A DNA stretch of 64,000 nucleotides from Microcoleus sp. AS-A8 (GTDB lineage Bacteria > Cyanobacteriota > Cyanobacteriia > Cyanobacteriales > Coleofasciculaceae). A program made the position numbers and the translations under genes. Below the pieces are notes generated by a model, which was given only the letters and a program-made list of their open reading frames with translations, was not told the DNA's origin and made no database searches. Each line of letters opens with the position of its first letter. Positions within the stretch are counted from its first letter, which is position 1. The DNA lies in the NCBI GenBank assembly GCA_039962225.1, contig JAMPKV010000025.1:1-64000 (forward strand). Reading direction: 5' to 3'. Shown here piece after piece: positions 1 to 64,000 of the stretch.

Positions 1-106
1 CTGTTCCACCGCTTCCACACTCAGATGGGGCGCTGCCCTACTCACTCGGGTCATAAGGTTAACTTATTCCTGACTCTCCGCTCTAGATTCTACATTAGAC
101 TGCAAC

Positions 107-1774
107 TTGGTATCAGGCAATTTGTTGGATTATGCGACCGGGTTTCTGATTTCGCCTCGCCTATTGCTAACAAATCATCACGTTTTCGCTAGTTCTGATG
201 AGGCTCAACTAAGTGAGGTTGAGTTCAATTATCAGCAAAATAAAGATGGAACTTGGATGGGGTCTGAGTTTTTCGCTTTACAGCCCGATACCTTCTTTTT
301 TGCCGATGAGGAGCTTGACTTCGCGGTAGTTGCTGTTGCACAGACGACTCGACAGAGCGGCAAACCGTTAGCTGGTTTTGGCTGGCTGACTCTCGATCCT
401 CAAATCGGTAAGGTGTCTCCCGGTGAATATCTCACGATTATTCAGCATCCAAGCGGAGGAGATAAGCAAATCGCGCTACGCGAAAACCAACTGCTCAAAA
501 TTGATACTCATACACTCTGGTATCGAACAGATACAGCGCCAGGTTCGTCGGGTTCACCAGTTTTTAACGATGTTTGGCAGGTGGTTGCCTTGCATCATTC
601 AGGAGTACCTGAAAAAGATGCCAATGGAAACTATCTAACACTTGATGGTAAGCCTTCGGAAAGACCGATCAACGAGAGCAAAATCAAATGGATTGCTAAT
701 GAGGGCATCCGAGTCAGCCGCATTGTTACATCTCTCCAAGCTGCCTATGGCAACCATTCCTTAATCCGAGGAATTTTTGACACAAGCTCATCCGATTTAT
801 CATCCTCTGTTCACATTAACTCTCAATTAAAGGAGTCACCTATGCCTTCAGACGTTACCGCTCTAACAGGAAATCAATTAACTTACGGTAGAGGAACTCA
901 AATCGACCCCAATGAAGCTAGGCGAGTTACGGACTACAGCGATCGTAAGGGCTACGATCCGAACTTTCTAGGAAGCAATGGTAAGCGCGTTCCCCTGCCG
1001 GAATTGACAGACAAGATGAAGCGCGATTGTGCCATCAATCGTATGGCAGGGCGAGGGATGGATGAATACATCTTGCCGTATCACCACTTCAGCATCGTGA
1101 TGAATAAGGTGCGGAAAATGGCGTTTTACACTGCTGTTAATGTTGACGGAACGCACAGAATTAAGGTTGATAACAACGAAAATTGGATTACTGACCCTCG
1201 AATTGGGGCAGACGAACAAACCAACAATTCTCTTTATGCAGATAACGACCTCGATCGCGGACATCTAGTGCGTCGTTTAGATCCTGTATGGGGTTCCATC
1301 GCCCAAGCTGCCAATAACGATACATTCCACTTCACTAACTGTAGTCCCCAGCACAAAGATTTCAACCAAAACAAGGCAACCTGGCTAGGACTGGAAAACT
1401 ATATCTTAGACAATGCGATCGCAGAAAAGTTTCGTGTGTCCGTGTCCACGGGTCCTGTCTTCCGTAATGATGACAGAGAGCATCGTCGAGTGAAATTACC
1501 CCGTCAGTTTTGGAAAGTTTTGGTCATGGTCAAAGAGGGTAACCTTTCCGCCACAGGTTATCTGCTCAGCCAGGAAGAACTGATTCAAAATTTTCCAAAG
1601 GAAGCGTTTTCTGATGATAGGCGAGTCAGAACTCACCAAGTAACAATTCAGGAGATCGAGGAGTTGACGGGATTATCGTTTGGGTTAAGTGAATTTGACC
1701 CAATGGAGAGTCGCGGGGACGAAAGCACGTCTCGTTTCATACCGATTACTTCCTACGAAGCCATTCGTTTCTAA
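107..1774 (+). CDS. V8-like serine protease fused to DNA/RNA non-specific endonuclease (5' end possibly truncated)
   Basis: Two-domain enzyme of 555 residues. Residues 10-160 form a trypsin/V8-like protease: His25 in TNHHV, Asp71 in LDFAVV, and Ser148 in PGSSGSP. Residues about 265-520 form a NUC1-type metal-dependent sugar-non-specific nuclease, with the DRGH motif at 383-386 (catalytic His386) followed by FTNCSPQH and FNQ..W..LE. All key residues of both domains are present. The frame opens with TTG, has no clear ribosome-binding site and has a TGA at 71-73. Protease sequence begins almost at once, whereas relatives usually carry an extra N-terminal region, so the 5' end may be lost. It lies on the side of the CAST genes where cargo would be, upstream of an RNase T2 gene on the same strand. 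Function (scavenging or defence effector) is not decided by the sequence. Confidence 0.75.
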   Translation: MVSGNLLDYATGFLISPRLLLTNHHVFASSDEAQLSEVEFNYQQNKDGTWMGSEFFALQPDTFFFADEELDFAVVAVAQTTRQSGKPLAGFGWLTLDPQIGKVSPGEYLTIIQHPSGGDKQIALRENQLLKIDTHTLWYRTDTAPGSSGSPVFNDVWQVVALHHSGVPEKDANGNYLTLDGKPSERPINESKIKWIANEGIRVSRIVTSLQAAYGNHSLIRGIFDTSSSDLSSSVHINSQLKESPMPSDVTALTGNQLTYGRGTQIDPNEARRVTDYSDRKGYDPNFLGSNGKRVPLPELTDKMKRDCAINRMAGRGMDEYILPYHHFSIVMNKVRKMAFYTAVNVDGTHRIKVDNNENWITDPRIGADEQTNNSLYADNDLDRGHLVRRLDPVWGSIAQAANNDTFHFTNCSPQHKDFNQNKATWLGLENYILDNAIAEKFRVSVSTGPVFRNDDREHRRVKLPRQFWKVLVMVKEGNLSATGYLLSQEELIQNFPKEAFSDDRRVRTHQVTIQEIEELTGLSFGLSEFDPMESRGDESTSRFIPITSYEAIRF

Positions 1775-1905
1775 TAAAACCTTCGGTGTTAGCGGACGCT
1801 CTAGCTCCTTTAACACTAAATAGGCATGAACTACCCTATGCTCAGTGAATCAGCGTAGGTTAGTTCAGTTGCGATCACGTAGTGTGCGTGGAGGGCGATC
1901 GCAAC

Positions 1906-1932
1906 ACCAATCCTTTTTGCAAAAGGATTGGT
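1906..1932. repeat. Inverted repeat between the two nuclease genes
   Basis: CCAATCC and GGATTGG arms at 1907-1913 and 1925-1931, with T- and A-rich inner bases that extend the pairing. There is no clean T-run after it, so a terminator role for the upstream nuclease gene is only possible. An imperfect GTTGCGATC/GATCGCAAC pair sits just before it. Confidence 0.4.
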
Positions 1933-2053
1933 TACGTCCAGAGAACGTTTGCGATTTTCCTACAATGAGTTCAACTTTCCGGAACCCTATGTATATGTAT
2001 TGAAGAAGATACTGCGCTGTTAGACAGCTATCTGTAACACGAAGGAAATATCA

Positions 2054-3034
2054 ATGTTAACGCTGAAAAAATGGTTGTTGCTTGCAATTTCTCTATGTTT
2101 CTGTTTAACTCTGTGGTCTAGACCAGCTTACGCATTCATCACACTCAACAATCAATTTGTTGCTGACGAAGCTTGCGAAGCCGTACAGTCAATCAAAAGT
2201 GGAACCAATCGGGGAAATATTCGACTGACTCCCCAAGAAACCTATCCAGTCATTGGTAAAAACCGAGATAACGCCTCCCATTACTTGCTTAGGATCGAGG
2301 ACGCTGAACCGTCGGAGCGCTGGGTGTCCCTACAGTGTGGACAACTTTTAGGTTCTTCTGCTCCAGTCAATCAGGATTATTTACTTGCCCTTAGCTGGCA
2401 ACCATCCTTTTGTGAAACGAAGCCAACTAAGCCCGAATGTGAGAGCCAAACGGCAAAACGGTTTGATGCCACAAACTTAGTTCTACACGGTCTATTTCCC
2501 CAGCCGAGGCAAAATATCTATTGCAATGTTAGTGACGATATCATACGTCTTGACAAAGATAAGCAATGGTCAAAGTTGCCACCAATCACCTTATCTGAGG
2601 AAACGCGCAATGAACTAGCCGTTAAAATGCCAGGATTTGCTTCGGATCTGCATCTACATGAATGGTACAAACATGGAACTTGCTACAGTAACTCACCGGA
2701 CGAATATTTCCAAGAATCAATCGCTTTATTAGACCAAGTGAATAACTCTTCAGTTCGCGATCTGTTCGTTAGAAATATTGGTAATTCCCTCTCCTCTAAC
2801 GAGATCAGAAATCAGTTTGATAAAGCGTTCAATGATGGAGCGGGAAGCAAGGTTCAAGTTCAGTGTCAAAAAGATATTGACGAAGCTCGAAACAATATGG
2901 TGGTAGAGCTACAGGTTAACCTTAAAGGTAACATTCAGCCCGAGACTCCAATTGGAAGTCTTCTACAGGCTGGTAAAACAGTTCCGGCAGGTTGCCCCCT
3001 TGGAGAAATCGATCCTGCTGGTTTCGACGATTAA
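2054..3034 (+). CDS. Secreted ribonuclease T2 family protein
   Basis: Endoribonuclease cutting single-stranded RNA through a 2',3'-cyclic phosphate. A signal peptide is clear (KK, hydrophobic core, cleavage near AYA at about residue 27), so it acts in the periplasm or outside. Both family signatures are present: CAS-1 LVLHGLFPQP with His145, and CAS-2 LHEWYKHGTC with Glu203, Lys206 and His207. About 100 residues between the signal peptide and the T2 fold are extra compared with a minimal T2 enzyme and are rich in paired Cys. The ATG is preceded by GAAGGAAA, a good ribosome-binding site. Its neighbours are the protease-nuclease upstream and tniQ, convergent, downstream. It may be CAST cargo; in the host its likely role is nucleic-acid turnover for phosphate, an inference. 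Confidence 0.85.
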   Translation: MLTLKKWLLLAISLCFCLTLWSRPAYAFITLNNQFVADEACEAVQSIKSGTNRGNIRLTPQETYPVIGKNRDNASHYLLRIEDAEPSERWVSLQCGQLLGSSAPVNQDYLLALSWQPSFCETKPTKPECESQTAKRFDATNLVLHGLFPQPRQNIYCNVSDDIIRLDKDKQWSKLPPITLSEETRNELAVKMPGFASDLHLHEWYKHGTCYSNSPDEYFQESIALLDQVNNSSVRDLFVRNIGNSLSSNEIRNQFDKAFNDGAGSKVQVQCQKDIDEARNNMVVELQVNLKGNIQPETPIGSLLQAGKTVPAGCPLGEIDPAGFDD

Positions 3035-3114
3035 TCATGTGCTTTACGGGGTTCGCTCATACTAAATTCCGCTCTGGTTTGGGCGAATCCGTATTCGACT
3101 ATGCAGCAAGTTAA

Positions 3115-3621
3115 CTAAAAAGCTTTTTGATACTCCGCCATCTGAGCAAACGACATAAAACACTGTTGACACCCCCCATCCTCCCACAACGCCGGAATCT
3201 TAAACCTTGCCCCACACCTTGGACACTTCGACAACAACCTCAACTGATGCGTCTCACACCCCGCCGTTGACTTAAACTGCCACTCCATCTGATGACAAGG
3301 CGACTCGGCATAACACGCCCCACATAAGCGAATTGTATTGCAGTTCATCCCCACTCCCTGCGGCGGCAACATTTCCCGTAACCTCTGTGCCTCAACTCCC
3401 ACAACCTTCGCCAACCCCTCCAACTCCTTTGCACTCGGAAACGGATTGAGGTGAAACCTCTCCCATCGCGCCACCACCGCCCCAATTCCCGCCAACGTAC
3501 CTAACGCACTCGGAGTCAAATGATTCCGTCGCCTAAACCTGCCCAAAAAGTGGCTAAAACTCTCCCCCTCGAACGGCTCAACCGGAAACAGCCAAGGTTG
3601 AATCTCATCTGTCAGTGTCAT
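3115..3621 (-). CDS. tniQ: TniQ of a type V-K CRISPR-associated transposon
   Basis: 168 residues, the short TniQ form of Cas12k transposons (about 167 residues there), not the long TnsD/TniQ of other Tn7-like elements. It has the GESFSHFLGRFRRRNHL block near the N-terminus, then the LGTLAGIGAVVARWERF segment, and a C-terminal zinc-binding region with the pairs CGACYAESPCH and CPRCG plus later Cys. In V-K elements TniQ caps the TnsC filament at the Cas12k-target complex and helps recruit the transposase. The ATG overlaps the tnsC stop as ATGA, so the two are translationally coupled. The gene looks intact although its partner tnsC is not. Confidence 0.9.
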   Translation of the reverse strand: MTLTDEIQPWLFPVEPFEGESFSHFLGRFRRRNHLTPSALGTLAGIGAVVARWERFHLNPFPSAKELEGLAKVVGVEAQRLREMLPPQGVGMNCNTIRLCGACYAESPCHQMEWQFKSTAGCETHQLRLLSKCPRCGARFKIPALWEDGGCQQCFMSFAQMAEYQKAF

Positions 3622-4046
3622 GAATACTCCCTGGCTACCTCCTTCAACACCTCCATCGCCCTAGAGCGAAAATCAGAAACTGTCCCCTTAACCGCCCGAT
3701 ATCGCAAGTACTCAATAATCTCCTTAAATAAATCCTTCGCTCCACACTTAGACGGTGGCATAATATAAACCACAGGAACAATCGGCGTTTGCCGTCCCTC
3801 CTGCTTAGGCTTATTGCGTAGAGTGTAAGCTTCACAAGCGACAGTCTTACCCGTCCGCGACTCTCCCACTAAACGACACGATTGACGAGCTTTGCGCTTT
3901 TCATCCAACCACTTATGTAAATCTTGAACATGTTCCAGTGGGACAATACGTGTCTTACTCAGACGAGCAATTTCTGCTTGTAACTCTTGGTCATCCGTTT
4001 TGAATTCCCCTAATTCTTCAGCAATTGACTCAGCTTCAGTCATCAC
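3618..4046 (-). CDS. tnsC: TnsC AAA+ regulator with internal in-frame deletion
   Basis: 142 residues; type V-K TnsC is normally about 276. Residues 1-134 follow the family N-terminal half closely, including the AEIARL segment, KWLDEKRKARQSC, and the Walker A GESRTGKT at 61-68. The protein then jumps from MEVLK straight to EVAREYS, which matches the extreme C-terminus of the family. About 135 residues are missing in frame, covering Walker B, sensor motifs and the arginine finger. The short shared VLK/EV stretch suggests recombination at microhomology. The normal overlap with tniQ is retained. An ATPase without Walker B should not form the usual active filament, so the transposition machinery is probably dead or needs another TnsC. 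Assembly error is the alternative. Confidence 0.85.
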   Translation of the reverse strand: MMTEAESIAEELGEFKTDDQELQAEIARLSKTRIVPLEHVQDLHKWLDEKRKARQSCRLVGESRTGKTVACEAYTLRNKPKQEGRQTPIVPVVYIMPPSKCGAKDLFKEIIEYLRYRAVKGTVSDFRSRAMEVLKEVAREYS

Positions 4047-5762
4047 TTACCACCCGTATTCCTCACGCAATTCGTCTAAGTCCCAAACTTCAATATCAGA
4101 AAAGTCCGATTCCGTCTGAGTTGCTTGTTCTGCTTCTGGCTCAACAGGTTCAACCTCTTCAACCACAGGACTTGTTGGAACTTGCTTATAACTCTGTTCT
4201 TCCATGTGCCTCTGCTTGCGAGTTTTCTTGCCCTCGACCAACGCTTCTCGCTCCATAACCTCCAGCAAAATCGACTGATTACTAACGGTTTTTCCGGCAT
4301 CGCGCAGCCTCTTAGCACTGGCTTTCGCTTCATCCACTGACAATTGCTCCGTCTCTAATTCCTGAGCATGAGCGCGAGTCAAGAAGACTTCCTGCTGTTT
4401 CTCTTGGCGATAAATCCAAATCGTCGTAATATCTCTGGGGTCATACCTGACACTTACGGTTTCTCCTGCATACCCTTCCAGATACTCCCCTCGATACATC
4501 ACATTTTCAAACTGCAAATGCCCACCTCGTTGCACCGTGCGCCTTGCCACTTTCATCAAGCAAATATCTAAATCGCGCTCGGAAATTAGGGCGGGTTCCC
4601 CTCTAAGTCCCGCCTCCCAACGCTGATAGCGGGTTTGGTCGCCCATCCGCGCATCAATACTTTGGTTGTACTTATCAACAAGGAAGCGAACGACTAACTG
4701 TTCCAACTCCCTCAACATCAACTGAGCGTCTTTTTCCGCCTCCTTGGGACGTTCCTGGACATTTGAACCCGTGTAACCCGGTAACGTTGAGAATAACGAC
4801 TGATTCAACGTTTTAAACGGACGCTCAACAATCCCTCCTTCAGAAGGACGACTCCGCAATTTAGGGACAAAACCTAACTGTGTTCCAATTTCTGCCAAAT
4901 GATTGGAGCGAAAGTCTTTACCCCCATCCGTGTAGAAATACTCTGGTTTACCATATGTCCCCCAGTCACAATGCAGCTTGTACTCTGCCCCATATTGCTT
5001 CGGCAATATCGCATGACGTAAGGCTAAAGCAACTACCTGAGAACTGGGTGCATCAAAGCCTAAATTGATGCCCATAATGCAGCGAGAGTAGCTATCAATG
5101 ACAGTGGTTAACCAAGGACGACCAATCAGTTCTCCATGTTGATCGACCAGCAACACATCCGCACGGGTATGGTCACACTGCCAAACCTGATTGCTATAGG
5201 AAATTTCTAGGTCATCCCCATCACGAGTTTTCACCGAAAGCGTCGAACCTCGCCAACCCGGAGTACGAATACTTTTCGCCTTCGCCTCTTTTTCCTGAAG
5301 CGGCTTGAGTACCCTTAAGACAGTTCTGTAAGTGGGTGGTTCATCGTCCCCAATGTCTGAAGCCTTGGCTTGAACCTTCAGAGCAACTTGCTTGGGAGTC
5401 ATCCGCTTACTGCCCTTATTGCCCTGCTGGTAAGTTTTGATGATGAAGTCCTGCCAAAACTGACTAATTCTGTGTTTGCCCCTATCAGCTCTATTGGTTG
5501 AGGTAAGGGCGGCTAATCCTTGCTCCTGATACGTCTTAACTAACCTTTGTACCGATCGCACCGAAACACCAAGCTTCTTCGCACCTGCTCGGAGTCGTTC
5601 TCCATAGGTAGCGCGATCGCACGGTTCAATTAAGCTCAGAATTACGTCCAGCTTGACTTTCGCTTCCCCTGAAAGCTCAGAGACGATTGGTCTTTGATTG
5701 GTAGGGGAGCTAATCGCATTTGCGCCAACAGTATCAAAAGCCACTTGCTCATCAGGTTTCAT
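4047..5762 (-). CDS. tnsB: TnsB DDE transposase of a type V-K CRISPR-associated transposon
   Basis: 571 residues (about 584 in characterised V-K elements). It has an N-terminal helix-turn-helix region (GVSVRSVQRLVKTYQEQG, about 65-82), a second DNA-binding segment (MTPKQVALKV), then an RNase H-fold rve core with Asp197 (WQCDHTR), Asp279 (YTDGGKDF) and Glu313 (GGIVERP). The spacings of 82 and 34 residues match the known triad. The acidic C-terminal tail ending DLDELREEYGW is the tail that contacts TnsC in this family. The gene is intact. There is no TnsA, as expected for V-K, which gives replicative cointegrates. It starts about 60 bp from the first TnsB-type repeat of the transposon end and ends one base before tnsC. 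Confidence 0.95.
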   Translation of the reverse strand: MKPDEQVAFDTVGANAISSPTNQRPIVSELSGEAKVKLDVILSLIEPCDRATYGERLRAGAKKLGVSVRSVQRLVKTYQEQGLAALTSTNRADRGKHRISQFWQDFIIKTYQQGNKGSKRMTPKQVALKVQAKASDIGDDEPPTYRTVLRVLKPLQEKEAKAKSIRTPGWRGSTLSVKTRDGDDLEISYSNQVWQCDHTRADVLLVDQHGELIGRPWLTTVIDSYSRCIMGINLGFDAPSSQVVALALRHAILPKQYGAEYKLHCDWGTYGKPEYFYTDGGKDFRSNHLAEIGTQLGFVPKLRSRPSEGGIVERPFKTLNQSLFSTLPGYTGSNVQERPKEAEKDAQLMLRELEQLVVRFLVDKYNQSIDARMGDQTRYQRWEAGLRGEPALISERDLDICLMKVARRTVQRGGHLQFENVMYRGEYLEGYAGETVSVRYDPRDITTIWIYRQEKQQEVFLTRAHAQELETEQLSVDEAKASAKRLRDAGKTVSNQSILLEVMEREALVEGKKTRKQRHMEEQSYKQVPTSPVVEEVEPVEPEAEQATQTESDFSDIEVWDLDELREEYGW

Positions 5763-5817
5763 CTCAAGATTAATATTTAACTTAAAAACACATTATGTAA
5801 TTCTAGCAAGATTAAAA

Positions 5818-6023
5818 AAGATGACACTCAATTTGTCACTTTCCTTAACTCTTCTTTTTTCAGAAGACGACAGCTAAATTGTCATAAACTCCGAAGGCGA
5901 CATTGATTTTGTCACTGAATTCTCTCCGATTGAAAATGCTAAAATCGTTCTAGCCCTTATAAATGAAAGCTTTCACTTGACGACATTAATTTGTCATCAC
6001 GTCATTTAATTAGTCACTGTACA
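5818..6023. mobile_element. Terminal end of the CAST element with five TnsB-binding-type repeats
   Basis: Five related about 20-bp repeats of the form CGACA-N-TAATTTGTCA occur in one orientation: 5821-5840, 5868-5887, 5898-5917, 5981-6000 and 6001-6017. The last runs into TGTACA at 6018-6023, the terminal hexamer typical of V-K CAST ends (GTCACTGTACA when read outward). Spacing widens in the middle, as in known ends. The array lies just upstream of tnsB, as expected for the tnsB-proximal end. Host DNA should begin at 6024 with ATTTC as the first five bases, the expected size of a target duplication. The partner end is not in this window. Confidence 0.85.
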
Positions 6024-6032
6024 ATTTCCATG

Positions 6033-6067
6033 TAAGCCCCAATTGATGGGGTTTTCGATTTTTTTGC
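6033..6067 (+). terminator. Rho-independent-type terminator next to the transposon end
   Basis: GCCCC at 6036-6040 pairs with GGGG at 6048-6051, followed by TTTTCGATTTTTTT. It points rightward, but the sequence to its left is the transposon terminus. It therefore probably ended transcription of a plus-strand gene that is now on the other side of the insertion. Confidence 0.55.
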
Positions 6068-6220
6068 CCTCTCACCCTGATTTGATTAGCGAGCGATCGC
6101 ACAAGCCCGCTCAACCGGATTTGTGTCTCACTGATACTTTGGCCTTGATTTTGGGATTACTGAGTATAGAGCCGGAGAAATGAGAGCCTCTCCGGTTCGT
6201 CTCTGACAATCAAGGCATTT

Positions 6221-6631
6221 ATGAACTTTACTCAAGTCGAACCTGAATATACTTACGAAATCCCTTCCTTGCGACGAGATAAGTCAGATGAGGCGATCAT
6301 TACGGCTGCAACAGCTTTTACTTTGCTGGTAGCCGTGGTGATAGCGCTGGTTTACTGGGGGGTGATTCTCTGGCGGCTGCCCTCCAAGGCTGGATATAAA
6401 GGGGCTGCTCAGTGGATTTGGTTCTTGCTGTTGTATTTTCCCCTAACTGGCGGTCTGGCGCTTTTGGCGTTTGTGTTTGCGCCCTGGCCTGTTAAGAGGC
6501 AGTTGGAGAAGTCAGAAAGTCAGTTGGATGAGCTTCGCCGCCTTACCGATCAGCCCAGGTGTAGAGCTGTAGAAGACGGTAGTGTTGAGGATGAACTAGA
6601 ACGGATGCGCCGCCAGATGCACCGTCAGTAA
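6221..6631 (+). CDS. Small membrane protein with two transmembrane helices
   Basis: 136 residues and not a family I recognise. The N-terminus is polar. A first hydrophobic helix spans about 28-52 and is followed by LPSKAGYKGAAQWIW. A second spans about 68-90, and the C-terminal 45 residues are charged and probably helical (EDELERMRRQMHRQ). The layout resembles small cyanobacterial inner-membrane proteins of unknown role. It is the first host gene beyond the CAST end and lies upstream of other small membrane proteins. The ATG at 6221 fits an open frame without overlap. Confidence 0.7.
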   Translation: MNFTQVEPEYTYEIPSLRRDKSDEAIITAATAFTLLVAVVIALVYWGVILWRLPSKAGYKGAAQWIWFLLLYFPLTGGLALLAFVFAPWPVKRQLEKSESQLDELRRLTDQPRCRAVEDGSVEDELERMRRQMHRQ

Positions 6632-6750
6632 GAAGCTCAAAATTGAAGCGGACAGACCCACATACCCATCATGCTCCGTCCGCTTGTTGGGAAGCCTGGA
6701 TTAACCAAGAATTAAGTAGACGGTTTACACTGAGGATGAATAACTTGTCA

Positions 6751-6797
6751 GAAGGCTGAAAATCCTTGTGTCTGCGGTTCAAATCCGTCTCCTGGCA
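6751..6797 (+). pseudogene. 3' half of a decayed tRNA-Phe (GAA)
   Basis: The 47 bases match a tRNA-Phe from position 27 to the discriminator. They include an anticodon loop CTGAAAA with GAA, variable bases GTGTC, T-loop TTCAAAT, and 3' acceptor strand TCCTGGC then A. The 5' half (GCCAGGA acceptor strand and D-arm) is absent. The anticodon stem and the T-stem have mismatches, one base appears deleted on the 5' side of the anticodon stem, and no CCA is encoded. It is therefore a remnant, such as is left at the far side of elements inserting into tRNA genes. It overlaps the region just upstream of the next gene. Confidence 0.6.
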
Positions 6798-6818
6798 TTC
6801 CCAAAAGATTCCCCAAGC

Positions 6819-7205
6819 ATGGTAGTCGTTGTCGTAGTTATCAATGTTGTAATTTCACTACTATGCCTGTATGTGGCTTGGTATTTATGGAATTTGCGTC
6901 GAGCACTAGCGATCACCACAGCGGTAGTGACCATCTTTGATCGTGATACCCATAACGCCTTGCAGGGTGCCCCTGAAGCTATTTCTCAAGGACAGTTAGG
7001 TATACGTGGGTCTAGAGGAAGTTATCAGCAGCTAGAGATGCAGCTACAACGAGTTCAACAAGTTTTGGGCTTCTTGGGTTTCGTACAAAGCCTTTTGCCA
7101 ATAGTCACACGCTCTTCGACTCGATTTCGCCAACGCAGCCGTGCTGACGCTTTGAAGTCGAAATCATCTAGACGGTCACGGCGTCAACAGCGCTCTAAAA
7201 GATAA
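6819..7205 (+). CDS. Single-pass membrane protein with basic C-terminus
   Basis: About 128 residues if started at the ATG at 6819. The frame is open further upstream, but that part runs through the tRNA-Phe remnant, so the inner ATG is preferred. A strongly hydrophobic helix rich in Val comes first (MVVVVVVINVVISLLCLYVA). It is followed by a soluble part and a very basic tail rich in Arg, Lys and Ser, which could bind nucleic acid or acidic lipid heads. I do not recognise a family. It lies in a run of small membrane-associated proteins that includes YtxH and DUF948 proteins. Confidence 0.55.
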   Translation: MVVVVVVINVVISLLCLYVAWYLWNLRRALAITTAVVTIFDRDTHNALQGAPEAISQGQLGIRGSRGSYQQLEMQLQRVQQVLGFLGFVQSLLPIVTRSSTRFRQRSRADALKSKSSRRSRRQQRSKR

Positions 7206-7477
7206 TGCTCAGAGCCATCTGCCATGAGAGGTAACTCAAATCCTGTTAAGGTATAGATTTATCTTAGAGCTACGAGCTGTAGACTAATAGCTGCGCTCCA
7301 CTGACCCCCGAGTGGGAACATTGGCAGAGCCTTTCGCATCCTGAAAATGTTAAATGAGCAATCGCTGAATCGCTCATTATCGGCAACACGTTCAGGTCTA
7401 GCAGATGTCTCAGGCACTCGTTAGTCATCTCGCTGATCAAATCTGCATAAAATTGGTGTAGGAAGAGAGACCCAAAA

Positions 7478-7831
7478 ATGTCAAAGAAAAGTGCTGGAGC
7501 ATTTATTAGTGGTTTACTGTTAGGCAGCGCCATTGGAACTGTGACAGGTTTACTGATTGCGCCCCGCACAGGTCGGGATACACGTCAGTTGTTGAAAAAA
7601 TCCGCAGATGCTTTACCTGATTTAGCCGAAGATTTATCCACCAGTGTGCAACTGCAAGCGGATCGCCTTTCCGAATCGGCCTTGCGGAACTGGGATGGGA
7701 CACTAGCTCGACTCCGAGAAGCGATCGCCGCCGGCATTGAAGCTTCTCAACGAGAGACGCTAGACCTGAGACAGTCCAAAACTGACGTTGCGGCTGAATC
7801 ACGCCCGTCAGTTCCTGACCACCAACTGTAG
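7478..7831 (+). CDS. YtxH domain-containing protein
   Basis: 117 residues. The N-terminus has the YtxH signature: a short glycine-rich hydrophobic helix followed by a basic turn (GSAIGTVTGLLIAPRTGRD), then TRQLLKKSADALPDL and an amphipathic helical tail. Proteins of this family are small membrane-anchored proteins linked to stress in several bacteria, with no known enzymatic role. The next gene, a DUF948 protein, follows within about ten bases of the stop and is probably co-transcribed; this pairing is common in bacteria. An AGGAAGAGAG ribosome-binding site lies upstream of the ATG. Confidence 0.85.
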   Translation: MSKKSAGAFISGLLLGSAIGTVTGLLIAPRTGRDTRQLLKKSADALPDLAEDLSTSVQLQADRLSESALRNWDGTLARLREAIAAGIEASQRETLDLRQSKTDVAAESRPSVPDHQL

Positions 7832-7841
7832 GCAACTGTCG

Positions 7842-8447
7842 GTGATTGACCCTCTATTTTGGTTAGGATTATCCATCCTACTCGTAGCTGTCAGCTTAAC
7901 CGCTGTTTTAATAGCAGCCATTCCTGCCTTACAGGAGTTAGGCCGGGCAGCTCGAAGTATAGAAAAATTAGCGGACACTCTGCGTCGGGAATTGCCACCA
8001 ACTCTGGAAGCAATTCGCCTAACGGGATTAGAAATCAGTGACTTGACCGATGATGTCAGCGAGGGCGTAAAAAGCGCCGGTCAAGTAGCAAAGCAAGTGG
8101 ATCAAAGTCTCAGCGGCGTTAAAAACCAGGCGAAAAACGTACAGGTTAATACGCGTGGTGTGGTTGCGGGAGTCAAAGCCGCTTGGAAAACTTGGAGGCG
8201 TCCTAATTTCGGACGCCGATCCGTTGATCGTCTTCCACCCTCTCAGAGAACCGCCTTAGACCTGCGGGAGCGTGATCGAAGTGCCCCTATGCCAGAATCA
8301 GCCACAAGCGGCAATCCTTATCAAGAACATGAGGCTGATTACGAAGATAACGACTCTACTAGGCATGAGGCGTATTATCAGGACAACCAAGGTGATTCAC
8401 GTTTGTCGAGGCAACATGAGGACGAAGACTTAGAATTCCCGGACTAA
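7842..8447 (+). CDS. DUF948 domain-containing membrane protein
   Basis: About 201 residues from the GTG at 7842, which gives the family-like beginning VIDPLFWLGLSILLVAV. An ATG at 7788 would overlap the YtxH gene and add an unlikely N-terminus. One transmembrane helix is followed by a long amphipathic helix with the DUF948 pattern (IEKLADTLRRELPPTLEAI, then SDLTDDVSEGV). The C-terminal 60 residues are acidic and disordered with Asp, Glu, Tyr and Gln. The probable role is as a membrane-bound coiled-coil partner of YtxH; no enzymatic motif is seen. Confidence 0.8.
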   Translation: MIDPLFWLGLSILLVAVSLTAVLIAAIPALQELGRAARSIEKLADTLRRELPPTLEAIRLTGLEISDLTDDVSEGVKSAGQVAKQVDQSLSGVKNQAKNVQVNTRGVVAGVKAAWKTWRRPNFGRRSVDRLPPSQRTALDLRERDRSAPMPESATSGNPYQEHEADYEDNDSTRHEAYYQDNQGDSRLSRQHEDEDLEFPD

Positions 8448-8853
8448 AGCCTCGATATTGGATGGTTTTTCCAGCCGAAGGTCAGAGAATGTTTCGATCT
8501 ATACAGAACATTCTCATATTTCTTCTATATCCAGCCATACATAGGATCGGAGGCCATCGGCTACAGATGACAGAATTGGGGTAACTTGTAGGGCTATGAG
8601 CCGATTGGAGTTTACTGGGACGGCAGAACAACTTTCTATGGCTCCCAAGGGGCACCGCCTTTGCCGTGATGTGATCGCCACGCCTGTGGAGATTCGTGCG
8701 GTAGGATGACTTAACTCAGTCGCTCAAAGCTTTGCGATCGCCCCTATTCTTAGACTAAAGTAAACAAGTGTAAAGAAAATATCAGTTTGACCTAATCCGT
8801 CGTTTAAACCCTCCCTTTAGTGTCCACACTTGTTGAGTTTGATAAAATCCACA
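8448..8853. other. Intergenic region before psb32
   Basis: No supported gene. A 37-codon frame (8596-8709) exists but has no recognisable relative or ribosome-binding site. One GCGATCGC-like octamer lies near 8732. The promoter for psb32 should be in the last 120 bases, but I cannot place it firmly. Confidence 0.4.
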
Positions 8854-9657
8854 ATGCAGCACTTTTTTCCCAAGAGACTTCTGGTATCCCTAGCCGCGTT
8901 TTTCCTAGCCGTGTCAGTTTGGGCGATCGCACCAGCCGCGCAGGCTTTCGATAACCCTGATTTACTGCCCAATACTCAAACACCCATCATCGATCTAGCT
9001 AACTTTCTCCCGACGCTTCAGGAAGAGGAACTGGTCAAAGATCTGGAGACCTTTGAGACTGAAACGGGCTGGAAACTGAGAGTTTTGACTCAATACGACC
9101 GCACGCCAGGTCGAGCCGTCAAAGATTTTTGGGGACTCAACGATAAAAGTGTTTTACTCATTGCTGACTCACGAGGCGGTAATATTCTGGGTTTCAACGT
9201 TGGGGATGACCTGTATCAATTCCTACCTCGCACCTTCTGGGTTGAGTTACAAACCCGATTCGGCAACCTCTACTATGTCCGCGAAAATGGCGAAAACCGA
9301 GCAATTGTTGACTCGCTAGACACGATTAAAACTTGTCTACGTCAGGGGGGTTGCCAGGTCGTCCCCGGTCTTCCACGGGAACAGTGGATTTTGACGCTGA
9401 TTACTTCAGTCTTGGGTGGACTGATTTGCGGATTTGCCGCCATACCCCGTAAAGAGGGACAAATTTTTGCTTGGCAATGGGCTTTAATCTTCTCTCCCCT
9501 GTGGGGCATTCTGTTCATCGCCTTCGGAATTGGGCCTGTGGTGACGCGCACCTCAGAGTGGTTGCCACTCTTTCGCAACGTAATCGGCTTTGTTCTGGGT
9601 TTCCTCGTGGCTTATTTGTCACCCATCATCGCTCAATCCTCTGCCTCGGAGACGTAA
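8854..9657 (+). CDS. psb32: TPM-domain thylakoid protein, Psb32/TLP18.3-like
   Basis: About 267 residues from the ATG at 8854; the frame is open to a TTG at 8830, but the shorter form gives a normal signal sequence. The N-terminal hydrophobic segment ends at AAQAFDNP. A TPM domain follows (about residues 35-165: LPNTQTPIIDLANFL, then TGWKLRVLTQYDRTPG and DKSVLLIADSRGG). Two to three transmembrane helices are at the C-terminus. Psb32/TLP18.3 protects photosystem II and speeds its repair after light damage. The start was chosen by the signal peptide. A tnpB element has inserted just after the stop codon. Confidence 0.8.
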   Translation: MQHFFPKRLLVSLAAFFLAVSVWAIAPAAQAFDNPDLLPNTQTPIIDLANFLPTLQEEELVKDLETFETETGWKLRVLTQYDRTPGRAVKDFWGLNDKSVLLIADSRGGNILGFNVGDDLYQFLPRTFWVELQTRFGNLYYVRENGENRAIVDSLDTIKTCLRQGGCQVVPGLPREQWILTLITSVLGGLICGFAAIPRKEGQIFAWQWALIFSPLWGILFIAFGIGPVVTRTSEWLPLFRNVIGFVLGFLVAYLSPIIAQSSASET

Positions 9658-9664
9658 ATATTAG

Positions 9665-10956
9665 TTGACACTCTCCGCACTTCTAGGGCGGAGATTCTTC
9701 GTTCATAGACCCAGCTTGCTCTGACAGGATTGCTCCAGCCACAGTAGAGGCCAAATCTCCCGAAGCGTTCAGGTTTAAAACCCAAGTTCCCACATGCCCT
9801 GTGGTACTCAAGGCTAACTCCAGAATATTGATAGCGGCATTCCAGTCTCGGTCTAATACGAACCCGCACTGACAAGCATGGGTTCTCATAGACAAAGCCT
9901 TTTTGACTAGAGTGCCGCATAATGAGCATTTCTGAGAAGTATAGGCAGGCTTGACTGCAACAGTTATCCTACCGAACTTCACTCCGAAATACTCTAGCCA
10001 CTTTCTGAATTGATACCAACCTGCATCATTAATAGATCTGGCGAGACAGTGATTTTTGACCAAGTTTTTGACCCTCAAATCTTCATAGGCGACCAAATCG
10101 TTAGATTGGATTACGCAACGTGCCACTCTCTTGGCATGTTCTTCACGTTGCCTACTTATTTTGAGGTGTACTCGTCCTAATTTATTAATGGCTTTCTGGC
10201 GGTTGGCAGAGCCAATATTTTTCCGAGAAACACGGCGTTGACGAACCTTCAGCCGTTTCTCCCCAGTCCGATAAAACTTTGGGTTAGGTTCAGTGTGCCC
10301 ATTACTATCGGTATAGAACTGGCTTATTCCTACATCTAATCCGATAGTCCTACCTGTTGGCTTTTTATCTACCTTGTTCTCAGCTTTCACCAAAAATTGA
10401 ACGTAGTAGCCATCAGCCCGACGCACTAGCCTAACCCGTTTGATTTGGTCTAGTTGGTAGAAGTTTAAATCCCACGTTCCTTTAAGTTTGAGCTTACCAA
10501 TCCCTTTCTTATCAGTGAAAGTGATTTGCTTCCTGTTCTCGGAAAGTGACCATCCAGAAGTTTTGTACTCGACTGAGCGACAATTTTTCTGGAACTTTGG
10601 ATACCCTTTTTTGCCTGGAACAGATTTCTTGCAGTTGTCGTAGAACCGAGCTATGGAGCTATAGGCTCTTTCAACAGATGCTTGGCAAGCGCTTGAGTTC
10701 AAGGCTTTAACAAAGGGAAATTCTTCTCTCAACGTTTTACTGAGGCGATACAGCTCCTTCTGTCCTACACCTCGGTTGTCCATCCAATACCGGACACACT
10801 TGTTGCGGACAAACTGAGCGGTCAAAATAGCTTCGTCTACAGCGGCGTATTGAGTTGTTTTTCCCTTAGCTTTAAACTCCAAAACGAGCATTTGCGTGGA
10901 AAAAATCTACGCAAAACATTCTATCACAAAATAAAGCCGTCCTAGAAGGACAGCGG
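9665..10956 (-). mobile_element. IS200/IS605-type element with tnpB only
   Basis: The unit consists of tnpB with hairpins at both ends. On the 3' side CTCCGC (9673-9678) pairs with GCGGAG (9688-9693) across the stop codon, followed outward by GTGTCAAC. On the 5' side GTCC-TAGAA-GGAC lies at 10939-10951. There is no tnpA (Y1 transposase), so it can move only if a related TnpA acts in trans. The 3' hairpin region is where the guide RNA (omega RNA) of TnpB normally ends. Exact borders are estimated. Confidence 0.7.
9683..10891 (-). CDS. tnpB: TnpB RNA-guided endonuclease (OrfB of IS200/IS605)
   Basis: 402 residues, full length. RuvC-I Asp186 in GLDVGIS, RuvC-II Glu270 in VAYEDLRVKNL, zinc finger Cys322, Cys325, Cys340 and Cys342, and RuvC-III DRDWNAAINI (Asp347/349) are all present, so catalytic ability is likely retained. 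The basic N-terminal wedge region is also intact. TnpB cuts DNA matched by an RNA made from the element's own 3' end, and helps the element persist at its site. The C-terminal 45 residues beyond RuvC-III (GHVGTWVLNLNASGDLAS) are common in cyanobacterial copies. A six-base-pair hairpin, TTGCGT/ACGCAA (10892-10914), abuts the ATG and no ribosome-binding site is seen. That may keep expression low. Confidence 0.92.
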   Translation of the reverse strand: MLVLEFKAKGKTTQYAAVDEAILTAQFVRNKCVRYWMDNRGVGQKELYRLSKTLREEFPFVKALNSSACQASVERAYSSIARFYDNCKKSVPGKKGYPKFQKNCRSVEYKTSGWSLSENRKQITFTDKKGIGKLKLKGTWDLNFYQLDQIKRVRLVRRADGYYVQFLVKAENKVDKKPTGRTIGLDVGISQFYTDSNGHTEPNPKFYRTGEKRLKVRQRRVSRKNIGSANRQKAINKLGRVHLKISRQREEHAKRVARCVIQSNDLVAYEDLRVKNLVKNHCLARSINDAGWYQFRKWLEYFGVKFGRITVAVKPAYTSQKCSLCGTLVKKALSMRTHACQCGFVLDRDWNAAINILELALSTTGHVGTWVLNLNASGDLASTVAGAILSEQAGSMNEESPP

Positions 10957-11008
10957 AGCAATAGTTACGCAGCTTTAAACCCATTTTTTCGGTAAATCAT
11001 TGAAGTAG

Positions 11009-11054
11009 GGCGTCTTGTCTGCACAATAGGGGTCAGAGCAAGACGCCTTTTTTT
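11009..11054 (+). terminator. Strong Rho-independent terminator
   Basis: GGCGTCTTG at 11009-11017 pairs perfectly with CAAGACGCC at 11039-11047 and is followed by seven T. It points rightward. The only plus-strand gene to its left is psb32, now separated from it by the tnpB element. It was probably the psb32 terminator before the insertion. Confidence 0.8.
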
Positions 11055-11258
11055 GAGGCATAAAATAAAAACGGCAGAAAATGGCGAATGTGATTTGCGG
11101 CGGCTGTGTCCTGTAGTACAGTGAAAGCATCTCATTTTCTCATCAAACCAGGAAGTTAGGGATTGAGAGTTTCAGCCAGCGCTTGTACACACCAATTGGG
11201 AGTGAGCGCTAAATCTATCGGGACTTAAAGTTGACAAATCACATTTGGATTAAGAGAC

Positions 11259-11891
11259 ATGATGGAATGGCATGTGACAGATGCCCAAAGTCTGGCAATT
11301 ATTGACCGCGAAATCGGCGATCATATCTTTACGGCGGCAGAATACGAGATTGTGCGCCGAGTGATTTATGCCACGGCTGACTTTGAATATCTGTCTCTCA
11401 TTCGGTTTTCTGAGCGAGCCTTACAGGCGGGAGCCGCTGCCTTAGCGGCTCGTACTACGATAGTGGTCGATGTTCCAATGGTGCAGGTGGGGATTACCCC
11501 TCACATTCAGAATACCTTTGCCAATCCTGTGTATTGCAGTATGGAAGCGCTGACGCGTCCGCAAAAGGAGAAGACACAAGCGGCCTGGGGAATTCAAACC
11601 CTAGCCAGACGCTATCCAGAAGGAATTTTCGTAGTAGGTCAGGCTCAGACCGCATTGACGGCGCTGATTGAGTTAATCGAGGGTGAGGAAATAAAACCCG
11701 CTTTGGTCATTGGGACACCTTCGGGGTTTGTTGATGTGGATGTAGCGAAAGACCGCCTGAAAGACTCTTTGATTCCTCATATTCGGATTGAAGGGCGTAA
11801 GGGGAGTTCTGTGGTTGCCGCGGCGATCGTTAACGGATTGGTAGACTTGGCTTGGCAAGCGTATGGGCAGGATAGTGGCGGCCTGAGCTAA
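11259..11891 (+). CDS. cobH: Precorrin-8X methylmutase
   Basis: 210 residues, the normal size. It moves the C-11 methyl group to C-12, turning precorrin-8X (or cobalt-precorrin-8) into (cobyrinic) hydrogenobyrinate in cobalamin synthesis. Recognisable segments are the start IDREIGDHIFTAAEYEIVRR, VIYATADFEY, GAAALAARTTIVVDVPMVQ, and the C-terminal VIGTPSGFVDV with VVAAAIVNGL. cobD, of the same pathway, is 51 kb away, so the pathway is scattered here. The upstream 200 bases show no cobalamin riboswitch that I can recognise. The ATG at 11259 (or the following ATG) is a sensible start. Confidence 0.92.
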   Translation: MMEWHVTDAQSLAIIDREIGDHIFTAAEYEIVRRVIYATADFEYLSLIRFSERALQAGAAALAARTTIVVDVPMVQVGITPHIQNTFANPVYCSMEALTRPQKEKTQAAWGIQTLARRYPEGIFVVGQAQTALTALIELIEGEEIKPALVIGTPSGFVDVDVAKDRLKDSLIPHIRIEGRKGSSVVAAAIVNGLVDLAWQAYGQDSGGLS

Positions 11892-12571
11892 GGGTGGGGA
11901 GGCGCTTCGCGGATGTCTCTTGGGCAATCGCTAGCGAGTTTCCAGTGCTTGGATTTTTAAATGAGGTTGGATGGTAAAGGGCTTTGACATCACGAAAGAG
12001 ATTGCAACTATGAATTGACAATCTCCTAATAGGGGCACTTTTTAGGCTATTGGTAATGAATTGTAAAACAAACGCCTAGGCTTAGTCTTGTCTTATATCA
12101 TGTCGGTTGGAACACTCATCATACAGCTGTTTCTCTGCTGCTGATTGCAGATGGCTTTGATTCAGGGTAATCATCCTAGCAGGGATTACTGATGAAACTA
12201 GCAGGGATTACTGACGAAAAGTGCAGCTTCAGCCTAATTGATCTGTTAACGCGAAATGTATTTCATAGCAGGCTGATAGGTAACAGTTGAGACTGCTGCT
12301 ACCTTTAATATAAGTAACTGAATTCTTGAATTTTTACTCTTTCCTAATTAAACAATTATTAGCGCAGTTCTCCCTTATTAGCTCTTTTAGGCTGGAGAAT
12401 ACTACCTATAATAATCATCGATTTTATGCAGAAATACAATAGGTTTAATCACTTATAGCCTCAGTCATTAGAAGGAGATAATGACTCTTTCTTAAGGGAG
12501 AAGTGATGATTGTTCCCACTTCCTAGACTATAGAAGAAAATTGTAAAGCTTTAAACAAAAGGAGTACAGCT
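11892..12571. other. Intergenic region with a 22-bp tandem repeat
   Basis: No gene seen. Two tandem 22-base units beginning CTAGCAGGGATTACTGA lie at 12176-12197 and 12198-12219, differing at one base. The last 100 bases should hold the promoter and the AAAGGAG ribosome-binding site of the KGG gene. Confidence 0.5.
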
Positions 12572-12796
12572 ATGTCAAATACAAGCAAACGTGGCTTTGC
12601 CTCTATGGATCAGGATAAACAAAGAGAGATTGCAAGCAAAGGTGGAAAGGCGGCTCACGAGAAGGGAACAGCCCATGAGTTTACCTCAGAGGAAGCCAGG
12701 GAAGCCGGTCGCAAAGGTGGCGAAACTGTAAGCAAAGACCGTGAACATATGTCTGAAATCGGCCGCGAAGGTGGCAAACAAAGCCACAAAAAATAA
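12572..12796 (+). CDS. KGG-repeat stress protein (Con-10/GsiB-like)
   Basis: 74 residues, very hydrophilic and rich in Gly, Lys and Glu. The KGG motif occurs three times in degenerate form (ASKGGKAAHEKG, AGRKGGETVSKD, IGREGGKQSHKK), which defines the family named after general stress protein GsiB and fungal conidiation protein Con-10. Such proteins are disordered, hydrophilin-like and induced by desiccation, salt or starvation. The gene stands alone between long spacers. It has a strong AAAGGAG ribosome-binding site and its own terminator, consistent with a separately induced, highly expressed stress gene. Confidence 0.85.
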   Translation: MSNTSKRGFASMDQDKQREIASKGGKAAHEKGTAHEFTSEEAREAGRKGGETVSKDREHMSEIGREGGKQSHKK

Positions 12797-12826
12797 GAAA
12801 GAGGGATAATACTTTTGTCTAATCTT

Positions 12827-12862
12827 AAAAGCCCCTATTTAGATAGGGGTTTTTATATTTTT
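12827..12862 (+). terminator. Terminator of the KGG gene
   Basis: CCCCTAT (12832-12838) pairs with ATAGGGG (12843-12849) over a four-base loop. A is in front and TTTTTATATTTTTT behind, so it could work in both directions. Confidence 0.8.
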
Positions 12863-13138
12863 TATCGTTAAGTGAAGCATAGCTATAGATTCCAAAATAC
12901 ACAATTGGAGTTTTCAATTTTTATGCAGATGAACACCTCTGTTCTGGTTAATTTAAGTTGCTTTAATCGCTCATAAATTCTAAATTTTCAAGAGGTTATC
13001 CTGGAAATAGGATACAAGCCAATTTATTCTCAAATCAGCTTCTAAAGTAGAAATATCTAACTCTAGAGGGATGTTCTAGCCAGGAAATAACTCCGACAAT
13101 ACAGCTCAGCTTGTTTAAAATTGCCCCTCATCAAACTA

Positions 13139-14791
13139 ATGGCTAGTTCAATCGGATTTTCCTTATTTGCTCCTTATAACAAAGGGGCCTCTTTAATCGG
13201 GTCTTTTTCCAACTGGGAAGAAATTCCGATGAAGAAAGATAAAGATGGTTATTTCCGGACTCAGGTTGAGCTTGAGGATGGAGTTTATCAGTATAAATTT
13301 CGTGTCCAATCCAAATCCTGGTTCTTTGAAGCCGATCAATGGGTAGATGTCAATGACCCCTACGCTACCGATATTGATGACTCTACCCAAAATGGCAATG
13401 TGCGGATTAAAGACGGGGAACGAATTGTTGATACGTATGTTTGGAAACACGACGACAAGCCATTACCTGCCGATCATGAGCTAGTTATCTACGAAGTGCA
13501 TGTTGGCGACTTCTCCGGTGGTGAGGATGACCCCTACGCCCGAGGTAAATACAAGCATGTTGTAGAAAAATTAGATTACCTAGCCGACTTAGGAATTAAC
13601 GCGATCGAGTTGATGCCAGTCAAAGAGTATCCTGGTGATCATAGCTGGGGTTATAACCCCCGATACTTCTTCGCTACGGAATCTAGCTATGGTACGAGTG
13701 AAGAGTTGAAGCAGTTGATTGATGAGTGCCACGGGCGTGGAATTCGCGTCATCATGGACGGGATTTATAACCACTCAGAAGCAGAAAGTCCTCTGACGCA
13801 GATTGACCACGATTACTGGTATCACCACTCACCCCGCGACCCTGAGAACAACTGGGGGCCAGAATTTAACTATGAATTCTATGACGAAAATCTAGACACT
13901 TACCCAGCACGCAAGTTTATGGGTGACCAAGTAAATTTCTGGGTTAAGGAATATCATATCGACGGCATTCGGTTCGATGCAGCACGACAAATTGCTAACT
14001 ATGATTTCATGCATTGGATTGTCCAGGAAGCCAAAAACGCGGCTAGCATGAAGCCTTTTTACACTGTTGCTGAACACATTCCTGAAACCCCTAGCATTAC
14101 CAATGCAGATGGGCCAATGGATGGCTGCTGGCATGATAGTTTCTATCATTGTGTATTGGAACATATTTGTGGGGATACTTTTGATCTAGAGCGTCTTAAG
14201 GATGTAATTGATTGCAAGCGGCAAGGTTTCATGGGTGCCACTAATGTTGTGAATTACCTAACCAATCACGACCATAATCATGTGTTAGCCGAATTAGGCG
14301 AGCGCGGCATTTTGGATGAGGAAGCCTTTAAGCGGAGAAAGTTGGGCGCTGTCATCACGATGACAGCCGTTGGAGTACCTTTGTTGTGGATGGGTGAAGA
14401 GTTTGGCGAGTATAAGTATAAAACCCAAGAACAAGCCAAAATTGATTGGACGTTACTAGGTCATGACTTAAATCGCGGTTTGTTTGAGTTTTGCAAAGGC
14501 TTGATTAATCTTCGTAAAAGCAATCATGCCCTCTACACGGAAAACATTGAATTTATTCATGAAAATCCAGAAGCTAAGGTATTAGCTTATAGCCGTTGGA
14601 ATGGGGAAGGTTCTCGTGTTGTTGTCGTTGTCAATTTTTCAGATGACTTCTTAGCGGGTTATACGATTCCTAATTTTCCTGAAAATGGTACTTGGCACGA
14701 GTGGACGGCGAATTATGATGTGGAGGCTGGGGATAACCAAATAATGGTTGATCTGGGAGGGTACGAAGCGAAAGTATTCGTCTGGCAGTAG
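13139..14791 (+). CDS. GH13 alpha-amylase-family enzyme with N-terminal CBM48
   Basis: About 550 residues from the ATG at 13139; an upstream TTG is less likely. A CBM48-type module (about 5-90, LIGSFSNWEEIPMKKDKDGY) precedes a GH13 barrel. The nucleophile is Asp280 in DGIRFDAAR, the acid/base Glu312 in VAEHIPE, the third Asp378 in LTNHD, and region I is IRVIMDGIYNHS. The layout resembles branching enzymes and maltooligosyltrehalose trehalohydrolase. The acid/base context AEHIPE differs from the usual ENE or AEE forms, so the exact substrate is open. It acts on alpha-1,4-glucans, probably glycogen-related. The C-terminal beta domain (AYSRWNGEGSRVVVVVNFS) is present. No neighbouring genes belong to a glycogen operon. 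Confidence 0.8.
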   Translation: MASSIGFSLFAPYNKGASLIGSFSNWEEIPMKKDKDGYFRTQVELEDGVYQYKFRVQSKSWFFEADQWVDVNDPYATDIDDSTQNGNVRIKDGERIVDTYVWKHDDKPLPADHELVIYEVHVGDFSGGEDDPYARGKYKHVVEKLDYLADLGINAIELMPVKEYPGDHSWGYNPRYFFATESSYGTSEELKQLIDECHGRGIRVIMDGIYNHSEAESPLTQIDHDYWYHHSPRDPENNWGPEFNYEFYDENLDTYPARKFMGDQVNFWVKEYHIDGIRFDAARQIANYDFMHWIVQEAKNAASMKPFYTVAEHIPETPSITNADGPMDGCWHDSFYHCVLEHICGDTFDLERLKDVIDCKRQGFMGATNVVNYLTNHDHNHVLAELGERGILDEEAFKRRKLGAVITMTAVGVPLLWMGEEFGEYKYKTQEQAKIDWTLLGHDLNRGLFEFCKGLINLRKSNHALYTENIEFIHENPEAKVLAYSRWNGEGSRVVVVVNFSDDFLAGYTIPNFPENGTWHEWTANYDVEAGDNQIMVDLGGYEAKVFVWQ

Positions 14792-14811
14792 GGAAAGTTA
14801 CATCAAATTCT

Positions 14812-14839
14812 GTAGGGGCAAGACATATCGTGCCCCTAC
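14812..14839. repeat. GTAGGGGCA palindromic repeat
   Basis: GTAGGGGCA at 14812-14820 and TGCCCCTAC at 14831-14839 form a perfect nine-base-pair hairpin just after the GH13 gene. A degenerate relative lies at 54282-54307. This looks like a small dispersed hairpin repeat and may also end transcription. Confidence 0.6.
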
Positions 14840-14879
14840 TAAAATCGTGTCTTCCACCCAACGGAAAATACTATATTAT

Positions 14880-16205
14880 CTACACTGAAGCAAAACCAAA
14901 CTTTTGCTTTACTGCCTCGATTGGAGTCTTATCAATAAAGTAGGCGATCGCTGCTTCTCCCACCTTTTCCGTAGCTTTTGCCCCGCCCCAACCAGCAATA
15001 ATCACTGCAAGTCCTGGCAAGCATTTTAACAAATCCGCTGCTAAATACTCAGGTAAACCCTCAGCGACAAGCTGTGGCAAATATTCAGCTACAAGTGCAG
15101 GTAAATTCTCCCACGAAAAGTCAGCAAGCCCACCAGCTAATCCACCAGCAACGAAACCTGCGCTTCCTTTAACCCCAAGATTTGCCAAGAAATCCCCTAC
15201 AGATGCTAATGCAAAATCCTCTCCAGAGATGTAGATAATCTCTGCAACCATAGCGACTTGCATTAATCCGACTATAAGTGAATTAGGTATAGGTATCGGC
15301 ACGGCAGCGAGAACACCAGAAGCATCTCAACGGCTACACACAATAGTACGCGCCACACTTTCTTGATATTTTTGTATCTTAGCTAAACGTACTATATCAT
15401 TTTGGGCTTCTCTAGGAATTTGCTCCATTAGTAGTTCAAGCAAACGGTTGATGTTCCAGCGAAAATCTGGTTCTAGTGTTCCATCTACTTGATATTCAGC
15501 ACAGGCTGATATCGGAATGACCTGTACAAGGTTTTTGCCCGAATGCTCTTTTGATGAGATGTGCCTTGTGAGGTCAAAAACTGCCGTCTCGATATTACGG
15601 TTTTTACGAGTGTTGTCAGTTGGTAATTGATGTATATAGGATGGGTCAAGCAGATCACATTGCGTGACCACACCGATGATGCGTAGAGCGCGCTGGTACA
15701 TCCTCTTAGTTTCTTTGAGAATTGTATCGGCACGATCAAGAACCTCATCAATTCCAGCATGTACCAGTTTAGCTTGACAAAGAAAAAGGGCTACATCTGG
15801 GCAAGTTTTTCGTACTGCATCCAAGATGGTCTTTTCCGCAGAATCCGATGATGCCTTACCCGATGCCGCAGCTTTAGGGTCAAGCAAGCCTCGTGTATCA
15901 AGGATTTCCAGTATCTTGCCGCCTTGTTCATACGGGAACCACTCAGATGCTGTTGTTTGTGGTCTAACATCTCCAACCTCTGCAACTTTGGCACCAAATA
16001 TGGCATTAATCAACGATGATTTACCCGCACCACGCTGACCAAAAATCATAAAACGAGGTGGGCGGCTTGCTTGAATCAAACTATCTATCTGATTTAAGTG
16101 TCTTTCAATGTCCCGTTTAACAAAGACTGGTAGCGGGGCGAGTAGCTTACGGAAGCAGGTAATGAGTGCTTCGTAGCTTTTCAGGCGATCGCTCGATATG
16201 GTCAT
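14880..16205 (-). pseudogene. Dynamin-like GTPase with C-terminal DUF697-type domain, split by in-frame TGA
   Basis: One reading frame interrupted by a single TGA at 15327-15329. The first part (16205 to 15327, 292 residues) is a GTPase with P-loop GQRGAGKSS (56-64), switch DTRG (103-106) and TQCD (182-185). After the TGA the same frame continues with DASGVLAAVPIPIP and the hydrophobic Gly/Ala-rich C-terminal region (to 14880). PIPIPNSLIVGLMQVAM is the start typical of the DUF697 membrane part of such GTPases. So this is one gene of about 440 codons with a nonsense codon. Either it is a recent pseudogene, or two separate proteins are made: a GTP start at 15302 exists in the form of GTG. The intact codons elsewhere argue that the change is young. 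Confidence 0.75.
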
Positions 16206-16375
16206 CTGTGATTTGAAACTCTAGATTTGTAACAAATCTTGGCACTACAGCCTCGACGATCAACAGCGTGGATTTACGGAAAAACTGACCATCGCACTAT
16301 ATGTGATTAAGTAATTATCCTGAGAATAGCGATGCTTCCACAGAACCGCTTAACCAAGCAACAGGACATAAACTC

Positions 16376-17110
16376 ATGGTTCAGCAACCTTTACCTTTAA
16401 TCTGTGATGATTACTACGTACCAGACGCCAACCGCCTAGTCACTGAAGACGACACGCCTGTGGATAATTTTGCCTCTGAGAAACAGCAACGATTTTTAGT
16501 TGGTACTCTTTACAGTTCTGCACAGCAGCAGACTTTTTTAGCTGCCTCTAACGTCGGCATCTACCATACAGATGGTCAACCTGCCATTGTCCCCGATGTT
16601 TTTCTCAGTCTGGATGTCCAAATGCCTGAAAATTGGTGGGACAAGCAAAACCGTTCTTATCTGGTGTGGAAGTTTGGCAAACCCCCAGAAGTCGTCCTTG
16701 AAATTGTGTCCAACAAAGTTGGTGATGAACTGGGGAATAAACTGAAAATTTACGAACACATGCGGGTGAGTTACTACATCGTATATGACCCCACCCAACA
16801 ATTAGGACAGCAAGTTCTTCGCATTCATGAACTTCGAGGAATGCGCTATTCGGAAACATCAGAAACCTGGTTAGCTCAAGTTGGGCTGGGTTTAACTTTG
16901 TGGGAAGGTGAATTTGAAAGCAGGCAGGATGTTTGGTTACGTTGGTGTTATCAAGATGGGAATTTTCTCCTCACTGGTGATGAACGCGCTGAACAGGAAC
17001 GCCTAGAGAAGGAGCAACAGCAACAACGTGCCGAGCAAGCTGAACAACGCGCCCAATTACTAGCAGAACAATTGCGGGGACTGGGTATCGATCCCGACAC
17101 TCTCAGTTAA
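16376..17110 (+). CDS. Uma2 family (DUF820) endonuclease-fold protein
   Basis: 244 residues. The Uma2 fold is of the PD-(D/E)XK type, and the core is seen as PDVFLSLDV, then EVVLEIVS with NK, and KLKIYEHMRVSYYIVYDP. The C-terminal 50 residues form a Glu/Gln-rich coiled coil (EQERLEKEQQQQRAEQAEQR) ending LRGLGIDPDTLS, a tail seen in many cyanobacterial members. The family is strongly expanded in cyanobacteria and its biological role is not settled. The gene stands alone with no partner suggesting restriction or toxin-antitoxin use. Confidence 0.88.
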   Translation: MVQQPLPLICDDYYVPDANRLVTEDDTPVDNFASEKQQRFLVGTLYSSAQQQTFLAASNVGIYHTDGQPAIVPDVFLSLDVQMPENWWDKQNRSYLVWKFGKPPEVVLEIVSNKVGDELGNKLKIYEHMRVSYYIVYDPTQQLGQQVLRIHELRGMRYSETSETWLAQVGLGLTLWEGEFESRQDVWLRWCYQDGNFLLTGDERAEQERLEKEQQQQRAEQAEQRAQLLAEQLRGLGIDPDTLS

Positions 17111-17143
17111 GATGCTAGATACTTAATCAAATCATTGATAACT

Positions 17144-18664
17144 CTAGTTCTGTATGAGACGTTTCCTAACAACTTGTTGATAAAATTCCTCAAGCGCAGC
17201 TACAGAAACATTATCATCGAAGAGACAATTTTTGTGTTTTCCTATGTACTGTACAATCTGCTGCCGCCATTGAGGTTCTAACCCTAACCTCACGGCAATT
17301 TCAATATATTCTGTTTCATTTTTAGCAATTGTTTCACTAAATCCCAACATTTTTAGCATCCCAGTTGACATGTAACCGCGCATACATTCACCTGGACAAG
17401 TAACCACAGGTAAATTGCAGGCAAGTGCAGCCAGAGTGGTGTTCCCCCCGGTAAAGCCTAAGGTATCTAAAAATACATCACTGAGTAAATTAAGCCTTAA
17501 ATAATTTTCATGATTTAAAAATGAGAGAAACACACAATAATCATCACTACTCTTGCCAACCGCTGCAAATGCCGCTTTAAGGCGTGGTTTTAGAACCTCG
17601 GCACGAACAAATACAAACTGAGCTTGCGGCACGCGCTTAGCAATTTCAGCAAATATAAAATCATGCTGGGGTAAGTATTTATATGGAGCTTGGCAACACA
17701 AATAAACAACGGCATCATCCCGCAACCCAAAATCAGAGCGATTTTTTGTTAATTGTGGAACCTCTAATTGGGGATAAGCAATCCCAAGATTAGGTAAGCA
17801 AATCAGTGTTTCCGAGTAATGTTCTTGAGCATTCTCAGGTTCCATTAGTTCGCTAGATATATAGTAATCAATGGTGGGTATCCCAGATGTTACTGGGTAT
17901 CCCCAATCCGTACACTGCACAGGAGCAAGCCGCAAACCAGCGATTGCAAACGTCAGTGCATCGATTCCTAGCTCTGGAAAAACCAGAATATGTAAATTAT
18001 CAGTTGAAATTTGCTGACATACGCCTTCTAAATTCTCTGGGATATGACGGAATACATCACTATATTCTTGGAATTCTTGCGTAATTGAATCCGGCTGATT
18101 TCCGATATAATAACAGTAAATCTCAAAATTCTGCCGATTGCTATGACGCAGCCAGCCCTGTAACCAAAATGTGCTGCTATGGTGATGAAGATAGTTGGAA
18201 ATATAACCAACACGAATCTTTTGATTCTCTGGAAGGGAAGGCATTGTGCGCGGTTCGATCCAGTTGGGGTAATTGGCAGCTACAACTTTATGAACCAATA
18301 TTCCATACTGCTGTTGTAACTCACGAATATTGCCAGTTTGATAGGCTAAATAAAAGTTGGTAACGCGACTAATCGCTGCTAGAGCATTGCTCTTTTCTTC
18401 AGGAGTTCTCAAGGAGGTTTGCTGAATTAACTCTTGTAGCCCTCTTTCAAAGCGCTGACGATAGAACGATACTTCATCGGCTGTCGCATAAACAATTGGA
18501 ATAAATAAGTTTTTGAGGAGTTTGAATAAGTACTCTTCCGGGAAGAGAGTAGAGGCATTCTCTAACGCTGATATAGCCTCTTGTGTTCTTCCGCTTTTTT
18601 GCAATCTTTGGATTAAATCAAAGTGACGAGCAATATCGAATTGCCCTGTTTGCTGATTAATCAT
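17144..18664 (-). CDS. GT41 (SPINDLY/O-GlcNAc transferase-like) glycosyltransferase
   Basis: 506 residues. A short N-terminal helical, TPR-like part (about 1-140) is followed by a GT41 catalytic region: RVGYISNYLHHHSS, LRLAPVQCTDWGYPVTSG, the second Rossmann segment AVVYLCCQAPYKYLPQHDF, then FLDTLGFTGGNTTLAAL and LPVVTCPGECMRGYMSTGML. It probably transfers a sugar from a nucleotide donor to protein. The target is unknown, and cyanobacterial members often accompany cell-surface or glycoprotein functions. Its start overlaps the end of miaA by eight bases, so it is likely transcribed with it. Some TPR repeats are fewer than in typical members. Confidence 0.85.
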   Translation of the reverse strand: MINQQTGQFDIARHFDLIQRLQKSGRTQEAISALENASTLFPEEYLFKLLKNLFIPIVYATADEVSFYRQRFERGLQELIQQTSLRTPEEKSNALAAISRVTNFYLAYQTGNIRELQQQYGILVHKVVAANYPNWIEPRTMPSLPENQKIRVGYISNYLHHHSSTFWLQGWLRHSNRQNFEIYCYYIGNQPDSITQEFQEYSDVFRHIPENLEGVCQQISTDNLHILVFPELGIDALTFAIAGLRLAPVQCTDWGYPVTSGIPTIDYYISSELMEPENAQEHYSETLICLPNLGIAYPQLEVPQLTKNRSDFGLRDDAVVYLCCQAPYKYLPQHDFIFAEIAKRVPQAQFVFVRAEVLKPRLKAAFAAVGKSSDDYCVFLSFLNHENYLRLNLLSDVFLDTLGFTGGNTTLAALACNLPVVTCPGECMRGYMSTGMLKMLGFSETIAKNETEYIEIAVRLGLEPQWRQQIVQYIGKHKNCLFDDNVSVAALEEFYQQVVRKRLIQN

Positions 18665-19625
18665 TCGCTGTAACGGGGTTCAATAAAGAGGATACTAATA
18701 AAGTAGAACTAAAGGATTGTATACGCTGCCATACTTGTTCCAGCAAATCGGGATGATCGGCACCAAACCACTCAATTTGTGGATAAGCTCGAAACCAAGT
18801 GCGCTGTCGCTTGGCAAATTGGCGAGTGTGCAAAACCGTTAGTTCTTTCGCTTGGGCTAGGGAAATTTCACCTGCAAGATATTGCTTCATTTCTCGATAG
18901 CCCAAGGTATCTAACAGAGGTAAATCAGCACCATATTTTTGACAAAGAGCTTTCACCTCGGCTTCCCAACCAGCCGCTATCATGTGCTCAGTTCGCTTCT
19001 CGATACGACGAATAAGGATATCGGAGTTACTACATTCCAAACCAATCTGAAGAATTGGATAGTTGGGAGGATTTTCGCCTTGTTGCTCGGAAATTGGGCG
19101 TCCAGTAACGTAAAATACTTCTAGTGATCGTAATGTCCTGACTTCGTCGTTGGCGTGAATCTTGTGGGCAGCCGTTGGGTCAACCTTTTGGAGGAATTGG
19201 TAAAGCTGAGTTTGACCCAGTGAAGCTAGTTGCGATCGCAATTCAGGGTGTGGTGCAACTCGCGGAATTTTCATCCCCTGCACTACCGCACGAATGTATA
19301 AACCCGTACCACCAACCAGTAGGGGGATTGTACCCTTTGCCTGAAATTTAGCAATCAATTCTTGAGCTGATTGCTGGTAGTCTGCCAGAGTCATTGTCTG
19401 TGTCGGCTCACACATATCTATTAAATAATGAGGCACTTGCTGTCGTTCAAGGGCTGAGGGTTTAGCAGTACCAATGTCAAACTCTCGGTAGACCTGACGA
19501 GAGTCAGCACTGAGAATAACTGAGTTCAGTCGTTGCGCTAAAGCCAACGCTAAATCCGACTTCCCAGTCGCTGTCGCACCGCAAAGGGTGATCAAACCCA
19601 GTGGCTGATGATTGAATAATTCCAT
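18657..19625 (-). CDS. miaA: tRNA dimethylallyltransferase
   Basis: About 322 residues. It attaches a dimethylallyl group to A37 in tRNAs reading UNN codons. The P-loop GATATGKSDLALALA is near the N-terminus. SADSRQVYREFDIGTAKP, HYLIDMCEP and GGTGLYIRAVVQG follow, all diagnostic. The ATG at 19625 is preferred because the longer frame begins with TTG and adds eight unlikely residues. The 3' end overlaps the GT41 gene. It is divergent from gyrB, which starts 350 bases away. Confidence 0.93.
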   Translation of the reverse strand: MELFNHQPLGLITLCGATATGKSDLALALAQRLNSVILSADSRQVYREFDIGTAKPSALERQQVPHYLIDMCEPTQTMTLADYQQSAQELIAKFQAKGTIPLLVGGTGLYIRAVVQGMKIPRVAPHPELRSQLASLGQTQLYQFLQKVDPTAAHKIHANDEVRTLRSLEVFYVTGRPISEQQGENPPNYPILQIGLECSNSDILIRRIEKRTEHMIAAGWEAEVKALCQKYGADLPLLDTLGYREMKQYLAGEISLAQAKELTVLHTRQFAKRQRTWFRAYPQIEWFGADHPDLLEQVWQRIQSFSSTLLVSSLLNPVTAND

Positions 19626-21903
<2,278 letters not shown>

Positions 21904-22364
21904 TCAATCCATCGCTGTACCGAAGTTGCATTCCGTTGTCACAGGGGTCAGGGGTTCTCTCTTGACTCCTGATTCCTGATTTCTGGCTCCCAGGAAGTTG
22001 CACTTCAGGGGTTTAGGGCGATCAATGGCCGCCTGAAAACCTGAGAAATTACGGTGAATCTTATCAAGTCAGGTTAATCGACCGTAATAGAATAACGCCG
22101 GGACTTTGTTCAGGCCATCTAAACGAACCCGTCAATATTACTATGCCAACACATTTATCTTAGAGTACCCGCTTTCCTGTCGCCTGAGGGACTGATTGAC
22201 TTGTGGGAGATTATGTATCAATCCGAACTCAGAAGTTGAAGTTGTGTAAAAATTCTTAACGGCACTTCTCATCAAACCAGTATATTCTAACAATTTGGAA
22301 AAGCTTTAACTCTTTTGTAAGAAACAACACACAGCCGTCAACTTTAAGGACAGGATAATTTGTA
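21904..22364. other. Intergenic region gyrB to ho1
   Basis: It contains a short heptamer-like run (CTCCTGATTCCTGATTTCTGG) near 21965 similar in style to the STRR-type run at 44479. No gene is seen. The promoter of ho1 should be in the AT-rich part after 22240. Confidence 0.4.
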
Positions 22365-23081
22365 ATGAGTAACAATTTAGCCACCAAGCTGCGTGAGGGC
22401 ACTAAAAAAGCTCACACTATGGCGGAAAATGTTGGTTTTGTAAAATGCTTTTTGAAAGGTGTCGTTGAGAAAACCTCTTACCGGAAGCTGGTCTCAAACC
22501 TCTACTTCGTCTATTCGGCGATGGAAGAAGAGATGGATCGCCACAGCACACACCCAATTCTCTCCAAAATTTACTTCCCCCAGCTCAACCGCAAAAAGAG
22601 TCTAGAGCAAGACTTGTACTTCTACTACGGTTCTAACTGGCGTGAGCAAGTCGCTCCTTCACAAGCCGCCAAAAACTATGTGCAACACATTCGGGAGGTA
22701 TCTGCCACACAACCCGAATTGTTGATTGCTCATTCCTACACGCGCTACCTCGGTGACTTATCCGGTGGGCAGATTCTCAAAAAGATTGCCCAACGGGCTA
22801 TGAATCTAGCCGAGGGACAGGGTACGGATTTCTATGAATTCCAAGATATTCCGGACGAGAAAGCATTTAAAGCACATTATCGGCAAGCCCTCGATGAGTT
22901 ACCCATCGATGACGCGACAGCCGAGCGGATTGTAGATGAAGCCAATGCCACATTTGGCATGAACATGAAACTGTTCCAGGAGTTGGAAGGCAACCTGATC
23001 AAAGCCATTGGTCAGATGCTGTTCAACACCCTGACACGCCGTCGCGCGGCAGGCAGTACAGAACTGGCAACCGCAGAATAG
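22365..23081 (+). CDS. ho1: Heme oxygenase (biliverdin-producing)
   Basis: 238 residues, typical for cyanobacterial HO1. It opens heme to biliverdin IX-alpha with ferredoxin electrons, the first step to phycocyanobilin and phytochrome chromophores. The proximal heme ligand is His17 in EGTKKAHTMAEN. The distal helix has YLGDLSGGQILKKIA, with the conserved Gly pair. FVYSAMEEEMDRH and YFPQLNRKKSLEQDL are also diagnostic. ATG start after an AAGGACAGG site. It stands alone, with no bilin reductase nearby. Confidence 0.97.
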   Translation: MSNNLATKLREGTKKAHTMAENVGFVKCFLKGVVEKTSYRKLVSNLYFVYSAMEEEMDRHSTHPILSKIYFPQLNRKKSLEQDLYFYYGSNWREQVAPSQAAKNYVQHIREVSATQPELLIAHSYTRYLGDLSGGQILKKIAQRAMNLAEGQGTDFYEFQDIPDEKAFKAHYRQALDELPIDDATAERIVDEANATFGMNMKLFQELEGNLIKAIGQMLFNTLTRRRAAGSTELATAE

Positions 23082-23504
23082 ACAACTGAATCAAAAACCT
23101 CACAATTGGCGTTGCTAATTTAAGGAATCATTAGGTACGACCGCTAAGAACTCACAGACGCTCTTACACTCGTCTCCACTCTTAGCCGCGAAACGTGTTC
23201 TACCAAGCTTTTGGTCACGCACTTCGCTAACCGCTCTCACGAGAGTGATCGTGGCCTAATCATCCCTTAATGAAGCAACGCCTTAATCATTTTGTGGGAT
23301 GGACGCCTCTTGCCCCAAGCCATCCCTGCCAAGCGCGGTAAAGTACCCCTGCCGATGACCGCCGTCCTGGCGTTGTTATCCTCCCTGGCTAAGGCTAGGG
23401 GACGAGCAGCCGTTGACTCAGCGAGAAATGACATGAGTCTAGAAGAAGAAAGCCAGGGCGACGTTCGCAAATCGTAACAAATCTTTAAAAAAAAACTCAG
23501 CTAA
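23082..23504. other. Intergenic region after ho1
   Basis: No supported gene. Overlapping short frames on both strands (23267-23477) show no recognisable domain and lack ribosome-binding sites. Confidence 0.4.
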
Positions 23505-23533
23505 TTGAAATAATATTCTTATTGGTGTAATAC
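23505..23533 (+). promoter_or_regulatory. Promoter of putative small RNA, copy A
   Basis: TTGAAA (23505-23510) and extended -10 TGTAATAC, with TAATAC at 23528-23533, are spaced by 17 bases. The same arrangement with much of the same spacer occurs at 37770-37797. Confidence 0.6.
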
Positions 23534-23535
23534 GT

Positions 23536-23630
23536 GTCATACGTCCTTGTATGACATTTTGAGAGGCCTCACAGAATGAAAACCGTGGGCTGGCAACCGC
23601 AGTCCTCTTGCTTCAGCCCACTTTCTTTCC
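23536..23630 (+). ncRNA. Putative small RNA, copy A of a two-member family
   Basis: The expected transcript begins in a dyad GTCATAC-N6-GTATGAC (23536-23555). It continues through GAGAGGCCTCACAGAATGAA and ends in a terminator-like hairpin, GTGGGCTG (23585-23592) with CAGCCCAC (23614-23621), followed by TTTCTTTCC. There is no open frame of note. Promoter, dyad, overall length and the end motif CTCTTGCTT are shared with 37800-37885. It is not a known family that I can name; Yfr1's conserved core was looked for and not found. Confidence 0.5.
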
Positions 23631-24556
23631 TCCCAGCATCACACCCACTAGGCTTTGTCACCCATTGACCTGAAATCGTTAAGGAGCTTTATTAATGATC
23701 TAAACAATTTGTAAATCACCCTAGAATCTAGGCACCTCTGAGGTAGGGCTAACCTAAGGCAAGGCTATAGTGATAACAAAGTTACATGAAACAAAATCAT
23801 GGATTGCCTAAAAAAGACAGCCAGGGGATTTTTAAAGTTTTCTAGGCTGGCGATGCCCCCAAAAGCTCAATCGATTAGGCAAATTTACCCCTCTATCTGA
23901 ACAACGAATGGACTAAGATAGTTTGTTTTTTTTGAGGTTGGTACTTGTTTGAGTCCCGAAAAAAATCCTAGTACGCCACTTAAACAGGCGGAATGTGGAT
24001 TAATAAACGCCTTAATAGGAAAAGGTTGTCTAGTTTACCTAAAACTTTACATGGTGGAAATAAATCTACCATGTCATAATATTTTTGTCCTAAAATCTTG
24101 AGTAAAGTTAGATTTTTTTAGGCTAAAGCTAAAGATTATCCAGGGTTATCTTTACAAGAAATTTATATAAAATCATTAAAATCATGAGAAGCAAAGGACA
24201 CGAAAATCTTTCCCCACAAGGATTACAGGTTCTAAAAAAATAAAATAACTCACTTATTAATATGTTTTTTTCAAAAAAAGGTCTCCAGGGGCTGGATCTC
24301 TTTGCATAAAAAATGTCATTATTATCAAAGTAAAGAAATATAGGATTTGATTGCGAAAATCAATAAGATTCTGGATTGCATCTATATAAAATGTAGAAAA
24401 TCCGGTTTGCATTTATCTAAAATGCAAAGTAGCGTAACTGTTCTTAACAATTTGATTTCGCAATTTGATTTCACCCTCGTAAAGCCTCCCGTCAGGGTTA
24501 TCGCCCCTCGGATTCTCACTCTTGTCAACCTTTAGCTTCTTGGAGCACTGATTATC
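23631..24556. other. Long AT-rich intergenic region
   Basis: AT-rich with many A and T runs and no supported gene. The upstream region of the P-domain gene is included, with a hairpin-like AGGTCTCCAGGGGCTGGAT stretch near 24280. Confidence 0.4.
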
Positions 24557-25090
24557 ATGTCTAAAATCGTCGAAGAAGTACGGACAGCCACCGCAACCGT
24601 TGATTTTCAACTTCCCACAACCCAAAAAGTTCACATTTCGACGTTTGTGGGTAATGGTGGTCATATTCCTGATGGTCATGGTAGCTTTCAGGATGACATT
24701 GTTATTACAGACAACTTCAAGATCACTGAGGTGAGCGTCACGCTGAAAAACCTTGTCCACACTTGGGTTGGCGACTTAACCGTGCGCTTGCGCCATTTGG
24801 AAAGTGACACGGTGGTTGAGCTGTTGCGCCGACCGGGTCAACCTTACTTTTCTTCGAGTGGCTATAGCAACGACCTCAAGGGTGATTACAGCTTCAACGA
24901 CAACAACAACTACAAATTTGAGGTAGCAGCGGCAGAGAATTCTGTTATTCCCGGTGGCAGCTATACTTCACTCCAACCTCTGTGTGCGTTTAATAATCTG
25001 CCCGCCGCAGGCACTTGGCGACTCATCATCACTGATTGCTCTGCGGGTGACTCTGGTTCCCTTGGTTCTTGGAGTCTCAACTTGCGATAG
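24557..25090 (+). CDS. Stand-alone proprotein convertase P-domain protein
   Basis: 177 residues that are almost entirely one P/Homo B domain: NFKITEVSVTLKNLVHTWVGDLTVRLRHL, then ELLRRPGQ, LKGDYSFND, and the C-terminal AGTWRLIITDCSAGDSGSLGSWSLNL. In proteases of the subtilisin/kexin type this beta-sandwich stabilises and targets the catalytic domain. Here no protease domain, signal peptide or anchor is seen. It could be a free calcium-binding or surface-associated domain, or it may have come from a larger secreted protein. The ATG follows a GGAGCACTG site and begins MSKIVEEVRTATATVDF. The genes around it are unrelated. Confidence 0.85.
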   Translation: MSKIVEEVRTATATVDFQLPTTQKVHISTFVGNGGHIPDGHGSFQDDIVITDNFKITEVSVTLKNLVHTWVGDLTVRLRHLESDTVVELLRRPGQPYFSSSGYSNDLKGDYSFNDNNNYKFEVAAAENSVIPGGSYTSLQPLCAFNNLPAAGTWRLIITDCSAGDSGSLGSWSLNLR

Positions 25091-26042
25091 AGATGAATCG
25101 ACTCAACTCTGAAGGAACCTGCTTCTTCGAGGGAAGAGGTGATCACTCAGGGTTAGGCGGCCCATCATAAAGTGTAAGCACCAAGACTGACTAAAGCTCA
25201 CAGCTCCAATTAAATATATCGGTTGACAACTCTCATATTTTCTGTGGGAGGGTATAAGAGTGTGCCGCAGGATGGAAAAGTCTGCTGAACGATCTACTAC
25301 TAATCCATCGGAATTGGGTTGCTGACGCAATAGCAACCTACGGGGCTGAGCTTGTCTGATCTCAAATCCGTTAAATCACTCATTACACACAAACACAGAG
25401 GAGTATCAGGGGAGATAGCTTTTATTCTCCCCTGCTCCTACGTGCAACCCAGCCATAAATTTCCTGAACGACTTAAGTTGCATCAGGGCAAGTAAAGATG
25501 GAAAAACATTGCCAGCCTTGACTGTTTTTTCCTTCCACATCTTCTAGATTAAATGCACCCAAACAGAGGAAATCTGTAACTCTATCCGTTATCTAGGTAA
25601 CTGTTCCTAAGGGATCATTATTCTACAATGATTCTTGCTATCAAAGCAATCAAAAATTAAGGGATTGGAGTTGGACTGGGTTAAATATCATGTTGATTTC
25701 TGCCAATCCGAATTCACAAAGCCCTCACGCTAAAGGTTGTTGCCGGGACACGACTTGGCGCTTGATTCGTCAACCGCTAAGCTTGGCTTAGGGCAACAGA
25801 GCGAGTGCTTTGTGAAACTGTTATTATTTTATCCAAGGGCTTCCCGAAACGGAGTGTAGGGCGACGCCCCCAAAAGTTAGAGCGTCGGCGTAAGCATAGC
25901 TCATGCTATCTTTTCACAAGCTTTTCACAATTTTTGTGTATAAAAACAGCTATATTCCTCAAGAAAATAGCGGGTGTTAAAACCCTCTTATTTCGTCCTC
26001 CCAAGGGCTTTCTTTATTAGAGATTAGCCAACTATGCCCTGA
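25091..26042. other. Intergenic region, no gene
   Basis: No coding frame with support. It contains repeat-like segments common between cyanobacterial genes (a CGCTAAGCTTGGCTTAG palindrome-like stretch near 25770). Confidence 0.4.
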
Positions 26043-26318
26043 AGCAATAAAGATGTGATTGTCTCCTGGTCTGTTGATGCTGGAGACTGGCACAAGCGTG
26101 ACGTTTGTGTCGAACGATGAGTGAGTTGCGTCGTGGAGGGGGCTAAGCCAGGAAACATCATATTAATCCATGATGATGGTGGCGATCGCTCGAAAAGTGT
26201 GCAGGCGTTACCCGAAATTATTGACCAACTCAGGCCGCACCGTTACCAGTTTGTGACGCTATATGTAATGTTGCAGATAAAAGACCAGGAACTTATGAAA
26301 AGCCCATGGTTTTATTAG
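26043..26318 (+). pseudogene. C-terminal fragment of a polysaccharide deacetylase (NodB family)
   Basis: One reading frame reads VIVSWSVDAGDWHKRD, then TGA at 26118-26120, then continues in phase with GAKPGNIILIHDDGGDRSKS, VQALPEIIDQLRPHRYQFVT. This is the usual end of a NodB-type deacetylase, with the W..D..DW segment and the ILLHD segment. The N-terminal two thirds are absent and a stop at 26040-26042 precedes it. The gene is therefore a remnant. A further decayed frame of unknown origin, interrupted by several stops, follows from about 26323 to 26520. Confidence 0.6.
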
Positions 26319-26527
26319 AGAGTTGCGTTTAAATGCGCTGAACTTTTTTGCCAATGAACTGGAATAGGGTTGGTATTACAAGCTCTCCAAATTGTTCCGC
26401 TGAATCGGGGAGAGCGGTAATCTTAAATGTATTGATCGAGCTAACGATAAGACTTTTGTGGAGGAGGTGATTGACGTATAGAACGTCACTCAAGCTAAGC
26501 ATTCAGAGTCAGAGATGGTATTCAACT

Positions 26528-26893
26528 TTAGCAATAGGATTGTATATCTTCACCACATTGATCGGCTAGGAAACAAAGAGCGCGAAAACGCAAGCCGACT
26601 AGCTGCTCGTAGAAAGGATTCAGTTTACACAAGGGGGGAATATGCCCAACTTTACGGCCAAAGATGATAATATCGCGCTCGAATGGGCACTGAGCGGGAA
26701 TCACCCTAGCGAGAAATCGAGCCATATCAGGGTCATGAATCTCGATTCGATCAAGCCATTGGCGTAGCTGATGTAAGGCGTTGAATGAGAGTTTCGGTAT
26801 TTGATGGCTTCTAGCTGATTGGGGGCTCTCATTAGAAGGGGTAGCTAAGCTAGCTAGGTGGTTAGATGGATTATTGGTGCAAATAGCATTCAT
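26528..26893 (-). CDS. Mo-dependent nitrogenase C-terminal-domain protein
   Basis: 121 residues. The C-terminal 80 residues carry the domain known as Mo-nitro_C: LRQWLDRIEIHDPDMARFLARVIPAQCPFERDI (34-residue block), then HIPPLCKLNPFYEQLVGLRFRALCFLADQCGED. The name comes from a similar piece in some nitrogenase-linked proteins, but stand-alone copies are common in cyanobacteria, including ones without nitrogenase, and have no proven role. The conserved Cys residues might bind metal. The N-terminal 30 residues are polar and variable. It is flanked by long spacers. Confidence 0.85.
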   Translation of the reverse strand: MNAICTNNPSNHLASLATPSNESPQSARSHQIPKLSFNALHQLRQWLDRIEIHDPDMARFLARVIPAQCPFERDIIIFGRKVGHIPPLCKLNPFYEQLVGLRFRALCFLADQCGEDIQSYC

Positions 26894-27315
26894 GAATGTT
26901 TCCTCATTTGGGGTTAGTTAGTTGACGAATTTAACGATCATTTCCCGTAGGTCAATCACTTACCAACGAGAGATCGCTATAGGAGAATTGTCCATTAACC
27001 TCTCGCTCAGATGAAGTTGTACAAGCCATTAACTAGGATTTCTTGATCTTAAATAAGAAAAAGCAAAGCTTGTACTGAGCCAATCCAAAAATTACTAATA
27101 GTATTAATATGAAGTGGCTATATCTACTCTGTGTTATTCCTGAGTAAAAATATCAGTACCCGAAGGGGTAACTTTTGGCCTTGCTAGTTGTTGTCGCTAT
27201 GACTTGGGAGAGAGCGAGGCCAGCAATAACAAGTCAATTTTTCCACTCTTTAGTTTGACTGGAATTTTGTATATTAAATTACTTATTTGATTGATATTAG
27301 AGTTAAATTTGACAT
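26894..27315. other. Intergenic region
   Basis: No gene seen; AT-rich near 27040-27130. A short palindrome-like GTACCCGAAGGGGTAAC lies near 27155. Confidence 0.35.
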
Positions 27316-27350
27316 AAAAAAGAGAGCAGGCTAGCGGCCTGCTCTACAAA
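27316..27350 (-). terminator. Terminator of the ribosomal protein operon
   Basis: Read on the minus strand, GAGCAGGC pairs with GCCTGCTC (27324-27331 and 27337-27344) and is followed by TCTTTTTT. It sits 55 bases after rplL. Confidence 0.85.
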
Positions 27351-27405
27351 AAAGTAATTATTGTGGGGGTTGGGAGCTTGCCCAACCCATTGATCCCAAT
27401 AAATG

Positions 27406-27801
27406 TTACTTCACGCTGACCTTCGCGCCAGCTTCTTCCAACTGCTTCTTGGCGTCTTCAGCCGCATCCTTAGCAATTCCTTCCTTAACGGGTTTGGGAG
27501 CCGCTTCCACCAAATCTTTGGCTTCTTTCAGACCCAAGCCAGTCAGTGTCCGTACCACCTTAAGAATGGCAATCTTCTTATCAGCCGGAACGTCTTCGAG
27601 AATCACATCAAATTCAGTCTGTTCTTCGACTTCTTCCGCTGGGGCCGCCCCACCCGCACCAGGAGCCATCATCATCATGCCACCGACCGGAGCAGCTGCA
27701 CTGACACCGAAAGCTTCTTCAATTTGCTTAACCAGTTCAGCGGCTTCGAGTAACGTCAGCGATTTGAGTTTTTCGAGAATTTCATCGGTTGTAGCAGACA
27801 T
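27406..27801 (-). CDS. rplL: 50S ribosomal protein L7/L12
   Basis: 131 residues. An N-terminal helical dimerisation part ([20 protein letters not shown]) is followed by an Ala/Gly-rich hinge, then the C-terminal factor-binding domain ([34 protein letters not shown]). It forms the ribosomal stalk that recruits elongation factors. It follows rplJ by 92 bases and ends the cluster. A GGAG site precedes the ATG. Confidence 0.98.
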
Positions 27802-27893
27802 TGGTAAACTCCTTTGAGATTAGTTTTCTAGCTAGCCCACGTAAATGGGCAATCAAAATACATTGGGAACTCTAGAGGCTCCCGATCGCGGTT

Positions 27894-28442
27894 TTAGGCC
27901 GCCTCACTATCGGAGGTGCCTTGCTCTTTGTCCGCGATCGCTTGCAGGCATCGACCCAGAGAAGCCGGAACCTCATTAATACTGACAGCAACCTTCGTTG
28001 TGACCGCATTAATCGCCCCAGCAATTTGGGCAATCAGTTGTTCCTTCGAGGGCAAGTCGCCAATCGCCTTGACTTGATCTTCGTTCAAGGCGCGACCTTC
28101 CATCACGCCGCCTTTGAGTTCGGTCTTTTTGCTGACTTTTTGAAAGTCTTGGTAAGCCTTAATCGCGCCGCTAATGTCGTCTTTGACCAGCATGAACGCG
28201 GATGAACCGGAAAGAAATTCCGTCATCGGTTGCCATTTGGCATCCTCTCCAATTGCCAGCCGCATTAGCGTGTTTTTGGTCACCTTGCAAACGGTGCCTG
28301 TTGGGCGTAAACGTCTCCGTAAGTCTGTAATTTCAGCAACGGTCAGCCCTTGATAGTTGATTACAACCGCTAGCTGAGCTTCACTCAAGATTTGCTTGAG
28401 ATCTGCCACAACTGCCTGTTTGCTTTCAAGTGTTCTACCCAT
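27894..28442 (-). CDS. rplJ: 50S ribosomal protein L10
   Basis: 182 residues. L10 anchors L7/L12 dimers to the ribosome at the stalk base. It begins MGRTLESKQAVVADLKQIL, followed by AVVINYQGLTVAEITDLRRRL, VTKNTLMRLAI and the C-terminal helix that holds L12. The long leader before it carries a structured region and an attenuator-like hairpin (28583-28615). GGAGGTGAG is an unusually strong ribosome-binding site. Confidence 0.98.
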   Translation of the reverse strand: MGRTLESKQAVVADLKQILSEAQLAVVINYQGLTVAEITDLRRRLRPTGTVCKVTKNTLMRLAIGEDAKWQPMTEFLSGSSAFMLVKDDISGAIKAYQDFQKVSKKTELKGGVMEGRALNEDQVKAIGDLPSKEQLIAQIAGAINAVTTKVAVSINEVPASLGRCLQAIADKEQGTSDSEAA

Positions 28443-28466
28443 CGTTATCTCACCTCCTTTAAAAAG

Positions 28467-28570
28467 TTGCAGATTGAAGGTTAGTTGCAGGTTGTCGGTG
28501 ACGCGATTGAAGGTTAACAGAGGTTTGAACTTTCAACTTTCAACCTTCAAACTTTCAACGTTCTACCCTT
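28467..28570. repeat. GTTGAA-type repeat block 1
   Basis: Degenerate units of GTTGAAGG/GATTGAAGGTT and the reverse complement CAACTTTCAACCTTCAA are arranged head to head, so the block can fold into a hairpin. Similar blocks are at 36699-36835, 38853-38945, 56005-56065 and 56925-57012. Confidence 0.55.
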
Positions 28571-28582
28571 AAACCCTCGACC

Positions 28583-28730
28583 AAAACAAAACCCCAGACG
28601 CCATGCCGGGGTTTTACTTCGTATCTCGGACGCCACATCACTTCCATGAATGTCGGCGGCACAAGAGATACGCGAGCACATTGACCTCGGCAGGATATTA
28701 AGCCATTTGCACCTGCTGTCTTTAGCACAA
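28583..28730 (-). promoter_or_regulatory. Ribosomal L10 leader with attenuator-like terminator
   Basis: Minus-strand RNA between rplA and rplJ. It contains several paired segments (GCCGAGGTCAATGTGC, CGTATCTC with GAGATACG) and ends with CCCC (28592-28595)/GGGG (28608-28611) followed by TTTTGTTTT. Position and shape fit the L10 (rplJL) leader, which L10 or L10-L12 binds to repress its own synthesis. The distance from the T-run to the rplJ ATG is about 140 bases. Confidence 0.65.
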
Positions 28731-28788
28731 GCTTTCTTTAGTTTTTCGGTCTGGAATTTTGAATCAGTCTAAACCTCAAATTTCAAGC

Positions 28789-29505
28789 TTAGGCCGCTTC
28801 ACCCACCTTCATGTCGCGCAGGGCGTTGATATCGACTTGAATCGATGGCCCCATTGTGGAAGATACATACACAGTGCGCCAATAACGACCCTTGGCTCCT
28901 GAAGGACGGTTGCGGTCAATCGTTTCCTGCAAAGCTTTCAGATTCACTAGCAGGTCTTCGGCGCTAAAGGATGCTTTACCAAACAACACATGGACGATGC
29001 CGGTGCGGTCAGCCCTAAATTCTAGTTTACCAGCTTTGAATTCTTGAATCGCCTGGGCTAGATCAGAAGTCACGGTTCCACCTTTGGGAGAAGGCATCAA
29101 ACCTCTTGGACCCAAAAGACGACCTAATTTTGCCACTTGGGGCATCACGTCCGGGGTAGCAATCAGGAGGTCAAAGTCCATCATGCCTTTTTGAATTTCG
29201 TCAATCAATTCCTCAGAGCCGACCAAATCAGCACCGGCATTACTCGCTTCCGTAACTTTCTCGCCTCTGGCAATCACAGCTACCCGTACCGTTTGGCCGG
29301 TGCCTTTGGGTAGCGCTACGGTCGTTCGCAGTTGTTGGTCAGTGTACTTCGGGTCAATTCCCAAACGGATATGTGCTTCCGCTGATTCCGGGAATTTTGC
29401 CGTTGCTGTTTCTTTTAAGAGGTTAAGTGCTTCTAAGGGATCGTAAGGTCGATCCTCGACCTTTTTTTGTAGTTCTTGTAGTCGCCGTGATAGCTTTCTC
29501 GTCAT
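28789..29505 (-). CDS. rplA: 50S ribosomal protein L1
   Basis: 238 residues. L1 forms the stalk at the E site and in many bacteria represses its own operon. Diagnostic segments are [52 protein letters not shown] and [16 protein letters not shown], plus the Ser/Met-rich [10 protein letters not shown]. Begins [18 protein letters not shown] after a GGAGAGA site. It lies 93 bases after rplK. Confidence 0.98.
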
Positions 29506-29598
29506 CTGTCTCTCCTGGGGTTACTAACGAAGCTAGCGCTTCTCCCCCGAATCGGGTTTACAACTAACTGGTTTGGGGTGAATCTTGAAGCGAGGGCA

Positions 29599-30024
29599 CT
29601 AATCCGCGATCGCTACACCCATATTGCGAGCGGTTCCTTCTACAATTTTCATTGCAGCCTCAATATCATTGGCATTGAGGTCGGGCATTTTCGTTTGGGC
29701 GATTTCTTGGAGTTGCGCCCGCGTAATTGTCCCAACTTTCTGCTTATTGGGTTGACTCGCCCCTTTGGGAATTCCTGCTGCCTTTTGAATCAGCACAGAT
29801 GCGGGTGGAGTTTTGAGAATAAACGTAAAGCTACGATCCTCAAACACCGAAATTTCGACCGGCACGACCATTCCCGCCTGATCGGCTGTTTTGGCGTTGT
29901 ACTCCTTACAGAACGCCATAATATTGACCCCGTGTTGACCCAATGCCGGACCAACGGGCGGGGCAGGGTTGGCTTTCCCCGCTGGGAGAGCCAACTTAAT
30001 CATTGCAACGACTTTTTTGGCCAT
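29599..30024 (-). CDS. rplK: 50S ribosomal protein L11
   Basis: 141 residues, the standard length. The N-terminal domain has [20 protein letters not shown] and the C-terminal rRNA-binding domain [20 protein letters not shown] with GTARNMG. It is part of the GTPase centre with L10/L12. It follows nusG by two bases and is co-transcribed with it. Confidence 0.98.
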
Positions 30025-30026
30025 TT

Positions 30027-30644
30027 CTAGCTAGTTTTTTGAACCTGGTTGAATTCCAATTCTACTGGCGTATCTCGTCCAAAAATCGAGAGTAACGCTT
30101 TCAGTTTGCTCCTTTCGGGGCTAACTTCAATCACCTCGCCTTCAAAATCTTTGAAGGGACCCGAAAGCACCACGATTTTGTCTCCGACTGCCATATCAAT
30201 TTTGACAACCGGCTCTTGCTCCTGGGCTTGCTTGAAGATCCGTTCGATTTCTCCGGGACTCAGTGGCACGGGTTTTACATGTCCCCGTCCCCGTCCATAG
30301 CGACGTTTTTGTTCTGCCCCAACAAAATTAATCACATTTGGTGTGTTTTTAACAACCTGCCAGGCGTCGTCATCCATCACCATTTGGACTAATACGTAAC
30401 CGGGGAAGACTTTTTCTTCGGAGTGTTGCCGAGAACCATCCTTCCGGATTTTCACCGTCGGCGTCTGCGGAATCTGCACTCTTAAAATCCGGTCAGCCAC
30501 ATCCAATGTTTGAATGCGCTGTTCCAGGTTGGTCTTGACTCGCTTTTCACAGCCAGAGGCCACCTGAACCGCATACCAGTGGGCGGTTTGAGTTTGTTCG
30601 GGTTGTTGATTTGAATCGTTTGATTCGTCTGCTGCAAAACTCAT
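30027..30644 (-). CDS. nusG: Transcription termination/antitermination factor NusG
   Basis: About 205 residues from the ATG at 30642-30644, which overlaps the secE stop as ATGA; a longer frame inside secE is not needed. It has the NGN domain ([20 protein letters not shown], then [10 protein letters not shown]) and the KOW domain ([19 protein letters not shown]) at the C-terminus. It contacts RNA polymerase clamp and links to Rho and ribosome. The N-terminal 20 residues are Gln/Ser-rich and variable. Confidence 0.97.
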
Positions 30645-30877
30645 TGGGGTAAGAATACGCTCTGTGATACCCATACAAATAGGCCATCCACCAAATAGAT
30701 TAAGGTGGCGCTTAAGATTACCATCAGTAGCACAGCTGCTGATTCGCTAATTAACTGCTGCCGACTCGGCCAAACGACTTTACCGAGTTCTTCTTTGGTG
30801 TCATCAAAGAACGTTGCTACGTTAAACCCGGATTCAGTGCTTTGAGTCTCTGATTCAGTTTTCGTTTTTTTTGCCAC
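30641..30877 (-). CDS. secE: Preprotein translocase subunit SecE
   Basis: About 78 residues from the GTG at 30877 (MAKKTKTES), preceded by AAGG; a second GTG 21 bases upstream is less likely. The conserved amphipathic helix EELGKVVWPSRQQL is followed by one transmembrane helix. SecE clamps SecY in the translocon of plasma and thylakoid membranes. It overlaps nusG by four bases, the typical secE-nusG pair. Confidence 0.95.
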   Translation of the reverse strand: MAKKTKTESETQSTESGFNVATFFDDTKEELGKVVWPSRQQLISESAAVLLMVILSATLIYLVDGLFVWVSQSVFLPQ

Positions 30878-31158
30878 GACCTTAAATCTCCCCGTCACTC
30901 GATTTTAGATGCAAGATTCTTGGATTTATCTGCCCACAACGTTGATATTTGTGGGAGGACAGGGCGTTTACCCGGAGAAACCCAATCGCCAAGCCTCCAT
31001 TAACGCAGCTTTAAGGTATCTCCGTGATGAGATACTTTGCAACCACTTCCACAACAAGTTTACCCGAATTTTTTGACTTTCATGGGAGAAGAACAGTCAA
31101 AGTAGTGCCTTCGGGCAGAAACGGAACTTTGTCTTTCTACATTGTATTGATTTTAGAG

Positions 31159-31231
31159 CGCGCCCTGGAGGACTTGAACCCCCGACATCAGGTTTTGGAG
31201 ACCTGCGTTCTACCAACTGAACTAAGAGCGC
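31159..31231 (-). tRNA. trnW: tRNA-Trp (CCA)
   Basis: 73 bases. Acceptor arms GCGCTCT and AGGGCGC pair with one G-U. The D-arm is TTAGTTCAGTTGGTAGAAC, the anticodon loop CTCCAAA gives CCA, and the T-arm GGGGGTTCAAGTCCTCC has one mispair. Discriminator G; CCA is not encoded. Its place just upstream of secE is conserved in many cyanobacteria and other bacteria. Confidence 0.95.
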
Positions 31232-31327
31232 ACGGAGTGATTGGGGTAGTAATCTTAAACCCCTCACATCACATTATTTAGTTTAGCGCAGGGCGTCAAC
31301 ATAAAGTCAATGCCTTGCCAAATTAAG

Positions 31328-31690
31328 TTATATTCCCCGGTCGAAGCGTTGTTTGATGCGAGTCGCTTTACCCACGCGATCGCGTAAATAGAACAACTTC
31401 GCCCGACGCACCTTACCTCGACGGATAATTTTAATGCTCTCCACTCGCGGAGAATGTATCAAGAATACCCGTTCTACTCCGACTCCCTGAAAAACACGTC
31501 GTACTGTGATGGTTTCGTTGATACTACCGTTACGCATAGCAATTACGGTGCCTTCGTAAGGCTGTACCCGTTCTTTGCCACCTTCTCGGATTCTTACCCC
31601 AACCCGAACCGTGTCGCCGACATGAATCACGGGAAGGTTTGATTTCAGCTGTTCCGCTTCGATCGAGCGAATAATCTCTTGAGCCTTCAT
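31328..31690 (-). CDS. rplS: 50S ribosomal protein L19
   Basis: 120 residues. Diagnostic segments: [59 protein letters not shown], and [21 protein letters not shown]19 lies at the interface between subunits near the A site. It starts 97 bases upstream of the tRNA-Trp gene on the same strand and may share transcription with secE-nusG. The ATG follows a poor ribosome-binding site (AAAAAACC). Confidence 0.97.
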
Positions 31691-31761
31691 GGTTTTTTAA
31701 TAAAAATCACAATCTCTAATAATAGCCTGTTCGTTAAGCTTGCGTCTAGAGATTTCCGAAA

Positions 31762-31796
31762 AACAATCCCACTTTTCAAAAAGTGGGATTGTTAAT
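31762..31796. terminator. Bidirectional terminator after the porin gene
   Basis: AACAATCCCACTTTT and AAAAGTGGGATTGTT form a near-perfect 15-base-pair hairpin over a short loop. Read leftward it ends the porin gene. Confidence 0.7.
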
Positions 31797-31907
31797 GTCT
31801 TCTCTTCGCTTACTAGCCAACCGTGAAGCACTTAGCAATACTGATGAACAGAAAGCTTCTCTGAGAAATTAGTAAAATGTGCTTCACCCAGTTGACCACC
31901 AACTTGA

Positions 31908-33920
31908 CTAGAAGGTGAATGTGGTTCGGAGGGTACCGATAAAGATGTCGTCGTTGCGGCTATCATGACCCGGTGCCGTCAGCCAGATCACACCAGGAGT
32001 GATGAGAATATTGGGGGATAGTCTGAACCTATAGAAGCCTTCTAGGTGGAGGCTGGTGTCGCGATCGCTGCGACGACCCACATCAATCGCCTGAAGACCA
32101 CCAATCCGACTGGCGAGAGCTGCACTACTCGTACCCGTCAGCTTGGGTTCCATACCCACCACAAAGCCGAGGGAGCTACCTTTCTTGCCAAAATCGTTGA
32201 TCGAGAGTGTGCCGCCATATGTCCAAACATCTGCATCACCGACACCAATCACTCTGGCAGCCGTGTATGCACCCCAGCCACTCAAAATCAGTTTGGGACT
32301 GAAGGCAAAAGAGGCTTCTAGACCGTAGGAGTTACCAACCACAGGACGACCAGTAACTTGGACATTAGAAGCAATACTCCCTGTACCGTGATTGAGTCCT
32401 ATACCGCTACCCGTGTACGAATTCACGTAAGTTGCAGCGATTTTGAAGGCCTCGAATGGCTTAAAGGATAGCTGAGCTAGAGCGCTGTAGTTGCCATCAA
32501 AAAGGCCAGCGCCTTCATCAGGATTGTTGCCCTCATCACTCGTATAAACTGCGTCAAATCGGAGAGGACGTTTTCCTCCACCCAAGGTTAATGCCGCCCC
32601 TGTCCCCTGACGACCCATACGATAGATGGGGCTAAAACGACCAAAGCGGGACAAAGCACCCGTACCACTGGAGTCTAAGCCAGGGTTGACTACATCCACA
32701 ATGTCTTCAAAGGGAACCCCAAGGGCTAGGAGGTATGCTTGGCCGAAGTTTCCTAGTGGAAAGCGGTAGAATAATCGGTCGATCTCAATATTGTTGCCAC
32801 TGCTATTCGGATCGCCAGTAAATGATGAGAAACCAAATCGACCCTCTCTGGTGATATTGGTACCTGGAGCAGCGGGCGTAGAACTTCTTAACGGGCCAAA
32901 CTCAGTAACATTACCGGCCTGAAGACGAGTCCGCAATAAATCTTTCCCTGTGAAGCTGGTCTCGAAAGCAAGCCGTACCCGATCTTGGAAGACTGTCTCA
33001 TCTCTGGCATAATCGCGATCGCCGGGAAAGGCTCTTCTCCCCGCCGCTTGATCGCCAAACAAATCGCTAATAGCGAAGATGACTTCACCGCGAAGCTTGG
33101 TCGTTGTCGAGAACTGGTGATCTTCTAAGAACGCTACCCGTCCGTCCAACTGATCCACTCGCGTTCCCAGGGCGGTTATTTCCGATCTGAATTCATCAAC
33201 CAGCCGTTGCAGCGTTTCCAGATCCTGTTTAGTAACGAAGTTTTCACCACCACCTCCGACGAGCCGCTCAATTTGCTGTAAGCAGGCATTCAATCCAGCA
33301 GCAAATTCATAGCGTGTCATCGCTCGGTTGCCCCGGAAAGTACCATCGGGATAACCTGCAATACACCCATAGCGCTCTACAAGACTTCGCAGCGCTTCAT
33401 AAGCCCAATCCGTAGGTCTGACGTCGCTCAGTTGGGTGACATTGGTGACTTGGTCAATCGAGTCAGCACTACCGTTATTTTCTTGATATTGCTGGATTTG
33501 CTGCAAAACTTCGCCAGATTCAGCGGTTGTGTTATCTGAGGCGGGTACCTGTTGAGCCAGGGTACTCTCAGCCCCGTTTACATTAACGCTAGGGTGGGTT
33601 GGGGTTTGTGGGGAAACGGAGGGTTGGGTCTGTGTAATCTCAGGTAGCTGGTTTGAGGCTTCAACTGCGCTCTCAGGTAGTGCAGCTCGGTCTGTTCCAG
33701 TGGCTACTGTTGGGTCAGGAACATTTTGGGAAGCAATAGGGCTGCTAGAAATAACTGGAGTTTGAGGCAGCTCAGTTGACGACGCCGTCGTAACTTCAGT
33801 AGAATTTCCCGTTGTCTGTTTGGACGAACTCTCTTGAGCATAAGCGCTCCCAGAAAACAATAGAGAAGCTCCCAGTACAACTGGACTGAGCCTTAGAATT
33901 TTCCAAAACAAGGTTGACAT
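31908..33920 (-). CDS. SLH-domain OprB-type outer-membrane porin
   Basis: 670 residues. Signal peptide (SPVVLGASLLFSGSAYAQ), a Ser/Thr/Pro-rich linker to about 165, then one SLH domain (VTQLSDVRPTDWAYEALRSL ... YPDGTFRGNRAMTRYEFAAG), a coiled-coil stretch with FVTKQDLETLQRLVDEF, and an OprB beta-barrel to the C-terminus, which ends in the outer-membrane signature Phe (TTFTF). These are the main cyanobacterial porins (SomA/Slr1841-type): the SLH part binds the periplasmic cell-wall polymer, and the barrel lets ions, including iron, pass. Upstream spacing of 650 bases suggests independent regulation. Confidence 0.92.
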   Translation of the reverse strand: MSTLFWKILRLSPVVLGASLLFSGSAYAQESSSKQTTGNSTEVTTASSTELPQTPVISSSPIASQNVPDPTVATGTDRAALPESAVEASNQLPEITQTQPSVSPQTPTHPSVNVNGAESTLAQQVPASDNTTAESGEVLQQIQQYQENNGSADSIDQVTNVTQLSDVRPTDWAYEALRSLVERYGCIAGYPDGTFRGNRAMTRYEFAAGLNACLQQIERLVGGGGENFVTKQDLETLQRLVDEFRSEITALGTRVDQLDGRVAFLEDHQFSTTTKLRGEVIFAISDLFGDQAAGRRAFPGDRDYARDETVFQDRVRLAFETSFTGKDLLRTRLQAGNVTEFGPLRSSTPAAPGTNITREGRFGFSSFTGDPNSSGNNIEIDRLFYRFPLGNFGQAYLLALGVPFEDIVDVVNPGLDSSGTGALSRFGRFSPIYRMGRQGTGAALTLGGGKRPLRFDAVYTSDEGNNPDEGAGLFDGNYSALAQLSFKPFEAFKIAATYVNSYTGSGIGLNHGTGSIASNVQVTGRPVVGNSYGLEASFAFSPKLILSGWGAYTAARVIGVGDADVWTYGGTLSINDFGKKGSSLGFVVGMEPKLTGTSSAALASRIGGLQAIDVGRRSDRDTSLHLEGFYRFRLSPNILITPGVIWLTAPGHDSRNDDIFIGTLRTTFTF

Positions 33921-34577
33921 GATGCTTATTAATCCTCACACCGAATAGACGATCAAGAAACATGAAACGTGGATTCATCAGCCACAGAGTTCTTGATTTT
34001 ATTAAACACCATCGAAATCACTACTCATAAATTAGAGTATCATCTTTTTTTATCTGACAATAATTTTTTGAAAATATTTACTGATTTCAAAAAACTTCTA
34101 GCATCCCTAAAACTAAACGAACAAAAATCACCTTTTATTTAGTCAATGAATTAAATACTTAGAGCAATGCCAGCTAGTTTTGTAATCTGGTACACATTTG
34201 AGCGAAGAGTAACAAGGAGTGGTTTTAAAATTCACTCGTGCCAAGGATTAAACACTATTGTGTTCGGCTTTACTGACCTAATAATCCCAACTTAAAAATT
34301 TTAATTTCAAGATAGTATAAACTAAAACTTGCTTTTGAACACACGGTCGCGGTACGTTTGGCAAACATCATCAAAGACTCCTGGGAAGAATTGAGGAAAT
34401 AACTCAATCCCAGCCTATTCGCCATTTCGTATAAACGAGCCAGAGTTCTTGTAACGATAGTAGGGCGGTCAGTTTAGGAATTGGTAAGAGTTGGGTAATC
34501 CTGAGGTTAAGCCAGCATTAGTCATGACTGGATTGAGGAATCAAAGAGCCATGACCTTTTTGGATTTTTGACTTTTT
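33921..34577. other. AT-rich intergenic region upstream of the porin
   Basis: Strongly AT-rich at 34010-34160 and 34290-34340, otherwise without features I can support. It holds the porin promoter and the 3' flank of phoU. No gene seen. Confidence 0.4.
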
Positions 34578-35243
34578 CTATCGATGACCTGTGACAATGT
34601 AAGTCACTCGTTGACCAATGTTGGTGGCATGATCGGCCATGCGTTCCAAATGACGAATGACGAGAGCTAACAAGAGAATAGGTTCCACAACGCCTTTGAT
34701 ATCCTGTTGATGAGCTAGGGTGTGGTAAAGTGTGTCGTAAGCTGTATCGACTTTATCATCCAGCTCCTGAATCGAGCGCCCAGCGTTGGCGTCTAAATCG
34801 GCTAGCGCCACTAAACTGGTAGCGAGCATCGCTTGGGCATGATGAGACATCACCTCAATTTGAGGTAAGCAAGCATGAGGCGGGTAGGGTAAGAGTTTGA
34901 GGGCAAGTTCGGCTAAATCTTCGGCATAATCGCCAATGCGCTCTAAGTCTCGCACCAACTGCATAAACGCGCTGAGGAGGCGTAAGTCCTGAGCCACGGG
35001 GGCTTCAAGCGTCATCAGCGTGGCACACTCTAACTCAATATGGCGATAATAGCGATCAATTTGCTGATCGAGTAAGGGAAGGGCCTGGGCGGCTTCCAAG
35101 TTTTGGGAAAATAGAGCTTGGTGGCTCATACGGAAAGAGTTTTCAACCAATGCGCCCATACGCAAGACATCTTGCTCTAAGCGCCTGAGGCTGCGTTGAA
35201 AATGAAGACGTTCAGAATTGCTATTTGCAGAAGATAGACTCAC
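34578..35243 (-). CDS. phoU: Phosphate signalling complex protein PhoU
   Basis: 221 residues. Two PhoU three-helix repeats: FQRSLRRLEQDVLRMGALVE ... MRLVRDLERIGDYAEDLAEL in the first, and the second with LALVIRHLERMADHATNIGQRV. The E/DXXRXXD metal-binding motifs are present (LERIGDYAED, LERMADHATN). PhoU damps SphS/PhoR kinase through the Pst transporter when phosphate is plentiful. It is downstream of sphS and sphR on the same strand, forming a phosphate-sensing operon, although pst genes are not here. Confidence 0.95.
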   Translation of the reverse strand: MSLSSANSNSERLHFQRSLRRLEQDVLRMGALVENSFRMSHQALFSQNLEAAQALPLLDQQIDRYYRHIELECATLMTLEAPVAQDLRLLSAFMQLVRDLERIGDYAEDLAELALKLLPYPPHACLPQIEVMSHHAQAMLATSLVALADLDANAGRSIQELDDKVDTAYDTLYHTLAHQQDIKGVVEPILLLALVIRHLERMADHATNIGQRVTYIVTGHR

Positions 35244-35311
35244 CTCAAATGCCTTAAAGAATCAGAGCGAGTATTAACGACTATTTACAGTGATAGCAAA
35301 TCAACGTTAAC

Positions 35312-36685
35312 TTAAAGTAAATTTTTGCGATCGGGTAGTTGAATTTGTAACCAAGCCCCCCCCGTCTCCGGATGATTTTTCGCCTGGACAGTACCTCCGT
35401 GAGCTTGAATAATTTGTTGCACAATGGAGAGTCCTAAGCCACTACCACTGCTTCCGACGATGGTACAAGGCTCAGATGTACCTGGTGACTTTTGCCGTGA
35501 GGGATCTCCTCGGTAAAGCCGCTTAAAAACATGAGGTAAGTCTGATTCGGTGAAACCAGCGCCTGAGTCAATGATATCGATTTGAATCAGTGAGCCTGAA
35601 GCGTTGCGCTCAAGCTCGTCGGAGGCGTTGCCCAAGGGGAAAGAATCAATCGTCACCTCAACCTCACTATCGACGGCTGGTGCTTCTAGGCGAGTCACTT
35701 CAACCTGAATGGTTCCTTGAGGAAAGCTGTGTTTAATACTGTTATCGAATAAATTCAGAAAAACTTGGGTGAGGCGGGCTTCATCAGCTCTGATCCAGAG
35801 GGTGTCCAGGCCAAAATAGGCCAAACATAGTTGCTTTTGCTGTGCCAAAGGTTCCACAGTTAACCAGGTGGACTGAATTAAAGACCGCAGTTCTATCGAC
35901 TGATAAGTGAGACTTTGGCTAGGGTTTTTCTCTAGATTGCTGAGTTCCAGCCAATTTTGAACAAGGTTGATCAGTCGGTTGGTTTCGTGCAGCAGTTGTT
36001 CAACCCAGCGGCGTGCAGGATTCTCCAGACGTCCTTCTAAAGCTTCCGCTACCAAGCGAATTGAAGTCAGAGGTGTTCTCAGTTCGTGGGCTAAGTCCGA
36101 AAACCACTGATTGCGGGATTGAGCGAGTTCGACGAGAGGTTGCCGATTTTCCAGAAAGACTCCAACGTGTCCGTGAGGGAGAGGCCAACTCGAAGCGCGT
36201 AAGGTGAGCGATTGTACATCCCCCATCGCTTCCCCATCTAAACAAGGAGGGTGAAAGACCCATTCTTGGATAGTCGGTTTTTGCTGATGACGAGTTTGTT
36301 CAATGAGCTGATCGAGTTCGTAGGAACGCACCAGTTCTAGTAATAAGCGTAGCTGTCTGGGTTCCCATCGATCAATCTGCAACAACTGACGCGCTTGCTC
36401 ATTGCACCAGAGTAACCGATTCTCTTCATCGACCTGCAAGTATCCGACGGGTGCTACCTCTAGCAGTCGCCGCCCTGTTTGCAGTCTTTCTTCCAGCTTG
36501 GCTCGATGCTCATTGGCTAGCGCAATTTCTTGTCGCAAGCGAGAAACGGCTGACAGAGCTGTACTAGAGGCATCCGTCTGTAATACACCCAACATTTGTT
36601 CCAGTTGCCGTTGGAGTCGTTGCCTCTGCCAGAGGCAAAACCCAATTCCCACAGCCAGACCCAGTAGAAATGCCAGTAGGGTCAT
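35312..36685 (-). CDS. sphS: Phosphate-sensing histidine kinase SphS (PhoR-like)
   Basis: 457 residues. One N-terminal transmembrane helix (MTLLAFLLGLAVGIGFCLW), a PAS domain about 70-180 (EVAPVGYLQVDEENRLLWCN), HisKA with His200 (FSDLAHELRTPLTSIRL) and an HATPase domain with LNLFDNSIKHS and GSGLGLSIVQQII. Autophosphorylated in low phosphate, it passes phosphate to SphR. It lies between sphR and phoU, as in the phosphate regulon of other cyanobacteria. A GTTGAA-type repeat block separates it from sphR. ATG at 36685. Confidence 0.92.
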   Translation of the reverse strand: MTLLAFLLGLAVGIGFCLWQRQRLQRQLEQMLGVLQTDASSTALSAVSRLRQEIALANEHRAKLEERLQTGRRLLEVAPVGYLQVDEENRLLWCNEQARQLLQIDRWEPRQLRLLLELVRSYELDQLIEQTRHQQKPTIQEWVFHPPCLDGEAMGDVQSLTLRASSWPLPHGHVGVFLENRQPLVELAQSRNQWFSDLAHELRTPLTSIRLVAEALEGRLENPARRWVEQLLHETNRLINLVQNWLELSNLEKNPSQSLTYQSIELRSLIQSTWLTVEPLAQQKQLCLAYFGLDTLWIRADEARLTQVFLNLFDNSIKHSFPQGTIQVEVTRLEAPAVDSEVEVTIDSFPLGNASDELERNASGSLIQIDIIDSGAGFTESDLPHVFKRLYRGDPSRQKSPGTSEPCTIVGSSGSGLGLSIVQQIIQAHGGTVQAKNHPETGGAWLQIQLPDRKNLL

Positions 36686-36698
36686 CGTTTATTGGTTG

Positions 36699-36835
36699 CA
36701 AGGTTGAAGATTTGCAGGTTGAAAGTTTAAACATTGTAACTTTTCAATACTGGCATAACACGTTCAACTCTCAACGGCTCAAACTCTATCACTGTGTCCG
36801 AGCGCCGCCAAGCTTCAACCTTCTTATTGCCCTGT
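36699..36835. repeat. GTTGAA-type repeat block 2
   Basis: Spacer between sphR and sphS. GTTGAAGATTTGCAGGTTG and similar direct units face CTCAACGGCTCAA, TTCAACCTTC at the other end, so the arms could pair. See the block at 28467. Confidence 0.5.
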
Positions 36836-37588
36836 TCAACCAAAGCGGTAGCCGAAACCCCGAACTGTAATCAGGTATTCTGGCTGACTGGGGTCTTGTT
36901 CTAATTTTTCTCGCAACCAGCGAATATGAACATCCACTGTTTTTGTGTCACCCAAAAAATCGGGCCCCCATACCTGATCGATTAACTGTTCTCGCGACCA
37001 AACCCGGCGCGGATAACTCATGAATAGTTCTAAAAGTCGGAATTCCTTGGGTGATAAATTAACTTCTTTCCCCCGAACCATGACGCGGCACTCTTGAGGG
37101 TAGAGGGTAACATCCCGCATTTGCAGCATGGGTGTTTGAGGCAAGGAGATCAGGCGTTGACGACGCAGTAAGGCACGGCAACGGGCAATCAGCTCGCGCA
37201 TACTGAAGGGTTTGGTGAGGTAGTCATCTGCGCCGACTTCCAAGCCCAAAACCCGGTCTGTTTCACTGGCTTTGGCGCTGAGAATCAAGATAGGGACAAA
37301 GTTCCCCTGGTAACGTAACAAGCGACACAGATCTAATCCATTGATCTGAGGCAACATCAAATCCAAAATGAGTAAGTCAAATTGGAACTCCCCGTCTGCT
37401 GGCTCGCCATCTTGAAACAGTGCTAGTGCTGTACGCCCATCGATGGCCGTGGTCACCTCGAAGCCTTCTTCTTCTAAAGCTAGAACAAGCATTTCCCGAA
37501 TTAAATCTTCGTCTTCCACGACCAGAATTCGCGTCGCTTGCGTCAGCTCTGGACGGGTAGGACTCTGCGGTAGATCGAGAGAAAGCAT
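36836..37588 (-). CDS. sphR: Phosphate response regulator SphR (PhoB-like)
   Basis: 250 residues. Receiver domain with Asp76 in LLILDLMLPQINGLDLC, acidic pair near 25 (VVEDED), Lys in DDYLTKPFS, then an OmpR/PhoB-type winged helix with KEFRLLELFMSYPRRVWSRE and DVHIRWLREKLEQDP. It switches on alkaline phosphatase, pst and related genes in low phosphate in Synechococcus and Synechocystis. First gene of the set, 150 bases before sphS. Both parts are complete. Confidence 0.93.
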   Translation of the reverse strand: MLSLDLPQSPTRPELTQATRILVVEDEDLIREMLVLALEEEGFEVTTAIDGRTALALFQDGEPADGEFQFDLLILDLMLPQINGLDLCRLLRYQGNFVPILILSAKASETDRVLGLEVGADDYLTKPFSMRELIARCRALLRRQRLISLPQTPMLQMRDVTLYPQECRVMVRGKEVNLSPKEFRLLELFMSYPRRVWSREQLIDQVWGPDFLGDTKTVDVHIRWLREKLEQDPSQPEYLITVRGFGYRFG

Positions 37589-37769
37589 AAATTAAGTAAC
37601 CGAGTGTTTTGAAGTTCTAAGCCAAGGTATACACCAAAACTACTCCCTCACACAGAGAAAAAAGGTCTAGGAATATACGTCTTCTTAGTACAGCTTTACA
37701 CAAACCTGTAAACGCTAGCGTTTTAAGAGTTAATAAGTTTTGCTTGAGTTTGTTGCTGATGCCAACTTA
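37589..37769. other. Spacer between sphR and small-RNA copy B
   Basis: No coding frame with support. It holds the sphR promoter region on the minus strand, which I cannot place. Confidence 0.35.
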
Positions 37770-37797
37770 TTGCAATAATATTCACAGGATGTAATAC
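37770..37797 (+). promoter_or_regulatory. Promoter of putative small RNA, copy B
   Basis: TTGCAA (37770-37775) and TAATAC (37792-37797) are spaced by 16 bases, with the spacer start TAATATTC identical to copy A at 23511-23518. Confidence 0.6.
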
Positions 37798-37799
37798 AA

Positions 37800-37885
37800 G
37801 TCATACGCTTAGTATGACAGATAGAGGGGTTGACAGCATAAAGGCAGAGAGCTGTAGATTACGGCTCTCTTGCTTTCACTGTTTC
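37800..37885 (+). ncRNA. Putative small RNA, copy B of a two-member family
   Basis: The dyad GTCATAC (37800-37806) and GTATGAC (37812-37818) is followed by ATAGAGGGGTTGACAGCATA and a hairpin AGAGAGC (37846-37852)/GCTCTCT (37864-37870), then TTGCTTTCAC. Copy A (23536-23630) has the same order of parts and many shared bases, while the hairpin arms differ in sequence but not in pairing, as expected for a conserved RNA. The transcript's job is unknown. Confidence 0.5.
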
Positions 37886-38106
37886 ATCGGTTGCAACCCT
37901 CAGGGTTATCTACTTCAGCTTCAATCTTATACGTCTCCAATCCCGTTGCGGCTTGGAGCTATAAGTGCATCGCTATCGTTACGGGTCGCTTTCTCGCAAG
38001 AGTCTACATCAGCCAAAATTGAGAGGACTTGCCGACGCGACAAACTCCTGCCATCGTCTACAGAGCATACAGAGCCTAAAGATTATCGACGCGAGACTAA
38101 AGAACA

Positions 38107-38853
38107 ATGTTGCTACATTTGTGTACTTGGACAGAGGTTGAGGCTTATCTAAAGCAGTCTTCAGGAATTATTTTGCCCATTGGCTCAACTGAGCAACATG
38201 GGCCGACAGGGTTAATTGGCACTGATGCGATTTGTGCAGAAGCGATCGCCAAGGGTGTGGGCGAAGCCACTAACGCTTTAGTTGGCCCAACCATTAATGT
38301 CGGAATGGCACTGCATCATACGGGATTCCCCGGTACGATTAGCTTGCAACCGAGTACGCTAATTCAGCTAGTTCGAGATTATCTCAGTAGTTTAACCAGA
38401 GCGGGATTTACTAAATTTTTCTTTATTAATGGTCACGGGGGTAATATTGCCACCTTGAAGGCGGCTTTTGCTGAGAGTTACGCTCACTTAACAGACTTAA
38501 ATATTCCTAACGCAGAACAGGTGCAGTGCCGTGTTGCTAATTGGTTCACCTGTGCCTCTGTCTATAAATTAGCGAAGGAGTTGTATGGCAACCAAGAGGG
38601 TTCCCATGCCACACCGAGTGAAATCGCCGTTACTCAGTATCTCTATCCTGAAGCGATCAAGGACGCCCCCTTACTCGCCTCTGCCGGTTCCGGACATATG
38701 ATCTATGGTGCAGTAGACTTTCGACGGCGCTATCCCGATGGACGGATGGGTTCTAACCCATCTTTGGCGACGCCGGAACATGGAAGACAATTTTATGAGC
38801 AGTCGGTGAAGGAATTGAGTAGTTGCTATTTGGAATTTTTGAGTGCGGATTGA
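38107..38853 (+). CDS. Creatininase-family amidohydrolase
   Basis: 248 residues. The family (creatinine amidohydrolase, also MftE and ArfB/F420-type hydrolases) uses a two-metal site. Signature segments are IILPIGSTEQHGPTGLIGTD, with metal-binding Glu-His, then HTGFPGTISL, FFINGHGGNIA with a His ligand, and AGSGHMIYGAVDFRRRY at the end. Substrate in cyanobacteria is not established. It could be a cyclic amide or a pteridine/flavin derivative. The ATG at 38107 overlaps no other real gene and lies 220 bases after the small-RNA-like locus. A GTTGAA repeat block follows. Confidence 0.85.
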   Translation: MLLHLCTWTEVEAYLKQSSGIILPIGSTEQHGPTGLIGTDAICAEAIAKGVGEATNALVGPTINVGMALHHTGFPGTISLQPSTLIQLVRDYLSSLTRAGFTKFFFINGHGGNIATLKAAFAESYAHLTDLNIPNAEQVQCRVANWFTCASVYKLAKELYGNQEGSHATPSEIAVTQYLYPEAIKDAPLLASAGSGHMIYGAVDFRRRYPDGRMGSNPSLATPEHGRQFYEQSVKELSSCYLEFLSAD

Positions 38854-38945
38854 TGGGTTGAAAGTTAGCAGGGCGAAAGTTCGCAGGTTACAAAGACTAG
38901 TATCAACCTTGCAAACCTTTAACCTTCCAACCTTCCAACCTTCAA
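38853..38945. repeat. GTTGAA-type repeat block 3
   Basis: Between the creatininase gene and radA: GGGTTGAAAGTTAGCAGGG, then CTTTAACCTTCCAACCTTCC as reverse units. Arms can pair. Confidence 0.5.
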
Positions 38946-40534
38946 ATCTCTGACATCTCCTCATCATCCTCATCATCCTCATCATCCAAATTCTGGCGCA
39001 AACCTCCAGGCAAGGCGGCAATAATAGCATCGAGTACTCTAGCAACCGGGATGATTTCTAAACCCATATCCGGTAAGGTTTGTCCTTTGGGAATAATCGC
39101 TCGCTTAAAGCCTAACTTGGCGGCTTCTTTTAGGCGGAGTTCCATTTGAGAAACTAGCCGCACTTGTCCACCTAAGCCCACTTCACCGATCATCACCGTG
39201 CGGGGATCGACAATGCGATCGCGAAAACTGGCAACAACTGCGATCGCAACGCCCAAATCTGCCGCCGGTTCCTCAACGCCTAACCCGCCCGATGTGGCAA
39301 CGTAGGCATCTAACTTCGATAGGGGAATCCCCACCCGCTTTTCCAAAACCGCGAGAATTTGTTGCAATCGGTTATAGTCTACACCTGTGGTTGAGCGACG
39401 AGGTGAACCGTAACTAGCAGGACTCACTAGCGCTTGCAACTCCACCACGAGTGGACGGGTGCCTTCACAAGCCACAACGGTAGCTGTGCCGGGACTACTT
39501 TCATCTCGGTTGCCTAAAAACAGCTCAGAGGGATTAAGGACTTCCTGCAAGCCTTTATCCACCATTTCAAAAATGCCGATTTCGTGGGTAGCACCAAAGC
39601 GGTTTTTGACAGAACGCAGCAAGCGATGAGAGGCAAAGCGATCGCCTTCAAAATACAACACGGTATCCACCAAGTGTTCTAATACTCTTGGGCCTGCGAT
39701 CGCGCCTTCTTTGGTAACGTGTCCCACAATCAGCAGCGTAATATTCTCGCGTTTCGCTACCTGCATTAGCGCTGACGTACATTCCCTCACCTGCGCTACT
39801 GAACCGGGAGCAGAAGTTAAGGCGGCGAAGTACAGCGTCTGAATACTATCAATCACAGCAACCTGCGGCTTGAGGGACTCCAACTCCCGTAGCACTTCCT
39901 CCAAATCGGTTTCTGGGAGTACGTAGAGGCTTGCATCCGCATTGGGTTGGGATGGTGTTCCTGGAGTTGCTTGGCTTTGTGAACCCACAGAGTCTTTGTG
40001 TCCGTTCTGGGATGACTTCCCCCGCTTTTTGACGGCACCGCTAGATTCCTCCTCTTCGACGGGTTTAGCTCCAACGCCCAAGCGAGAGGCTCGTAGTTTT
40101 ACCTGTTGTCCTGATTCTTCTGCACAAACATAAAGGATACGATGGTTGTGCGCTAGCTGATTCGCCACTTGCAGCAGCAGCGTCGATTTCCCAATTCCTG
40201 GATCGCCACCAATCAACACCAACGAGCCAGGTACAATCCCTCCCCCTAGTACGCGATCGAGTTCACTGTAGCCGGACGCAAACCGCATCTGGACATTGTT
40301 AGAAATTTCCGAGAACTTCAGCGACGATCTCGGTTGGGCTGGCCCTTTAGTGGCTGACTTGCGATCGGAACGGGTATTAGATTGCCAACCGCCCCGATTA
40401 ATATTGGGAGGGGTTGAAGTTAAAACCTCTTCTTCTAGGGAGTTGTAGGTGCCGCAGGCTGAACATTTACCAAACCATTGTGAGAAGTTTTCCCCACATT
40501 GGTTACATATATATACAGATTTAGTCTTTGCCAT
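38942..40534 (-). CDS. radA: DNA repair protein RadA
   Basis: 530 residues. N-terminal four-Cys zinc finger (CNQCGENFSQWFGKCSACGT), RecA-like core with Walker A GGDPGIGKSTLLLQ, the KNRFGATHEIGIFEM motif special to RadA, and a Lon-type C-terminal domain (ARSLTLPVE-like region near VATSGGLGVEEPAADL). It drives branch migration in recombination. Between the Walker A region and the KNRFG motif is an insert of about 45 low-complexity residues (GAVKKRGKSSQNGHKD ... SQPNAD). The C-terminus is an acidic tail of Asp/Glu coded by a CATCCT/CATCAT microsatellite (38957-38990). Confidence 0.96.
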   Translation of the reverse strand: MAKTKSVYICNQCGENFSQWFGKCSACGTYNSLEEEVLTSTPPNINRGGWQSNTRSDRKSATKGPAQPRSSLKFSEISNNVQMRFASGYSELDRVLGGGIVPGSLVLIGGDPGIGKSTLLLQVANQLAHNHRILYVCAEESGQQVKLRASRLGVGAKPVEEEESSGAVKKRGKSSQNGHKDSVGSQSQATPGTPSQPNADASLYVLPETDLEEVLRELESLKPQVAVIDSIQTLYFAALTSAPGSVAQVRECTSALMQVAKRENITLLIVGHVTKEGAIAGPRVLEHLVDTVLYFEGDRFASHRLLRSVKNRFGATHEIGIFEMVDKGLQEVLNPSELFLGNRDESSPGTATVVACEGTRPLVVELQALVSPASYGSPRRSTTGVDYNRLQQILAVLEKRVGIPLSKLDAYVATSGGLGVEEPAADLGVAIAVVASFRDRIVDPRTVMIGEVGLGGQVRLVSQMELRLKEAAKLGFKRAIIPKGQTLPDMGLEIIPVARVLDAIIAALPGGLRQNLDDEDDEDDEEMSEI

Positions 40535-40725
40535 CCTGAGCCAAGGAAGTGTTAAGGATTATTAAGGAAATCTTAATAATTAAAGAAATAGGTAAGATAA
40601 GCGGCAAACCACCAACAGATAGAGCATTCAACTCTTAAAAAAGCTTCTTATAGCGTTATATCTTAGAGATAAGCTACTCAATAAATTAACAATTCGCCGA
40701 GTATCTTTTGGGAGTACTGAGTCAA

Positions 40726-41454
40726 TTGGAAAATCATAAGGAAAAAATCCTCGTTGTTGATGATGAAGCCAGTATCCGCCGCATCTTGGAAACGCGTCTT
40801 TCCATGATTGGCTACGATGTTGTCACAGCAGCCGATGGAGAAGAAGCTCTGGAAACCTTTCGTAATGCAGACCCTGACCTAGTGGTTTTGGATGTAATGA
40901 TGCCGAAGCTCGACGGTTACGGGGTTTGTCAGGAATTGCGAAAGGAATCCGATGTCCCCATCATCATGCTAACGGCATTAGGGGATGTTGCCGACCGAAT
41001 TACAGGTCTGGAATTAGGGGCAGATGACTATGTTGTCAAGCCCTTTTCGCCGAAAGAGTTGGAAGCCCGCATCCGCTCTGTATTACGGCGGGTTGACAAG
41101 GTAGGCGCTTCTGGGATTCCCAGTTCTGGCGTCATCCACGTCAGTCTGATCAAAATCGACACCAACAAGCGGCAGGTGTATAAGGGAGATGAGCGCATCC
41201 GGCTCACCGGTATGGAGTTCAGTCTCCTAGAGTTATTAGTCAGCCGTTCTGGGGAACCCTTCTCGCGATCAGAGATTTTGCAGGAGGTGTGGGGTTACAC
41301 ACCAGAACGCCATGTCGATACCCGCGTGGTGGATGTCCACATCTCACGGCTACGGGCGAAGCTGGAAGACGACCCCAGCAATCCTGAGCTGATTTTGACC
41401 GCACGCGGGACGGGCTATTTGTTCCAGCGAATTATTGAACCAGGGGAGGAGTGA
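40726..41454 (+). CDS. rpaB: OmpR-type response regulator RpaB (Ycf27)
   Basis: About 242 residues from the TTG at 40726, which gives the conserved beginning ENHKEKILVVDDEASIRR; a further TTG at 40708 is possible. Receiver with Asp56 (VVLDVMMPKLDGYG) and Lys in DDYVVKPFSPKE, followed by the winged helix (LLELLVSRSGEPFSR, RVVDVHISRLRAKLEDDP). RpaB binds HLR1 elements and represses high-light genes in normal light; it is essential in studied cyanobacteria. A non-ATG start is typical for this gene and gives weak translation. The next gene is 85 bases on. Confidence 0.95.
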   Translation: MENHKEKILVVDDEASIRRILETRLSMIGYDVVTAADGEEALETFRNADPDLVVLDVMMPKLDGYGVCQELRKESDVPIIMLTALGDVADRITGLELGADDYVVKPFSPKELEARIRSVLRRVDKVGASGIPSSGVIHVSLIKIDTNKRQVYKGDERIRLTGMEFSLLELLVSRSGEPFSRSEILQEVWGYTPERHVDTRVVDVHISRLRAKLEDDPSNPELILTARGTGYLFQRIIEPGEE

Positions 41455-41539
41455 AGTATGAAGTATGAAATAGCCTTTGCTTGGAGAATACAAATAATGT
41501 AAATTCTTCAGCCTTTATCCTTCATCCCTTTACACAAGC

Positions 41540-42208
41540 ATGGCTAAACCTGATCAAAACTATGTACTGCGACAACTTCCGTTGGTTGTGGGAGGCGTTG
41601 CAGGAGTTCTGCTGCTGACTAACCGTGTGTTGACGCCTCAACTCACGGAATCTCAGGCACGTTCAGATGCTTTAGGAGTGATTTTAAGCGCAGTGTTGAT
41701 TTTGACAGGTTTACTGTGGCAGCAGGTACAGCCGCGATCGCCGGAAGCGGTTAACCTGATCGGAGAGGAGGGGTTGGAATTAGCACCTGAACTACCGGAA
41801 CAGGTGAAGATTGAACTCGCATGGGCGTCACATCTGTTGCTGACGAATACAGTGACGCGATCGCTAGTGGTGTTCTATCAAGGTAAGGTTCTGTTGCGTC
41901 GAGGTGTTTTAGGCGTTAACCCAGAAGTCAAACCAGGAGCTATTTTGAGCCGAGTCATGGGAAAACAAAAGCCTGTTTACTTAGTGGATCTCAAGCTATA
42001 TCCTGGACGCATTGAATTTGACTACCTGCCAGAAAATACTCAAGGAGTCATCTGCCAACCAGTTGGCGATCAGGGGGCACTGATTTTAGCGGCGAATGCC
42101 CCCCGCAGTTACACGAAACAAGATGAGAATTGGATCGAGGGGATTGCAGACAAACTGGCCAATACCCTCAGCCGATTTGCCGATGATTTCGCCACTGCTG
42201 AAGGTTAA
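41540..42208 (+). CDS. Cytochrome b6f heme cofactor assembly protein (CCB2/CCB4-like)
   Basis: 222 residues. Two short N-terminal membrane segments (LPLVVGGVAGVLLLTNRVL and SDALGVILSAVLILTGLLW) precede a soluble domain with GVLGVNPEVKPGAIL, YPGRIEFDYLPENTQGVI and AILAANAPRSY. This resembles the complex C subunit B family (CCB2/CCB4), which attaches heme c(i) to cytochrome b6 in thylakoids. ATG at 41540. The stop is three bases before the DUF456 gene ATG, so they form an operon. Confidence 0.82.
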   Translation: MAKPDQNYVLRQLPLVVGGVAGVLLLTNRVLTPQLTESQARSDALGVILSAVLILTGLLWQQVQPRSPEAVNLIGEEGLELAPELPEQVKIELAWASHLLLTNTVTRSLVVFYQGKVLLRRGVLGVNPEVKPGAILSRVMGKQKPVYLVDLKLYPGRIEFDYLPENTQGVICQPVGDQGALILAANAPRSYTKQDENWIEGIADKLANTLSRFADDFATAEG

Positions 42209-42211
42209 ATA

Positions 42212-42760
42212 TTGATGACAATTCTTTACTGGATACTGATTGCTGTGATGTTGGTGGGTGTTGTCGGGGCAGTGGTTCCCGGCATTCCTGGCCCTAGCTT
42301 GATTTTAGGAGCAATTTTAGTTTGGATTATCGTTCAGGTGAGCCAGGGTGTGGCGAATGTAAACTGGCTACCCCTGATCTCGATATTTTTGATTTTGATT
42401 TTGAGTGCTGGAGTTGAATTTTTAGCCACTTACTGGGGGGCTAGACAAGCGGGTGCCAGTAAATGGGGGCAAATTGGTGCCTTTGTGGGGTTATTGTTAG
42501 GATTTTTCGGTCTTCTGCCAGCTTGGCTGTTTGGAGGGCCACTGGTGGGTATTCTGATTGGCCCTCTGTTGGGAGCTATTGTTGGAGAGTTTATCTATCG
42601 GCGGGAATTGCCGCTCTCAGAAAGAACGCAGCAGTCGGTTAAGGCGGGTGTGGGAGTGGTTGTGGGTTCGCTGATTGGGAATTTAATTGAAGGGTTGCTT
42701 GCGATCGTCGCAGTGGTCATTTTTGTCGTCTCCACTTGGCCTCCAGGAGCTGGGGTATAA
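42212..42760 (+). CDS. DUF456 membrane protein
   Basis: 182 residues, almost wholly hydrophobic with five to six transmembrane segments. The family start ILYWILIAVMLVGVVGAVVPGIPG is present; later GQIGAFVGLLLGFFGLLPAW and GPLLGAIVGEFIYRR. Function unknown, small Gly-rich membrane protein. It follows the ccb gene by three bases and is likely translated from the same message; the downstream desaturase gene is 137 bases away. Confidence 0.88.
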   Translation: MMTILYWILIAVMLVGVVGAVVPGIPGPSLILGAILVWIIVQVSQGVANVNWLPLISIFLILILSAGVEFLATYWGARQAGASKWGQIGAFVGLLLGFFGLLPAWLFGGPLVGILIGPLLGAIVGEFIYRRELPLSERTQQSVKAGVGVVVGSLIGNLIEGLLAIVAVVIFVVSTWPPGAGV

Positions 42761-42897
42761 GAAATTTCAATGAAATCCTTACGAATGGGGCAACCATGCG
42801 GAATTGCACCTCTGTTTAGTGTGATTTTTAGCACATTGCTTCCTAGATGTGGTGTGTAGACAGGTTATACTACAGGTCTTTGTGTCTATTGGATAAC

Positions 42898-44013
42898 ATG
42901 GAACAAGCTAAAATCACTTTTGCCAAGGAAATTGGATTTAGAAAAGAACTAAATCGAAGAGTTAAGGATTATTTTAAATCTGAAAATATTTCCCCTAGAG
43001 ATAATCCGGCAATGTACCTTAAAACAGCCATTCTGTTGGCGTGGATGATCTCAGCTTGGACATTCATACTTTTCGCTCCTGTATCAGGTTGGATGAGATT
43101 AGTCGGCTGCGTGATTCTCGCTTTTGCAATGGCGGGATTTGTCTTTAATGTGGGTCATGATGCCAACCATGGAGGATATTCCAACAATAAATATGTCAAT
43201 TCCATTTTGGGTTTGACATACGATTTTATGGGGCTTTCCAGTTATTTATGGAGATATCGTCATAACGTTCTGCATCATACTTATACCAATATTCCTGGTC
43301 ATGATGTTGAAATCGATGGGGATGGCTGGGTGAGAATGTATCCTACACAAAAATACCGCTGGTACTATCGGTTTCAGCATATTTACATCTGGTTCATTTA
43401 TTGTTTTGTCCCTCTCTATTGGTCTTACTGCGATGTAGATTTGATTTTACGAAAGGGCAAATACCACGAGCATTTCATCCCAACACCCAAACTTTCAGAG
43501 AAGATTACGCTACTGGGATTTAAAGTTATTTGGCTGGGTTACGTGATTGGTATCCCCTTAGCTGTGGGATATACCCCCTGGCAAGTATTTCTGGGTGTAG
43601 CGCTTACCTTTATGACCTATGGGTTGGTCATTAATATCGTCTTTATGCTGGCTCATGTGCTGGATTCAGCCGAGTTCTTAACCACTGAGTCGGAGGTCGT
43701 CAAAATTGAAGATGAATGGGCGATTTTCCAATTAAAGACAACAGTAGACTTTGCTCCGAAAAACCGATTCATCAATTGGTATGTCGGTGGACTCAATTAT
43801 CAAGCGATTCATCACCTATTTCCCAAAGTTTGTCATATTCATTACCCCAAAATCGCCAAAATTGTGCAAGAAGTTAGCCAAGAATTCGGGGTGGAATATA
43901 AGGTGTATGAAACCTTTGGAGGAATTTTGAGTTCTAATTATCGCTGGTTGAAAGCACTAGGACGTTCGCCTAAGACAGCGAAGTCTGTCAGTGTTGTGAA
44001 TTCAACTGTATAA
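42898..44013 (+). CDS. desD: Delta-6 acyl-lipid desaturase
   Basis: About 371 residues from the ATG at 42898; the longer frame from 42847 adds 17 residues not expected by the family. It desaturates linoleoyl/oleoyl groups at carbon 6 on membrane lipids using ferredoxin. His boxes: HDANH (in NVGHDANHGGY), HNVLHH (in RHNVLHHTYTNIPGHD), and QAIHH near the C-terminus (GGLNYQAIHHLFPKVCHIHY). The Gln in the third box is the feature of front-end desaturases. Four transmembrane helices are seen. It makes gamma-linolenic acid and helps growth in the cold. A terminator follows. Confidence 0.93.
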   Translation: MEQAKITFAKEIGFRKELNRRVKDYFKSENISPRDNPAMYLKTAILLAWMISAWTFILFAPVSGWMRLVGCVILAFAMAGFVFNVGHDANHGGYSNNKYVNSILGLTYDFMGLSSYLWRYRHNVLHHTYTNIPGHDVEIDGDGWVRMYPTQKYRWYYRFQHIYIWFIYCFVPLYWSYCDVDLILRKGKYHEHFIPTPKLSEKITLLGFKVIWLGYVIGIPLAVGYTPWQVFLGVALTFMTYGLVINIVFMLAHVLDSAEFLTTESEVVKIEDEWAIFQLKTTVDFAPKNRFINWYVGGLNYQAIHHLFPKVCHIHYPKIAKIVQEVSQEFGVEYKVYETFGGILSSNYRWLKALGRSPKTAKSVSVVNSTV

Positions 44014-44025
44014 AAGATGACATCG

Positions 44026-44053
44026 GCTGGCTCCTTATGGAGCCAGCTTGTTC
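44026..44053 (+). terminator. Terminator of desD
   Basis: GCTGGCTCC (44026-44034) and GGAGCCAGC (44039-44047) pair over a four-base loop, followed by TTGTTCT. Confidence 0.8.
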
Positions 44054-44066
44054 TCAGCGTTAAACT

Positions 44067-44279
44067 TTAGTAGCTATCATTTTCGCCAACAGTCACCCTT
44101 TCCAAGCGATGGTTGGCTCGGTTGAGCCGATCTGCGATCGCCTGTCGCCAGACCAACGTCACTTTTGGGTCTGCTAACACATCTTGAGCTAGTTGCCGAT
44201 AGAACGCACTACTTGCAACATCTAAATCCTCCAGAAGTTTCAGGTTTTCATAGACAGTTTGAGGAGAGATCAGAACCAT
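44067..44279 (-). CDS. Hypothetical small protein
   Basis: 70 residues, mostly helical, with a TVYENLKLLEDLDVASSAFY start, a VLADPKVTLVWRQAI block and a C-terminal NRANHRLERVTVGENDSY. I do not recognise the family. The start ATG, the absence of overlapping genes and its position between two terminator-flanked genes support it as real, but the evidence is slight. It does not look membrane-bound. Confidence 0.45.
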   Translation of the reverse strand: MVLISPQTVYENLKLLEDLDVASSAFYRQLAQDVLADPKVTLVWRQAIADRLNRANHRLERVTVGENDSY

Positions 44280-44581
44280 AATTCCCTTCCTTGTAACGAT
44301 CTCAACAACATATTGGATCTTTCAAGAAGGCAGCAGGCCAAAGAAAGAAGACTCTTATGTACCAATTGTTGAGGAATTGTGACCCCTCTCAATTGGAAGC
44401 CACTAAATCAAAGATTTGTTGATAGGCTTCACACCCTTACTCCATAAAAGTCGTGGGCAAAGTTCTCTTATGCATTCCTTCTGCCTTCTGCCTTCTGCCC
44501 TGTGCCTTTTTAGGTGACAATCCACCTTCCAATCACCAGAATCTCGATGAAGAGTTTGCTAGAGATTGAACAGAATTGTCC
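44280..44581. other. Intergenic region with a TTCTGCC heptamer run
   Basis: Three copies of TTCTGCC in tandem near 44476-44500, of the STRR kind that is common in filamentous cyanobacteria. No gene is seen. Confidence 0.45.
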
Positions 44582-46063
44582 TCAAGGCAGGTCGGTACTA
44601 CCCATCAGGTAAAGGTCGCACTCACGCGCTGCACCCCGCCCTTCGTTAAACGCCCAAACGACAAGGCTTTGACCCCGACGGCAGTCACCCGCCGCGAAGA
44701 CTCCAGGGATACTGGTGGCGTATTTACCGTAGTCGGCTTTTACATTGCTGCGTGGGTCGCGTTCAAGGCCGAGGGCATCGAGCAGGGGTTGCTCAGGGCC
44801 GAGGAAGCCCATTGCCAGTAGGACAAGTTGTGCAGGTAAGACTTTTTCAGTGCCAGGGACATGTTTCGGAATGAACTGGCCTTTCTCGTTTTTCTCCCAC
44901 TGAACTTGTACGGTATGGACGGCTTTGACATTGCCGTTGTCGTCGCCCTCGAACTTGGTCGCAGTGGTGAGATAGGTACGGGGGTCGGCACCGAACTTGG
45001 CAGCAGCTTCCTCCTGTCCGTAGTCCATTTTGTAAACTTTGGGCCATTCAGGCCACGGGTTGTCAGTTGCCCGTTGCGATGGGGGTTGGGGCAAAATTTC
45101 CAGTTGTACGAGGCTGTTACAGCCGTGGCGAATCGACGTACCCACGCAGTCGGTACCAGTGTCACCACCGCCAATGATCACCACATCCTTGCCTTCAGCC
45201 GAGAGGGGGCTATGGGATTGCTTGTCCAGAACTGCCTTAGTGTTTGCCGTCAAGAAGTCCATGGCAAAGTGGATGCCTTTCAAATCACGCCCTTCGATAG
45301 GCAGGTCACGAGGCTTTGTGGCACCCGTGCAGAGCATGACGGCGTCGAATTCCTTGAGGAGATTTTCCACTGGTAAGTCTTTACCGACTTCGGTGTTGCA
45401 GACAAACTTCACGCCTTCTTCCTCAAGCACGTTGAGGCGGCGCAAAACGACTTGCTCCTTGTCCAGTTTCATGTTGGGGATGCCATACATCAGCAGCCCT
45501 CCCGGACGGTCGGCACGTTCAAACACAGTGACCCAATGACCCGCTTTGTTAAGCTGAGCCGCCGCACTCAAACCCGCAGGGCCGGAGCCAATCACCGCCA
45601 CTTTTTTCCCGGTGCGCTTGGCTGGGGGTTCGGGTGTAATCCAGCCTTCATCCCATCCTTTTTCGATAATCGAGTACTCGATGTTCTTAATGGTGACGGG
45701 GGGGTTATTAATACCCAGTACACAGGAGCCTTCACAGGGTGCGGGACAGACGCGACCGGTAAATTCGGGGAAGTTATTCGTTTTGTGCAGGCGATCCAGT
45801 GCCTCGCGCCAAAGTCCGCGATAGACGAGGTCGTTCCATTCGGGGATCAGGTTATTGATGGGGCAACCACTCGCCATGCCGCTGATTAGGGTGCCCGTGT
45901 GGCAAAAGGGAATGCCGCAATCCATACAGCGTGAGCCTTGGGTGCGGAGATTCTCCTCTGGCATGTGTAGGTGGAATTCGTCCCAGTTGTGAATGCGATC
46001 GAGGGGCGCAAGTTCAGAGGGTGATTCCCGCAAGAATTCGATGAAGCCAGTTGGTTTTCCCAT
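44582..46063 (-). CDS. gltD: Glutamate synthase (NADPH) small subunit
   Basis: 493 residues. N-terminal Cys-rich region for a 4Fe-4S cluster ([21 protein letters not shown]), then FAD-binding [13 protein letters not shown] and NADPH-binding GGGDTGTDC, and the C-terminal [18 protein letters not shown]. It passes electrons from NADPH to the large subunit. It follows gltB by 100 bases on the same strand. With gltB it forms NADPH-GOGAT rather than the ferredoxin-only form. Confidence 0.96.
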
Positions 46064-46126
46064 GATATTGTCTCAGTTGAAATTAGTGTCAGTGTAATGA
46101 ACTACGCCCCCAGCCTTGCGGTCTAA

Positions 46127-46146
46127 CAAGGGGCTTAAGCCCCTTG
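46127..46146. repeat. Perfect 20-bp palindrome between gltB and gltD
   Basis: CAAGGGGCTTAAGCCCCTTG, in the 100-base gap between the two subunits. It would fold as a hairpin and may tune the ratio of the two subunits. It lacks a strong T-run on the minus strand. Confidence 0.5.
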
Positions 46147-46162
46147 TCTGGGAGACTAATCC

Positions 46163-49100
46163 CTAGCTGCCGCCAATTCGGGCAACATCGCGGGCGTTTT
46201 CTTCAAACGCCGCCGTCAGCGCATCATCACCACTCAAACCGGCTGCGATCGCCTTCTCAATCGCCTGCAACACACGCTTGTAATCCTTCGGCATCACCTT
46301 GACGAACTTCGGCACCATGTCTTTCCAGGAGGCAAGCACTTTGGAGGCTTTCTGGCTCCCGGTGTAGTCGGCGTGGCGCTGAATCATCTGGTACAAGTCG
46401 TCGATCTCTTCCGCGTCTTCGAGGCTTTCCAGCCCAACCATTTGCTGATTGCAACGTGTGGCAAAGTCGCCCGTCTCATCGAGGATATAGGCAACGCCAC
46501 CACTCATGCCTGCGGCGAAGTTGCGACCGGTCGCCCCCAGCACAACAACTTTACCGCCAGTCATATATTCGCAGCCATGGTCACCGACCGCTTCAACCAC
46601 GGTGTTCACGCCGGAGTTGCGGACGCAGAAACGCTCACCTGCCATCCCTCGGATGTAGGCTTCGCCACCCGTTGCCCCATAGAAGGCAACATTACCGGCA
46701 ATGATGTTTTCCTCAGCAACAAACGTAGAAGCCACGGGCGGATAGAGAATGATTTTACCGCCGCTCAGACCCTTGCCCAAGTAGTCATTGGCATCCCCTT
46801 CGAGTTCGAGGGTCACACCTTTTGGTACGAATGCGCCAAAACTTTGGCCTGCACTGCCCTGGAAATGCAAATGTACCGTGTCTTCTGGCAGTCCCTCCCA
46901 GTGGCGCTTGGTGATTTCGTTACCGAGGATGGTGCCAACCACACGGTTCACGTTCTTAATCGGTAACGTGGCTTTCACTTTTTCGCCCTTCTCGATCGCC
47001 GGTTGGCACAAGTCGAGCAGAGTGGTTATATCGAGAGATTTGTCAAGTCCGTGGTCTTGGGGGATTTGACAATAGCGACCCACCTCTGGCCCAACTTCCG
47101 GCTGATAAAGAATCTTCGAGAGGTCGAGGTTCTTCGCTTTCCAATGCTCCACAGCTTTCTTTGGCTCAAGTATATCGGTGCGACCGACCATTTCATTGAG
47201 GGTACGGAAACCGAGTTCTGCCATGAGTTCGCGGGCTTCCTGCGCGATGAACTTCATGAAGTTTACGGTGTGTTCCGGATCGCCCGTGAAGTTTTGACGC
47301 AGTTGCGGGTCTTGCGTGGCGACGCCAACTGGGCAAGTGTTCAGGTGGCACACACGCATCATGATGCAGCCGAGGGTGACCAGAGGGGCGGTGGCAAACC
47401 CGAACTCCTCAGCACCGAGTAGTGCGGCAATCACCACGTCGCGTCCTGTCTTCATCTGACCATCGGTTTCGACCACAATCCGCGAGCGCAAGTTGTTCAG
47501 GACTAGCGTCTGGTGGGTTTCCGCCAGTCCCAGTTCCCAAGGCAATCCGGCGTGCTTGATCGAGGTCTGGGGTGATGCGCCTGTACCGCCGTCGTAACCG
47601 GAAATCAGGACAACATCAGCGTGGGCTTTGGACACACCAGCAGCAATGGTGCCGACGCCCACCTCGGACACCAACTTGACACTCACCCGTGCCTCGCGGT
47701 TGGCGTTCTTCAAGTCGTGAATCAACTCGGCGAGGTCTTCGATGGAGTAGATGTCGTGGTGCGGCGGTGGCGAAATCAGTCCCACGCCTGGGGTGGAGTG
47801 GCGCACCTTAGCGATCCACGGATACACCTTTTTGCCCGGAAGCTGTCCACCTTCACCCGGTTTTGCGCCCTGCGCCATCTTGATCTGGAGTTCCTTGGCT
47901 TGGGACAAATAGAGGCTGGTTACACCAAAGCGACCGGAGGCAACTTGTTTGATCGCGCTGTTCTTGGAGTCGCCCCGCTCATTCGTCCAAGTATAACGAT
48001 CCGGGTCTTCGCCCCCTTCACCGGTGTTGGATTTGCCGCCGAGACGATTCATGGCGATCGCTAGGGCCTCGTGTGTCTCCTTCGAGATGGAACCGTAGCT
48101 CATCGCACCCGTTTTAAAGCGCTTGACGATCGCCTCGACGGGTTCCACTTCCTCAATGGGCACGGGTTCGCGCGGCTTGAATTCCAGCAATCCGCGCAGC
48201 GTGAAGTGCCTTTGGTTCTGCTCATTCACCAGCCCTGCATATTGCTTGTAAAGGTCGTAACTGCCGACCCGTACTGCCTTTTGCAGCGTGTGGATGGTCT
48301 CCGGACTGAATAGGTGCGCCTCTCCACCTTTACGCCACTGGTATTCACCACCGACATCAAGAGTGTTAGCATTGGCTGGACGGTCAGGGAAGGCGTGAGA
48401 GTGCCGTAAAATCGCTTCTTGGGCGATGACTTCCAGGTCTGCCCCCTGAATCCGTGATGCTGTCCAGGTAAAGTATTTGTCAATCACCGATTGGTTGAGT
48501 CCAATCGCCTCGAAAATCTGGGCACCCCGATAGCTCTGAATCGTCGAAATACCAATCTTTGAGGCGACCTTCACCACACCCTTCGTCGCGGCTTTGACGT
48601 AGTTCTTACAGGCGGTTTTGTGGTCAATGTTAACCAGCAAGCCTTCGTGAATCATGTCGTCGATCGTCTCGAAGGCGAGATAGGGATTGATCGCGCCGCA
48701 GCCGTAGCCGATCAGGGTTGCATAATGATGCACCTCGCGGGGTTCACCCGATTCGAGGACGAGTCCCACTCTAGTGCGTGTGCCTTCGCGGATCAGGTGG
48801 TGATGCAGCCCGGAAACTGCCATCAAGGCTGGAATGGGGGCGTTGTCTGGGTTCACACCGCGATCGCTAAGGATGATCAGGTTCACGCCTGCTTCAATGG
48901 CACGGTTCGCCTGGGCGCAAATTTCTTCCATCGCCGTTTCCAGTCCCTTCACACCCTGTTTCGGGTCGAACAGAATCGGCAGGGTAACGGACTTAAACTG
49001 ACCCTCGTTGATGTGCTTGAGCTTCGCCAGTTCTTCGTTGCTGAGGATGGGTGTTTTCAGCTCGATCAGATGACAACTCTCCGGTTCAGGCTTGAGCAAG

Positions 49101-50761
49101 TTGCGTTCCGAACCAATGGTTGTCTCCGCCGAGGTGATAATCTCTTCTCGGATGGAATCGATGGGCGGGTTTGTGACCTGGGCAAACAGTTGCTGGAAAT
49201 ACTCGTAAAGCAGTTTGGGTCGGTCAGACAGAACAGCTAGGGGGGTATCCGCACCCATCGCACCCACCGCCTCAACCCCATCGCGAGCCATTGGCGTCAG
49301 CAGCAAGCGTAGCTCCTCAAAGGTATAACCGAAGGCCATCTGGCGCTGGAGTAGGGCTGGGATTTCTGTGTCTGCCCCGGTGTCCGCTACGGGTGCATCC
49401 TTAACCTGCGCGAGTTCGACCATGTGTTGGTTGATCCACTCGCGATAAGGGTGTTCCGTGGCAATTTTATTTTTGATCTCTTCATCGGCGACGATGCGAC
49501 CCTCTTCCATGTCCACCAGGAACATCCGTCCGGGTTGCAGGCGACCTTTGAGAGCCACGCGCTCTGGTTCAATGGGCAATACACCGGCTTCGGAGGCCAT
49601 GATCACTAGGTCATCTTTGGTGACGTAGTAACGTGATGGACGCAAACCGTTGCGGTCAAGTACCGCGCCCATCATGGTGCCATCGGTGAACGCGATCGAG
49701 GCTGGGCCATCCCACGGTTCCATCAGACAGGAGTGGTATTCGTAGAATGCCTTTTTCTCGTCGCTCATCGACTCGTGGGCTGTCCACGGTTCGGGAATCA
49801 TCATCATCATCGCATGGGGAAGCGATCGCCCTGCCAGTACGAGCAATTCCATGGCATTGTCGAAGATCAGCGAGTCACTGCCGTCCATGTTGATCACCGG
49901 CTGAATCTTCTTCATGTCCTCGCCAAATAAGTCCGACTCGAAGAGCGACTGCCTAGCGTGCATCCAGTTGATGTTGCCCCGTAGCGTGTTGATTTCACCG
50001 TTATGGGCGATGTAGCGATAGGGGTGACTGCGCTCCCAGCTTGGGAAGGTATTGGTGCTGAACCGAGAGTGTACCAGTCCCAAGGCACTTTCCATATCCG
50101 GATCGTGGAGTTCTGGGTAATACAACCCCACCTGTACCGGCATCAACATGCCTTTGTAAACGATTGTGCGGCACGACAAACTGGAGGGATACCAATAGGG
50201 GTCAATGTGGGTGGCGCGGATGGCTGTGTGAGAGCGCTTGCGGATGACGTAGAGCTTCCGCTCGAACGCCATGTCGTCAGGCAGGTCAGGGTTGCGCTGG
50301 ATGAACACCTGCTCCATGAACGGTTCGCTCGATTTCGCGGTGTTACCCAGCGACGAGTTATCCGTGGGTACATCGCGCCAGCCTAGAACCTGCTGACCTT
50401 CGTCAGCTACAATTTTTTCAAAAATCCGCCGACTCTGCTCTCGCTCAGCCGGATCGGGCGAGCAGTAGATCATACCCACGCCATACTCACCCGCTTCTGG
50501 CAGTGTGATGCTTTGGGCGGCTGCCACCTTTTTCAGGAACTTGTGCGGCACTTGCATCAAAATGCCTGCTCCGTCACCCGTATTGGTTTCACAACCACAC
50601 GCACCTCGGTGGTCGAGGTTTAAGAGGATCGTCAGTGCCTGCTCTACGATCTCGTGCGACTTCTTCCCCTTCATGTGCACGATGAACCCGACACCACATG
50701 CGTCGTGTTCAAACTGTGGATCGTATAGGCCCTGTTTTGGTGGCAGTTTGTTGCTGTTCAT
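46163..50761 (-). CDS. gltB: Glutamate synthase large subunit
   Basis: 1532 residues, the full GOGAT size. N-terminal Ntn glutaminase with Cys22 ([11 protein letters not shown]) exposed after removal of a 21-residue propeptide, a central domain, the FMN-binding domain with the 3Fe-4S Cys trio ([15 protein letters not shown]) and the C-terminal beta-helix with repeated Gly ([17 protein letters not shown]). It makes two glutamate from glutamine and 2-oxoglutarate. Upstream is a 527-base spacer in which I could not find an NtcA site with the GTA-N8-TAC form. Confidence 0.97.
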
Positions 50762-51288
50762 TTTGATGGCCTAAAAGTAGTAAAGAGAGTTTCATCTAGA
50801 CGGCGGGAAGCTGTCAACTCTAGCTAGTCAGGATTCTCTAACGAGAGAGGCATGTAGTTTCAGATCTTAAGGAAATTGTCAGATCTGCTACCGTCGGGCT
50901 CATGCAACGCTCAAAGGCGACACCTATGAGCGCTATAACTCAGACCTAGGTAAGCCAGTCGGTGAAGTTCTGAAATTTTCCAGCAAATATTACACGCTTT
51001 TTGACAACATCCGTAGAATTTTACGTTAATTCTTTAGGGGTGACAAATTCTGTTTTGTCGTTAGAGACAATAACTTTTAATCTTTTCAGTCTTTGGTGCT
51101 AACAGATATTGATACGTAAGGTTTGAATCCCTGCAAAACTGAAGTTTAGTTATTCAAGCAAAATGAGTATATACACCTAAAAAAGCTACCGAGATACCCG
51201 AATTCTTGAAAAAGTCGGGTATCTGAACAGCCCCAGGAAAGTAACTCAATAGGATTGTTATATATGCTCTAAAAAGTAATATAAACAA
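50762..51288. other. Intergenic region upstream of gltB
   Basis: It contains the gltB promoter, not placed, and an inverted repeat at 51192-51224 (AGATACCCGA with TCGGGTATCT). The repeat may end transcription of the DUF3370 gene coming from the right. No gene. Confidence 0.45.
51192..51224 (-). terminator. Hairpin after the DUF3370 gene
   Basis: AGATACCCGA and TCGGGTATCT arms, ten base pairs, loop of 13. It lies 65 bases after the stop. A T-rich tail on the minus strand is weak. Confidence 0.4.
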
Positions 51289-52740
51289 TCACGGAATACG
51301 ACTATCTAGAGTTCTAATTGTTAGTACATGTGGCGGTGTTGAATCAGGAGGATAAATGAAGTCTATTTGCACCGATTTACGACTTCCGGGCGGCATTGTC
51401 AACGTCTCCAAGGGTTCCAACACCTCACTCGTGCGGTGCCATAAATGCACATAGCGAGTCTTTTCCTGACCTTGATCATCCTTGTAACGTAGGCGGACAG
51501 TCCCTCGCAAGAATGGCCAATCGCGGGGTGGTTTTTGGAAAAGGAGTCCCCCCCGGCTCAATTTCTCCTCTTTTAAAGGAGTTTCAACGGTTAGAGTAAC
51601 CTTTTGGGGTTGCTCGGTGGGATTATAAAGAGGTATGTTCAGGTTGTATTCAACAGCATAGTTTCCGTGGGCTTCATAGGCCGTGTCAGGATAACGCACA
51701 AGCATCCGTGCTGTCTGATTTTGATTGGTACCCAATCGCCCTCCTCGCAGGGTATTGAGACCATAGGAAACAGCTTGACCGGATTGAGGAATGGTGAAAT
51801 CTTTAGCTGTAGGGCTATCAACAATCAGCGCCTGCCACTTTGAGCCTTGTTGCACACCCGCAACACGACCATAAATGAGTTGACCACTGGTCTGTTCTGG
51901 GGGAGTGGGAGCTTTATCCCGTGGCCCTGCTAAACGGCCTGTATTCAGGAGAGTTTGCCATTCTTCTAAAGTGGGTACCTTGTCTCTTCCATCTGGATTT
52001 TTTTTGGCAAACATGGTTAAACTGGCGGCATAAACCTGACCATTACTGTTTAATCGCATCAGGGCCGATCGCCCATTGATTGGCTTTTCTAAATTCCGCA
52101 CAGGTGTGGGATGATTCAGCAACATCCGGCTTTGTCCCGGTGGAATCACCAATTTTGCTGGAAAATCAGCCTGTCGTTTACCTTGGAGTACGTCGTTTAC
52201 AGCGCGATCGCCTGGGCCAGCATAAACCGTATTGTTCGGATTTTCTTGATAGGTTGGTAAGGGAATGTAAGGTGCTTCCTGCGTCAGATAAGTCGCCCCT
52301 TGCAACACATCCACTGTTACGGGTTGTTTTCCTGGATTATGTAAAATTACTCCTAGATAAAACGTCTGCAAATCCTTGGGAGTGTGCGTTTGATGGTGGA
52401 TAAATACATCAAATCGTCCCTGAAACGGAAAGTTGAGATGAGCGGCTTTTTCAGCTTTTCCAGTTGGGGGAAAGGTAGAGAGTAAAATTCCTTCAGTCTT
52501 CACCCATTCCGGGCTATTACTATTAAACATCGGCACTGTATCCAACTGACCGGGTAAAGCTTTCACGGGTTGGGGTTGTACGATGATTTGAGGTGTCGGC
52601 TTCGGTGTGGGTGTTGTTTGGGCTAAGGCTTCTGAAAGAGGTGCAGATTTTTGGGCGAATAACCAATAGCCACCACCACCTACAAAAGCAAGAAGTAGAA
52701 AGTAAATGATAGGAGGAAGATGAATTTTTTTCTCAGTCAT
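51289..52740 (-). CDS. DUF3370 domain-containing envelope protein
   Basis: About 483 residues from the ATG at 52738-52740; the frame is open further, but the added 43 residues are not needed. One N-terminal transmembrane anchor (LPPIIYFLLLAFVGGGGYWLF), a Pro/Thr-rich linker, then the DUF3370 region (about 70-480), seen in ALPGQLDTVPMFNSNSPEW, NFPFQGRFDVFIHHQT, FYLGVILHNPG, and AGPGDRAVNDVLQG. All-beta character is suggested. It is probably exported and tethered to the cytoplasmic membrane. Function unknown; widespread in cyanobacteria. Confidence 0.88.
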   Translation of the reverse strand: MTEKKIHLPPIIYFLLLAFVGGGGYWLFAQKSAPLSEALAQTTPTPKPTPQIIVQPQPVKALPGQLDTVPMFNSNSPEWVKTEGILLSTFPPTGKAEKAAHLNFPFQGRFDVFIHHQTHTPKDLQTFYLGVILHNPGKQPVTVDVLQGATYLTQEAPYIPLPTYQENPNNTVYAGPGDRAVNDVLQGKRQADFPAKLVIPPGQSRMLLNHPTPVRNLEKPINGRSALMRLNSNGQVYAASLTMFAKKNPDGRDKVPTLEEWQTLLNTGRLAGPRDKAPTPPEQTSGQLIYGRVAGVQQGSKWQALIVDSPTAKDFTIPQSGQAVSYGLNTLRGGRLGTNQNQTARMLVRYPDTAYEAHGNYAVEYNLNIPLYNPTEQPQKVTLTVETPLKEEKLSRGGLLFQKPPRDWPFLRGTVRLRYKDDQGQEKTRYVHLWHRTSEVLEPLETLTMPPGSRKSVQIDFIYPPDSTPPHVLTIRTLDSRIP

Positions 52741-53095
52741 AAGAATTGAAGCCTGACACCGATTATTCGATTTTCTTCTGTCTGATTCCACAGCGCCTTC
52801 ACCAGATTGGGTGAGCCATTGAGGTAAATTGTACTCCTGCGCTGCAAGATGACTATCAATTGTCCTCATAAGTTCCTGCCTACAAGAGGCTACGCTAAAA
52901 ATGCTTTTGGGCTGAAACGAGCGTTCGCTTCCTACTGTAGGAAATATTGTGTCGTGGCTTGTTAGAACACGATTCTCAATGGGAACTATAAAGATAGAAC
53001 ATTTACAACTAGCGGACTAAGGGCATTTGCCACAAGGCTATATCGATATCTTGGTCTTTATTGAATTCTAAAAACACACAAAAAGGAGCAAATTA
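52741..53095. other. Intergenic region between DUF3370 and VIPP1 genes
   Basis: Holds divergent promoters, not placed. AAAAGGAGC (53084-53092) is the ribosome-binding site of the VIPP1 gene. No gene. Confidence 0.4.
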
Positions 53096-54202
53096 ATGGG
53101 ATTATTTGACCGCCTTAGTCGAGTAGTCAGAGCAAATCTCAACGACATGATTGAGAACGCTGAAAATCCAGAAGCAATTCTGGAACAAGCCATTATTAAT
53201 ATGCAAGAAGACCTGATCCAGCTACGCCAAGCCGTTGCCAGGGCTATTGCTACTCAAAAACGCACTGAGCAACAATACAACAAAAATCAAGCCGAGACCA
53301 ACAACTGGCAAAACCGCGCCCAACTCGCGCTCAGCAAAGAGGATGAAAACCTGGCGCGGGAGGCACTAATTCGTAAGAAAGCTGTTGCTGAAGCTGCCGC
53401 CAAACTGAAAAGTCAGCTACAGCAGCAAACTATTCAGGTGGACACCCTCAATAAGAACTTGATAGCCTTGGAAAGCAAAATTTCTGAGGCTAAGACCAAG
53501 AAGGATATGCTCAAGTCCCGTGCAGCGGCGGCTAAGGCGAACGAGCAGTTGCAAAGCACAATTGGTCGGCTGAGTACCAGCTCGGCAATGGCGGCTTTTG
53601 AGCGGATTGAAGACAAAGTTTTAGAGTTGGAGGCTCGTTCTAAGGCGGCGTATGAGCTGGTTAGTTATAACTTAGAAAAAGAATCTGAACGGCTGGAACC
53701 GAGCAGTGACTTTGATTTCGATGATGAATTGGAGAAGATGAAAGAGCAGTTGCTGAATCCATGTCTATCACGCAAGCCTAAAGAGGCTCAAATTATAGAA
53801 AAAGCTATCCGAGATACTCGCAATGCCATCACTAATGCGACAGCCAAGCAAAGTCAGATTTCAAATCAACACGCTCAAGCCAAAACAGAAATTAACACTT
53901 CCCACAAAAAGGCTTTAGAGGCTGCACTCAAAGGCGATCAGACTTCAGCGATGCAAGCTTTGATAAGTGAAGCCGCTCAAGAGAAACTTGCCGATGTCCT
54001 CAAGTCTCAATTAGAACAACAAGAAACGGTTATTGAGATTCTCAAGAAAAATTTAGCGGTTCTGGAAGAAGTCAAGATAACAGTTGAAAAATTTGTTGAG
54101 GCTGAGGAGGACGAAGGCAACGAACCACCATCCTCTCCCTCTTCTAATTCAGCAGTTGACGCCGAATTGGACGCACTACGAGAACAGATCGACAATCTTT
54201 GA
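53096..54202 (+). CDS. vipp1: Membrane-remodelling protein VIPP1/IM30 (PspA family) with extra coiled-coil repeat
   Basis: 368 residues, against about 260 for VIPP1 and 225 for PspA. The first 200 residues are a normal ESCRT-III-like PspA/IM30 helix set (MGLFDRLSRVVRANLNDMI amphipathic helix, AILEQAIINMQEDLIQLRQ). An additional coiled coil at about 225-330 then repeats part of the core: KSQLQQQ...NKNLIALESKI at 105-129 matches KSQLEQQ...KKNLAVLEEVKI at 303-328 at a constant offset of 198. The short C-terminal helix AVDAELDALREQIDNL typical of VIPP1 closes the protein. It maintains thylakoid membranes and stabilises leaky membranes. The insertion may change oligomer shape. An AAAAGGAGC site and ATG fit. 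Confidence 0.9.
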   Translation: MGLFDRLSRVVRANLNDMIENAENPEAILEQAIINMQEDLIQLRQAVARAIATQKRTEQQYNKNQAETNNWQNRAQLALSKEDENLAREALIRKKAVAEAAAKLKSQLQQQTIQVDTLNKNLIALESKISEAKTKKDMLKSRAAAAKANEQLQSTIGRLSTSSAMAAFERIEDKVLELEARSKAAYELVSYNLEKESERLEPSSDFDFDDELEKMKEQLLNPCLSRKPKEAQIIEKAIRDTRNAITNATAKQSQISNQHAQAKTEINTSHKKALEAALKGDQTSAMQALISEAAQEKLADVLKSQLEQQETVIEILKKNLAVLEEVKITVEKFVEAEEDEGNEPPSSPSSNSAVDAELDALREQIDNL

Positions 54203-54632
54203 AGAGTTTACCCTAGCCCTACGATCTCATTTAAATTGCTGGTCAGTGCGATCGCACTTCCACTGACAATCGAAACCCCACTAGGGCACGATATTATTGT
54301 GCCCCTACTCTTCATTCTCAACTAACTCACCTAAATACAATTCGCACCTTGTACAGCCGAGGATTTGCCGAAGTTACCGCGTGGAGTCCCCTGCAACCGA
54401 CATCCAACCCCGGTGAGGTCATGAGCGTTTTGAGTCGGCAGATTCTGATTAAATCATTGGTTCACAGCAAACGCTAACGCACCCAGACTTTCACCAGTGC
54501 GTTAGCACTGCGCTATCTAAATAGATGAATAGTTAGGCGATCGCTTATCATCAAACCAAAAACAGAAGCCATGCCAACATCTCATCATAATGGATTAGGT
54601 CTGCCTACACAGACTCTCCAGCCGAGGTTGTT
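54203..54632. other. Intergenic region with degenerate TAGGGGCAC palindrome
   Basis: A hairpin-like TAGGGCAC (54282-54289)/GTGCCCCTA (54299-54307) resembles the repeat at 14812. A GGCGATCGC HIP1 site is at about 54537. No gene seen. Confidence 0.45.
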
Positions 54633-56000
54633 ATGCTTTCCGAGAAATTTCGTCGCCAGTTACGCCAAGAAGTAGAGCAATGGCGCACTGAGGAATTAAT
54701 TGATGATTTTTTGTACGAACAACTATCCCAACGCTACCTATTCAGTGACATTGAAGCGTCTGCCCGTAACCGTTTCATCATTATTTTGCTGGGACTGGGT
54801 AGTGTCCTGTTAGGCTTAGCCATCATCACCTTTGTCGCTGCGAATTGGCAAGCATGGTCACGGGGACTGAAGGTTATCTTACTGTTGAGTGGATTTGTGG
54901 GCATCAACACCGCTGGCTTCTACCTATGGCGACGCCCGACTGAGGGATGGCAACGCCGCTTGGGACAGGGCTTATTAGTCTTAGGGGCGCTGGTACTAGG
55001 GGCGAATATGGCGCTGATGTCCCAAATGTTTCATCAGAGTGGGTTGCTGTATCAGTTGTATCTGGTTTGGGGTTTGGGCGTCTTAGCGATGGCTTATTGC
55101 CTACGGTTGACGTTGTTGGGCATGTTGTCAGCCCTCTTAATTGGGCTAGGGTATTTGACGTCTCTGTGGGGTTCGTCAGAATTTGGCACTCTAGGCGAGT
55201 TTTCTTGGCTGCGACTGATGGTGCAATATATGCCCGTGTTAGGTGGTTTAATGTTTATCCCTCTAGCTTACTGGTGCCGATCGCGCTGGATTTTTCGCAT
55301 TGCCCTTGTCGCGATGGTTTTTTCCCTAGAGGCTAGCTTAATTCGCCTGGATGTGGTGGGTTCATCCGGTTGGATGGCTGCGATCGCTTGTGCCCTACCC
55401 CCTGCACTTTTATGGGCTTATAGTGATTCGCTTTGGAAAATTCCACCGACAGACGAGTCATTCGATGGCATAGCCCGTACTCTTGCCGTCACCTTTCTCA
55501 GTCTTCTGTTTTATGTCCTATCCTTCCTGGGTATATGGAACACCCCATCAGGACTGTCTGCTGATGTCAGCTCAACACTACCGTTGCCTTTGCAAGTCGA
55601 TATCCTGCTTTTAAGCGGCTTGACTCTCTGGGAATGGGGGCGACTGTTGCTGTTGCGTCGAGTCAATCTGACAACAAGCCTTGTAGCTAGCATGATTATC
55701 CTCAGCGCCTTCGTTCCCTATTGGCATCTAAACATCAGTAGAAGTCCAACCGTGGCGGTACTAATCTTCAACCTACTCTTATTTCTGCTGGCGGTGGGTT
55801 TAATCCGTGAAGGATTGTCACAGGGGCAGCGTCGCTTATTTTGGGGTGGGATGGTGCTACTAACTCTACAGATTTTCAGTCGAATGCTGGAATATAACAC
55901 CGATTTACTGTTTAAATCCTTCGTCTTACTCTTGTGCGGTTTGGGTGTGATTGCCGCCGGCTTATGGTTTGAGCGTTACGTCCGAACCATGAGGAGTTAG
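54633..56000 (+). CDS. DUF2157 integral membrane protein
   Basis: 455 residues. N-terminal soluble 60 residues with the DUF2157 signature (FRRQLRQEVEQWRTEELID, then FLYEQLSQRY), followed by about 11-12 transmembrane helices (IIILLGLGSVLLGLAIITFVAANW first). Function unknown. The next gene, 70 bases downstream, encodes a GDYXXLXY-type protein, and these two families commonly occur together, which suggests a joint membrane role. ATG after a weak site. A GTTGAA repeat block lies between the two genes. Confidence 0.85.
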   Translation: MLSEKFRRQLRQEVEQWRTEELIDDFLYEQLSQRYLFSDIEASARNRFIIILLGLGSVLLGLAIITFVAANWQAWSRGLKVILLLSGFVGINTAGFYLWRRPTEGWQRRLGQGLLVLGALVLGANMALMSQMFHQSGLLYQLYLVWGLGVLAMAYCLRLTLLGMLSALLIGLGYLTSLWGSSEFGTLGEFSWLRLMVQYMPVLGGLMFIPLAYWCRSRWIFRIALVAMVFSLEASLIRLDVVGSSGWMAAIACALPPALLWAYSDSLWKIPPTDESFDGIARTLAVTFLSLLFYVLSFLGIWNTPSGLSADVSSTLPLPLQVDILLLSGLTLWEWGRLLLLRRVNLTTSLVASMIILSAFVPYWHLNISRSPTVAVLIFNLLLFLLAVGLIREGLSQGQRRLFWGGMVLLTLQIFSRMLEYNTDLLFKSFVLLLCGLGVIAAGLWFERYVRTMRS

Positions 56001-56004
56001 GGGT

Positions 56005-56065
56005 TCAAGGTTGAAGGTTTGAAGGTTTGAAGGTTAAACTTTCAACCTGCCAACTCTCAACGTTC
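56005..56065. repeat. GTTGAA-type repeat block 4
   Basis: GGTTGAAGGTTTGAAGG direct units then CTTTCAACCTGCCAACTCTC reverse units. Inverted arrangement. Confidence 0.5.
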
Positions 56066-56070
56066 AACTC

Positions 56071-56805
56071 GTGACTGCTACCTCAGAATCTCCCCCTCCC
56101 ACACCTGAATCTCCTCGTCCCATATCTATCTGGCGATTTTGGGTACCTCTTTTATTTCAAACCGCGCTGATTCTTGCCGTACCAGCTCAAGCCGTGTACA
56201 CTCAACTGACTGGCAAAACCGTTATCCTCCAAACCATACCCGTAGACCCTTACGAACTCTTACGGGGCTACTCCCAGACGTTAAGATATGACATTTCGAT
56301 TCAAGACAATTTACGTAAGCTTCCAGGTTGGCAGGAATTGCCCAAGAACCCGGCTAATGGGAAGGAACTAACCTTTATCAAGCCAGGTACTTACGTCTAT
56401 GTAATTTTGCAAGAACCAAACGCGCCCAAAACTTCGGCTTCAACTCAACTGCCAAAAGCTTGGAAACCTATAGCCGTCAGCCGCTTTAGCCCGTCCCAAC
56501 TACCGGCTAATCAAGTGGCTCTCAAAGGCTTGGCTAAACATGGCTTTGTCGAGTATGGACTGGAAACTTACTACATCCCTGAAGATCAACGGGATCAGAT
56601 TAACGCTGATTTACGTGCAGCTCGTTCCAACAGCTCCAACGAGTCATCTCAAATTTTACAGCCTGTGGAGCCAAGTCAGCGACCACCCAAACCGCCCGTT
56701 CTGATGGAAATTAAGGTCAGTGCCCAAGGTGAAAGTGTCCCAGTCAGCCTTTGGGCGCGGGTGAGTCAAGGCTCAAAACAGGGGATTCGCAACTATCGCT
56801 TTTGA
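56071..56805 (+). CDS. GDYXXLXY domain-containing protein
   Basis: 244 residues from the frame start at 56071 (GTG). One N-terminal membrane helix (WVPLLFQTALILAVPAQAVY), then the signature region PVDPYELLRGYSQTLRYDIS, where the usual GDY reads GYS, so the motif is degenerate. A Pro-rich insert (PVEPSQRPPKPP) precedes a C-terminal beta segment. Proteins of this family accompany DUF2157 or DUF4401 membrane proteins, as here. It probably lies mainly outside the cytoplasmic membrane. Function unknown. Confidence 0.82.
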   Translation: MTATSESPPPTPESPRPISIWRFWVPLLFQTALILAVPAQAVYTQLTGKTVILQTIPVDPYELLRGYSQTLRYDISIQDNLRKLPGWQELPKNPANGKELTFIKPGTYVYVILQEPNAPKTSASTQLPKAWKPIAVSRFSPSQLPANQVALKGLAKHGFVEYGLETYYIPEDQRDQINADLRAARSNSSNESSQILQPVEPSQRPPKPPVLMEIKVSAQGESVPVSLWARVSQGSKQGIRNYRF

Positions 56806-57029
56806 TTATTGGAGACTCGAAGGAGAGGTGAGGGCTTACACAAAGTCTCTATTTGTCCGGTGGGTTAGCGTAGCGTAACGCATATGACCGCTAGAGATGG
56901 TATAGCTGCGTAAGTTCTGAGTTGAAAGTTGAACGTTGGCAGGCAAAAGAGGTTGATGCGTTCAAACCTTCAAACCTACCCCTACGGGGAACGCTACGCG
57001 AACAACCTTCAACCCAATCCCCCCATCTA
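56806..57029. repeat. GTTGAA-type repeat block 5 and spacer
   Basis: GAGTTGAAAGTTGAACGTTGG at 56922-56943 opposes AACCTTCAACCC at 57002. Between them AACGCTACGCGAA-type filler is seen. No gene. Confidence 0.5.
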
Positions 57030-57266
57030 TCACTGACGCTTCACTTGGAAAGCTGCACCAACCGCCGCGCCCGCGCCTGCTAATAAGCCAACACTCATAC
57101 CTTGAACGGTTTTGGTCACTGGATCTTGGGTTAGGCACTCGCTCGTCAGATGCTCAGCTTGCAAGCACTGATTGGTAGAGGCCCAGCTCGCCGTTCCTCC
57201 CAGAATGACGCCAGCTACACTACAGGTTGCAATCAGAATCAGGAAGCGCTTGTTTTTTATACCCAT
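57030..57266 (-). CDS. Small exported or membrane protein of unknown function
   Basis: 78 residues. N-terminal basic-hydrophobic segment (KNKRFLILIATCSVAGVILGG), a Cys/Glu-containing middle (TNQCLQAEHLTSECLTQDP) and a C-terminal Gly/Ala-rich hydrophobic helix (VGLLAGAGAAVGAAFQ). Two Cys might form a disulfide. Not a family I can name. The start has no strong ribosome-binding site. It is flanked by a repeat block and sppA. Confidence 0.55.
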   Translation of the reverse strand: MGIKNKRFLILIATCSVAGVILGGTASWASTNQCLQAEHLTSECLTQDPVTKTVQGMSVGLLAGAGAAVGAAFQVKRQ

Positions 57267-57358
57267 GGATAGATGTGTAAAGTTTTAATTGGTGGTATTC
57301 ATCTACTTTACCCATCTTCTCGCCAAATGTAACCGTAATTTCACTGAATTTTAGTAGA

Positions 57359-59176
57359 TTAATCAATTCGCCAGTTAAAAGGCAGACGAGCATAAATGCT
57401 TTTAGGGTCGTTCAGAGCTTGGAAAATGGCCAAATCTCCTTGTAATTTTATAAATTCTGCCGTCAGTGGATCAGAAATTTTCGGGTTTTGGGCGCTTACC
57501 TTGCCGATCAGTTTCTTCAAAATCCGTTCTTCCAAACTCTGAGATTGTGAATACTCTTCCACTTCCCAATCCTCGCCCAGCTCGGCTTGCTTGGCTGCAT
57601 ATTGGATGGCATCCTCAATGCCGCCAAACTTATCCACCAAACCCAACTGCTTGGCTTCTTGACCTGACCAAACACGTCCCTGAGCAATTTGTGCGACCTT
57701 TTGTTTCGGCAGTTTTCGAGCCTGTGCTACCTTGTCGAGAAATTGATCATAAATCTGATTGACGATTTTTTGCGCGATCGCTAACTCTTGGGGAGTTTTG
57801 GGGCGAGAAATAGTGCGGCTGTCCGCAAACTGGCTGGTTTTAACCACATCCCAACTCAGGCCATTATCGGTACCCAGCTTTTGGATATTAAACTGCAACC
57901 CAAAAACGCCAATGGAACCGGTAATTGTATTGGGTTCGGCAAAAATATGATCCGCTCCCGTCGCAATCCAGTAGCCACCAGAGGCGGCATAGTCTCCCAT
58001 GGAGACAATCACCGGCTTTTCTTTATGAGTCAGGACGACCTCCCGTTGAATCCTCTCCGAACCGGTGACACTACCCCCAGGACTATTGATTCGTAACACC
58101 ACCGCCTTTACGTCTTCATCCTGCCGCACTTCACGCAGCCGTTTGGCAAAGGTGTCACCCCCGACCTGCTGCACACTGCCTTGACCATCAACGATTTCAC
58201 CCTCAGCATAAACAATGGCAATCTTATTTTTAGAATTGCGTGGCTGAAAGTCGGGGTTTTGAGCTTTGGTATAACTGGTAAAGGAAATTTGCCGGAATGA
58301 TTTATCCTCTTTATCACTATTGGTGAGCTTTTTCAGGTCAGCGACTATCTCATCAAGGTAGGCAACTCGATCCACCAAGCGACGTTGACGCGCCTCTGAT
58401 GCTGTAAACTCCCCTTGACTATTGGCGATCGCTTGTAACTGTTGAGGAGGGATTTTGCGGTTTGCCCCAACCGTTGTGATAAATTCACCCCAAAGCGTAC
58501 TTAATAACGTTTGAGTTTGTTGTCGATTCTCCGGACTGAGCTTTTTGAGAATGAACGGTTCCACCGCTGATTTAAATTTTCCTACCCGGAGTACCTGCAC
58601 ACCAATGCCATATTTTTCCATCGCCCCTGTATAAAATATGGGCTGAGAGCTAAAGCCATTGAGTTCCACAGTTCCCATCGGGTTGAGAACGAGTGTATCT
58701 GCGACTGAACTCAGGTAATATTCCCGCTTCTCTAAGTCCACATCGTAGGCAATGATTTTTTTCCCAGTGGCTTTAAAACGCTCCAGCGCTTGGCGAACTT
58801 CTTTTAGGGTTGCCAATCCCGTACTCATGCCACCAGCGTTGCGACTTCCGTCTAGGTAGAGGGCGATAATTCGCTTGTCTTGACGTGCCTTGTCGAGGGT
58901 ATCTAAAACTGTGCGTAGGGTCACTGATTTTGCCCTTTCGCCCGAAAGTGCTTCCCCAATCGCATCGCTGGTGCTGGAAGTCGGTTCACTATCGGTAATA
59001 TTTAAAGACAAATCGAAAATCAGCACAGACTTATCTTTAACTTGGGGGCCCGTATCTTTAACCGCCGCCGCAATCAGTAAAAACAGCAGTCCGCCCGTTC
59101 CTAAGCTAAAAAACAAAATCAGACCTGCAAGGCTACCAATCGTGCTTGCAAAAGTTTGCTTGAGAAATTGATTCAT
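57359..59176 (-). CDS. sppA: Signal peptide peptidase SppA (protease IV, 67K type)
   Basis: About 605 residues from the ATG at 59174-59176; a longer frame to 59218 adds 14 residues before the membrane anchor. One N-terminal transmembrane helix (GLILFFSLGTGGLLFLLIAA). Tandem ClpP-like domains: the first has Lys in LRVGKFKSAVEP (general base) and the second has the Ser nucleophile in MGDYAASGGYWIATG, after INSPGGSVTGSERI. It degrades cleaved signal peptides in the membrane; in cyanobacteria SppA1 also affects light acclimation. All key residues are present. Confidence 0.95.
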   Translation of the reverse strand: MNQFLKQTFASTIGSLAGLILFFSLGTGGLLFLLIAAAVKDTGPQVKDKSVLIFDLSLNITDSEPTSSTSDAIGEALSGERAKSVTLRTVLDTLDKARQDKRIIALYLDGSRNAGGMSTGLATLKEVRQALERFKATGKKIIAYDVDLEKREYYLSSVADTLVLNPMGTVELNGFSSQPIFYTGAMEKYGIGVQVLRVGKFKSAVEPFILKKLSPENRQQTQTLLSTLWGEFITTVGANRKIPPQQLQAIANSQGEFTASEARQRRLVDRVAYLDEIVADLKKLTNSDKEDKSFRQISFTSYTKAQNPDFQPRNSKNKIAIVYAEGEIVDGQGSVQQVGGDTFAKRLREVRQDEDVKAVVLRINSPGGSVTGSERIQREVVLTHKEKPVIVSMGDYAASGGYWIATGADHIFAEPNTITGSIGVFGLQFNIQKLGTDNGLSWDVVKTSQFADSRTISRPKTPQELAIAQKIVNQIYDQFLDKVAQARKLPKQKVAQIAQGRVWSGQEAKQLGLVDKFGGIEDAIQYAAKQAELGEDWEVEEYSQSQSLEERILKKLIGKVSAQNPKISDPLTAEFIKLQGDLAIFQALNDPKSIYARLPFNWRID

Positions 59177-59323
59177 TGACAGTGAGGAGTAGGCAGTGGT
59201 CAGTAGAACGTAAAGCATGAACTGTTGGGAGAGTTACCTCAGGGCAGTGCCCTTACGCCCTCAGTTTTGAATCAAGAACTCGACTTGCAATTCGTAATTC
59301 GCAATTCCCAACGCTTTATACCT

Positions 59324-60352
59324 TTATGCTAGCTTTTGCAAGGCGTTAGAGTACTGGAGCTGAGCTAAAGTGGCGTTACCGGTGCAAAAAAGAACTGTGG
59401 TGAGTTCGGCAATTAATAACTGCACCAAGGCATCGACGGCTGCGGTCGATTCAGCGGCAGCTTGTAAGAAGGGCCATGCCAGACCACCAAGATCGGCTCC
59501 TAAGGCGATCGCCTTTGCCACATCTAAGCCATTCCGCAATCCCCCAGAGGCAATTAAGGGCATGTTTGGGGCGATGGCGCGAATATCGACAATGCACTCC
59601 GCCGTCGGCAGTCCCCAGTCGGCAAAGGTTAATCCCAAGCGGCGCTGTTGTTCGTTTAAGGCTCGCTCACTTTCTACCTTCGCCCAAGATGTCCCCCCCG
59701 CCCCAGCCACATCAATCGCACTGACTCCCGCCTCGATTAGCTTTTGCGCCATAGCGGCTGAGATGCCATTTCCCACTTCTTTGGCAATCACGGGGACTGG
59801 GATTTTATTGCACAAATTTTGTATTTTGTCAATTAAACCGCGAAAATTAGTGTCTCCGTTGGGCTGAATGCACTCCTGTAAAGGATTGAGATGCAAAATT
59901 AAGGCATCGGCTTCTAAAAGTTCAACGACGCGCAGACACTCATCGAGTCCGTAACTGTAATTCAGTTGGACAGCACCGAGATTAGCCAATAACAGAATAT
60001 CAGGAGCGAGCGAGCGCACGGCAAAGGTATCGGCAACTTGGGGATTCTCGACCGCAACCCGTTGGGAACCCACCCCCATCGCAAGCTTATACTGCTGGGC
60101 TACCTCAGCCAGACGAAAATTGATCGTCTTCGCCTGTTGTGTACCACCGGTCATCGAAGAAATCAGCAAGGGAGCGCCTAGGGATTTGCCCAAGAAGGTG
60201 GTCGTTAGATCAATCTCACGACGGTTCAGTTCGGGTAAACAACAGTGGGTGAAGCGGTAACGTTCCAATCCATTCGCATTTTTAGAAAATTGCACGTCTT
60301 CATCCAGACAAATCCTTAGGTGGTCTGCCTTCCGCGTCTGGGTTTCTCTCAT
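59324..60352 (-). CDS. fni: Isopentenyl-diphosphate delta-isomerase, type 2
   Basis: 342 residues, FMN- and NADPH-dependent, converts isopentenyl to dimethylallyl diphosphate. Signature segments: [37 protein letters not shown], the catalytic region [28 protein letters not shown], and the FMN site [17 protein letters not shown]. It serves isoprenoid supply for carotenoids, chlorophyll phytol and quinones. The start [12 protein letters not shown] is usual. Confidence 0.96.
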
Positions 60353-60439
60353 AACTCAAAATTTGAATCTCGGCAGGTTGATGAATAATCTCGATTGTCC
60401 CATCGAGCTTGCACGTCATCCCGCTGAATCCCTGAAAAC

Positions 60440-60991
60440 TCACAAATCCGATTTAGACACTCTGATTAACTCCACACCATCGCGCCCATCGATATCTTGG
60501 AGATAAACCTTCACTTGCTCTTCAGAAGCTGTTGATAAACGCTTACCGATGAAGTCAGGATGAATGGGTAACTCGCGATGACCTCTATCGACCAAAACCA
60601 ATAACCGAATCACTTGGGGTCTACCGTATTCCGTCACCGCATTCAGGGCGGCGCGAATCGTCCGTCCTTTATAAATGACATCATCGACAAGAATCACTTT
60701 TTTGCCAGACAAATCGAAAGCAATATCGCTTTTTGCAGGAGTTCGCAGTTCAATCTGATCCAAATCATCTCGGTAAAAGGTAATATCTAGCGCGCCTAAA
60801 GGCACCGACACCTGCTCTAACACTTCAATCTGACGCACTAGTAGCTGAGCGAGAACTACACCCCGGGTGTAAATACCCACCAGTACCAATTGAGACAAAT
60901 CTCCCGATTGCTCAATGATTTGCGAGGCCAAACGGTTGACCGTGCGGCGTAGTTCTTCAGCGGAAAGAATATTAACAATTTGAGTAGACAT
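60440..60991 (-). CDS. pyrR: PyrR bifunctional pyrimidine regulator/uracil phosphoribosyltransferase
   Basis: About 183 residues from the ATG at 60989-60991 ([16 protein letters not shown]). Starts at 61009 (ATG) and 61012 (GTG) are also in frame. PRPP loop [17 protein letters not shown] and [17 protein letters not shown] are diagnostic. In Gram-positive bacteria PyrR binds pyr mRNA; in cyanobacteria the role is less clear, but UPRT activity is expected. A hairpin with an adjacent T-run lies 60 bases before the start (61048-61078), and could be an attenuator. No consensus PyrR-binding loop was identified. Confidence 0.93.
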
Positions 60992-61043
60992 CCTGATGGG
61001 TTGGTTCATCACTAGCGAAAGGCAAGCTGCATCAGAAAAATTC

Positions 61044-61078
61044 TATCTGTCATCTCTAAGAGATAGAAATTTTTCCCA
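61044..61078 (-). promoter_or_regulatory. Terminator-like hairpin in the pyrR leader
   Basis: On the minus strand TTCTATCT and AGATAGAA pair around CTTAGAGATGAC, followed by TTTTTCTGATG. It sits before pyrR, where an attenuator would be. Confidence 0.4.
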
Positions 61079-61155
61079 GCCCTCACTATATTTATACGCT
61101 TGGGACGTATTCGGCTGTATCAATGGGCGAATTGCGATCGCTTCGTGTTGCCCCT

Positions 61156-62235
61156 TTAAGCAATCGCTGTAGGACTAGAATTGGGAGAAACTTTCTGTAA
61201 TGTCCCTAAGGTGGTTGGGCCAGCAATGCCATTGACACTTAATCCTCTAGAGAGCTGAAATTTTCGGACGGCGGCCTCCGTCAACTCCCCATAGTAGCCA
61301 GTGACAGGCCCTTGATAGACCCCCACAGCTCTCAATCGATTTTGTAATTGGCTCACAGCCTTACCCTGGCTGCCTCGCTGAAGTATCGTTGTCGAGTTAC
61401 TCCCAAGATTACCCTGTAATGCCGCCAAGGTGGTTGGGCCAGCAATGCCATTCACGCTCAGTCCCCTAGAACGCTGAAAATCTCTGACAGCGGCCTCGGT
61501 CAACTCACTATAAAATCCAGTTATTGGCCCTTTGTAGAAACCTAAAGCGCTTAACCGATTTTGCAGTTGAGTTACAGCAGAACCGCTGTTACCGAACTGT
61601 AGCTGTGTGCCTGTAGGGATGCCACCGATGTCAGAATTACCCCCTAAAGCTGACAAGGTCTTTGAGCCAGCCATCCCATCGACAGATAATCCTTGGGCTT
61701 GCTGAAATTTTCTCACCGCTTCCTCAGTTAACCCACCATAGTAGCCCGTCACTGGGCCTTGATAGAATCCTTGGGCTTTTAAGGTATTTTGCAACTGGGT
61801 GACAGGAATTCCACGGCTGCCGCGCCGCAGCAAAATAGCGATGGGCAGGCTACTACTGCCAGACGTGCCGTATAAAGCCGACAACGTGTTGGGTCCTGCA
61901 ATCCCATCTATAGGTAATCCCTGAGCTTGCTGAAATCGTCTGACGGCTTCCTGGGTGGTCGGTCCGTAGAATCCAGTAATCTGTCCCTTGTAGAAGCCAG
62001 TGGCTGTCAACTTTTGCTGAAGCGCCGTGACTTGTGACCCCTGATTGCCGGTTTGAAGGGCCAAGGCGCTATTACTGACCATCCCCAACACAGCTAAGGA
62101 GATGGCTATTGCGCCCAGATGTATCCAGGCGGAGCTCGGCAGTTTTTTCCAGTTGAGCTGTTCAAAGCACCTGCTTTGAGCGCTTTCGAGGCTTTCAGAA
62201 GATGCTGTCAAATGTACGTAAGCAAGTGTTTCCAT
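61156..62235 (-). CDS. Protein with four peptidoglycan-binding (PG_binding_1) repeats
   Basis: 359 residues. One transmembrane or signal helix at about 37-60 (LGAIAISLAVLGMVSNSAL), then four PG_binding_1 units of about 70 residues, each of the form VTQLQ..L.A.GFY.GP.TG.Y...TE.AVR.FQ...GLSV.GIAGP.TL.AL. Units are separated by Gly/Ser-rich linkers. The repeats are close enough at DNA level (GGTTGGGCCAGCAATGCCAT occurs twice) to suggest recent duplication or gene conversion. No catalytic domain is attached, so it is probably a cell-wall anchoring or sensing protein. Confidence 0.92.
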   Translation of the reverse strand: METLAYVHLTASSESLESAQSRCFEQLNWKKLPSSAWIHLGAIAISLAVLGMVSNSALALQTGNQGSQVTALQQKLTATGFYKGQITGFYGPTTQEAVRRFQQAQGLPIDGIAGPNTLSALYGTSGSSSLPIAILLRRGSRGIPVTQLQNTLKAQGFYQGPVTGYYGGLTEEAVRKFQQAQGLSVDGMAGSKTLSALGGNSDIGGIPTGTQLQFGNSGSAVTQLQNRLSALGFYKGPITGFYSELTEAAVRDFQRSRGLSVNGIAGPTTLAALQGNLGSNSTTILQRGSQGKAVSQLQNRLRAVGVYQGPVTGYYGELTEAAVRKFQLSRGLSVNGIAGPTTLGTLQKVSPNSSPTAIA

Positions 62236-62307
62236 CGCTTGGCTACCCGACTTTTGCTAATCAATCATCCAGGGGATAATTAATTATTAGAGATTTAGAC
62301 CCCAAAC

Positions 62308-63429
62308 TTATTGCCCAATCAGAAATAAAGCGGCGAATGTACCCCCCAACCAAATCAAGACGCAATACCGTGTCAGTCCTAAGGCTTGCTCAATTTTTTC
62401 TCGTGTAATGGGATAAACCGGGTCACCCAGCAGGGGTTTATATTTCGCCACGCCCTGATACCAGTTGCTTCCTCCCAGTTGAACGCCCAAAATTGCTGCA
62501 TAAGCGCACTCACTCCAGCCGGAATTAGGGCTGGGGTCTTTGATGGCATCGCGGAGGCACAGACGCCAGACTTGTTGGGGTTTTCCAGACAGCAGCGCCA
62601 GGGTAATCACGGTTAATCGACAGGGTAACCAGGTGAGATAGTCTTCGAGTTTGGCGCTAAACCAACCTAAATCGGTGAAAGGCTCAACGCGATAGCCGAC
62701 CATGGAATCTAGGGTACTGGCGGCTTTGTAAGCAAGAGCGAGGGGAACACTACCGACTCCAGGCAAAAAGGCTCCGATAATGGCATAGAACAAGGGAGCG
62801 GTTACCCCATCCGTCGCATTTTCCGTCACCGTCTCTAAAATCGCTCGCAGGATTTCTGGGGCGTCCAGTTTTTCGGTATCTCGACCGACATACTGACTTA
62901 ATTGAGAACGTGCCTGAATTAATTGCCCAGCCGCTAAGGGTTGTAACACATCAGCAGCCGCGTCTCGCAAACTTCGACCCGCCAAGCAACTGGCGAGTAA
63001 AATGCTCTCTACCGCAACAGCCACGAAGGGATGAATCCAATTTGCACCTCGCACGATTAGCCAGCCAGCTAGTCCGCTGCCCAGGATAAGCCCAACTGCT
63101 AATAGGATGCCAGCGCAACGGCGTTGCCACTGAACAAGAGCAGAATTTTTTTCAGGGATGTTACTCGCAGCCTCTTGCTCTGGAGTAGGAGTTGTATCTT
63201 TCCATTCTTTTGAGGTAGCTTGCTCTGGCTCGTCTTTACGATTCCATCGCTTGAGTACAAACTGAGTGTATTGAGAAATGACCCAGCCCATGACTCGCAC
63301 GGGATGAGGCCAGCCCCAAGGGTCACCTATTATGTAATCCAGACTAGCCGCCATCAGTAAAACGGTAGCTGTGGGCAGTGAGTTTGCTGCGATGGCGCTG
63401 GGCACAGCAGCAAAGCTTTTCGCATCCAT
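62308..63429 (-). CDS. cobD: Adenosylcobinamide-phosphate synthase CobD/CbiB
   Basis: 373 residues, against about 320 in typical relatives. It attaches aminopropanol to adenosylcobyric acid. Recognisable: YIIGDPWGWPHPVRVMGWVI at the N-terminus, GRSLRDAAADVLQPLAAG, ETVTENATDGVTAPLFYAI, AYKAASTLDSMVGYRVEPF, and the C-terminal LQLGGSNWY. Five to six transmembrane segments are seen. An extra hydrophilic piece of about 40 residues (KDEPEQATSKEWKDTTPTPE) follows the first helix and accounts for the extra length. Confidence 0.94.
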   Translation of the reverse strand: MDAKSFAAVPSAIAANSLPTATVLLMAASLDYIIGDPWGWPHPVRVMGWVISQYTQFVLKRWNRKDEPEQATSKEWKDTTPTPEQEAASNIPEKNSALVQWQRRCAGILLAVGLILGSGLAGWLIVRGANWIHPFVAVAVESILLASCLAGRSLRDAAADVLQPLAAGQLIQARSQLSQYVGRDTEKLDAPEILRAILETVTENATDGVTAPLFYAIIGAFLPGVGSVPLALAYKAASTLDSMVGYRVEPFTDLGWFSAKLEDYLTWLPCRLTVITLALLSGKPQQVWRLCLRDAIKDPSPNSGWSECAYAAILGVQLGGSNWYQGVAKYKPLLGDPVYPITREKIEQALGLTRYCVLIWLGGTFAALFLIGQ

Positions 63430-63841
63430 TTATTAAAGTGTTCCGCACCTGACTACTTTATCAATATAGTTTTCAGTTTTTTACGGAACTAGGGATTTTT
63501 AAGCAGCAGAGCGTCCACCTCTTCCACTTCATGCGTTAAAAATGAGTGGAAAGTTTCAGGAGCTTATGTATCCGTTGTCTAGCTCTTATCTGTGTTCCTG
63601 ACGGCTGGCTCCTGTCTTTAGTTGGTAACACAAACCTTGCTTCTTGAGCAATAGCTCTCCCTTGAGCAGTCAGTCGATACAGCGATACATCTAGCGAGTC
63701 ATATTCAAGTTTGTCACCTATCGCTTGTAATTGTCCTCGTTTATGGCGAAATCTCTCTCTATCGATCAGGCTCAACGGCTTCTATTCTGGTAAGATTAAG
63801 CAATCGAAAACTGTAACTTCAGCATCCGGCTCGACCTCAAG
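63430..63841. other. Spacer between cobD and the partial gene at the right edge
   Basis: A 79-codon minus-strand frame (63536-63775) begins with TTG and is not similar to a family I know; it is not called. No other features are seen. Confidence 0.35.
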
Positions 63842-64000
63842 CTATTCTTGGAAGAAGGATGGAAGGGTAAAAAATTTCCCTCGATGATGAATGGGTTTGT
63901 CTGGTGTTTTTTTAACCCCGCCCTCACTCATTTCATCTGCCTCCCCAAAGTTTGTTGAAAAGCTGTAGAAGCGATCAGGTAATTCTTCTCTAAATTCGGA
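63842..64000 (-). CDS. C-terminal part of an unidentified protein cut by the window edge
   Basis: A minus-strand frame is open from the edge (64000) to TAG at 63842-63844, 52 residues, ending KPIHHRGKFFTLPSFFQE. It is hydrophilic, with FREELPDRFYSFSTNFGEA earlier. No domain is recognisable from this short end, and a chance frame is possible. Confidence 0.3.
   Translation of the reverse strand, partial: SEFREELPDRFYSFSTNFGEADEMSEGGVKKTPDKPIHHRGKFFTLPSFFQE

Follow-up and report, generated by a model that had tools for sequence, protein, structure and literature searches.

Window 1-6023 is very probably the tnsB-side end of a V-K CAST that inserted at a tRNA-Phe gene through its own anchor guide and has since decayed (the window is the whole 64,000-nt stretch of DNA analysed, which begins with base 1 of contig C25; the genome measures 7.75 Mb in 54 contigs). 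Guided by its tRNA-matching anchor, the element would once have inserted 60 bp beyond a GTA PAM of the tRNA-Phe gene; its tnsC would have lost 405 nt and its Cas12k the reading frame, leaving it immobile by its own proteins. We regard the short tnsC gene as a product of ordinary decay in an element of a kind already known, rather than as a new regulator. The locus provides one well-resolved case of a V-K CAST dying in place, with guide, ends, TnsB and TniQ still sound-looking and with TnsC and Cas12k each cut by a deletion. The cargo that the decayed element has left behind tRNA-Phe includes a two-module NRPS. That transposition activity has been lost is what we infer from the sequence.

Transposition genes in the window

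The PADLOC V-K models match all three of TnsB, TnsC and TniQ, encoded in the order tnsB-tnsC-tniQ, and an NCBIfam search assigned no family to TnsC or TniQ. The parts of the element that lie in the window are:

1..112 (-), IS end, truncated by the contig boundary; C31 also terminates in this sequence (72379-72496)
113..1774 (+), trypsin-like protease / DNA-RNA endonuclease cargo, C-terminal part (Pfam; homologue comparison)
2054..3034 (+), ribonuclease T2 family protein, cargo (Pfam PF00445, E 4.4e-19)
3115..3621 (-), tniQ, full length, 168 aa (PADLOC TniQ V-K E 2.8e-79; ShTniQ E 1.1e-77)
3618..4043 (-), tnsC with a 405-nt in-frame internal deletion, 141 aa (model matches and comparison with relatives)
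3630..3656 (-), deletion junction MEVLK/EVAREYS, inside the VL(K/Q) repeat (comparison with relatives)
4047..5762 (-), tnsB, full length, 571 aa (PADLOC TnsB V-K E 8.6e-250; ShTnsB E 4.4e-271)
5820..6023 (-), right-end region with GACA..TTTGTCA-like repeats (the outer boundary is exact, the inner one was placed by eye and is approximate)
6007..6023 (-), terminal 17 bp of the tnsB-side (right) end, an exact match to TGTACAGTGACTAATTA in common with C30:73940

The same gene order is found in ShCAST (Scytonema hofmannii, Tn7747), to which TnsB, the N-terminal half of TnsC and TniQ are homologous; the window element differs from it in a TnsC without residues ∼135-269, a Cas12k deleted out of frame and two inserted IS. 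The first-pass annotation had regarded tnsB and tniQ as intact and tniQ as still coupled to tnsC through ATGA. Both genes are full length by the PADLOC and ShCAST comparisons: tnsB has no internal stop and contains the stretches that we take to hold the catalytic D, D and E, and TniQ residues 5-166 align to ShTniQ 5-166. The overlap at 3618-3621 is likewise real (tnsC TGA 3620-3618, tniQ ATG 3621-3619).

The short tnsC ORF spans 3618..4046 on the minus strand (142 aa counting from GTG); the start that agrees with relatives is the ATG at 4043, giving the 141-aa product. In this product the N-terminal 134 residues of TnsC are joined in frame to the C-terminal seven, and comparison with close full-length relatives shows a loss of 135 residues (405 nt), among them Walker B. 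The match to ShTnsC covers residues 1-135 (E 5.8e-56), and that to the PADLOC V-K TnsC model covers positions 1-133 of 283 (E 3e-45). Where the window has AMEVLK-EVAREYS, the sequence of the two closest full-length relatives is AMEVLKGCEVEMIIIDEADRL...VLQEVAREYS or VLQDVAREYS, and EVAREYS is the C-terminus of close full-length relatives. Walker A (GESRTGKT) is retained, and IIDEADR (Walker B) is absent along with the rest of ∼135-269. Of the 75 alignment columns without variation in 27 full-length relatives, 43 fall in the missing stretch; one of the 43, L268, sits in the repeat and is lost or not depending on where the break is placed, the exact breakpoint being ambiguous within VLK/VLQ. These comparisons, including the alignment to a characterised V-K TnsC, uphold the earlier description of an in-frame internal deletion of about 135 residues that removed the Walker B-containing part and spared the N-terminal half with Walker A; the C-terminal remnant, given there as six residues, is seven residues long.

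Origin of the in-frame deletion

Members of the TnsC family carry EVLK near residue 134 and xVLQ near residue 269. The two repeats are exactly 135 codons apart in 25 of the 27 full-length relatives (134 and 139 in the other two). The 15-nt stretches that encode them have a mean of 7.3 identical positions, compared with a background of 4.0 for other in-frame pairs in the same genes, although part of this excess is the shared coding of VL; the relatives stand in here for the undeleted parent gene. In the two closest relatives the repeats are identical at 11/15 nt (L009) and 9/15 nt (L038). The junction fits the microhomology deletion proposed for it at the outset: short direct repeats encoding VLK and VLQ would have recombined or slipped, with the loss of 405 nt. 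Because both repeats share a codon register, the frame would have survived by geometry, and the repeat spacing of 135 codons explains the retained frame without selection. An in-frame deletion in this gene need not mean selection, as a repeat inherent to the TnsC family can yield a 405-nt in-frame loss. No report of a tnsC deletion of this form was found in those parts of the full-text literature on V-K CASTs and TnsC that were available.

Predicted structure and expected function of the short TnsC

AlphaFold2 models were obtained from shallow alignments (28 and 27 rows), with the same relatives used for the short and full-length forms. The short TnsC gave a pLDDT of 55.9 and a pTM of 0.26, compared with 79.8 and 0.65 for the full-length TnsC of Aphanothece. 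In the blocks from Walker A on (61-80), the short form scored 44 and 41 and the full-length form 73 and 85. The full-length model has five strands (56-60, 91-94, 140-143, 167-171 and 193-196), three of which lie in the deleted part. Besides Walker B, the short TnsC lacks the C-terminal helices and three of the five strands predicted for the core, and with these gone neither an AAA+ ATPase fold nor polymerisation nor TnsB recruitment is expected of it. In the active complex, as described in the available part of PMC9876797, two turns of ATP-bound TnsC lie between TniQ and TnsB. According to the available part of PMC11406308, mutation of the Walker B glutamate severely compromised ShCAST, and some natural V-K TnsC proteins have no canonical Walker motifs, so that loss of Walker B alone need not mean death; the loss of half the domain weighs differently.

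A contig region of C27 offers a possible case of a TnsC without canonical Walker motifs, with a 323-aa TnsC (L008/L060) in which no Walker A is recognisable by eye (VTTFDRLGLSKALD) and a full Cas12k; this fits the non-canonical TnsC of PMC11406308, as far as described there.

Reconstruction of the element over three contigs

No cas12k is visible beside tniQ, because the window starts at base 1 of C25. When the assembly was searched at the DNA level with window 1-6100, the outer element end recurred at C30:73936-73985 and at two places on C5, and the first 118 window bases recurred at the end of C31, part of them also near the C48 end. No further copy of the window part emerged from this search of the assembly.

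On C30, the tRNA-Phe gene is followed by 8 bp, the element edge TGTACAGTGACTAATTA and then five CRISPR repeats of 37-38 nt (L101 8180-8509; Rfam CRISPR-DR15) next to the left end, where end repeats similar to those of the right end are found. The outer edge of the right end is TGTACA at 6018-6023, in agreement with an empty site in the same-genus genome G388, in which the C30 flank is continuous with window 6024 onwards. The flanks of the insertion read ...TTCAAAAT and ATTTCC..., and overlap by only 2-3 bp in an A/T run. The short target-site duplication of V-K CASTs is 5 bp; a 5-bp duplication was not seen at the element flanks on C30 and in the window. An 18-nt piece inside the left end matches the tRNA-Phe gene and constitutes the anchor spacer; GTA precedes the protospacer, which is separated from the element edge by 60 bp.

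The plan of V-K elements, as set out in the available part of PMC9938897, has the tRNA/CRISPR side as the left end and the tnsB side as the right end. The left end lies behind the tRNA and carries a truncated repeat with a ∼17-nt anchor spacer, which targets a site with a GTN PAM, usually 46-82 nt from the end (with one exception). The tRNA-Phe gene, 18-nt anchor, GTA and 60-bp distance fit this anchor-spacer rule, and the cas12k, CRISPR array and anchor spacer of the window element follow the same plan (PMC9938897, as far as available).

A tRNA-Phe-like fragment (81% over 52 bp) also occurs at window 6749-6800, ∼730 bp outside the right end. Since G388, which is without this CAST, has the surrounding stretch too, the fragment is probably older than the insertion.

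C30 breaks off in an IS, and the other end of the same IS starts C48. On the G388 element, which is continuous here, 12 bases separate the points at which the two flanks of this first IS stop and resume; next to the IS, ∼13 bases of C30 and 27 bases of C48 do not align to G388. Its matching inverted ends adjoin CTAG on both sides. The right end of C48 and the start of C25 hold two parts of one cargo protein, split by a second IS. The two parts match neighbouring stretches of one frame in 7/7 homologous loci compared (eight were available for the C48 part, own locus excluded, and L164, with a 173-aa frame, was left out). We therefore take the contigs to be joined as C30-C48-C25 across unassembled IS copies. 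The element would comprise C30:73940-75070, IS, C48, IS and window 1-6023, or ∼27 kb excluding the unassembled parts of the two IS copies.

Three other assignments were considered. A stand-alone element without Cas12k was rejected, as the contig begins 3 kb past tniQ and a broken cas12k is present on C48. The cas12k of C10 was rejected as partner of the window tnsC because C30, C48 and C25 are tied together by the empty site, the IS junction and the split gene; the C10 element also has different repeats between its array and tRNA-Val (C6 and C10 are assumed from their positions to be two parts of one other element). One and the same IS end terminates both C25 and C31, and C31 was disfavoured as the neighbour of C48 because the split protein joins C48 to C25; TGA adjoins the IS in C25 and C48, and TCA in C31.

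cas12k, regulator and cargo

A Cas12k profile search of the genome found three full-length copies and the broken one at C48:200-1260, which is matched by NF038191 at C48:200-964 and 946-1260. Compared with G388, 822 nt between the codons for QQRL and DTRLW are replaced by 2, a net loss of 820 nt that shifts the frame and leaves a 101-aa N-terminal ORF ending in TAG. With cas12k deleted out of frame, the element would no longer be RNA-guided by its own effector. Degenerated Cas12k copies are already known in print: 12 such proteins were excluded from the tree in PMC9938897, and the layout that this paper describes for V-K CASTs is shared by the window element; an internal in-frame tnsC deletion is not mentioned in the part of that paper that was available.

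The first IS lies 61-65 nt past the cas12k stop, separating cas12k from the presumed tracrRNA region. On C30 it adjoins a stretch after the CRISPR repeats that is 85% identical (389/456) to the corresponding part of the G388 CAST. The tracrRNA of an Anabaena element starts 35 nt past the cas12k stop (PMC9938897, available part), so that the tracrRNA of the window element may be affected by the IS. Beside the start of cas12k, which runs on the minus strand from 1266, and opposite to it in orientation is a gene for a 149-aa MerR protein (L055:1349-1798(+), on C48), in keeping with the regulator gene opposite cas12k in the V-K plan outlined in PMC9938897.

Besides the broken cas12k and the MerR gene, C48 contains a piece of a group II intron, a two-module NRPS and the N-terminus of the split cargo protein. 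The NRPS is encoded by two genes (1421 and 1947 aa; L055 4828-14933(-)) with condensation, AMP-binding, carrier and thioesterase domains. The N-terminal part of the protease/endonuclease cargo protein is at C48:19332-19649 and is followed by the terminal ∼50 bp of the IS (C48:19649-19699); a plasmid search with the C48 cargo fragment returned no matches.

The Cas12k pieces (L055 179-1266) are closest to the G388 element (79%) and are 64-73% identical to those of Aphanothece and genome G331, though TnsB and TnsC (window 3115-5762) are closest to the latter two (80-82%), an observation pointing to mosaic ancestry.

The element therefore carries four lesions, namely the tnsC deletion, the cas12k deletion, the IS past cas12k and the IS in the cargo gene, and each of the two deletions is expected to stop RNA-guided transposition by its own proteins. 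Among the options raised in the first-pass annotation, the dead CAST is strongly supported by the broken cas12k of the same element and by the two IS. Against full decay stands the intact appearance of TnsB, TniQ, the MerR gene, the anchor spacer and the two outer ends.

Another of those options, an assembly artefact in which the assembler dropped 405 nt from a real full-length tnsC, is improbable. The tnsC gene does lie 3.6 kb from a contig end, and the other CASTs of the genome could confuse an assembler. However, the repeats at the junction share at most 11/15 nt in the 27 relatives, and repeats this short are far below usual assembly k-mer lengths. The other tnsC copies are only 29-40% identical in protein, and the same element carries an independent, different deletion in cas12k as well as two IS insertions.

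Relatives and distribution of the short form

TnsC matches were found in 89 of 388 genomes of the class and in 21 of 97 relatives (own genome included in each; the two sets overlap). Across both sets no other match reaches query residue 142, the furthest ending at 139, and the same short TnsC, whose presence elsewhere had been suggested as a check, was found in none of these other genomes. The tnsC sequence was inspected at 35 distinct loci, of which 27 are full length and eight are broken or altered otherwise (L015, L019, L022, L026, L030, L035, L036 and L037). Six further loci comprise two of full length (L040 and L041), one broken early (L044) and three that appear to repeat L010, L021 and L026 (L039, L042 and L043). 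None of these 35 and six loci shares the window deletion; the remaining matching rows were judged from frame length and aligned range only. Among plasmids, a TnsC search yielded two distant matches. While tnsC genes are broken not infrequently, the window form was found in one genome only.

The closest TnsB and TnsC, 80-82% identical, belong to elements of Aphanothece hegewaldii CCALA 016 (L038) and G331 (L009/L089). These differ from the window element in having a full-length 276-aa TnsC and long open Cas12k frames, the Aphanothece Cas12k match covering model positions 1-594 of 629. The TnsC remainder is 82.1, 73.9, 75.4 and 72.7% identical to four outgroups, compared with 87.4, 76.1, 74.6 and 73.5% for Aphanothece TnsC. 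Identity to the outgroups is lower for the window protein than for that of Aphanothece in 3/4 comparisons for TnsC, 2/4 for TnsB and 3/4 for TniQ. The TnsC remainder is at most evolving slightly faster than its Aphanothece relative. With TnsB and TniQ full length, a TnsC remainder that is at most slightly relaxed points to recent decay; it would equally suit the retention of some parts and does not tell the two apart.

Possible activity in trans

The search of the genome for a second tnsC, as proposed in the first-pass annotation, gave three other TnsC genes with a match to the V-K model. That annotation also raised a regulator or inhibitor of related elements. We consider it highly improbable that the short TnsC is a retained regulator or a dominant-negative inhibitor of related CASTs in the same cell, for example by titrating TniQ/TnsB. 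Equally hard to credit is its specific form, in which the 141-residue protein would act in trans, binding TniQ/TnsB without filament growth and damping the three other V-K CASTs. The survival of the reading frame, the ATGA coupling and Walker A would suit an inhibitor, as would the three other TnsC genes and three full-length cas12k genes of the genome and a TnsC remainder without clear excess of substitutions. However, in the 89/388 and 21/97 matching genomes every other match stops before the end of the short form, the genome's other TnsC proteins match the query at only 40, 35 and 29%, the predicted fold is poor, and the kept frame is accounted for by repeat geometry.

It is somewhat less improbable, though still unlikely, that the element is crippled but movable, its intact TnsB and ends being served in trans by the TnsC and Cas12k of another CAST. 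No damage is apparent in TnsB, TniQ, the two ends or the anchor spacer, and a 476-bp element that has ends of this kind but carries no tns genes (C5:198412-198887, equivalent to L102 ∼4413-4888) indicates that end-only derivatives exist. Against this, the other TnsC and TnsB proteins of the genome are only 30-40% and 41-51% identical, the C10 element carries different repeats between CRISPR array and tRNA, and the window part has no second copy in the assembly. Decay in place remains the preferred reading.

Other possible CAST remnants and neighbouring sequences

The 476-bp element lies shortly behind a tRNA-Thr gene and, with V-K-like ends on both sides, may be regarded as a mini-CAST or an internal-deletion product. 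CAST-like ends adjoining tRNA genes also occur at C1:144252 (L154; tRNA-Val(cac)), C11:212591 (L155; tRNA-Thr(cgt)) and C23 ∼24222-24311 (L156; tRNA-Cys), and may represent solo ends or additional elements. With 2 mismatches, the match on C11 is at a level where a reversed control pattern also gave 1 match. A further end-pattern match with 2 mismatches is present at C23:84971. An 80-bp piece at C3:240653-240732 (L104), 90% identical to tniQ at window 3232-3311, is probably a remnant of another CAST. Just past the tniQ of the C4 CAST, a 225-aa TnsB-like fragment (L006 266-943(-)) reads, by eye, LILGGEGN where TnsB has FYTDGGKDF, and so seems to have lost a catalytic aspartate. Outside the element, the segment at window 9664-10992 is absent at the same place in G388; it contains a 402-aa ORF (9683-10891), presumably TnpB-like, and several related copies are found in both genomes.
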